DNA from: a virus
IMG/VR virus record: IMGVR_UViG_3300007236_000021
Location: 1 to 32,723 of that record
DNA: 32,723 nt
Strand: one strand, 5' to 3'
Under the pieces are notes generated by a model. The model ran no database searches, had not been told where the DNA came from, and saw nothing but the letters and a program-made list of their open reading frames with translations. The position numbers and the translations under genes are program-made. Positions 1 to 32,723 of this stretch are shown piece after piece. Numbering within the stretch: position 1 is the first letter of the stretch; each line of letters begins with the position of its first letter.

Positions 1-357
1 ACCTTCTTCTGCTAATTCTTTGATCCAACGATCAATTCCATCTTTGTATTCCTGCAGAACCATATCAGGGTTGTTGTCTAAAAGATACGCTGTACAGGCC
101 CAATGACTCTTCCCACCAATCTTCCAATCCGGTAGCTTGTTGATTGCAGACACAATCTTCTTGTCATAGTGTTTTTTAATATACGCTTTAACAGTTGTCA
201 GCCACTCCTTTGATTCTACTTCATAGTGTGTATACCATTTTGCTTTTTCCCAAGTCATGCCTTTTGTCGGCATCAACGGCATCATGTTAGCCCCGCGGCG
301 GGTTGCTCGTACTGTTTTCTTTTTAGGTCTTGCTGCTACTTTATTTGCTTTTGCCAT
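1..357 (-). CDS. Lysine-rich hypothetical protein, partial (C-terminus beyond the window)
   Basis: Reading leftward from an ATG at 355-357, the frame stays open to the window edge (119 codons), so only the N-terminal part is seen. The first 20 residues are very basic and low in complexity (MAKANKVAARPKKKTVRATR), followed by a more ordinary region rich in Trp, Tyr and Lys (WEKAKWYTHYEVESKEW, KLPDWKIGGKSHWACTAYLL). A Shine-Dalgarno-like GGAAAG lies about 10 nt upstream. It has its own sigma70-like promoter (419-447) and diverges from gp14. I do not recognise the family. The basic tail could suggest nucleic-acid binding, but that is a guess from composition only. Confidence 0.75.
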   Translation of the reverse strand, partial: MAKANKVAARPKKKTVRATRRGANMMPLMPTKGMTWEKAKWYTHYEVESKEWLTTVKAYIKKHYDKKIVSAINKLPDWKIGGKSHWACTAYLLDNNPDMVLQEYKDGIDRWIKELAEEG

Positions 358-418
358 AAGATCACTTTCCTAGTCGTGTTACATAGCCCATCAAGTGAGT
401 TGTCGATTTATTTTTGTA

Positions 419-447
419 ATTATAACACTTCTTACTTAATAAGTCAA
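419..447 (-). promoter_or_regulatory. Sigma70-like promoter for the leftward gene at the left edge
   Basis: On the - strand TTGACT (447-442) is followed after exactly 17 nt by TATAAT (424-419), close to the bacterial housekeeping consensus. The expected start, near 412, leaves a leader of about 55 nt before the ATG at 357. The late-promoter core TATAAATA is absent here, so this gene is probably read by host RNA polymerase early in infection. Confidence 0.7.
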
Positions 448-452
448 GAGTC

Positions 453-460
453 CATAAATA
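453..460 (+). promoter_or_regulatory. T4-type late promoter (CATAAATA) directly before gp14
   Basis: CATAAATA differs from the T4 late consensus TATAAATA at one base. It ends only 7 nt before the gp14 ATG. T4 late transcripts start roughly 6-7 nt past this box, so the mRNA would have almost no leader. No Shine-Dalgarno sequence is visible before the ATG, which agrees with that. Confidence 0.55.
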
Positions 461-467
461 CATTACA

Positions 468-2129
468 ATGCCTAGATTAAGTCTTTATCAACCAAATCGT
501 ACAAACGATTATCGTTTTTTTGATCGAACCATCTCTGAAATGTATACAGTAGGTGGGTTAGATCTCTATATTCACAAATACCTGGGTCCAAAAACCGGTG
601 GCGAAGATTCAACTGAATCTGGTAACTACGATGCAACACAACCGCTGTATAGTAGCGAAAATCCATTGTTTATACAAGATCTTTTGTTACTAGAAAACCG
701 AGATCGTGCATACGACAAAGATGTTTATCGTATGCGTGGTGTGTATAATGTACAAGATATTGATTTTGATTTATCACAATTTGGTTTGTTTATACAAGAC
801 GGCACACTTTTTATTACATTTCATTACAACGACATGATTGATACATTTGGTAGAAAACTAATGTCTGGTGATGTTATCGAAGTTCCAAATCTTAGAGATT
901 TACATCCTTTAGATCCAGCTATACCTCGAGCATTGCCAAGATACTATGTGGTACAAGATGCTAGTTTTCCCAGTGAAGGATTCAGCCAAACATGGCAACC
1001 TCATCTTTGGAGAGTAAAAGCCACTCCAATGGTAAATGCACAAGAATATCAAGAAATTATTAACAAACCGTTTGTGTCAGAGCAAATACACGACAACGGA
1101 AACTTTTATCCGGCAGGTAGTATTGTAAATTACGGTGACACATACTATCAAGCAAAAGTTGATGTTCCTGTTGGTACTGAAATTACCAACACCACTTACT
1201 GGTCAACATATACTCCACCTGCCGAAGAAACATATGGAAGTACTCGTGACAAAGATACCGAACTCAATGACGCTATCTTAGCACAAGCACAACTTGAAGT
1301 TCCGCTTAGTGGATATGACACTGTTAGTTTTTATATTGTACCTACAACAAATGAAGGTTATCCAGCTGATCCAACAGCAGTTACAGCAGGCGGTGGAACA
1401 TCTCAAACCGCAACAACAACTACTACTATTCCGATAAAATATACCACAGGAACAGTGACTTTTAGCGACAGTGCAGATATTTCAGCATCAATCGGTGTTG
1501 AATTTCCGCCTGATCCTACCGACGAGGATTATTCATTAAGAACCGACTTTTTTCCACTTCGATTGTATCAATACGATTCTACCCAAGAGACATGGAGTCA
1601 AGTCGAGCTTGACAATAATTCTATAGTTTCATACAATCTTGATCCTGTTGAGCCGGTTGTAACATCTGAATCTATTACAGTAGATTCGACATCTATAACT
1701 GCCGGAGATGCCGCAGCAACTCCAAGGGGAGATGGATACACATTGGGTTATTTAACCGGAGATGGGATTGCACCAAACGGCTTACCGGTTACACCGGGTG
1801 TTAGTTTTCCAGTTGATCCAGCAGAAGGAGCATTCTGCTTACGTCTTGATTATTTTCCAAATAGACTTTTTAGATATGATGGCAAACGCTGGCTTAGAAT
1901 TGAAGATAATGTAAGAACTGATCTTACAAATGGTCCATTAAATCAAACACTGCGTTCTAGTTTTGTCAACAACCCATACACTGTTAGAACAACAGATCAA
2001 GGCGCTATTCCGAGCAGACAAAGTCTTAGTGACCTGTTACGCCCACGTGCCGATAATGGTAATGATGGCGGCGGATTTGAACCAAACCCTAGACCAGGAA
2101 CTCAGCCCGGACAACGAAACGACGGATAA
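468..2129 (+). CDS. 14: gp14-like neck (head closure) protein with long C-terminal extension
   Basis: Identified from its place directly before gp15 and from a gp14-like central block at about residues 105-155 (FGLFIQDGTLFITF, then a GDVIEVPNL segment), which resembles T4 gp14 FGMQVQDEVTLSI followed by GDLIYFP. In T4 gp14 forms part of the neck that closes the filled head and accepts the tail. At 553 aa it is about twice T4 gp14 (256 aa). The extra C-terminal half holds a segment around residues 210-248 with spaced Tyr/Trp (YPAGSIVNYGDTYYQAK, then YWSTY) resembling a type 5/12 carbohydrate-binding motif. It also holds two copies of a module of the form FPxDP...LRxDxFPxRLxxYD...W (about 345-385 and 440-480). 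The end is Gly/Asn/Pro-rich. Family call fairly sure, extension roles inferred. Confidence 0.68.
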   Translation: MPRLSLYQPNRTNDYRFFDRTISEMYTVGGLDLYIHKYLGPKTGGEDSTESGNYDATQPLYSSENPLFIQDLLLLENRDRAYDKDVYRMRGVYNVQDIDFDLSQFGLFIQDGTLFITFHYNDMIDTFGRKLMSGDVIEVPNLRDLHPLDPAIPRALPRYYVVQDASFPSEGFSQTWQPHLWRVKATPMVNAQEYQEIINKPFVSEQIHDNGNFYPAGSIVNYGDTYYQAKVDVPVGTEITNTTYWSTYTPPAEETYGSTRDKDTELNDAILAQAQLEVPLSGYDTVSFYIVPTTNEGYPADPTAVTAGGGTSQTATTTTTIPIKYTTGTVTFSDSADISASIGVEFPPDPTDEDYSLRTDFFPLRLYQYDSTQETWSQVELDNNSIVSYNLDPVEPVVTSESITVDSTSITAGDAAATPRGDGYTLGYLTGDGIAPNGLPVTPGVSFPVDPAEGAFCLRLDYFPNRLFRYDGKRWLRIEDNVRTDLTNGPLNQTLRSSFVNNPYTVRTTDQGAIPSRQSLSDLLRPRADNGNDGGGFEPNPRPGTQPGQRNDG

Positions 2130-2132
2130 AAC

Positions 2133-3518
2133 ATGCAAACATTTTTTTATGATGAACAGATACGACGATTTTTGCTACAGTTTGCTAGAATTTTTTCAAA
2201 CTTTCAAGTTGAATATGGCAAAGACGACAACACCGGAGCACCCACTCTGTTGCGTGTACCTGTGAGATACGGTGATGCCACACGTCAGGCACAAACTATC
2301 ATACAGCAAAATTCAGCTTCTAGTATGCCATCAACTCCGATGATTTCATTTTACATCGGAGCACTTGATTACGACCGGCAACGTATGCAAGAACCATATC
2401 ATGTCAGTAAAACACAATTACGACAAAGAACATACGATCCCGGAACCGAAACTTACGAAGTTACACAAGGAAATGCTTTTAGTGTTGAACGATTAATGCC
2501 TGTTCCGTATCGTTTACAATTAAATGCTGATATTTGGACATCGAACACACACCAAAAATTTCAAATATTTGAACAAATTGCTACCTTGTTCAATCCAGCA
2601 CTAGAAGTACAAAGTACCGACAATTTTTTAGACTGGACAAGTTTGAGTGTTGTTGAACTAGAACAAGTACAATGGAGTAGCCGGTCAATTCCGGTAGGCG
2701 ACGACGATCCAATTGACATAATGACAATGAGATTTACACTTCCTATATGGATTAGTAGTCCAGCCAAAGTTAAAAAAATGGGTGTTGTCGAAAGAGTTAT
2801 CAACTCGATTTATGACGAAGCCGGAGATTTACAAGATGCTGTTATTAATAACGATTTGTTGTTAGGAAACAGACTTAAAGTAACTCCGTTTGGGTATCAA
2901 GTGCTGTTGATAGGAAACAAATTACAAGCACTAAACGAAAGCACAGTGGTAAATCCAACTAATAATAACACTGATCCGCAATCAGCAGTACCAAGCAACG
3001 AGCAATGGCATGCAATTGTCAACATGTATGGAACACTTCGTGAAGGTGTAAGTCAAGTGAGGCTAGACAGTCAATTTGACGACACCGAAATAATCGGTAC
3101 AGTTTCATACGATCCAACAGATGATAATTTCTTATTGTTTGACGTTGATACTGACACTATTCCGCAGAATACATTGAATCCTATAAATGCTGTAATTGAT
3201 CCGTTGGTGTCTGGCCCTGGCGTTGGATTACCTGATGCCGCAGTAGGACAAAGATATTTAATACTTCAAGATCTAGGTAACACATCAAATACAGTGTCAG
3301 CTGCTTGGGGTAAAATATCAGCATCAGCTAATGATATCATCGAATACGATGGTGCTTTTTGGAGGTTGGTGTTTGATAGTTCAACCAACACCAATACACA
3401 ATTTGTTACCAACTTGACAACTGGATTACAGTATAGATGGACCGGTGAAGAAGGATCGGAATGGGTCAAAAGCTACGAAGGATTGTACCCGGGGGGTGAA
3501 TGGAGTCTTGTGTTATAA
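2133..3518 (+). CDS. 15: gp15-like tail completion / sheath terminator protein
   Basis: The N-terminus (FFYDEQIRRFLLQFARIFSNFQV, split by family pattern) closely follows T4 gp15 (FGYFYNSSFRRYATLMGDLFSNIQI), and the next segment LRVPVRYGD matches the gp15 pattern IRVPITYAS. gp15 caps the finished tail tube and sheath and joins the tail to the neck. The gp15-like core occupies about residues 1-235. At 461 aa the protein is much longer than T4 gp15 (272 aa). The C-terminal 200 residues contain a late module (GQRYLILQDLG, IIEYDGAFWRLV, YRWTGEEGSEW) that echoes the YD...W modules of the preceding gp14, so both neck proteins carry similar add-ons. It starts 3 nt after the gp14 stop, and its last codons overlap the Nudix gene by 19 nt. 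Confidence 0.8.
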   Translation: MQTFFYDEQIRRFLLQFARIFSNFQVEYGKDDNTGAPTLLRVPVRYGDATRQAQTIIQQNSASSMPSTPMISFYIGALDYDRQRMQEPYHVSKTQLRQRTYDPGTETYEVTQGNAFSVERLMPVPYRLQLNADIWTSNTHQKFQIFEQIATLFNPALEVQSTDNFLDWTSLSVVELEQVQWSSRSIPVGDDDPIDIMTMRFTLPIWISSPAKVKKMGVVERVINSIYDEAGDLQDAVINNDLLLGNRLKVTPFGYQVLLIGNKLQALNESTVVNPTNNNTDPQSAVPSNEQWHAIVNMYGTLREGVSQVRLDSQFDDTEIIGTVSYDPTDDNFLLFDVDTDTIPQNTLNPINAVIDPLVSGPGVGLPDAAVGQRYLILQDLGNTSNTVSAAWGKISASANDIIEYDGAFWRLVFDSSTNTNTQFVTNLTTGLQYRWTGEEGSEWVKSYEGLYPGGEWSLVL

Positions 3519-3937
3519 GTGCAGTTGGGGCATGGTTTTATGCTACAAATACTGACCGTTATCTATATCTAATGAGAAATGATAAACGCAATCTTGGTTC
3601 GTGGGGATTGCCTGGTGGAAAAGTTGAAAAACAAGAAACTTTTCTTGATGCTATTGTTCGAGAATGCCACGAAGAACTTGGGTCAATGCCCGAGTACAAC
3701 AATATATTTCCGCTTGAACAGTTTAACACACCTGATGGCAAATTTTCGTATCATACATTTTTTATTGTAATTGATAATGAATTTAAACCAATATTAAATC
3801 ACGAACATTTAGGATATGCATGGATTGATTCGATGCATTGGCCTAAACCAATGCATCCAGGGCTCTGGAATACTGTAAATTTTGATGTTATTAAAAATAA
3901 AATTTCAACAATAAGACAACAAATTTTAAATCAATAG
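3500..3937 (+). CDS. Nudix hydrolase
   Basis: A complete Nudix box lies at residues 40-62: G40, five residues, E46, seven residues, then R54-E55-C56-H57-E58-E59-L60-G61. This is the metal-binding GX5EX7REUXEEXGU signature for hydrolysis of nucleoside diphosphates linked to another group. The length (145 aa) is normal for a single-domain enzyme. The substrate cannot be told. The ATG at 3500 lies inside the end of gp15 and is preceded by a strong GGGGGG Shine-Dalgarno sequence about 7 nt away, so it is translationally coupled to gp15. Its 3' end overlaps the end of the oppositely oriented fibre gene by 7 nt. A Nudix gene between tail-neck and fibre genes is an auxiliary insert in a structural operon. 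Confidence 0.88.
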   Translation: MESCVISAVGAWFYATNTDRYLYLMRNDKRNLGSWGLPGGKVEKQETFLDAIVRECHEELGSMPEYNNIFPLEQFNTPDGKFSYHTFFIVIDNEFKPILNHEHLGYAWIDSMHWPKPMHPGLWNTVNFDVIKNKISTIRQQILNQ

Positions 3938-5304
3938 CGTCCAATAACTACTTCAATTGTTCCTTCGCCGTCGCTATGATCTTGCAATGCTTTACCAATA
4001 ACAGTACCCATTTTAGGATCATCAGATGCCATTGCACGACCGTTGCCTGCACTAACCATCATGTCACCTTTGTGTACTGGTCCTATTACTTTACAAGGTA
4101 CACGTCCTTGTAGAGCTAGAGGAACAACATGATTGCCTTCTTGTGCTGCATTCATTAGATGTGCTGGATCTGTTGATACCACGCCTGCTACACGTTTACA
4201 TTCAGCTGTATCACACATTGTAATTTCTTTGTCACCACCAAACATCACAACTGTACCTGGTTCAATGTCAGCATCTGCTTCATACATCTCTGCTAAGTCA
4301 GCGTATTGTGCTTGAGTAGTAGTAGCAGTAATTACACCTGCACTAAAGTTACCGCTACCATCACGGAACACAATAGTGCTTGCAGTGTTTGCGCTTGTAG
4401 CGTTTGAAGTAACAGTAAATGTACCGCTTGATGCGCTACCACTGATACCGCTACCGCTTGTAGCACCTGCTGTCAACTTACCATCCAACTGTGTTTGGAT
4501 TGCACTTGTAACACCATCTAGGTAACCAAGTTCAGTCGATGTAACTGCCGATACTCCAACTTTACCACTACCATCTGACACCAACGCTCTTGACGCTGTT
4601 AAGTTTTCAGTATCAATTGTTGTTGCCGCACCAGTGATTGTTGCTTGTTTACCATCCAACTGTGTTTGGATTGCACTTGTAACACCATCAACATAGTTCA
4701 ACTCTGCTGTCGTTGCAGTGACACCATCCATTTTGTTAAGTTCTGCTGCCGTAGCTGTTATATCAGTTCCGCCGATTGCAATAGTTGTGGCATTCATCTT
4801 GCCGTTAACATCTAGTGGCACATCCATGTCCCAACGACTGTTAGTGTTATCCCATGTCAGTGACGCATATTCGCTCCCAACTGGACCAACTTTAATACCG
4901 CCGCCGTTAGCCTCTGCACTTGTAGATGCATTGTTAGCAACGTTGATTGCTAGGTCTGCAATTGTAACAACTGTACTATCAATTGTTGTTGTAGTACCTT
5001 GTACTTCTAGGTTACCTGTGATAATTGAATCACCTGTGATATCAAATCCACCTGCGTGTGTAACTGTTACAGTTGCATCAGCAATATTGCCTACAATGTT
5101 GCCACCGGTAGCAATAACCTCGACTTGGCTTGTACCATCGATAATTTTAGTAGCATCAACTCCAGTTAGTCCACTACCGTCGCCTATAAAAGCTGCACCT
5201 GTAATGTTGCCCGTGGCAACAACTTGACCTCCGGTAATGATGTTACCGCCGGTGACATTACCTGTGTCAGTAATACCATTTGTTCCATCTAATGTAATTG
5301 CCAT
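3931..5304 (-). CDS. Tail fibre protein with C-terminal YADLAE (peptidase G2-like) module
   Basis: 457 aa, in three parts. Residues 1-100 are fibre repeats (NVTGGNIITGG, AFIGDGSGLTGV). Residues 100-330 include the phage-fibre pattern TTTTIDSTVVTIADLAINV and AELNxxDGVT / IQTQLDGK repeats typical of trimeric fibre shafts. Residues about 331-457 form a non-repetitive globular module beginning QYADLAEMYEADADIEPGTVV and including RVAGVVST and LALQGRVPC. This module recurs in the fibre at 15845-17419. Its opening resembles the YAE/F.E..DG start of Peptidase_G2 auto-processing domains, but this link is weak. Probably a receptor-binding or accessory fibre. Its promoter is the late box at 5328-5335, with AAGGA as ribosome binding site. 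Its stop overlaps the convergent Nudix gene. Confidence 0.78.
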   Translation of the reverse strand: MAITLDGTNGITDTGNVTGGNIITGGQVVATGNITGAAFIGDGSGLTGVDATKIIDGTSQVEVIATGGNIVGNIADATVTVTHAGGFDITGDSIITGNLEVQGTTTTIDSTVVTIADLAINVANNASTSAEANGGGIKVGPVGSEYASLTWDNTNSRWDMDVPLDVNGKMNATTIAIGGTDITATAAELNKMDGVTATTAELNYVDGVTSAIQTQLDGKQATITGAATTIDTENLTASRALVSDGSGKVGVSAVTSTELGYLDGVTSAIQTQLDGKLTAGATSGSGISGSASSGTFTVTSNATSANTASTIVFRDGSGNFSAGVITATTTQAQYADLAEMYEADADIEPGTVVMFGGDKEITMCDTAECKRVAGVVSTDPAHLMNAAQEGNHVVPLALQGRVPCKVIGPVHKGDMMVSAGNGRAMASDDPKMGTVIGKALQDHSDGEGTIEVVIGRY

Positions 5305-5327
5305 CGTTGTTTAATCCTTGTTATCAG

Positions 5328-5335
5328 TATTTATC
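5328..5335 (-). promoter_or_regulatory. T4-type late promoter (GATAAATA)
   Basis: On the - strand GATAAATA lies 23 nt before the ATG of the 457-aa fibre gene, with a Shine-Dalgarno AAGGA in between. This is the normal spacing for a T4-like late gene with a short leader. Confidence 0.55.
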
Positions 5336-5361
5336 AAATTGAAAAATATCTATTAGTTTAG

Positions 5362-8004
5362 TTATAACACCGTTAGTGTTGATCCTGAAGCAACTTCAAC
5401 ATCACCTGTGATGTCAACTGGTCCAACCATTAACGCATTGATGTCCCCGTCTACAACAACACCTGTTTCACTTATAGTTTTTGGATTCGAAATAAACCCT
5501 TGAGTAAGTACTTTACCAATCCCAAACTCAACTGTGCCGTTCTTTCCATTGACCGAAACTTTAACATTGCCGTTAGTATCAGGTATCGATACATTTGATG
5601 TACCATTTGAAATGCCCGATGCACCCGGAATATTAGTTAGTCCGCTACCATCACCAACAAAAACACCGCCTGTTGTTTCAATGTTGCCAGTTGCTTCAAC
5701 TAGTCCACCTGTAATAAAATTACCACCAGTTACGTTACCAGTAACCGATAAAGATGATAATGTTCCAACCGATGTGATATTTGTTTGTGCTGCTGTTTCT
5801 AGTGTACCAGCAATATTTGTAAATGCACCTCTTGTACCAGCAACGTTACCACCTGTGATGTTGCCTGTGGCATCAACTAGCCCTGTTGTATTTAAATTAG
5901 CACCATCGATGTTGCCCGATGCTGTTACAGTAACAGTTGTTACATCTGCATCAGATACTAAGTTACCGCCTTGTACATTACCTGTAAAGGTTGCTGTGGT
6001 ACCATCAAGTGTTGTAACTGTACCTGTGCTTGCATCAATATCGCCTGTTGCTACCACGTCTGTTGTGTTAACAGTTGTAGCATTAACAGTTGTGATGTTA
6101 CCGGTTGTGTATGTAGCTAGTGTACCATCTAGTGTTGTAACTGTACCTGTAGCTGCATCAATATCACCTGCTGTGATAAAGTTACCACCAGTGATGTTAC
6201 CGGTTACAGTTGCTCCTTGATCAACCACCAATCCATCTGCAACTGTAATAAATGCTTCATCATCAGACTTGAATGTGTCAGCAACAACAGTTGTAGCAAC
6301 AACACTTGCACTTGTTTCAATATTACCAGTTGCGTCTATTGCGCCTCCAGTGATCAAGTTAGCACCAGTTACGTTACCTGTAAATGTTGCTGTAGTACCA
6401 TCTAGTGTTGTAATGCTACCAGTTGAGGCATCAATATCACCTGCTGTGATAAAGTTAGCACCAGTTATGTTACCGGTTGCTGTTATAGTTGTGTCGGTTG
6501 TAATTGCATCGTGTGCATATAAGCTACCAACTTCCGATGTACCCCAATCAACAACTGTTACAACATTATCTGCAATTGTGACATTTGCTGCAGAAATCAT
6601 ATTTCCTGCGCTGTTATCAAACCCTTGGAATGCTTTTTGTTGTTGTGAATTTGATGTATCGTAGTAAACTAATTCACTACCGCGGTCTTTGCCATCATTG
6701 CTTGTTAACGTAGCACCGTTGGCACCCATACCTTGAACAATGATTGGATCTTCGACTCGCAAATCATCAACATTAATATACGTAATGTTACCAGAAACTG
6801 TTAAGTTTCCTCCAATTGTAGCATTACCTGATGTAGCTAGTGTACCAACACTTGCCAAACTAGCAGTAATAAGATTACCACCTGTAACGTTACCGGTAGC
6901 ATCTACTACACCTGCTGTGATAAAGTTAGCACCGGTTACGTTACCGGTTGCAACAACTTGTGCATCTGAGTTGATATTGCCACCATCAACATTGCCACTA
7001 AAGTCAGCAGTTGTACCATCTAGTGTGGTAATGCTACCTGTGGCTGCATCAATATCACCTGCTGTGATAAAGTTAGCGCCAGTTACGTTACCAGTTGCAA
7101 CAACCTGTGCGTCCGAATTGATATTACCGCCATCAACATTACCACTGAAGTCAGCACTAGTACCATCTAGTGTGGTAATGCTACCTGTAGCTGCATCAAT
7201 ATCACCGCCAGTGATTAAGTTACCAGCTGTTATATTGCCGGTTGCATCAACAGCACCAGATGTAGTTAAGTTGCCACCTGATACATTACCAGCTGACGTA
7301 ACTGTTAAAACATTAGAAATAGTGTTATTGTTAAGATCAATAGGATCAGCAACACTAATTGGGCCTGCGTCACCACTGATAATCGATTTACCTGCGCCTA
7401 GAGCTAAATCGCCATTTATTTCAATTTGACCACTACTAGTTGTTAACGCAATGTCAGCACTTCCAGAAGCAGTTAAGTTAATTGCTGCTTCAGACTGCAT
7501 TGTTAATACACCGGTACCGGTTGTTTTTTGTGTTAAACTTTGATCTTCGTCGGCAGTAACAACAATAGTACCTGCTTGTGATTCAAGAACTTTTTGACCG
7601 TCAACATAAAGCGATCCAGGACCGATCCAAACATCGTTCCACATTCTTGTTGAACTACCTAAGTCATATGTAACGTTTGCAGCCGGAAGAACATTACCAG
7701 TAACTTCCATTCCGCTAGATGAAAACTCAGCAATTTCGCTGTCGGCAACACCAACTGTTATATTACCGCCAGAGCTTACAACTGTAACATTACTTGTACC
7801 GTTTGCTATTGAGCCTGTGCTGATATTACCCACTTGTGAATTAACGTAGGAAACAGTTGCAAGGTTTCCTGCTCCACCAGCAGTTGATCCATCATGTATT
7901 CTTAATGTCCAGTTGGTTGTATCGACTGTAATCTCGCCTACAGCCCCAGTAAAGACATCGTTCTCTGACCCGGTTCCTCTGCGATATTGTACTTGTGTGC
8001 TCAT
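5362..8004 (-). CDS. Large tail fibre with Mtd-like N-terminal domain
   Basis: 880 aa. Residues 1-45 (QVQYRRGTGSENDVFTGA, then GEITVDTTNWTLRIHDG and TAGG) strongly resemble the N-terminal domain of the Bordetella phage major tropism determinant, which anchors that protein to the tail. The rest is long low-complexity beta repeat: VxATGNVTGANFITAGDIDAATG, TLDGTTADFSGNVDGGN. One pair of units is a near-exact 147-bp tandem copy (6911-7204). Residues about 425-520 form a more unique fibre module (NLTVSGNITYINVDDLRVED, GSELVYYDTSNSQQQKAF). The C-terminus (INALMVGPVDITGDVEV, then STLTVL) is a common tip motif of marine phage fibres. No Mtd lectin domain or variable repeat is present. Late promoter at 8027-8034, AGGA ribosome binding site. 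Possible role: main or side tail fibre. Confidence 0.8.
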   Translation of the reverse strand: MSTQVQYRRGTGSENDVFTGAVGEITVDTTNWTLRIHDGSTAGGAGNLATVSYVNSQVGNISTGSIANGTSNVTVVSSGGNITVGVADSEIAEFSSSGMEVTGNVLPAANVTYDLGSSTRMWNDVWIGPGSLYVDGQKVLESQAGTIVVTADEDQSLTQKTTGTGVLTMQSEAAINLTASGSADIALTTSSGQIEINGDLALGAGKSIISGDAGPISVADPIDLNNNTISNVLTVTSAGNVSGGNLTTSGAVDATGNITAGNLITGGDIDAATGSITTLDGTSADFSGNVDGGNINSDAQVVATGNVTGANFITAGDIDAATGSITTLDGTTADFSGNVDGGNINSDAQVVATGNVTGANFITAGVVDATGNVTGGNLITASLASVGTLATSGNATIGGNLTVSGNITYINVDDLRVEDPIIVQGMGANGATLTSNDGKDRGSELVYYDTSNSQQQKAFQGFDNSAGNMISAANVTIADNVVTVVDWGTSEVGSLYAHDAITTDTTITATGNITGANFITAGDIDASTGSITTLDGTTATFTGNVTGANLITGGAIDATGNIETSASVVATTVVADTFKSDDEAFITVADGLVVDQGATVTGNITGGNFITAGDIDAATGTVTTLDGTLATYTTGNITTVNATTVNTTDVVATGDIDASTGTVTTLDGTTATFTGNVQGGNLVSDADVTTVTVTASGNIDGANLNTTGLVDATGNITGGNVAGTRGAFTNIAGTLETAAQTNITSVGTLSSLSVTGNVTGGNFITGGLVEATGNIETTGGVFVGDGSGLTNIPGASGISNGTSNVSIPDTNGNVKVSVNGKNGTVEFGIGKVLTQGFISNPKTISETGVVVDGDINALMVGPVDITGDVEVASGSTLTVL
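6911..7204. repeat. Two tandem 147-bp fibre repeats (49 codons each)
   Basis: Starting at CCTGCTGTGATAAAG, two consecutive 147-bp units (6911-7057 and 7058-7204) are near-identical, and a third begins at 7205. The same unit is found in the neighbouring fibre gene at 10262-10756. In protein the unit reads ANFITAGDIDAATG, TLDGT, ADFSGNVDGGN, SDAQVVATGN. Confidence 0.8.
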
Positions 8005-8026
8005 TCTTTTATTTCCTACTGTGTAC

Positions 8027-8034
8027 TATTTATG
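8027..8034 (-). promoter_or_regulatory. T4-type late promoter (CATAAATA)
   Basis: On the - strand CATAAATA ends 22 nt before the ATG of the 880-aa fibre. It overlaps the stop codon of the upstream 240-aa fibre gene. The leader contains AGGA near the ATG. Confidence 0.5.
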
Positions 8035-8752
8035 TAGTAATAACCGCTCGGTCTGTAACTCTACGCCAGTTAGTACCATCGCTAAATGCTGGTACTGCAC
8101 CACCTACATCATTTGTAACAAACGCCATCATACCAACTGTGTCGGCAGCAGGCAACCCGCTAACTGTATAATTAGGAAGTCTAAATAATTGTGGGCTGTC
8201 GTATAAAAATTCAAGATCATAAGATAAAGTAACCGAATCAGTTATCAATCCCAAATCTAACGAATCAGTAACGGCATCAGTTATTAATAACATGTCGCCG
8301 CCGACAGCAAAAATAGGTTCGCTACCTTCGCCACTGTCGTATGCAAATGTTATAGTTCCAGTTGCTGCGTCAGTTGTGATAGCTATATTGTCTCCAGCTG
8401 CAAATGTAGCTGTTGCGCCGATTGCATTGGCAACAACATCGCTTTGCCCTGAAACAGATATTGTACCAAACGATTCAATATCGGTTAATACACTACCGTT
8501 GCCGATAAAATAATCGGCTGTGATGTTGCCTGTGGCAACAACGCCACCGCCGGTATTTAAATTACCAGCGGTGACATTTCCTGAGTAAGTTGCAGTTTTG
8601 TTACTTGCTAATAATGTAATTGCATTTCCAGATGTTTTGTAAAATAAATTACCATCTTCGTAATTAAGCGCAAGTTCACCATACTCGAGATCGCCGGTTA
8701 ACGGGACCGAGTCAGCTGTACTACTGCGCTTAATTTGAATTACATTAGTCAT
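8030..8752 (-). CDS. Short tail fibre protein
   Basis: 240 aa. The N-terminus (IQIKRSSTADSVPLTGDLEYGELALNYEDGNLFYK, given here as pattern IxIKRSST...GELAxNxxDGxLFYK) is shared with the 883-aa fibre encoded just upstream (ILLKRNST...GEVAINTNDGRLYTK). It is probably a common docking domain on the baseplate or on another fibre. Residues 60-100 hold the usual GNVTAGNLNTGG and YFIGNGSVLTDI repeats. The last 50 residues (FRLPNYTVSGLPAAD, GAVPAFSDGTNWRRV) match a tip module common in cyanophage and pelagiphage fibre proteins. The start at 8752 lies 2 nt after the stop of the upstream gene, so the two are co-transcribed. Confidence 0.75.
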   Translation of the reverse strand: MTNVIQIKRSSTADSVPLTGDLEYGELALNYEDGNLFYKTSGNAITLLASNKTATYSGNVTAGNLNTGGGVVATGNITADYFIGNGSVLTDIESFGTISVSGQSDVVANAIGATATFAAGDNIAITTDAATGTITFAYDSGEGSEPIFAVGGDMLLITDAVTDSLDLGLITDSVTLSYDLEFLYDSPQLFRLPNYTVSGLPAADTVGMMAFVTNDVGGAVPAFSDGTNWRRVTDRAVITT

Positions 8753-8754
8753 TA

Positions 8755-11406
8755 TTAGTAAGTTCCACCGTCGATGTTATCATCAGCGTTGAGAACAACA
8801 GTTCCATTTTTGTATATATCAGCTGCATACAAATCGCCAACAATTCCAACACCACCTGCAACTTTCAATGCACCAGATGTAGTGCTTGTTGCTGCTGTTG
8901 TTGCTGTAACATTTGCTAGTGTGCTAATTGTAGCTGTACCAATATTGGCTACTGTTAGATTACCAAGACTTGTAATATTTGGTTGTGCCGCAGTTTCGAT
9001 TGTACCCGCAATGTTTGTAAATGCACCCCGTGTACCATCAATATTACCACCTGAAATGTTACCAGTTGCGGTAATTGTAGTTCCAGCTGATATTAACCCT
9101 GCTGCAACAATTGCCGCATCCGAGTTCAAGTTACCACCATCAATGTTGCCACTAAAGTCAGCAGTTGTACCATCTAGTGTAACAATTGTACCTGTGCCAG
9201 CATCAATATCACCTGATGTGATAAAGTTAGCACCTGTGATATCTCCGGTTGCTTCAACTGCGCCACCAGTAATCAAGTTACCACCTGTGATGTTACCGGT
9301 TACACTTGCTAATCCAGTAGTAATCAAGTTACCAGCATCAACGTTGCCAGTTACATCTAAACTTGTACCAGTTGCTTCGCCAATATCTGGAGTTGTAAGT
9401 GGAGCACTTGCTTTAATGCGTAGTGTGTCAGCACTAATTTCAAGTGTGCTATCATCAACATTGACATCGAGTGTGTTACCAGTTTTACTTAAACCGTCAC
9501 CTGCTTGTATAGCACCTGCACCTGAGAATTGTGTAAATTCAATGTCGGTTGAGCCAACTGTTACAGGTGAGTTTGTAGTACATACAAAACCAGCATCTTG
9601 GTTAACTGTACCTTCTTCAACAAAGGTAAAGCCTCCAGGAATTTCTGCACCAGGATCACCGTCAAAGTCTCCAGCTCTGGTCAGTACTGCTTGAGTGCTT
9701 CCATCACCTACTGTGGTCAATACATAGATACCGTTGTACGGAGCATTGCCGCCGGATTCGTCTTTAATTAACACACGCTCGTTGCTTGTAAGTGTTACAC
9801 CGTCAACAGTTTGCATTGCACCGTTGGCGTTAAATGTAATAGTAGCACCTACACCGCTTGACCCGTTGTCATATGTGTATGCGTTGCTTAGAGCTGCTGT
9901 AGTAGCTGCTACAACACTTTCTTTGATGTCAAGACCTTCAGCAACCGAATCAACATATGCTTTGTTTGCAGCATCGTTGTCACCAGATGGAGTAGCAACA
10001 CTTGTGATACGTGCGCTTGAAACATCAACAACACCTGTACCATTTGGATCAAGTGTAATATCGCCATTGGTATCAGTTGAACTAATGGTTGGGCTAGCAC
10101 CCTGGAATGCAGTCGATGTAATTGTAGCACCGCTAACATCGCCTGTTGCTACTACTGCACCACCTGTAGTTAAGTTGCCACCGCTAACATTACCAGTTGC
10201 ATCTACTACACCTGCTGTTGTTACGTTGCCACCTACTACGTTACCTGTAGCACTTACAATGCCTGCTGTATTGATATTACCACCGGTTACGTTACCGGTT
10301 GCAACAACTTGTGCATCTGAGTTAATGTTACCACCGTCAATGTTGCCACTAAAGTCAGCAGTTGTACCATCTAGTGTTGTAATAGTACCAGTTGCAGCAT
10401 CAATATCACCTGCTGTGATAAAGTTAGCACCTGTGATATTACCAGTTGCAACCACTTGTGCATCTGAGTTGATATTACCACCATCAACGTTGCCACTGAA
10501 GTCAGCACTAGTACCATCAAGTGTTGTAATAGTACCTGTAGCTGCATCAATATCACCTGCTGTGATAAAGTTAGCACCACTAACATTACCAGTAGCGTCT
10601 ACTAAACCACCGGTGATAAAGTTAGCACCACTAACATTACCAGTTGCAACCACTTGTGCATCTGAGTTGATATTACCACCATCAACGTTACCACTGAAGT
10701 CAGCAGATGTACCATCTAGTGTGGCAATTGTACCTGTTGTGGCATCGATATCGCCGCTAACTGCAAGAGTGTTAGTTCCTTCATTAAAGGTAAAGTTTGC
10801 ACTAGCACCAAATCCGCCAGCACCGTCGTTGTACTGAATTTGTGTGTTTGCGCCTGACGGTTGTTGCACATCAAATGCAGCACCGTTAGCATAGAAATAA
10901 CCATCTGTTAAGATTGCGTTAACAGTAATGTTGCCTGTGACATCAGCATTACCTGCAACATTTGCACCATCGGTTGTGACAACAAGAACGTCATCTGTTC
11001 CGCCAACTGATATAGTAACATTGCCGTCGGCAACTGGCACAGAAACATTTGATGTACCGTTTGCTATACCGTCGTTGTCGATAGTTACCGAACTAGCAGA
11101 AGTAATCCGCCCCTTGGCATCAACTGTGATTTGTGGTACTGTTGTTGCAGAACCGTATGTATTAGCAGCAACACCACTGTTAGCTAGTGTAAGTGTAATA
11201 TCACCAGTAGAGCCAACTCTGTTACCTGTGGCATCTCCTGTAATATCAACTTTGGTTAAGTCAACAATTGACGCAGAACCATTATCGATCTTTGTGTAAA
11301 GACGTCCATCGTTTGTGTTAATTGCAACTTCACCCAAAGCAAGATCGCTGGTGCCTGGAGCAGCATTAGCGGTCGAATTTCTTTTAAGTAAAATTGTATT
11401 GGCCAT
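8755..11406 (-). CDS. Large tail fibre with conserved AANKAYVDSVAEGLD module
   Basis: 883 aa. It starts with the same docking-type N-terminus as the 240-aa fibre. Residues 150-380 are repeats, including three 147-bp DNA units at 10262-10756. Residues about 469-680 are a unique module widespread in tailed phages: NDAANKAYVDSVAEGLDIK, ERVLIKDESGG, NGIYVL, GFTFVEEGTVNQDAGFV, FTQFSGAGAIQAGDGLSKTG. More repeats follow, then a C-terminus GALKVAGGVGIVGDLYAADIY ending DGGTY. The late promoter core is not visible immediately upstream, but a good ribosome binding site (AAGGAAAGAGGA) precedes the ATG. It is likely transcribed with the upstream 287-aa structural gene, which ends 10 nt before it. Role: long tail fibre or fibre shaft, inferred. 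Confidence 0.8.
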   Translation of the reverse strand: MANTILLKRNSTANAAPGTSDLALGEVAINTNDGRLYTKIDNGSASIVDLTKVDITGDATGNRVGSTGDITLTLANSGVAANTYGSATTVPQITVDAKGRITSASSVTIDNDGIANGTSNVSVPVADGNVTISVGGTDDVLVVTTDGANVAGNADVTGNITVNAILTDGYFYANGAAFDVQQPSGANTQIQYNDGAGGFGASANFTFNEGTNTLAVSGDIDATTGTIATLDGTSADFSGNVDGGNINSDAQVVATGNVSGANFITGGLVDATGNVSGANFITAGDIDAATGTITTLDGTSADFSGNVDGGNINSDAQVVATGNITGANFITAGDIDAATGTITTLDGTTADFSGNIDGGNINSDAQVVATGNVTGGNINTAGIVSATGNVVGGNVTTAGVVDATGNVSGGNLTTGGAVVATGDVSGATITSTAFQGASPTISSTDTNGDITLDPNGTGVVDVSSARITSVATPSGDNDAANKAYVDSVAEGLDIKESVVAATTAALSNAYTYDNGSSGVGATITFNANGAMQTVDGVTLTSNERVLIKDESGGNAPYNGIYVLTTVGDGSTQAVLTRAGDFDGDPGAEIPGGFTFVEEGTVNQDAGFVCTTNSPVTVGSTDIEFTQFSGAGAIQAGDGLSKTGNTLDVNVDDSTLEISADTLRIKASAPLTTPDIGEATGTSLDVTGNVDAGNLITTGLASVTGNITGGNLITGGAVEATGDITGANFITSGDIDAGTGTIVTLDGTTADFSGNIDGGNLNSDAAIVAAGLISAGTTITATGNISGGNIDGTRGAFTNIAGTIETAAQPNITSLGNLTVANIGTATISTLANVTATTAATSTTSGALKVAGGVGIVGDLYAADIYKNGTVVLNADDNIDGGTY
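10262..10756. repeat. Three 147-bp fibre repeats with a 51-bp insertion
   Basis: Units begin at 10262, 10409 and about 10607. The first two follow each other exactly at 147 bp, and between the second and third an extra 51-bp (17-codon) sub-unit is inserted. All are near-identical to the units at 6911-7204 in the other large fibre gene. The lengths are multiples of 3, so copy-number change keeps the frame. Confidence 0.75.
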
Positions 11407-11416
11407 TCCTCTTTCC

Positions 11417-12280
11417 TTAATAAGTACCGGCGTCCACAGTCTGACGGTCGTTTAACATTTTAATCCAATCAGTCCAGGAACTGTTCCAGTAAGATCTATT
11501 CCATTGTACATCTGAATCTGACGAATCAACTGTACCAGGATAAAAAACTTGAGTAATTGCATCATCTGCAGTTAATACTTCAAGTACACCTACAAAAACA
11601 GTGCTGTCAGTCGGGGTTCCGGTGGTTCCCGACCAATCAACTCTATTTACCTTGTAGCTTCCCATTTCTGTCAGGCTATTCCAATTTGCTCCAGCTGTTC
11701 CTCGGTCTGCAAACGAGTCTGATGAGACTAGTCCTTTGGGTCCGATATATCTTGCACCGCTGATATAAATTGATTTGCCTGTTACTCCTGCTGCAATATC
11801 AGAAGGAATATTTTGACCAATAAAGTTCAAGACACCAGCTTGGTAGTCAAAAAACCATTGATCGTCATTGCCGCTACCAGCAGCAAAAATCTTTGTACCT
11901 GTCGACTGTGGAGTCGATGATCCTGTATCATCGATATAAACTTCTACTAGATAACTGGTACCAAATTCAGTACCAATCCAGTCTGTTAATCCAGTAAGCC
12001 ATGTTCGATTATCGCTTGATGTTCCGTCTTCGGTACACTCAACAGTGGCTGAAAAAGATCCACTACCGTCTTTGTATATTTCAACAATACTAGTTGTTTC
12101 GCTTGGTTTGGAAGACGGAATACTACCAGACTGTTGCCAAATGTTTTCAGCACGTAAAAGCAAAGGACTAGGTATAGTTTCCTCAAATGCTTTTTTATTA
12201 GCATTTGTATCTGTTTTGGCCATACCATAGCCAATTTTTTTCCATAAGTAATCGACTTTTTGCGAATCAGTAATTGCCAT
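11417..12280 (-). CDS. Virion structural protein (ITDSQKVDYLWKK family)
   Basis: 287 aa from the ATG at 12280. A TTG three codons earlier would overlap the upstream stop and is less likely. The N-terminus (AITDSQKVDYLWKKIGYGMAK) and the next block (TDTNANKKAFEETIPSPLLLR) resemble conserved structural proteins of marine T4-like phages. The middle (SFSATVECTEDG, WFFDYQAGVLNFIGQNIP) looks like a folded beta domain without the fibre repeats. The C-terminus ends in DAGTY, like the DGGTY of the following fibre gene. It is the only non-repetitive member of the fibre run, so it may be a fibre-attachment or baseplate-associated protein. That role is inferred from context. The start lies one base after the upstream stop codon. 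Confidence 0.68.
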   Translation of the reverse strand: MAITDSQKVDYLWKKIGYGMAKTDTNANKKAFEETIPSPLLLRAENIWQQSGSIPSSKPSETTSIVEIYKDGSGSFSATVECTEDGTSSDNRTWLTGLTDWIGTEFGTSYLVEVYIDDTGSSTPQSTGTKIFAAGSGNDDQWFFDYQAGVLNFIGQNIPSDIAAGVTGKSIYISGARYIGPKGLVSSDSFADRGTAGANWNSLTEMGSYKVNRVDWSGTTGTPTDSTVFVGVLEVLTADDAITQVFYPGTVDSSDSDVQWNRSYWNSSWTDWIKMLNDRQTVDAGTY

Positions 12281-12281
12281 A

Positions 12282-15200
12282 TTATCCAAAACTCCACGAA
12301 GTTATGTAATCACCTGATGCCAATGCAATATTAAACAAAATTTGATTTCCTGTTGAATTAGTTGAACTTTCAGTACCAAAAGTTAAAGTATATGTGCTAC
12401 CCGAAACAACCGATCCTGTTGGGACTGTTGTTCCTACTGCACAACCATCACTGCCGTTTCCGCCTGGGCCTGTTCCCGGTACACCTGAACCGTTGTAGGT
12501 TGATGTTGCATCAATCCAGCCACTTAGTCCACTAGTTGTATCAATTGTTGATCCCGGAAGAGCCAACCATAATCCTGAAATTTTACCAGTAAAGGTTACT
12601 GTGATACTACTTTTTGCATTGCGTCTAAATGCACCTCTAAAGTATTGAGTTCCAGATCTTCCTGTTGCCAAATCTGGACCAACAGGCAAATAACCACTTG
12701 ACAAATCAGTACTAAAGTGTTTTAATTGATTCCAACGTACTACAGCTTCGTCGGTGCCTGCAATAGTTTCAGCACCTGACCAAGCATGATCGGTATAGTA
12801 ATTTGTACTGCCCACAAATGTTGGATTTGCTCCGCTTGCACCGCTTATTGCAATACGTAATCCTTCATCATTCCATAAAGAACTGCTGGAAGTTACACTG
12901 ATATTGTCTTCAACAAATCCACTTGGTGTGGCTGTGAACATTTGGATTTTAGTAGGATGTTCAGCATAACTTCCTGTTCCATTTACGTTGTATGTTCTAA
13001 ATTTAATTGTTTCAACAGCATACACACTAGAACTTGTTAGTGCTACACTCACATTACCAATTGCATATGCTGATCCTGATGTTTTACCAGTATCTGCAAT
13101 CGGAATACCGCCTGACAAGTATGTGACTGCACCATCAAGTTGTGCATATGTTTTATACTGCGTTGACACTACCGAACCACTAGTAGACTCGTCGTTTGTA
13201 CCTGAGGCAATCTCAAACGGTGATGATGTGTTGCGGTATGTTTGCCCAATCCAATTGTATATTTCAGTGCCGGACAAATCAACAGTTGGACTACCTGTAT
13301 TATAGTAAGGAACACCCGAAATGTATCTATAGGTCCCAGCAGTTCCTTCTGCAATTGTGGCACTTGTTAAATCTACAGTAGGTGTTGATGTTACATCGTC
13401 TTTGACAAATTCGATAGTATTTGTGTTTCCTGTTGTGCTGTGACTGATCAAGTAGTCGCTTATACCTACAGGAATAGCCGATGCTGTGATACCAACTCTT
13501 GTTGTAAAGCCTTTATACAAATCTGGTGTGTAAATTGATGATGCAAACGATGTACTGCTACCTGATGAGGTCAACAGGTTATAGTCTGATTCAGCTGCAA
13601 CCACCAAGTACCCGTATGTTCCTGATTGGTCTCCAGATGCTAATGTAACATTACCGCTCTCTGTGCCGTTAAAGTATGCTTCGAGTGTTCCAGCATCGCC
13701 GTTATATGCATATGTAGATGTGGTTGTACTGCTTAATGTTCCCGATGTGCTTGTTGTACGACTTACACTGTCACCTGCACTCAACCCTGTACCGCTGGTG
13801 TTATCTGTTGCACTTGCTGCCAAAAGTGGGCTTGATCCTGTGCTACCGCTAAAGCTAATAGTTTTTGTGCTGAGTCCATTTGGTGCGGAAATATCAGGAT
13901 CATAAACTTTTAATGCTAGTGTATCACTGGTTGGAATAACGCTTGGATCAGCAGTGGTATGACTGTCAAGTGTCACTGTTATAGTTCTTGTGCCGGTTCC
14001 GCTTGACTGCCCGTCAGCATAGGTGTGGCTGATCCTGCCGCCACCAACACCACCTGGATCGCTATCTGAACCAATGCTATCGCTAGTACCGTCACCCCAG
14101 TTAATAGTGTAGGTAACGTCGGCCATTGATGTGTTTGTTGTAAAGTTCTCTAACCAAATTGCATCTCCTTCATCAACATACAAATCATTTCCTGATAGTG
14201 CTGATCCACCTGAACTTGCCCGATATAAGTTAAATGATACAACCGGGTCAGCAGTGTAGATAATAATATAATCTGATCTTGAGAATGATGCTTCTGACCC
14301 GGTGCCGGTACCGCCGTTATTAAATGCTCTTACTGTTACAGTGTAAGGCGATCCGCTGTTGTCAGTGTAGGTGTGACTTGGTGTGCTATCTGAAGTGTTA
14401 TTAGAGTAATTGCCATCGCCCCAGGTAATATCATAACGGTTAGGATTTCCAACACTGGTGATTGTTAATGTAACTGTGGTTCCTTCGCCACCGTTGGTTG
14501 GACTTCCTGTAAATGTTGTACTTTTGACATAAGTGTCGTTTCTTATGTTTTCCATTGCTTCATTTAAGTCGTCAAGTGCATCAGTTACATAAGTGCCGGC
14601 AGTCCAGTCGGTTACTGATCCGTTTCCAAGATCTCCATCAGTCGGTGTTCCAATTGCAATAACATTGGCACTTGTAGTAATATTACCTTGTATGTTACCA
14701 ATAACAGTTTCAAATCTACCTATGGTACCTGAAACATTTCCTGCGTCAACATTACCTGTAACAGTTAAGCTGTCAAGTGTGCCCACTGATGTGATATTAG
14801 TTTGTGCCGCTGTGGTTAATGTTCCCGACAAGTTGGTTGCATTGACATTGTTTGCTCCAACATTAGCAGTTGTAGTAACATCTCCGGTTAGACTTGCTAG
14901 GTTTCCAGTATACGTAGGTAGGTAGTTAGCTACATCGGAATTTCCGTAACTGGCAGGCAATCCTGAAATAAATGCACCGTTGCCTAGTAGATAAGTTCCT
15001 TCGATATTGCCAGTGGCTGTGATATTGCCGGTTGAAGTCAAACTTGCAACATCAACTCCAGTTTCAGTGAACACAGCAACATTGCTAGTACCATTAATAC
15101 TAACATTAGCATTGCCGCTTGGCGTTTGAATTTCTATCGATGTATCACCGTTGAATATTTTGTCGCCGGCTATATTTCCTGTTAACGATGCATTTCCAGT

Positions 15201-15776
15201 AACACTAAGATTACCGGTAATTACCACATCAGTTGCAGTTGCAGCAATCACATTTGACGTTCCGTCAACAGATATAGTTGCACTAGTTGATGTTACTAAT
15301 ACATTGGTATTTGCTGATTCAATTGAGCTAACCGATAAGCCAGTAAGCCCACTACCGTTACCAATAAATGTGCTAGCAGTGACATTTCCGTTTGCTGTAA
15401 TGTCTCCGGAGACCGATATGTTTGCTACATTTGATAAGCTGATATTACCAGATAAGTTACCACTAACTTCAAGGTCTTGAAAGTAACCTTGTGTAAAACT
15501 ATTGTTTGCAGAACCAAGTGTGTACACACCGGGAATTGACGGAACAATACTGGCATTGGCTTGTATTACACCAATACCGTTGGGTTTTAATATTAGATTT
15601 CCGTTGGTGTTGTCTACCGAAATTTCGTTGTTGGATATGGTTATGTTTGATCCAACTGGACCTGCATTCCACACATTAGAAAAGTTGTCGTTAACTTTAG
15701 TAAATGCAGTGTACAGGCTATCACCATCTCCAGAATCTGGAGCCGAGCCGGTATTAATTGTTAGTTGATTTGCCAT
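12282..15776 (-). CDS. Giant adhesin/tail fibre with two PKD-like domains
   Basis: 1164 aa, the largest protein here. Residues 1-40 (TINTGSAPDSGDGDSL, AFTKVNDNFSNVW) are the usual start of a marine phage fibre. Residues 100-400 are fibre repeats with FIGNGSGLTGL. Two PKD-like immunoglobulin folds are visible by their WGDG core and SHTY strand: about residues 439-478 (YDITWGDGNYS, PSHTYTDN) and 550-602 (YTINWGDGTSD, ISHTYADG). The C-terminal 140 residues (from STDLSSGYLPVGPDL, with ISGLWLALPGSTID, GWIDATSTY, NGSDGCA, SGDYIT) form a domain shared with cyanophage fibres. PKD domains often mediate polysaccharide or protein contact, so this may be the main surface-binding fibre. Late promoter at 15803-15810. 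Confidence 0.8.
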   Translation of the reverse strand: MANQLTINTGSAPDSGDGDSLYTAFTKVNDNFSNVWNAGPVGSNITISNNEISVDNTNGNLILKPNGIGVIQANASIVPSIPGVYTLGSANNSFTQGYFQDLEVSGNLSGNISLSNVANISVSGDITANGNVTASTFIGNGSGLTGLSVSSIESANTNVLVTSTSATISVDGTSNVIAATATDVVITGNLSVTGNASLTGNIAGDKIFNGDTSIEIQTPSGNANVSINGTSNVAVFTETGVDVASLTSTGNITATGNIEGTYLLGNGAFISGLPASYGNSDVANYLPTYTGNLASLTGDVTTTANVGANNVNATNLSGTLTTAAQTNITSVGTLDSLTVTGNVDAGNVSGTIGRFETVIGNIQGNITTSANVIAIGTPTDGDLGNGSVTDWTAGTYVTDALDDLNEAMENIRNDTYVKSTTFTGSPTNGGEGTTVTLTITSVGNPNRYDITWGDGNYSNNTSDSTPSHTYTDNSGSPYTVTVRAFNNGGTGTGSEASFSRSDYIIIYTADPVVSFNLYRASSGGSALSGNDLYVDEGDAIWLENFTTNTSMADVTYTINWGDGTSDSIGSDSDPGGVGGGRISHTYADGQSSGTGTRTITVTLDSHTTADPSVIPTSDTLALKVYDPDISAPNGLSTKTISFSGSTGSSPLLAASATDNTSGTGLSAGDSVSRTTSTSGTLSSTTTSTYAYNGDAGTLEAYFNGTESGNVTLASGDQSGTYGYLVVAAESDYNLLTSSGSSTSFASSIYTPDLYKGFTTRVGITASAIPVGISDYLISHSTTGNTNTIEFVKDDVTSTPTVDLTSATIAEGTAGTYRYISGVPYYNTGSPTVDLSGTEIYNWIGQTYRNTSSPFEIASGTNDESTSGSVVSTQYKTYAQLDGAVTYLSGGIPIADTGKTSGSAYAIGNVSVALTSSSVYAVETIKFRTYNVNGTGSYAEHPTKIQMFTATPSGFVEDNISVTSSSSLWNDEGLRIAISGASGANPTFVGSTNYYTDHAWSGAETIAGTDEAVVRWNQLKHFSTDLSSGYLPVGPDLATGRSGTQYFRGAFRRNAKSSITVTFTGKISGLWLALPGSTIDTTSGLSGWIDATSTYNGSGVPGTGPGGNGSDGCAVGTTVPTGSVVSGSTYTLTFGTESSTNSTGNQILFNIALASGDYITSWSFG

Positions 15777-15802
15777 CCAAAACTAGTCCTACTTGTTCTA
15801 GT

Positions 15803-15810
15803 TATTTATG
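15803..15810 (-). promoter_or_regulatory. T4-type late promoter (CATAAATA)
   Basis: On the - strand CATAAATA lies 26 nt before the ATG of the PKD-containing fibre. An AGGA ribosome binding site lies in between. Confidence 0.55.
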
Positions 15811-15844
15811 GTAAAATTAAAATTGTGAATTGCGTAGTTTTGGA

Positions 15845-17419
15845 TTAATGTTTTCCAACAACTATTTCAATTGTGCCGTCGTGTTGATTGGTTTGTAAAC
15901 TTTTTCCAATGATACAGCCAGGTTTTGCATTGTTGTTTACTCGAGCATATCCGTCAACATCGCTTACTAGAATATCTCCCTTTTCAACCGGGCCTCGAAC
16001 TAGACAAGGCACACGACCGATCAATGCAAGATCACAAACATGATTGCCATCAAGTGTGCTGTTCATTATATAAGCTGGTTGAGTAGATACAACACCTGCC
16101 ACACGATGACTATCGGGGGTGTTGCAGATTGTAACTTCTTCATCGCCGCCAAACTCTAAAACAGTGCCCGGTTGATAGTCTTGATCAGAAAGGTACTTTT
16201 CAGCTAAGTCAGCATATTGTGCAGATGTAGCTTTAGCAAAAATTGTGTTGAATGCAGCACCCGATGCACCGATATTACCAACTCCGTCAGTTCCGCTGTT
16301 TACAATTGCAGTAGCAGCATCGTTGGCATTTATTGCTATTACACCAGCTGTAGTTAAGTTACCACCTGTGACGTTACCTGTTGCGCTTACAACACCGGCT
16401 GTAGTTAAGTTACCACCTGTGACGTTACCTGTGGCACCAATTGTCGTTGATGCACTAATAGCGCCGGTTATATCAAGTCCTGCAGTAGTAAACACTGCAA
16501 CATTGCTTGTGCCTGTTACTGTAATATTTGCATTGCCACTTGGTGTTTGTATATCTAGAGACGTTGTTCCGTTTTGTACTCGATCTCCTAAAATGTTGCC
16601 CGAAAGACTTGCATTTCCGGTGACACTGAGATTGCCAGTAATCTCAACACCTTGGTCAGTGACTAGTGCCACAGTCGACCCACCGACATTTGCTCGAACA
16701 TTGCCACCGCTTGCAATTACTTCTACCGAGCTAGTACCGTTTTCAATTTTAGTTGCATCAAGTCCTACAAACCCGGATGTAGCTTCGATACTACCAGTGA
16801 CTTTTAATCCCGATGACGCCAAGTTAAACACTGTACTACCAGCAACATTACCATCAATGTTGCCACCAGACGACACAACAAACATTTCACTTGTGCCGTT
16901 AGAAATACTAGCAGCATCAATGCCCGATAATTGGCTACCGTTACCGATAAAATAGTCAGCACCGACATTTCCAGTTACCTCAAGTTCGCCTTGAACAATT
17001 AATCCATCATCAACTATAACAAAAGACGAATCATCGGATCCGATTTGATTTGTAACAATGGTGGGAGAAACTGTTTTTGGTGCTGTAAATTCATCAACTG
17101 TAAATGTGTATAGGTTTGCTGTACCGTTTATGTCAACAAATATGTCACCGTTTGGTACCGGAATACTCATTTGAGTTGTTCCGTTTAGAATAAGAGATGC
17201 ACCGCCAATGTTGGCAACCACATTTGACAAATATCTACCATCACCTATAAAAAATCCATCAGCAGAAACATTGCCTGTAGCGTTTATATCTACAATGCTT
17301 AAATCGGTTACTGTGACATTTCCTGACATTTCAACATTGTCAGAATCAATATACACAGTGTCTGTTGGATTTACAGTGACAATATGGTAGTCGCCGTCAA
17401 CTCTTTTATAGGTGGTCAT
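15845..17419 (-). CDS. Tail fibre protein with C-terminal YADLAE module (second copy)
   Basis: 524 aa. The N-terminus is unusual for this cluster (YKRVDGDYHIVTVNPTDTVYIDSD). The middle has fibre repeats (FFIGDGRYLSNV, YFIGNGSQLSGI, TGNVTGGNLTTAGVVSA) and blocks such as GTSSVEVIASGGNV also found in the 457-aa fibre. Residues about 401-524 are the same globular module as there (QYADLAEKYLSDQDYQPGTVL, HRVAGVVSTQPAYIMNS, LALIGRVPC, GCIIGKSLQ), clearly a diverged paralogue. Its start codon sits 3 nt after the stop of the upstream 194-aa gene (TGATAAATG), so translation is probably coupled. The two genes with this C-terminus bracket the whole fibre cluster. Confidence 0.77.
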   Translation of the reverse strand: MTTYKRVDGDYHIVTVNPTDTVYIDSDNVEMSGNVTVTDLSIVDINATGNVSADGFFIGDGRYLSNVVANIGGASLILNGTTQMSIPVPNGDIFVDINGTANLYTFTVDEFTAPKTVSPTIVTNQIGSDDSSFVIVDDGLIVQGELEVTGNVGADYFIGNGSQLSGIDAASISNGTSEMFVVSSGGNIDGNVAGSTVFNLASSGLKVTGSIEATSGFVGLDATKIENGTSSVEVIASGGNVRANVGGSTVALVTDQGVEITGNLSVTGNASLSGNILGDRVQNGTTSLDIQTPSGNANITVTGTSNVAVFTTAGLDITGAISASTTIGATGNVTGGNLTTAGVVSATGNVTGGNLTTAGVIAINANDAATAIVNSGTDGVGNIGASGAAFNTIFAKATSAQYADLAEKYLSDQDYQPGTVLEFGGDEEVTICNTPDSHRVAGVVSTQPAYIMNSTLDGNHVCDLALIGRVPCLVRGPVEKGDILVSDVDGYARVNNNAKPGCIIGKSLQTNQHDGTIEIVVGKH

Positions 17420-17422
17420 TTA

Positions 17423-18007
17423 TCAAAGATCCTTCTGCATATTTATTCGTTTGACAAAAGTATCTAACGGTATATGAGATAAATTTGCAAGTGTATCAAA
17501 CTCTTGTATCTGATGTGTTGTTTCACCAACAACTCTAACAAAATCAACACTAGGATTGTTTGATATAACTGTAGACAACTGTTTTACCCAATTTCCGGTG
17601 TAGGTTGGCAAAGCGCCCACTGGTTTGTAATATGTAGTTCCTGCATATATGTTATTAAATTGTCCTTCGGTATTAGGTCCCAAGTCAAACCCCAATAGAT
17701 AAATTTTACGATTACTGTCATCACATGCAATACCGGCTGCAATTGGTCCACTACTATATCCAAAATACAGCTTTGGTATTTCACGAGCACCTGATTGAGG
17801 GAATGGTCGTCGTGTGTAAAATCGATTGTTTTTGCTATAACCCGATTGTTGTATTTCTTTTGCAATTTGTGCATCTGCTGCTACTAGAACTGTTACAGTG
17901 TCAGTTCTGTATATTGCATTGCACCCGTATACGTTGCCTACTTGATTTAAAGACTCAACAGAAATCGACTGTCGACTTATTCCGTTACCCAATACAAATG
18001 CTATCAT
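17423..18007 (-). CDS. Hypothetical protein with GNG-x-SR N-terminus (Rossmann-like)
   Basis: 194 aa. It begins IAFVLGNGISRQSISVESL, with GCNAIYRTDTVTVLVAAD and KEIQQSGYSKNNRFYTRRP following. A hydrophobic strand, a glycine turn and a later AAD resemble the first half of a Rossmann fold. Similar proteins occur in marine T4-like phages without known function. A distant likeness to DUF115/MptE-type or glycosyltransferase-related proteins is possible but unproven. It might modify fibre or host surface sugars, which is speculation from its place at the head of the fibre run. The ATG directly follows an intrinsic terminator, and its GGAGGG ribosome binding site lies inside that hairpin, so expression may be limited by structure. 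Confidence 0.65.
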   Translation of the reverse strand: MIAFVLGNGISRQSISVESLNQVGNVYGCNAIYRTDTVTVLVAADAQIAKEIQQSGYSKNNRFYTRRPFPQSGAREIPKLYFGYSSGPIAAGIACDDSNRKIYLLGFDLGPNTEGQFNNIYAGTTYYKPVGALPTYTGNWVKQLSTVISNNPSVDFVRVVGETTHQIQEFDTLANLSHIPLDTFVKRINMQKDL

Positions 18008-18045
18008 AAAAAAGACCCTCCCTGTATGTAGCAGGGAAGATCTTT
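18008..18045 (-). terminator. Intrinsic terminator that also hides the next gene's ribosome binding site
   Basis: The - strand RNA can form a 14-bp uninterrupted stem (AAAGAUCUUCCCUG with CAGGGAGGGUCUUU, two G-U pairs) and a 7-nt loop, followed by a U-run. It ends the transcript of the 169-aa gene at 18056-18565. The U-run runs directly into the ATG at 18007, and the GGAGGG for that ATG is in the 3' arm. Confidence 0.8.
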
Positions 18046-18055
18046 AGTGTTGAAA

Positions 18056-18565
18056 TTACGATGTGTAATTTTCTGTGATAGCAATAGAAACAGTGTCTCC
18101 TTTGGTACCAGAAACAATTGCAGTTCCTTCGTCAGTAAAGAAGTTCAACAGATAGCGGTTGTCGCTGTAGTCAAGTGCCCATTTGTTTGTCAAACGCTTG
18201 ACCAAAATATCAGTTGAATCATCACGGAAAATTGCAATGTTCATGTTTCCTTCACTCAAGGAACTTGTAGCTTCATTGGCCAATGTAGCAACATACTCGG
18301 TTGTAGTTGTTAGTCCATACACCAAGTATTTGGTTGAGCCTTTTTGGCGTACAATTACTGCATCTTCTTCCGACTGGCCTGTGTTTCTAGCACGACATCT
18401 GATCACAGGATATGATGCACTTGCAACGGTTTTAAGACCGCCAACAACACCAAAATATTGATCAGAGTTTAAAGTAGCCGGATATACTGCGGCAGTAAGA
18501 GATCCAACGTTGTTGAAGCCAATGTCTTTAGTTGTTGACATTTTAATTTTAAGAGGACGACCCAT
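18056..18565 (-). CDS. Virion structural protein candidate (MGRPLKI family)
   Basis: 169 aa. The N-terminus MGRPLKIKMSTTKDIGFNNV and the later segment QYFGVVGGLKTV resemble small structural proteins of cyanophages and other marine T4-like phages. The body is beta-rich with no membrane segment or known catalytic motif (VIRCRARNTGQ, DAVIVRQKGSTKYLVYGL, NKWALDYSDNRYLLNFF). It is a single-gene unit: a strong AAGGAG ribosome binding site, a leader of about 85 nt with two hairpins, a possible late promoter (18654-18661), and its own strong terminator (18008-18045). That suggests high late expression, as for a capsid decoration or tail component. The exact place in the particle is unknown. Confidence 0.66.
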   Translation of the reverse strand: MGRPLKIKMSTTKDIGFNNVGSLTAAVYPATLNSDQYFGVVGGLKTVASASYPVIRCRARNTGQSEEDAVIVRQKGSTKYLVYGLTTTTEYVATLANEATSSLSEGNMNIAIFRDDSTDILVKRLTNKWALDYSDNRYLLNFFTDEGTAIVSGTKGDTVSIAITENYTS

Positions 18566-18653
18566 TTGATTTCTCCTTATAGAAGTCCGATGCGGGTTCT
18601 AGCCGCTACGCAGAGGTCTCTGCATAAAACACATCATTGTGTTGCATAGCTTT

Positions 18654-18661
18654 TATTTAGT
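18654..18661 (-). promoter_or_regulatory. Possible late promoter (ACTAAATA) with hairpin leader
   Basis: On the - strand ACTAAATA keeps the TAAATA core but lacks the first two consensus bases. The 85-nt stretch to the ATG at 18565 contains two inverted repeats, GCAGAG/CTCTGC (18610-18623) and AACACA/TGTGTT (18628-18643), which may form leader hairpins. Confidence 0.35.
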
Positions 18662-18688
18662 CGAAAAAAGTACCAATCTGTTCAACCT

Positions 18689-18696
18689 TTTAAATA
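18689..18696 (+). promoter_or_regulatory. Possible late promoter (TTTAAATA) close to a start codon
   Basis: TTTAAATA ends 5 nt before the ATG at 18702. The spacing is the same as at the 73-aa gene (23749-23756) and similar to gp14. It could start an almost leaderless message. One mismatch to TATAAATA; low certainty. Confidence 0.35.
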
Positions 18697-18701
18697 CAAA
18701 T

Positions 18702-18863
18702 ATGAACAAGTACATGGAACCGGTGCATGTTCCATGGCGCCATAGGTACTTCTGGGATGGCGGATTGCACTGCATTACATTAGATCTTGAAAGAGAAGGC
18801 AAACAAGAAGACTACTTTCCTCTAAGAGGAAATCAAGGAATAATCGACTATGGGTTTGATTAG
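18702..18863 (+). CDS. Small hypothetical protein, 53 aa
   Basis: From the ATG at 18702 the product is MNKYMEPVHVPWRHRYFWDG, followed by GLHCITLDLEREGK and a C-terminus GNQGIIDYGFD. The composition looks like a real folded small protein: varied residues, several Trp, His and Tyr, no low complexity. It is isolated between two leftward units and points the other way. There is no Shine-Dalgarno sequence, but a late-like TTTAAATA ends 5 nt upstream. An ATG further up (18639) would add 21 residues of poorer quality. No known function. Confidence 0.5.
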   Translation: MNKYMEPVHVPWRHRYFWDGGLHCITLDLEREGKQEDYFPLRGNQGIIDYGFD

Positions 18864-18884
18864 TACTACATTTGAAACATTTAC

Positions 18885-18916
18885 AAAAAAAGGCCTGCTA
18901 AAATATAGCAGACCTT
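18885..18916 (-). terminator. Intrinsic terminator of the candidate RNA
   Basis: On the - strand AGGUCUGCUA pairs perfectly with UAGCAGGCCU (10 bp, one G-U) around a 5-nt loop and is followed by a run of about 7 U. There is no - strand protein gene upstream that it could serve before the promoter at 19140-19168, so it ends the RNA unit. Confidence 0.85.
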
Positions 18917-19133
18917 CTCTATAATATTTGATAGGTGGGACTAAGGATTACCCACAAGCGCCAGCACAGATCCTGTCCACGTCCAGCGAAGCCTAGCATT
19001 GGATAGTTACTTCCAAAATCTACATCTTCCTGTCTCCAGGCTCATGTAGTGCCACTACAGCTACTAGCCAAGTTACTGCCTCTGTAAGCAGCGTTTCCTT
19101 GCACTATCTAACTCAGACCGTCGTCTTTGTTAT
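18885..19133 (-). ncRNA. Candidate phage-encoded structured small RNA, about 245 nt
   Basis: The unit lies between a near-consensus promoter and an intrinsic terminator and has no convincing reading frame. It is visibly richer in G and C than its flanks, as structured RNAs in AT-rich genomes often are. Local helices include UGUAGUG/CACUACA (19059-19045), CCUG-GAGA-CAGG with a GNRA tetraloop (19040-19029), GUGGG/CCCAC (18955-18935) and a long-range helix UUAGAUAGU with ACUAUCCAA (19111-19103 with 19007-18999, one mismatch). It lacks a tRNA T-loop and CCA end, shows no obvious tmRNA tag, and no RNase P core motif. A 26-codon ORF (18919-18999) exists but has no ribosome binding site. Function unknown. 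It could act on host transcription like 6S RNA, or as an antisense regulator. Confidence 0.6.
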
Positions 19134-19139
19134 GTTTAT

Positions 19140-19168
19140 AATATAGTACATCTTGACACGTTTGTCAA
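19140..19168 (-). promoter_or_regulatory. Near-consensus sigma70-like promoter of the candidate RNA
   Basis: On the - strand a perfect TTGACA (19168-19163) is separated by exactly 17 nt from TATATT (19145-19140). Transcription should begin near 19133. It is the best promoter match in the window. Confidence 0.8.
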
Positions 19169-19169
19169 G
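19152..19169. promoter_or_regulatory. Perfect inverted repeat over the -35 box and spacer (operator candidate)
   Basis: CTTGACA-AACG-TGTCAAG is a perfect 7+7 inverted repeat with a 4-bp centre. It covers the -35 hexamer and the upstream half of the spacer, which is where a dimeric repressor would block RNA polymerase. Confidence 0.55.
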
Positions 19170-19170
19170 T

Positions 19171-19212
19171 ACTTTTTTATATTTTTTTATATTTTTTTAT
19201 ATTTTTTTTAAT
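19171..19212. promoter_or_regulatory. Phased A-tracts upstream of the RNA promoter (UP element)
   Basis: Read on the - strand, runs of 6-8 A separated by TAT recur every 10 bp (about four tracts) directly before the TTGACA. A-tracts at helical spacing bend DNA and bind the RNA polymerase alpha subunit, so this should strengthen the promoter. The element abuts the stop of the 77-aa gene. Confidence 0.6.
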
Positions 19213-19445
19213 TAATGTAGATCTAGTTCGTTTATTTCTTCGCCACAATGAGGGCAACACTTGCCTCCCAGTTGTTCCTTGCATTCACGAAACAGTTTGC
19301 GAAGACTTTTTGCTTCTTGGCTCCACTTTTTCATGTTGCCTTTGTTGCGCTCTGCTTTGGGTTTTTGATATTCTTTTTCAATCTCTTTTAATAGTTTTTT
19401 AAACTTTTCTTCAAATACTGGTAAGAAGCCTGTGTTGAAAGCCAT
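19212..19445 (-). CDS. Small protein with coiled-coil stretch and Cys/His cluster
   Basis: 77 aa. Residues 12-55 are highly charged and helical (FEEKFKKLLKEIEKEYQKPK, AKSLRKLFRECKEQL). The C-terminus GGKCCPHCGEEINELDLH has a CPHC knuckle with a further Cys and a terminal His, so it may bind zinc as a half ribbon. No family recognised. The ATG has a GGAG ribosome binding site 8 nt upstream and its own sigma70-like promoter (19474-19502), separate from gp23, whose transcript ends at the hairpin 19545-19573. So it is probably a small early regulatory or host-interaction protein. That role is inference. Confidence 0.65.
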   Translation of the reverse strand: MAFNTGFLPVFEEKFKKLLKEIEKEYQKPKAERNKGNMKKWSQEAKSLRKLFRECKEQLGGKCCPHCGEEINELDLH

Positions 19446-19473
19446 TTGTAATCTCCAAAAAAATACGCTCCAA

Positions 19474-19502
19474 ACTTTATGTTACTTGCTATTTAAAGTC
19501 AA
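19474..19502 (-). promoter_or_regulatory. Sigma70-like promoter for the 77-aa gene
   Basis: On the - strand TTGACT (19502-19497) is followed after 17 nt by TAAAGT (19479-19474, four of six matches). The same -35 box occurs in the promoter at 419-447. Confidence 0.45.
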
Positions 19503-19544
19503 TGAAGTAAAAAAATTGTAACAGAAATATGAAATTTTTCTCAT

Positions 19545-19573
19545 AAAAAAACAGGGCCGAAGCCCTGTTTTTG
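19545..19573 (-). terminator. Terminator after gp23, UUCG loop
   Basis: ACAGGGC-UUCG-GCCCUGU on the - strand followed by a U-run, 20-odd nt after the gp23 stop codon. The + strand also ends in a T-run, so the hairpin could work in both directions. The UUCG tetraloop makes it very stable. Confidence 0.85.
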
Positions 19574-19594
19574 TTTTTATATTAAGTGTAAAAC

Positions 19595-20806
19595 TTAGCT
19601 GAAGCTTAGGTTGCTTACAGCAATTTCACCAACATAATCACCTGCGTTACCGAAAGATGACGCTGTGTTTGTTAATTCGATATAACCGTAACGAGTCATA
19701 AAGCTCACTACTGGTTCGAATGTTGTTGGATCTAGTACGACACCACTTGACATCAACGGGATGTATGGGCAGTAGAACGCTGCTGCATCTGCTTCACTTG
19801 AACCTTTGTAACCAACTAGAACTGGTGTTGTGTCTGACGCATATGAGTCAACAAACACACGCATTGCACCGTTCAATGTACCAACGAATTTTGTGTTTGT
19901 TGGTGCTTCGAATGTACCTTCTGTTGTACGTGCAAATGCAGAAGTTGTTGCAGACTGTAGTACAGTCAATGCTGCTGGAGATACAACTGCCCAGTTACCT
20001 GCACCACGACGTGTGCGCTGTGCAATCAAGTTTGCAACACGGTTAACAAGCACTGCTAGTGCGGCATGCTCGTCACCAACGAATGTTGCTGTACCTGAAA
20101 CTGTAGCTTGGTTATATGTAAACTCAGTTTGTGCTAGTGAACGTAGAGACAATAGAATCTCTTGGTCGATTTCAGCAGTAATCTCTTGAGCAAGTGCTGC
20201 CATGATTTCTGCTTCAACGTCGATGCCGTGCATTGCCTGAGCATCTTGCGCTGCTTCGAATGTCCAACGAGCTTGTAGCTTACGTGTTTTTGCTTCAACA
20301 GCTTGCTTCAAGATTTGAACACTGATCTGACGACCACCAGAACCTTCAAGAATTGAAGTGTCTGCACCGGTGTATGTGCTTTGAGTTGTGCCAGGTACAC
20401 CAGATGATACGCTAGTTGCACTTGAGTAAGCCTGTGCAATTTTGAACGGGCTTAGTGCTTCTTCGCCAGCAGTTGTTGATGTTGCTGCTGCACTGTTGTC
20501 TGTCATGTTGTTTGCATAACGAACACGCAATGTGTGAATTTGACCCACTGGGCCTGTCATTGGCTGAACACCAACGATTTCGTTAGCAATAACAGTTGGC
20601 ATAACACGTCTGATTACCGGTAAAATAACACGGTTGAGTGTTGCAATGTTACCAGAAACGGTGGAACCCGAGCTGGCATTTTCTTTCAAGTACTTGCGTG
20701 TGTTTTCAAGAATAACACCTAAAGTACTACGGCGAGAGCCATTTAGGCCTTCCATAAGGGCTTCTTTGGTCTCGTCCCAACGGCTTTCAAGCAGTTCTTG
20801 TGACAT
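19595..20806 (-). CDS. 23: Major capsid protein gp23
   Basis: 403 aa. The block around residues 64-95 (VILPVIRRVMPTVIANEIVG, then VQPMTGPVGQIHTLRVRYAN) is the signature of T4-like gp23 (T4: VRRAIPNLIAFDICGVQPM). It forms the hexamers of the icosahedral shell. It is shorter than T4 gp23 (521 aa). The N-terminal part before the shell domain is only about 60 residues. A site of the gp21 type LxE may lie at YLKE (residues 39-42), not proven. Strong ribosome binding site AAAGGAGAC. Upstream TATAAA-like sequence between gp22 and gp23 could be an extra late promoter but lacks the TAAATA core. It follows gp22 by 21 nt and has its own terminator, as expected for the most abundant protein. Confidence 0.95.
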   Translation of the reverse strand: MSQELLESRWDETKEALMEGLNGSRRSTLGVILENTRKYLKENASSGSTVSGNIATLNRVILPVIRRVMPTVIANEIVGVQPMTGPVGQIHTLRVRYANNMTDNSAAATSTTAGEEALSPFKIAQAYSSATSVSSGVPGTTQSTYTGADTSILEGSGGRQISVQILKQAVEAKTRKLQARWTFEAAQDAQAMHGIDVEAEIMAALAQEITAEIDQEILLSLRSLAQTEFTYNQATVSGTATFVGDEHAALAVLVNRVANLIAQRTRRGAGNWAVVSPAALTVLQSATTSAFARTTEGTFEAPTNTKFVGTLNGAMRVFVDSYASDTTPVLVGYKGSSEADAAAFYCPYIPLMSSGVVLDPTTFEPVVSFMTRYGYIELTNTASSFGNAGDYVGEIAVSNLSFS

Positions 20807-20827
20807 TTCTGTCTCCTTTTTTATAGT

Positions 20828-21925
20828 TTATAGTCCAGCTAAACGTTTGATATCAATAACATTACTTGGGTTGTTGTCATCAACATCAATAGCTGGGCGG
20901 TTTTTATCACCAGTTACTTCGCGCACACTCTCACTGATTACCTTTTTAGCTTTCGGCGAGTTTGATTCAGCTAGTACTGCTGGTAGGTATTTTTCGTAAG
21001 CATTCTTGAGACGAGATGTCTGAACACTTTCCAAGAGATCTCTCATCACCACACGCTTGTCTTCATTTAGAGGACTAAGAAGTTCTTCCAATGTTGAATT
21101 ACGTTCATTGGATTCGTGGATTTGTTTAATCTCTTTCTCTTTCGATGCCACAAGATCTTTTGCTTCCTGTGCCACTCGAATTGCTTCACTCAATTGATTG
21201 TCTTTTTCTGAAATCACTTGAGTTAATTCACGCACTCTGCGATTTTCACGCAAGTGTGTGTTGCTAAACTCAGAAGCATATGCTTCAAAGATTCGACGTC
21301 CAAAGTCGTTTTCACGAGCAACTTGAATATCTTCTTTGAGTTGAGTTAACTCTTTCTTGAGATGGGTGGTAATTGCACTATTCATTCTTTCAGAACTTTC
21401 TTTAACAAATTGAGATTTCAGTCCTTCAAGTTTTTCACGTGCTTCACTGACCAAGCGAACTTTTGTTTCCACTAAGTCACGCTTGTCTTGAGCAAATTCC
21501 ATGATCTCTTCAGAGAGTGCAGCAACAATAAATTTTTCTAGTTTTTCAAAACCTTCACTGTGTGCTTTACGATCTTTACGTAACTCTCCCAATTCTTCTG
21601 CAAGTTTCGACACCATGAATTCATCAAAGCGTTCTGCTGACTCTTGCATTTTTGTTTGGAACTTGACTCGGTCTTCTGCTAGTTTTGCTTTTTCTTCGGC
21701 TAATTCTTGAATTTCGCCTTGCAAACCATCAGTTACCATCCTATCTAGGGCTTCTACCATAACTGTTTTGTCATGCTCATAGCGTTGTGCAAATTCCTCA
21801 CGGAGTTCAGCACGTACCTCATCTTTTGCCTCTAACATTTTAGCTTCCCAAGCTTCGTTGAGCTCTTGGCTAATGTCTTCGTTGATTAGGCCACTATCTA
21901 GCAAGGGTTTTATTGCATCTAACAT
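20828..21925 (-). CDS. 22: Prohead core scaffold protein gp22
   Basis: 365 aa. Nearly all is charged and helical, with long coiled-coil stretches (about residues 10-290). It lies between the gp21 protease and gp23, exactly as in T4. The C-terminal part (about 280-365) has conserved elements LLSPLNEDKRVVMRDLLESV, LKNAYEKYLPAVL and VSGDKNRP-like EVTGDKNRP. gp22 forms the inner core around which gp23 assembles and is then cut up by gp21. It is longer than T4 gp22 (about 270 aa), as is common in marine relatives. Ribosome binding site AGGAGA lies 6-10 nt before the ATG. The gene overlaps nothing, 14 nt after gp21. Confidence 0.9.
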   Translation of the reverse strand: MLDAIKPLLDSGLINEDISQELNEAWEAKMLEAKDEVRAELREEFAQRYEHDKTVMVEALDRMVTDGLQGEIQELAEEKAKLAEDRVKFQTKMQESAERFDEFMVSKLAEELGELRKDRKAHSEGFEKLEKFIVAALSEEIMEFAQDKRDLVETKVRLVSEAREKLEGLKSQFVKESSERMNSAITTHLKKELTQLKEDIQVARENDFGRRIFEAYASEFSNTHLRENRRVRELTQVISEKDNQLSEAIRVAQEAKDLVASKEKEIKQIHESNERNSTLEELLSPLNEDKRVVMRDLLESVQTSRLKNAYEKYLPAVLAESNSPKAKKVISESVREVTGDKNRPAIDVDDNNPSNVIDIKRLAGL

Positions 21926-21939
21926 GCGGGTCTCCTAGA

Positions 21940-22563
21940 TTAGATTTTGAGATCCTGAATAAGTCGTTTGACTTCTTCTTTCAGGTATCTCTGTACTTTG
22001 TTGCTCGGGCTAGTTTCTCTTGCAATTTCCAAAACTTTATGTCCGTACTTCATGTTATGAAGACCTTCATAAATTGCTTTTGGATAAGCATTAGGAGCAC
22101 TAGGCTGAGCAACCACATCGACAGTTACTATTTCAAAGTCACTGACATGTCCATTGTTTTCGCTTACATTACCGCTACCTCTTGATGAAACACCAAGTTT
22201 TACTCCGCTTTCTAACATAGTTTTTACTAGGTTACCCATTGGAGTAGGTAGGATTTTTAGTTTTCCGTAACCGTTAGGACCATCCATCCACATCTGTTCA
22301 ATCATGTGCGACACACGGTCTAGGTTAATTTTTAAATCGTCAGGGTGATCAACTTCTCCAAGAACCGAATTTCCCTGTTTGATTTGGTCGTTGAGCGTAT
22401 TGACTGCTTCTTGGATTTCTCCTACAGGATAAACACGTTCGTTGGCATTTTTTACACCACCTTGGATGCAAATACCTTTCATATAAAGATCCTTACCTTC
22501 GCCGTTGCTTTCTACAATAATGTTAGCAGCGTCAAAGGTAAGGTGTTCTTGTAAGAGAGCCAT
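21940..22563 (-). CDS. 21: Prohead core protease gp21
   Basis: 207 aa, normal for the family. The catalytic pair is visible: His73 in LGEVDHPDD and the serine in GVSSRGSG (Ser126 or Ser127), matching T4 gp21 (U9/S21-type prohead protease fold). NANERVYP at about 39-46 and FEIVTVDVVAQPSAPNAYP at about 143-161 are also conserved. It cleaves gp22, gp23 and other core proteins during head maturation. The C-terminal 40 residues are charged and may be removed on self-processing, as in T4 (inferred). It starts 12 nt after the acidic core gene stops, with AAGGAC as ribosome binding site. Confidence 0.95.
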   Translation of the reverse strand: MALLQEHLTFDAANIIVESNGEGKDLYMKGICIQGGVKNANERVYPVGEIQEAVNTLNDQIKQGNSVLGEVDHPDDLKINLDRVSHMIEQMWMDGPNGYGKLKILPTPMGNLVKTMLESGVKLGVSSRGSGNVSENNGHVSDFEIVTVDVVAQPSAPNAYPKAIYEGLHNMKYGHKVLEIARETSPSNKVQRYLKEEVKRLIQDLKI

Positions 22564-22575
22564 TTACCTATGTCC

Positions 22576-23388
22576 TTACTGGATTACTGACTTAGTGTTA
22601 ACACCAGATGCTTGTGTGTTGTCTGCTTTTGGAGCAGGCTTTTCATCTGGAGCTGTTGTTGCACCCATGTCTTGTGCTTTTGGAGCAGGGCGGCCTTTTT
22701 CTTCACCACCGTGATCACTTACTGGTTTTGCTTCGGCACCTTTTGCACCGCTGTTAGCTGCTACAGTGCTTTTAGTGTTAGTTCCAGCTTCTTCGCTTTT
22801 GACTGGCGCTGGTGCAGCTTTTAAGTCGACGTTTTCCATCATGCCTTCAGTTTCCATTTCGTCATCGTCAACTTCTTCGCTGTCCATGTCTACTTCAACT
22901 TCAGTATCTGCATCACCATCCATTAGTTCTTCAAACTCAGACATAAGTTCGTCTAGTTTGTCTTCAAGGTCAACAACACGATCTTCTAACTCCTCATGAT
23001 CACCTTCGTGCTCATCGGTGTCTCCGTCCATGTCATAGTCGACTTCGATTTCTTCTTCAGCTTCCATGCTTAGACCTGTTTCTTCTGCTTCGATGTCATC
23101 AATTAGATCATCAGCAGCGTCACCGCCTAATTCTTCGTCAATGCTTTCGTCCATTTTGTCATCGTATTCGATGTCTTTGGTGACTTTTTTGCCAGCTTTT
23201 TCAGCATGGTCGTCTTTTTCAGCATCAGACTCTTCTGTTACTGCATCTTCGTCAAGTTCTTCTTCACTCATTAGTTCTTCGTAGATTTGACGACTCTTTT
23301 CCACAACAATCTCGTGGAATAATTCTTTTGCTTTTGACTGTTCTTCGTTGATCACGAATTCAATCAGTTGTTCCATTTTTGTAGTCAT
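22576..23388 (-). CDS. Acidic prohead core protein, gp67-like
   Basis: 270 aa. The first 40 residues (MEQLIEFVINEEQSKAKELF, then EKSRQIYEELM) resemble the start of T4 gp67 (MEGLIEAIKSNDLVAARKLF), a small acidic core protein. Residues 41-190 are extremely rich in Asp and Glu. Residues 190-270 are Pro/Ala/Lys-rich, a very different composition. T4 gp67 is only 80 aa, so this is an enlarged version or a gp67/gp68 merger. It sits between the portal and the protease, where T4 has 67 and 68. Likely an inner core scaffold. GGAGG ribosome binding site. A weak late core TTAAATA lies 40 nt upstream, just after a hairpin at 23446-23467. Confidence 0.75.
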   Translation of the reverse strand: MTTKMEQLIEFVINEEQSKAKELFHEIVVEKSRQIYEELMSEEELDEDAVTEESDAEKDDHAEKAGKKVTKDIEYDDKMDESIDEELGGDAADDLIDDIEAEETGLSMEAEEEIEVDYDMDGDTDEHEGDHEELEDRVVDLEDKLDELMSEFEELMDGDADTEVEVDMDSEEVDDDEMETEGMMENVDLKAAPAPVKSEEAGTNTKSTVAANSGAKGAEAKPVSDHGGEEKGRPAPKAQDMGATTAPDEKPAPKADNTQASGVNTKSVIQ

Positions 23389-23445
23389 GTTTCCTCCATT
23401 AGGTTACTAGGCTCTGTAGTATATTTAACACATAGTCAAAGAAAC

Positions 23446-23467
23446 ACCGCCTTTAAGGCGGTTTTTT
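23446..23467. terminator. Hairpin with T-run between the 73-aa gene and the acidic core gene
   Basis: ACCGCC-TTTAA-GGCGGT followed by T6 on the + strand. On the - strand, the direction of the genes here, the U-tract is broken (GUUUCUUUG), so it would be a weaker stop. There is no + strand gene to serve. It may trim transcripts from gp20, or shield the head genes from antisense transcription. Confidence 0.6.
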
Positions 23468-23521
23468 GGTAAAAAATGTATTTTTAGAAAAAAATTTTTA
23501 TTTTTTTTATTATTTTTAGTT

Positions 23522-23743
23522 TTATAACTGTGGTTGCTCTGGTTGTTGAGAATACTGCCGTTTTACACTTTTTAATTTTTCTTCAAACTCGTATTGACGT
23601 ATATCGTTTAACTGTCGCAATTTATTAATTTGTCGAAGAGTTAATTTTGTTTTTCTTAAATCGCCAAGCTGAGGCTGACTGTTGTCTTGTGCAACATCTT
23701 GATAGCCAGTAGGCGCAGGTTCAAAGAGTTCAAGTAAAATCAT
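23522..23743 (-). CDS. Small head-module protein next to the portal (LRKTKLTLRQINKLR family)
   Basis: 73 aa. The core LGDLRKTKLTLRQINKLRQL is basic and helical. Similar small proteins are found next to gp20 in marine T4-like phages. Its position fits one of the T4 core genes 67/68, but no sequence link to those is clear. Its ATG is 8 nt after the gp20 stop. There is no Shine-Dalgarno sequence. A perfect TATAAATA ends 5 nt upstream and includes the gp20 stop codon, so it could be translated from its own leaderless message or by coupling to gp20. Possible role: prohead core or portal-scaffold contact (inferred). Confidence 0.7.
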   Translation of the reverse strand: MILLELFEPAPTGYQDVAQDNSQPQLGDLRKTKLTLRQINKLRQLNDIRQYEFEEKLKSVKRQYSQQPEQPQL

Positions 23744-23748
23744 ATTGT

Positions 23749-23756
23749 TATTTATA
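23749..23756 (-). promoter_or_regulatory. T4-type late promoter (perfect TATAAATA) at the gp20 stop codon
   Basis: TATAAATA on the - strand contains the TAA stop of gp20 and ends 5 nt before the ATG of the 73-aa gene. A T4-like start point would be at or inside that ATG. It may be functional, or a coincidence of the stop context. Confidence 0.45.
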
Positions 23757-25545
23757 CAGTTGGTGCAGCACCGGCTGCTGGTTGCTGCCCGGGGGCTGCT
23801 GCGGCTTGGTCGGCTGTTTCTGCTCCGGGTTCGCCTTCTATTCCCGGTTGCGATAGTTCTTCGCCAGTGGTAATGTCAGATTCAAGATCACCGGGTGTTA
23901 CTCCAACCGATCTCAAGTCTGAGCCAACCATTTCTGGAGACTCGGGGGTGTCTTGTTCTTCTCTCCATAGACGTTCGTTATCAGCAATTTCATCTTCACT
24001 CAATCCAAGATAACGTTTGAGAAGAAAACGTTTACTCAAATATGGCACTTGATCAAGATTCCCAAACACTGCTACTCGAGTGTTGTCAAGCTCGGCTTCG
24101 CGATAGCTAGCAAAGTTTTGTGGTGGATTAAACGTGATATCAAACAGCCCGGCATCGATGTTGAATCCCCGCCAACGTAAAAACATTTTAAATTCGTCGT
24201 CAAGTTTGTCACATACCAGTCGTTGCAATCTTTCGCAATACTGATTGAATCTGTATTCTTGGATTAATGCAGTACCAACTCTACCATCACTCAATGGACG
24301 ATCACTGTCATCAGGCCCGGTAGGCAAATAGCTGCTTGGTACACGCAATGCCCTGACCATTTTATTATTAAAATATTTTAAGTCGTCAATCTCACCAAGG
24401 TTGCTGCCGCCTGGTAATACTTCTACACTCGATCCTCGACCGTCGGCTGTTTGCGGAAAGAAATAATCTTCGTTAATTGACAACGGATTGTAACTGCTGT
24501 CCATTGTGTGTGCGCCCGACGAGCCTTCGCCGCCAGCACGACTTGGTATACGTCTTTGGTGTATTTCGTTTTTAACACGTTCGACAAATCCCATGGCCAT
24601 GTGTGAAGGCATGTTACCTACATCAATTTTAAATACTCTGCGTTCTGGCGCACGAGCAACACGATAAATCAAAACCGAATCTTCAAGCAGCTCTTTTTGT
24701 TTGAAAACTTTAAAAATAGTTTCTAACACACTCATGCCAAACGGCCAATAAAAATCAAGACCTTCAGTGAGACTTAGATGCACAATGTGTTCAGCATCAA
24801 GCACTGCTTCGTTCATGGCTGCTGTGAATCGACTTTGTCCTGCTGCGCCTACACCGCCCGGTGCACCACCACTGTTGGGCACTGTGTAATTTCCAGGTGA
24901 CGAGTATCCAGTTGACGATGGATTGCTTTGATAATCTGTTGTAGTTTTTGCTGCCACAGTTAGATTTTCAAAATTGGGATTGATGTCACGTATCACATAC
25001 TGTTCAGGACGTTTGCCTTCACTTTCATTTACAATCACTCGCGACACTTTGGTCATGTCAACCCAGTACAATTCAAACGTTTCTGGGTCTCTTACAAAAA
25101 CTTGATCTCCGTATTTGATTGTGTTACGAAAGATTCTAAAAAGTCTTTGATCGAGTTTGTTGAGTTTTACCCATTGTTGCAACTGCTGCCTGACAATACG
25201 AATTTCGTTATCTGTGGGTGTATCGGTATAATTGACTTGAAACGGTAAACTGTCTGATTCTGTTGTTTGTGTTGAAAATTCTGCTAAAATATCTAAACAT
25301 GCATTGACTTCAGAATCCATATCCATTGCTTCGTATTGATTGTATCTTTCAATACGGTTGGGATGTCCTGAATACACTTCAGGCAATCGACTTGCATAAT
25401 TTCTATACACCACATCAGCGTGTGAATCTCCGGAATTTCTTCCGTCATTTCTCCCGTATCCCGGAAGCCCGGGATTACCACTTCCGCTCAACGGACTTAG
25501 CTGTCCGCCAGAATTTGCAACTTTAAAATATTTTTTCCAAGACAT
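23752..25545 (-). CDS. 20: Portal vertex protein gp20
   Basis: 597 aa (T4 gp20 524). Conserved blocks are IERYNQYEAMDMDSEVNACL at about residue 65, FRNTIKYGDQVFVRDP at about 141, the clip and wing blocks AEHIVHLSLTEGLDFYWPFG and YRVARAPERRVFKIDVGNM (about 255-320), and the C-terminal TFNPPQNFASYREAELDNTR. gp20 forms the 12-fold ring through which DNA enters and to which the neck binds. The N-terminal 35 residues are Gly/Ser/Asn-rich, and the last 50 are Pro/Ala/Glu-rich. It follows the tape-measure-like gene by 16 nt and heads the head cluster. No late box is seen directly upstream, so it is probably read through from 28784-28791. Confidence 0.95.
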   Translation of the reverse strand: MSWKKYFKVANSGGQLSPLSGSGNPGLPGYGRNDGRNSGDSHADVVYRNYASRLPEVYSGHPNRIERYNQYEAMDMDSEVNACLDILAEFSTQTTESDSLPFQVNYTDTPTDNEIRIVRQQLQQWVKLNKLDQRLFRIFRNTIKYGDQVFVRDPETFELYWVDMTKVSRVIVNESEGKRPEQYVIRDINPNFENLTVAAKTTTDYQSNPSSTGYSSPGNYTVPNSGGAPGGVGAAGQSRFTAAMNEAVLDAEHIVHLSLTEGLDFYWPFGMSVLETIFKVFKQKELLEDSVLIYRVARAPERRVFKIDVGNMPSHMAMGFVERVKNEIHQRRIPSRAGGEGSSGAHTMDSSYNPLSINEDYFFPQTADGRGSSVEVLPGGSNLGEIDDLKYFNNKMVRALRVPSSYLPTGPDDSDRPLSDGRVGTALIQEYRFNQYCERLQRLVCDKLDDEFKMFLRWRGFNIDAGLFDITFNPPQNFASYREAELDNTRVAVFGNLDQVPYLSKRFLLKRYLGLSEDEIADNERLWREEQDTPESPEMVGSDLRSVGVTPGDLESDITTGEELSQPGIEGEPGAETADQAAAAPGQQPAAGAAPTV

Positions 25546-25561
25546 TGTTTATTACTTATGA

Positions 25562-28500
25562 CTAAGATTGTTGAACTTGTAATATACGCTCGGATGTTGA
25601 ATTGCTTCTTCGTTGTAGATCAACCAAGTCAGACAACAACTTTGCTGTTTCAAGTGAGCCTGTAGAACCTCGCTGCGATGCAATCATTTCACGCAAATCT
25701 GTTCTTAAATTTTCTATTGCTGCTTGTATGCTACTAGAATTACCACCGGTTCTAGCAGTACCGCCAACACTGTCTGTGCTGCCAAAGTCAGTTGATATTC
25801 CGCCGAGTGCAGAATTAAACTTGCTGCGAGGACCTTGAATATCAACTGGTATGTTTCTTCCATCAGGCAACGGAACAACTGCTTCAGTGCCGTGCATGGT
25901 CATACCATAACCTGACGCTGGCCCCGAGAACACACCGCCGTTACGAGCACCGTTGAGTAGAGTCATCATTGAATCCCAAGACACATGTGCTTGATTGTTT
26001 CCAACTCCGGCATAATAGCTTTGTCCATGCGCACCAGCAGGTAATGCTGCCCATTCCATTGACAAAGATCTTGCAAACGATGCAGGGCTCATGTCCCCAC
26101 TGAGATAACTGTTTAATCCTCGACCACGCAACAATGCCATACCGGCTTTGTTTTGTGTGGTTTGATCGAATGTATCTTGTAAATCAAGAACACCGTTATT
26201 GACAAGTCCTCTTAGTGTGCTGCGAATAATCTGATAACGACCAACCGCACTACTGGTTGCGCCAGGCCAACTTCTCCATCTTCCTTGTTCTTGTAAAACT
26301 TGTGCAACACTCATTGATGTTAAATCTAATGTACTGCCTCCGTTTACAATATTGTAATTCCCGTTGGATTCGTATTGAGCTAGAAAGTCTAGTATTTGTT
26401 GCCCAGTTGCTGTTCCCACTACTGGAGGAACAGCAGCACTTGGAGCCGCAGCACTTGGAGCAGCAGCACTTGGAGCAGCAGCTGGAGGAGCAGCAGCACT
26501 TGGAGCAGCAGCTGGGGGAGCAGCAGCACTTGGAGCAGCAGCTGGAGGAGCAGCAGCACTTGGAGCAGACATTGGTACTGCTCCTGCACCTTCTTTAAGT
26601 GTACCGTCGGGGTTGTGTGTTGCACCGTACAGTCGATCCCAGCGATCTTGTGCTCGATTTCGGCCACCCTGTGAGTTAGGTCTAGGAGGCACATCTGTGG
26701 GAATTGCTGGACCTCCAGCTGCACCTGGCGTTCCAACTTCTCGTCCACCAACTCGCAGAAGTCCACCTGATGGTTCTGGTACCCCAACTATGTCAGCAAA
26801 GAAGTCAACTGCTTCACTAAACAAATCGCTGGCAGTAGCGTTAATATTTGCAGCAATATTAAATCTACGCAATGCAGCATCTTGTATCATTGCAGCAGAC
26901 TGTTGAAGTCGTCCAGCTTCAACCATCAATTCAGTGTCTCCACCGGCAGCAATTCGTTTTCCTTGTTCGGTTTCAAGCACTTTTAATAATGCATCGGGTC
27001 CTGAAAGTCCTTGACGATTTGCTTCTTCTAGAAGATTTGAAATTCTCTGCTGAAAGTCAGCTGTTTTAACGAAATCCGTTTGCAATGCGTCGATGTTGCC
27101 TACTAATGCAGTAGCACCTGCTAGCTGTTGCTGTTGTAGCCTAACACTTTCGCCCATGTGTTGAGCCATTTCTATTTGACTCATACCGGGTCGAGCAAGA
27201 AGTTCACTGATGCGATATGTTTGTTCAGCAGCTACGGCCTCGGGTGTGGTCATACCACCAGCAGCATATTGCAAAATTCCTCGGAATCCACGTTCATCGC
27301 CGAATGCTTTAGCAACAGCAGCCGCTTGTTGTGCAGCATCAAGTCTAGCTAGTCGTTCAGTGTCACCGGTTTGTTGTGCTTGGACCATTGCTGCACGAAA
27401 TCGTGTTTCTGCAAGAGCAGCTTCTCTAGCAGCGGCTTGGTCTTTTCTCGATTGTCCAGTTAACTGTGCAGCTAAATCAAGTTCTCTAGCAAAATCTGAA
27501 GATGCTTCGATAAGATCTCGTGTGTTTCGAACTTGCAGTCTTCCGGTTCTGGCTTGAATATTCATGTAAGCCATGGCAGATTCACGCTGTTCTTGCGCAC
27601 TCATGCCTAACATTTCAAGCTGTTCACCTAGTTCGCTTTTGTATAGGCCTCCAGCAACATCTGCAAATGCTCTAGCACCGTCAGCTACTGTAGTCCCCAT
27701 GAATGCCAGCTTTCGAGAACTTTCAGTGATCATGCTGTTGAACTGATCAACTTCTGATACTGACATTCCCAATCGTTGCATCAAATCAAACGCACCGTCA
27801 AGTCCTTGTGCGCCGCTTGCACCAACTGTGCTTAACTGTCGAAAACTTTTAAATAACGCATCAACTTGCTGTGCTGCCAGTTTGTTTAGTTCAATTGCTA
27901 ACTCGCCTGCCTCGCTGCCGAGTTTTATTAACTGGCCGCCAACAAATATTGCACCTTTAACAAATATACCACCTGGTACAAATATCGAAAGCAGCGATAC
28001 TAGGTTACCAATTGAGCCAATTGTGTCAAGTACCGGATCTGCTAGATCTTCAATTGCTTCTGCACTAACTTGTGCTCCGCGTTGTCCTTGGTATAGCGCT
28101 GAACTAAAACTTTTAAGTGCTTGAGTGGTTCCGGTTATTGTTGATGTTAACAGCTGAAAAGTCGCTTGTAATGCTAGATTATTACCAGCTAAATCTTGAA
28201 AACCGTTTTTCAATCGTTCAGCAGTGGTACCAGTGTTCCCTAGCTGATCAAAAAGTTCTCTACTGACCGATGTTTCTCGTTGTCGTTCTCTAAGAGTTCT
28301 TGAAAGATCACGAACACCTTGATCTTTGTTTCGTCTAGCTGCTTCTTTGGCCAGACGTTCAGTTGTTAGGCGTTCTTGTGCAATTTGGTCTTCGGTTTTT
28401 AGTGCGTTCCTAGCTGCTTCTGCTCTCAAGTCAGCTTCACGACGAGCAGCAGTTATGTTTTGATTGATTTGCCTACGTTGTTTTTCTTGTGCATCAGCGG

Positions 28501-28753
28501 CTCGATCGGTATCGGCTGCAAATCGACGCATGTATCTTTGTTCTTCGGTTTTTGTTTTGGTTGAACCGTCAACAGTGGAAGCTAGTTTTCCCAGAGCTAG
28601 GATCAAACGATCAATACCTCGAGAATTATCCGAGATTGCTTGCTTGGTTTCTTCCAAGCCTTTGGTGCCCATACGCTGATTGTTCAGAGTATCAACTAAT
28701 TGACGCAAGTCGTATAAGAGATCTTCGACTTGCCGATCAGACATTTCCGCCAT
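25562..28753 (-). CDS. Tape-measure-like tail protein with lysozyme-like domain
   Basis: 1063 aa. Residues 80-165 are a charged coiled coil. Residues 244-276 are strongly hydrophobic (LVSLLSIFVPGGIFVKGAIF). 280-690 is a long helical Ala/Gln-rich region. About 728-774 is a Pro/Ala linker made of 30-bp DNA repeats. Residues about 784-920 look like a lysozyme-type domain (FLAQYESNGNYNIVNGG, AVGRYQIIRSTLRGLV, QDTFDQTTQNKAGMALLRGRG). The C-terminal part has YGMTMHGTEAVVPLPDGR, a motif common near the end of phage tape measures. Likely role: sets tail length and helps cross the cell wall. It is much larger than T4 gp29 (590 aa). Divergent late box at 28784-28791, 30 nt before the ATG. It could instead be an internal or baseplate protein. 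Confidence 0.72.
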   Translation of the reverse strand: MAEMSDRQVEDLLYDLRQLVDTLNNQRMGTKGLEETKQAISDNSRGIDRLILALGKLASTVDGSTKTKTEEQRYMRRFAADTDRAADAQEKQRRQINQNITAARREADLRAEAARNALKTEDQIAQERLTTERLAKEAARRNKDQGVRDLSRTLRERQRETSVSRELFDQLGNTGTTAERLKNGFQDLAGNNLALQATFQLLTSTITGTTQALKSFSSALYQGQRGAQVSAEAIEDLADPVLDTIGSIGNLVSLLSIFVPGGIFVKGAIFVGGQLIKLGSEAGELAIELNKLAAQQVDALFKSFRQLSTVGASGAQGLDGAFDLMQRLGMSVSEVDQFNSMITESSRKLAFMGTTVADGARAFADVAGGLYKSELGEQLEMLGMSAQEQRESAMAYMNIQARTGRLQVRNTRDLIEASSDFARELDLAAQLTGQSRKDQAAAREAALAETRFRAAMVQAQQTGDTERLARLDAAQQAAAVAKAFGDERGFRGILQYAAGGMTTPEAVAAEQTYRISELLARPGMSQIEMAQHMGESVRLQQQQLAGATALVGNIDALQTDFVKTADFQQRISNLLEEANRQGLSGPDALLKVLETEQGKRIAAGGDTELMVEAGRLQQSAAMIQDAALRRFNIAANINATASDLFSEAVDFFADIVGVPEPSGGLLRVGGREVGTPGAAGGPAIPTDVPPRPNSQGGRNRAQDRWDRLYGATHNPDGTLKEGAGAVPMSAPSAAAPPAAAPSAAAPPAAAPSAAAPPAAAPSAAAPSAAAPSAAVPPVVGTATGQQILDFLAQYESNGNYNIVNGGSTLDLTSMSVAQVLQEQGRWRSWPGATSSAVGRYQIIRSTLRGLVNNGVLDLQDTFDQTTQNKAGMALLRGRGLNSYLSGDMSPASFARSLSMEWAALPAGAHGQSYYAGVGNNQAHVSWDSMMTLLNGARNGGVFSGPASGYGMTMHGTEAVVPLPDGRNIPVDIQGPRSKFNSALGGISTDFGSTDSVGGTARTGGNSSSIQAAIENLRTDLREMIASQRGSTGSLETAKLLSDLVDLQRRSNSTSERILQVQQS
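26431..26568. repeat. 30-bp tandem repeat coding a Pro/Ala linker
   Basis: A 30-bp unit beginning CAGCAGCACTTGGAGCAGCA repeats at 26431, 26461, 26491, 26521 and (partial) 26551. Some copies are almost identical. On the - strand it encodes APSAAAPPAA-type units in the tape-measure-like protein, just before the lysozyme-like domain. Confidence 0.85.
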
Positions 28754-28766
28754 GGTTAACTACGCC

Positions 28767-28774
28767 TATAAATA
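28767..28774 (+). promoter_or_regulatory. T4-type late promoter (perfect TATAAATA), rightward
   Basis: TATAAATA lies 30 nt before the ATG at 28805, with GGGAG as ribosome binding site. It drives the + strand baseplate operon and forms a divergent pair with the late box at 28784-28791. Confidence 0.7.
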
Positions 28775-28783
28775 ATACACACA

Positions 28784-28791
28784 TATTTATC
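28784..28791 (-). promoter_or_regulatory. T4-type late promoter (GATAAATA), leftward
   Basis: GATAAATA on the - strand lies 30 nt before the ATG of the tape-measure-like gene. It overlaps the leader of the rightward late transcript, so the two late promoters face away across only 24 bp. Confidence 0.5.
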
Positions 28792-28804
28792 GATTGGGAG
28801 AACC

Positions 28805-29641
28805 ATGGAATCAAACCCTTTAAAACAGTACTTTAGACAACCTGCCATTTATATAAGATTGCCAAGCAAAGGCGATTTTTATCCAGAAGGCACACTGACA
28901 CGTACCGAAAACAGCGAATACCCTGTTTTACCAATGACTACAATTGACGAAATAACATACCGTACTCCGGATGCATTGTTCAACGGGTCTGCTGTAGTGT
29001 CAGTTATAAAAAGTTGTTTACCAAATCTACTAGATCCTTGGAAAATGCCAACTATCGACATCGACACTATATTGGTTGCTATTCGAATTGCCACATACGG
29101 GCATCAACTCGATATTGGTACTAGATGCCCTTCATGCGGCAACGAAGACGAGTATGCACTTGATTTACGTGTTGTTTTGGAACAAATTACAGCACCTGAT
29201 TATTCGATGTTTCTTAATTTAAACGACTTAAAAGTTTATTTTAGACCCATGACATATGCTGAAATGAACGAAAACAGTATGCGACAGTTTGAAGATCAAA
29301 AAACTTTGCAGGTTATCCAAGACAGCGAAATAGAAGATTCAAGCAAAATGGAACAACTGGCCGAAGTACTGCAAAAAATAACAGCTTTCACTAGCACTGC
29401 ACTGGCACAAAACATATTGATGATCGAAACTCCAGATTCTAAAGTGACCAATCGCGATCATATACAAGATTGGTTATCTAACACTGATAGATCTACATTT
29501 AATCGTGTACGAGATCACATCATCAAAAACAAAGAAACTGCCGAATTAAAACCAGTTGGTATACAGTGTCAAGAATGCAGCCACCAATATCAACAAACAT
29601 ACACACTGGATATGACAAATTTTTTCGAGGCCGCCTCCTGA
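28805..29641 (+). CDS. 26: T4_baseplate-family protein (gp26-like hub/assembly protein)
   Basis: 278 aa. Residues 1-45 (NPLKQYFRQPAIYIRLPSKG) and about 50-120 (MTTIDEITYRTPDALFNGSA, SVIKSCLPNLLDPWKM, IDIDTILVAIRIATYG) match the T4_baseplate family found in marine phages, often labelled gp26 baseplate hub. Two zinc-ribbon halves are seen: CPSCG at about 108-112 with its partner CQECS at about 258-262. It is longer than T4 gp26 (208 aa). The role is hub assembly, probably as a chaperone rather than a fixed part. Strong late promoter and ribosome binding site. The end carries a T-TTT-TTC slippery run followed by a stable stem (29620-29693), so about 76 more residues may be added in the -1 frame. 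Confidence 0.75.
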   Translation: MESNPLKQYFRQPAIYIRLPSKGDFYPEGTLTRTENSEYPVLPMTTIDEITYRTPDALFNGSAVVSVIKSCLPNLLDPWKMPTIDIDTILVAIRIATYGHQLDIGTRCPSCGNEDEYALDLRVVLEQITAPDYSMFLNLNDLKVYFRPMTYAEMNENSMRQFEDQKTLQVIQDSEIEDSSKMEQLAEVLQKITAFTSTALAQNILMIETPDSKVTNRDHIQDWLSNTDRSTFNRVRDHIIKNKETAELKPVGIQCQECSHQYQQTYTLDMTNFFEAAS

Positions 29642-29693
29642 TCTTACAAAGTGACGAGATCTCCGAATGGGTTGACGGCATGGAGAAGGAGGC
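29620..29693 (+). promoter_or_regulatory. Candidate -1 ribosomal frameshift signal
   Basis: The heptamer T-TTT-TTC (29620-29626) is in the right phase for X-XXY-YYZ slippage. After a 6-nt spacer the RNA can pair GCCUCCU (29633-29639) with AGGAGGC (29687-29693), seven perfect pairs, and stacked inside it UCUCC (29660-29664) with GGAGA (29682-29686). Slippage would skip the stop at 29639-29641 and join the two frames into a product of about 350 residues. Confidence 0.5.
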
Positions 29694-29856
29694 TAAAGAC
29701 ATTCGCAACGACACTATTAATTTGTGTTGGCACATGCGTGGTGGTATCGATTACAATCAAGGCATGATGTTAAGCCCTGGTGAACGAGAGTTAATCGGAA
29801 GTATGATTAAAGAACACATGGAAGTGGTCAAGAAAACTGGACAGCCGTATTTTTAA
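29680..29856 (+). CDS. Small baseplate-operon protein, or -1 frame extension of the upstream gene
   Basis: From the ATG at 29680 the product is 58 aa, with conserved-looking NLCWHMRGGIDYNQGMMLSP and ERELIGSMIKEHMEVVKKTG near the end. Similar short proteins follow the T4_baseplate gene in marine phages. The frame is open further upstream (a GTG at 29566), and the extra residues QSDEISEWVDG look coding. No start in this frame has a proper ribosome binding site: the only strong one (AAGGAGG, 29686-29692) lies downstream of the ATG and inside the stem. This favours synthesis by frameshift from the upstream gene (see 29620-29693). The C-H-L-S-x-x-E-R layout recalls the second ORF of tail assembly chaperones. 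That is inference. Stop and next start touch (TAAATG). Confidence 0.55.
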   Translation: MEKEAKDIRNDTINLCWHMRGGIDYNQGMMLSPGERELIGSMIKEHMEVVKKTGQPYF

Positions 29857-30351
29857 ATGAATTTAGATCAAGCCAAAACCGACATTATGGAATGGATAAC
29901 AACATTCGTAGAAGTTCCGCATCCTTCTTTGGGAGACTGGAGTCCGTGCCCGTATGCTCGTCGTGCCAGACTCGACAATCGGATAGACATACAAGCAGGC
30001 ACTTCGAATGTCTACCAAGATCTCAAACAAGTTGATGTCAAAGACTGGGATGTTGTCATGCTTGTTTACGATCCCAAAAATCACACCGCAGAAGATTTTG
30101 ATCAGCAGATTCAACAAGCTAATCAAGATATGCTTGTACCAAACAACACAATTGCACTGGGAGATCACCCCGACGAAGTTGAAAACATAAACGGTGTAAT
30201 CATGAACCAAGGGAAGTGGGCATTGGTGTTTGTACAAAAATTAGACGAACTAAACACAAAAGCTCGTGCTATTGGAAAAATAGGATTTTATGACACATGG
30301 CCCGAAGATTACCTTGACGGTCTGTTTTTGCACCGAGAGGATCCACGATGA
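29857..30351 (+). CDS. Hypothetical protein with CPYARRAR motif
   Basis: 164 aa. The opening EWITTFVEVPHPSLGDWSPC and PYARRARLDNRIDI has a conserved-looking CPYA-x-x-AR core. The middle has the strand WDVVMLVYDP. About 105-150 has LGDHPDEVENINGVIMNQGK and LVFVQKLDELNTKA. Related proteins exist in marine T4-like phages with no known role, and I assign none. It starts directly after the stop of the previous frame (TAAATG), and its stop overlaps the next start (ATGA), so it is translationally coupled. Function probably linked to infection metabolism rather than the particle, since the downstream genes look enzymatic. Confidence 0.7.
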   Translation: MNLDQAKTDIMEWITTFVEVPHPSLGDWSPCPYARRARLDNRIDIQAGTSNVYQDLKQVDVKDWDVVMLVYDPKNHTAEDFDQQIQQANQDMLVPNNTIALGDHPDEVENINGVIMNQGKWALVFVQKLDELNTKARAIGKIGFYDTWPEDYLDGLFLHREDPR

Positions 30352-31217
30352 CAATACCAATATACTTTCAAGGAGGCACACACGGAAATTTTTTAGAATT
30401 TTTTCTTAACCAATTTTTAGCAAATGTCAGTATGCATCAAGACACCCCGTTTGCGGCCAATGGTGCAGCACACAACAAACGGTATGCCGAAGAACCTGTA
30501 TTTAAATGCCAAGAAGGACCACACAATCTCGATCAAGGAAAAGTTATTGTAATTCAAGCACAGCACGAAGATTTACTGCCGTTGCTGTGTATTAGCTTTT
30601 TACGTACCGGTGATTTTGGTGTTGATCCTGAACGGCTACACGAAGATACCTGGGAGATCATGGACAACCGAGATTATCGCCCGGTTCGAGATCATATAAA
30701 ATCTATGTTTTTCACAGATACGGATGAAAAGTTTGACGAAGAAAATCCCAACTGCCCGAAACGAATATTAAGAGAATATTTTAAACTGGGATTTAAAAAT
30801 CAAGAAAGTATTCCTTACATTGTGTCACATGCAACATCTGATGATGTTTTTGTTTTTCCTTATATTGAATTTTACAACACTTCAAAATTCATGATACGTG
30901 TAAACATGTTAGCCGACTGGTTAGATATGCCAAAACCCAGTAACATGATGGATACACTGAAGTTGCATTCAGATTTTTTATCACGTCAAATATATCGCAA
31001 TGTTAAAAAAGATGCAGATCGTGTAGTAACCGATGTGTTAAACAACAAAGAATTTGATATTCCCAACTTAAATGTTATTCAGCAGGGATACGTTGATCAT
31101 TGCATCGAAGAAGCAACCGGTATCGAAATGCCAACCGACAACAACAATTGGTTTACAACTTCTCAAGAAATACACAAACACATTGAAGAACGAAAAAACA
31201 GCAACTGGGGTTATTAA
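30348..31217 (+). CDS. Hypothetical protein, possibly sulfotransferase-like fold
   Basis: 289 aa. It begins IPIYFQGGTHGNFLEFFLNQ: a short strand, then a GGTHGNFL loop and a helix, which looks like a nucleotide (PAPS-type) binding loop. Near residue 170-200 FPYIEFYNTSKFMIRVNMLA and DWLDM resemble the FxD-x-F-x-x-L-x-x-L segment of sulfotransferases. The evidence is only this pattern, so the family is uncertain. Start and end overlap its neighbours (ATGA at 30348, TAATG at 31215-31219). If correct it might modify host or fibre glycans. Otherwise unknown. Confidence 0.62.
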   Translation: MTIPIYFQGGTHGNFLEFFLNQFLANVSMHQDTPFAANGAAHNKRYAEEPVFKCQEGPHNLDQGKVIVIQAQHEDLLPLLCISFLRTGDFGVDPERLHEDTWEIMDNRDYRPVRDHIKSMFFTDTDEKFDEENPNCPKRILREYFKLGFKNQESIPYIVSHATSDDVFVFPYIEFYNTSKFMIRVNMLADWLDMPKPSNMMDTLKLHSDFLSRQIYRNVKKDADRVVTDVLNNKEFDIPNLNVIQQGYVDHCIEEATGIEMPTDNNNWFTTSQEIHKHIEERKNSNWGY

Positions 31218-31660
31218 TGAGCTATCAGTATGCTAGAATCAATCTTGCCAAAACCAATTATCAAGACAATCAACTGGATTGGAAATTTATTCGAGATATT
31301 GACGGTGACACCATAGATAAACTACAAGATGTGTATCGCACCTATTGTCGATACAAACGATTTTCTAGTGTAATGCCTATATTTCCTAGCGAGTACACAC
31401 ACGAAGCAGTAGATGTTATTGGATACTACGACAACAACTGTCTTGAAGCCTGGAGTCTAATACAGAAATTTGACAACAAAAATGTCTATGCCTATCAGTT
31501 TGCATGGACATATCATAAACCTCGATTGCGATTGGGTATTCGCTCGCTAGAAACCGAATGTGCTATTTACAAAAAACTAGGTTATGATTATCTTTACCTT
31601 GAACAGGCACATCTTTATAAAAAATCGTTTGACGGATTTGAAATACTTGGACCTATTTAA
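31217..31660 (+). CDS. Possible GNAT-type acetyltransferase
   Basis: 147 aa. There is no strong catalytic motif, but the second half follows the GNAT layout: central strands AVDVIGYYDNNCLEAWSLIQ and VYAYQFAWTYHKPRLRLG, then a helix CAIYKKLGYDYLYLEQAHLY, which is like the C-terminal ylyLGYD region of phage GNATs, and ends KSFDGFEILGP. Acceptor unknown. Start overlaps the previous stop by one base (TAATG). It is followed by a 14-nt gap with GGAG before the next gene. Confidence 0.5.
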   Translation: MSYQYARINLAKTNYQDNQLDWKFIRDIDGDTIDKLQDVYRTYCRYKRFSSVMPIFPSEYTHEAVDVIGYYDNNCLEAWSLIQKFDNKNVYAYQFAWTYHKPRLRLGIRSLETECAIYKKLGYDYLYLEQAHLYKKSFDGFEILGPI

Positions 31661-31674
31661 TAACTGGAGAAACC

Positions 31675-32007
31675 ATGGACGTATACACAATTTACGCTGA
31701 TCACAGCGAAGAAACAAATGCTCACGAGTTTGTGAGTTTGATGCGCAAATTCCTAGATCGAATGGTAGAACTCGGTCGTATGGAAACATATCGTATTACT
31801 CGTATGAAACTGGGCTTTCGCAGTATGGATTTGCCAGAGTTTAGAATTGACATGGAGTTCAAAAATCTACAGCAATTAGATGATAGTATGACCAGTGTGC
31901 TACGCAACGAAAAAAACATCGAAAACGAACATGTTGGTTTTAATCATCTAGTAGATGTAGAAACAATACAACACTTTTTGTACAGAGATTTTCCCGACGA
32001 AGTATAA
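31675..32007 (+). CDS. DUF6614-like small protein
   Basis: 110 aa. The pattern MDVYTIYADH..., FLDRMVELGRMETYRITRMK, LGFRSMDLPEFRIDMEFKNL, then a HVGFNHLVDVET and LYRDFPDE end matches small alpha/beta (ferredoxin-like) proteins that I associate with DUF6614, which are found in marine bacteria and phages. No function known. A dimeric ferredoxin-like fold is inferred. The GGAG ribosome binding site is 7 nt upstream of the ATG (ctggagaaacc). Its stop and the next start overlap (TAATG). Confidence 0.62.
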   Translation: MDVYTIYADHSEETNAHEFVSLMRKFLDRMVELGRMETYRITRMKLGFRSMDLPEFRIDMEFKNLQQLDDSMTSVLRNEKNIENEHVGFNHLVDVETIQHFLYRDFPDEV

Positions 32008-32525
32008 TGCAACATTTGAGATTTGATTTTACTGCAACCGAATGCCAGGGATGGCCACGTATACGCATCTGCATAGACGGAGATGTGTTGCTGGATCATG
32101 ATTTTTCTAGTAGTCAAGAATCAGTTGAAATCGAATACGATGTAATCGACGGCGATCATACCATAGAAATCGAACGTTGGGGAAAACAAAACTTCAATAT
32201 GATACATCAAGATGGAGAAATTTTAAAAGACCAAACAGTCACACTCGATGATATTTGGATCCAAGATGTATGCTTGCCCGAGTGGTTTAAGTCATCGGGC
32301 CAATTTGTCTGGCAGCAAGGTGTAATACCCAATGGACTAACTTGGGGGCCAAACGGTGTATTTTCAATTCCGTTTCAATCACCGTTGATTCCGTGGATAG
32401 TCAAACAAAAGTTCAAAGACAGTACCGATCAACCCGGACTTTATATACCAACTGACAGCAATCAACAGCAGGTACACCAACTGCTGGAAAAATTTCAAAA
32501 CGATTTAAACCAAGTCAATGTTTAA
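32007..32525 (+). CDS. Hypothetical beta-rich protein, possibly carbohydrate-binding
   Basis: 172 aa. Residues 1-90 look like a beta sandwich (LRFDFTATECQGWPRIRICI, VEIEYDVIDGDHTIEIERWG, VTLDDIWIQDVCLPEW). The second half has aromatic strands (FVWQQGVIPNGLTWGPNGVF, PFQSPLIPWIVKQKF) and a helical end. The first half resembles non-catalytic sugar-binding domains, weakly. It overlaps the gene before it by one base and the next by 8 nt. No function assigned. Confidence 0.62.
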   Translation: MQHLRFDFTATECQGWPRIRICIDGDVLLDHDFSSSQESVEIEYDVIDGDHTIEIERWGKQNFNMIHQDGEILKDQTVTLDDIWIQDVCLPEWFKSSGQFVWQQGVIPNGLTWGPNGVFSIPFQSPLIPWIVKQKFKDSTDQPGLYIPTDSNQQQVHQLLEKFQNDLNQVNV

Positions 32526-32723
32526 CAGAGTTGCTTTAATATCTAGTGCTCAACTTTCGTTAATTAGAGCGCCGGCAGCTTTGGCTTTCATGGCTGGAGT
32601 TTGCGAGAGCAACAACACAGATTATCAAGTCTGGGATCTCAACAGCGAGCTACGAAAACGATTGGGCAATCGAGTTTGGTCAGAAGCCAATCCTTACAGT
32701 TCAAACAACTTAGACGAACTGCC
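32518..32723 (+). CDS. B12-binding / radical SAM-like protein, partial (N-terminus)
   Basis: Only the first 68 codons are in the window. The N-terminus FNRVALISSAQLSLIRAPAA, then LAFMAGVCESNNTDYQVWDL, matches the opening of B12-binding-domain radical SAM proteins: a first strand, then a PP/A-pattern loop, then a long helix LAFMAGVC and a second strand YQVWDLN. The CxxxCxxC cluster and the corrin-binding His would lie past the right edge, so this is provisional. ATG overlaps the previous gene (AATGTTTAA). It belongs to the coupled + strand operon. Confidence 0.5.
   Translation, partial: MFNRVALISSAQLSLIRAPAALAFMAGVCESNNTDYQVWDLNSELRKRLGNRVWSEANPYSSNNLDEL

Follow-up and report, generated by a model that had tools for sequence, protein, structure and literature searches.

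Does the structured segment beside the capsid gene of this phage serve as the leader of a late gene, or is it an RNA gene in its own right, and to which family does it belong? The window (the whole stretch of 32,723 nt, positions 1 to 32,723 of IMG/VR record IMGVR_UViG_3300007236_000021) was described in a first-pass annotation as carrying here a stand-alone, non-coding structured RNA bounded by a promoter and a terminator. The features concerned are the following.

19172–19209, minus strand: phased A-tracts, a possible UP element (sequence)
19163–19168, minus strand: −35 box TTGACA (sequence and conservation in relatives)
19152–19169, no strand assigned: perfect inverted repeat CTTGACA-AACG-TGTCAAG over the −35 box (sequence)
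19140–19145, minus strand: −10 box TATATT (sequence and conserved position in relatives)
18885–19133, minus strand: predicted transcript of about 248 nt, manA-type RNA plus terminator (fold, Rfam match, promoter position, compensatory change)
18926–19133, minus strand: conserved RNA domain (model R1, 236.8 bits; manA, 40.0 bits over 18925–19128)
19109–19132, minus strand: 5′ hairpin with a GACG loop (helix 1, four pairs changed on both sides)
19104–19108, minus strand: 5′ strand of P1, GATAG, pairing with 18930–18934 (helix 2 of the covariation test)
19054–19057, minus strand: loop L4, UAGU, putative kissing partner of L6 (UAGU/ACUA in the window, mostly UGGU/ACCA in other loci)
19004–19007, minus strand: loop L6, ACUA, partner of L4 (same exchange)
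18970–18974, minus strand: loop L7, AGGAU, pseudoknot strand (GGAU/AUCC to UGAU/AUCA in two clades)
18944–18948, minus strand: loop L8, AUCCU, partner of L7 (same exchange)
18930–18934, minus strand: 3′ strand of P1, CUAUC (covariation test)
18885–18916, minus strand: intrinsic terminator, 11-bp stem plus T-run (sequence pattern; conserved behind relatives)

Fold, terminator and promoter of the RNA

A scan of loci around related capsid and neighbouring genes yielded a single homologue, L090, which aligns with the window over the promoter core and a domain of about 205 nt, with little alignable sequence on either side. A DNA pattern drawn from the conserved core retrieved 86 stretches, and nhmmer recognised 73 full-length relatives besides the window. 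The promoter and terminator counts given below are based on 46 distinct relatives from IMG/VR contigs; the loci were drawn by exact patterns, and the counts describe what those patterns recover.

The several local helices noticed in the first-pass annotation are borne out by the folding energy of segment 18885–19133 (−86.8 kcal/mol, z = −3.9), which none of 200 shuffled sequences equalled. The same annotation made its RNA reading depend on compensatory base changes across homologues, and these were found: in the window-group alignment 25 of the 62 pairs are changed on both sides, a number reached by none of 500 shuffles, and every slid register is much worse than the proposed pairing. The GACG-loop hairpin at the 5′ end is visible in most cyanophage copies of manA RNA (see below) too.

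The pseudoknot joining L7 and L8 is represented by GGAU/AUCC in 13 of 20 rows of the alignment and by UGAU/AUCA in 6, the latter variant coming from two separate clades, while L134 matches neither type. Its cyanophage equivalent, read by eye, is CUGUA/UACAG, with CUUUA/UGAAG in P-TIM40 and S-SSM7. The pseudoknot was marked as uncertain in the 2010 description of manA, and these sequence changes, those in the cyanophages being read by eye, firm up a formerly doubtful predicted contact. A new loop–loop contact, L4–L6, is proposed here: it reads UAGU/ACUA in the clade of the window and UGGU/ACCA in the other loci, and L093 has a G-U intermediate. This evidence is suggestive, as the change may represent one single event.

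The terminator hairpin with a U-run, also noticed previously, is real by its pattern and begins about 10 nt past the conserved domain. A terminator lies close behind 35 of the 46 distinct window-group relatives as compared to 3 of 46 shuffled controls; the relatives outside the 35 include L129, L090, L132, and L138, whose terminators lie farther off, and a clade with another conserved element. A fold in which P1 and the terminator coexist is predicted for the window and for most of the loci nearest to it, though several L166/L141/L160 subgroup members have a low predicted probability of P1.

In the clade just mentioned, the terminator after the manA-type RNA is replaced by a second conserved RNA-like element of about 140 nt. 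It is located at L113:8660–8801 (+) and occurs also in L131, L099, L143, L127, and L163, being weaker in L096, L110, L111, L128, and L088. The copy in L113 has no Rfam match at E ≤ 1, and the terminal hairpin of the element appears, by eye, to covary.

The phased A-tracts and the TTGACA and TATATT boxes were confirmed at the positions listed; the boxes are spaced by 17 nt and form a σ70-type promoter upstream of the RNA, and A-rich stretches precede many of the window-group loci as well. Taken alone, the 11/12 promoter of the window is not significant, since the window contains six sites of at least 11/12, where 1.4 are expected. Its significance comes from conservation: 44 of the 46 distinct relatives keep a site of at least 10/12 in the equivalent place, which is true for 1.6% of control positions. 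In nearly all window-group loci, 6 nt separate the end of the −10 box from the RNA domain. These promoter and terminator counts support the first-pass picture of a free-standing RNA beside the capsid gene.

The perfect 7+7 inverted repeat over the −35 box is present as described, but its interpretation as a repressor operator does not hold in general. The repeat is found only in the window and in the L113/L127/L163/L173 clade (TTGACATTTGTGTCAA) and is absent from the remaining ones of the 46 distinct relatives compared, and so it is not a general feature of the promoter. An alternative reading is offered by the plus strand, on which the repeat is a hairpin with a T-rich run behind it.

Relationship to the manA family

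At the gathering threshold, the segment has no Rfam match. The sensitive scan revealed a full-length match to RF01745, the manA RNA (40.0 bits, E = 8e-9, model positions 1–192), for which the gathering score is 55.2 bits. Hence, the Rfam covariance search suggested in the first-pass annotation was negative at the gathering level and positive in the sensitive scan. Four relatives exceed the gathering score (L134, 59.0; L138, 58.0; L143, 56.0; and L160, 55.6 bits). In the reverse test, the covariance model R1, built from 20 window-group sequences with the cyanophage sequences left out, finds 16 of 18 known manA loci from cyanophages and marine assemblies, with E from 1e-6 to 5e-14. Since four relatives pass the gathering score and the window falls below it, homology is demonstrated and the window lies outside the boundary: by these model scores, its RNA is a diverged homologue of manA just outside Rfam’s present limits and not a curated member. 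This is why the previous view of an RNA without a family has to be given up. Neither ARAGORN nor Rfam gave a tRNA or tmRNA match, in agreement with the first-pass annotation, and these identities were rejected.

The similarity to the manA RNAs of cyanophages and marine metagenomes includes the full-length model match, the order of stems, the closing P1, the usual 5′ hairpin with a GACG loop, a GUGGUG-type loop, a UAAC(C/U)A loop, the pseudoknot joining the last two loops, a consensus promoter at the 5′ end, and, in several cyanophages, the location downstream of gp23. For the classical manA loci, a promoter of at least 10/12 was detected in 88 of 89 among the matches listed, while 1.6–1.9% of control positions carry such a site. 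The differences concern P1 (GATAG/CUAUC in the window and GGGAG/CUCCC in cyanophage manA), the L4–L6 pair (UAGU/ACUA versus UGGU/ACCA), and the downstream context, because the window type is nearly always followed by a terminator and not by a gene.

In the 2010 description, manA was considered certain both as an RNA and as a cis-regulator, and probable as a riboswitch, and its pseudoknot was rated doubtful; the set includes two gammaproteobacterial copies (Weinberg 2010, PMC2864571). Later, manA was placed in 5′ UTRs (PMC7657543) and listed among the cyanophage cis-regulatory RNAs (PMC9964418). The main text of the RNA-seq paper on P-HM2 infection contains no statement on ncRNAs.

When the region was compared with named phages by blastn, only weak chance-like matches were obtained, mostly over the A-tracts, and the neighbouring ORF fragment matched Marine virus AG-345-D19. 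The RNA of L160 has no match in the named-phage collection; therefore, the window type is not represented among the isolates of that collection. A plasmid search gave one 27-nt match, judged to be due to chance. A pattern scan of GTDB gave four manA matches; L191 and L193 are on contigs of 188–189 kb, L191 with PhotoRC-II and a tRNA nearby, and both look like phage contigs within cell bins. A candidate copy in Vibrio phage 2.275.O was rejected, as it scores 16 bits with R1 inside a CDS and the RF01745 match is absent.

A single copy of the RNA was counted per genome, both in 12 phage contigs and in 4 genomes of cyanophages. The closest named relatives of the window gp23 are large T4-like phages of several hosts (62–66% identity). 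No copy is present in eight large contigs that carry close relatives of gp23, which indicates that the RNA is an optional, dispensable element.

Genomic neighbourhood of the window group and the cyanophage copies

Downstream of the RNA, the window has the following arrangement.

18639–18863, plus strand: 74-aa ORF matching only the C-terminal end of phrog_25854 (269–317 of 323)
18563–18644, minus strand: freshwater-2 RNA (RF02980), 73 bits, leader of the 169-aa ORF
18056–18565, minus strand: 169-aa ORF, a late gene preceded by the freshwater-2 leader

Past the terminator, there is a gene fragment on the opposite strand, and the next gene on the same strand is 360 nt away behind its own freshwater-2 leader; thus, the RNA of the window is not situated in the 5′ UTR of a co-transcribed gene. 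The freshwater-2 RNA, located about 240 nt past the terminator and on the same strand, is the leader of the next gene and separate from the manA-type RNA. The 74-aa ORF between the RNA and this leader is probably a truncated gene. Many relatives have leader sequences similar to the freshwater-2 RNA of the window in front of genes that start with MGRP. The gene that comes next is co-directional in most window-group relatives, and often it is an MGRP gene. Late-type promoters (NATAAATA) belong to structural genes of the window, and in most relatives such promoters come after the RNA.

Some relatives carry the RNA near tRNA genes: in L134, it is located between tRNA-Pro and tRNA-Thr and has no promoter of its own, and in L132 and L138 it precedes a tRNA array by about 250 nt. 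A general parallel is offered by the tRNA cluster of T4, as T4-like phages encode small stable non-tRNA RNAs of unknown role among their tRNA genes. Directly after the RNA of L132 and L138, before the tRNA array, a small conserved ORF of about 20 aa was seen by eye (MIKTNTIGIIYWPSRKWGMS / MFKTNTICIICWPPGDWGMS), close behind a sequence resembling a late-type promoter. Two viral contigs with a manA-type RNA also carry permuted tmRNA genes of the alphaproteobacterial type (L090:5648–5949 (+) and L131:887–1189 (−)).

A tRNA begins 4–18 nt after the RNA in S-SSM7 (L190), L214, L228, L199, and L244. In named cyanophages, the surroundings are diverse. The RNA lies behind gp23 in P-HM1, P-RSM4, S-SSM5, MbCM1, and MED4-213, before purL in P-SSM2, before gp32 in P-HM2, before talC in P-RSM6 and P-TIM40, and before an opposite-strand gene in P-TIM68. 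The manA intervals are 4794–4969 in P-HM2 and 142856–143032 in P-SSM2, and in P-HM1 a terminator lies downstream. Of 90 cyanophage copies among the matches listed, about 54 are followed by an ORF that starts within 90 nt, with no simple terminator seen by a scan that misses longer hairpins; at 11 loci, a long AGACC..GGTCT hairpin occurs downstream of the RNA. Since many cyanophage copies sit just before a gene, the RNA may have a leader role there.

Two further arrangements were observed around manA copies. In the cyanophage loci L177, L178, L180, L183–L187, and L189, the −35 box of the RNA promoter lies inside the hairpin that terminates the upstream gene (GAGGGTGCTTGACACCCTC-T7), which creates a terminator/promoter overlap just upstream of the manA RNA. 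At classical loci such as L220, L210, L253, L208, L245, and L247, the manA RNA is followed by a recurrent hairpin, AGACCTAAGATGCAACT..AGT.GGGCAGATGGTCT, with a T-run, and its conserved interior suggests more than a plain terminator.

Discrete RNA gene or leader

We lean towards the view that the window RNA is a discrete gene, a diverged manA relative with its own promoter and terminator, which most likely acts in trans and is not the leader of the downstream gene. The combination of a promoter with a terminator, the lack of an antiterminator, the separate late-type promoters, the placement near tRNAs in some phages, and the single copy point to this. Transcription would begin from the σ70-type promoter at the 5′ end of the structured domain and would be stopped by the intrinsic terminator about 10 nt after it. 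The product would be a compact RNA of about 248 nt, with the GACG-loop hairpin at its 5′ end, a multi-branched core closed by P1, and two loop–loop contacts, L7–L8 and L4–L6. Most likely, the partner bound by this structured RNA in the course of infection would be a small molecule or a protein of host or phage. Its host-type promoter, set among promoters of the late type, points to expression in the early or middle phase. The abundant and early RNA of the first-pass annotation is likewise a prediction from the type of promoter.

A terminator just past the structured domain is, however, a riboswitch layout too, and a promoter plus a terminator is no proof of trans action. If the RNA were a cis-acting riboswitch or attenuator, its ligand-binding domain would decide whether the terminator forms and would control the late gene at 18056–18565. 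The previous rating of manA as a certain cis-regulator and probable riboswitch (Weinberg 2010, PMC2864571), the distance of about 10 nt between domain and terminator, the position of many cyanophage copies 9–60 nt before an ORF (among the matches listed), and the co-directional next gene, often of the MGRP type, in most window-group relatives are consistent with such control. Yet the mutually exclusive structures of an expression platform were not found: in 32 transcripts, no antiterminator pairing with the 5′ arm of the terminator was clearly better than in shuffled sequences (lowest shuffled fraction 0.07). Moreover, most relatives carry a separate late-type promoter for the downstream gene, which also has a freshwater-2 leader of its own, and the downstream neighbours, which include structural genes, tRNAs, gp32, talC, purL, and the opposite-strand gene of P-TIM68, are incoherent, so that we consider this control fairly unlikely. 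The ORF-adjacent cyanophage copies, including those before gp32, talC, and purL, suit a leader and speak against a discrete RNA. They could belong to a mobile RNA module that some cyanophages employ as a leader, while others, and the phage of the window with them, have it as a free RNA; this would agree with a constant promoter and a varying downstream context (terminator, tRNA, or ORF). However, compact phage genomes would put nearly any RNA gene near a co-directional one, and for this reason the leader-like cases need no cis function; such dual use seems unlikely to us.

The other two possibilities concern free RNAs of a different kind. A promoter, about 250 nt and a terminator make up the layout of a trans-encoded antisense small RNA, but most of the conserved positions are in helices, junctions, and internally engaged loops, and a conserved unpaired seed is not evident in the window-group alignment, making base-pairing of this type very unlikely. 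The first-pass suggestion of a diverged 6S RNA agrees with the stand-alone layout only, in that 6S RNA is also free-standing with its own promoter and terminator. While 6S RNA is a long hairpin with a central bubble, the fold here is multi-branched with loop–loop contacts, and no Rfam 6S model matched at E ≤ 10; the 6S identity was rejected and appears extremely improbable.

Returning to the discrete RNA gene, we note that manA homology, the structure, the promoter and terminator patterns, and the separateness from the neighbouring late genes are established at the level of sequence. For the window group, a discrete RNA is the better reading than a cis leader, and manA may act in cis elsewhere. 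Tentatively, and short of regarding it as probable, we extend this idea to the whole manA class of “riboswitch candidates”: it might represent a trans-acting, single-copy phage RNA expressed from a host-type promoter in T4-like phages of different lineages, sometimes inside tRNA operons, and acting on the host machinery while infection proceeds.

The manA RNA has been an orphan since 2010 and was treated as a leader of metabolic genes. The near-universal 5′ promoter, the terminators, and the tRNA neighbours shift the question from ligand and gene control towards the binding partner of this RNA in infected cells, which is open to test in cultured Prochlorococcus and Synechococcus phages. The window group takes the manA family past the Rfam cut-off and into another lineage of T4-like phages.
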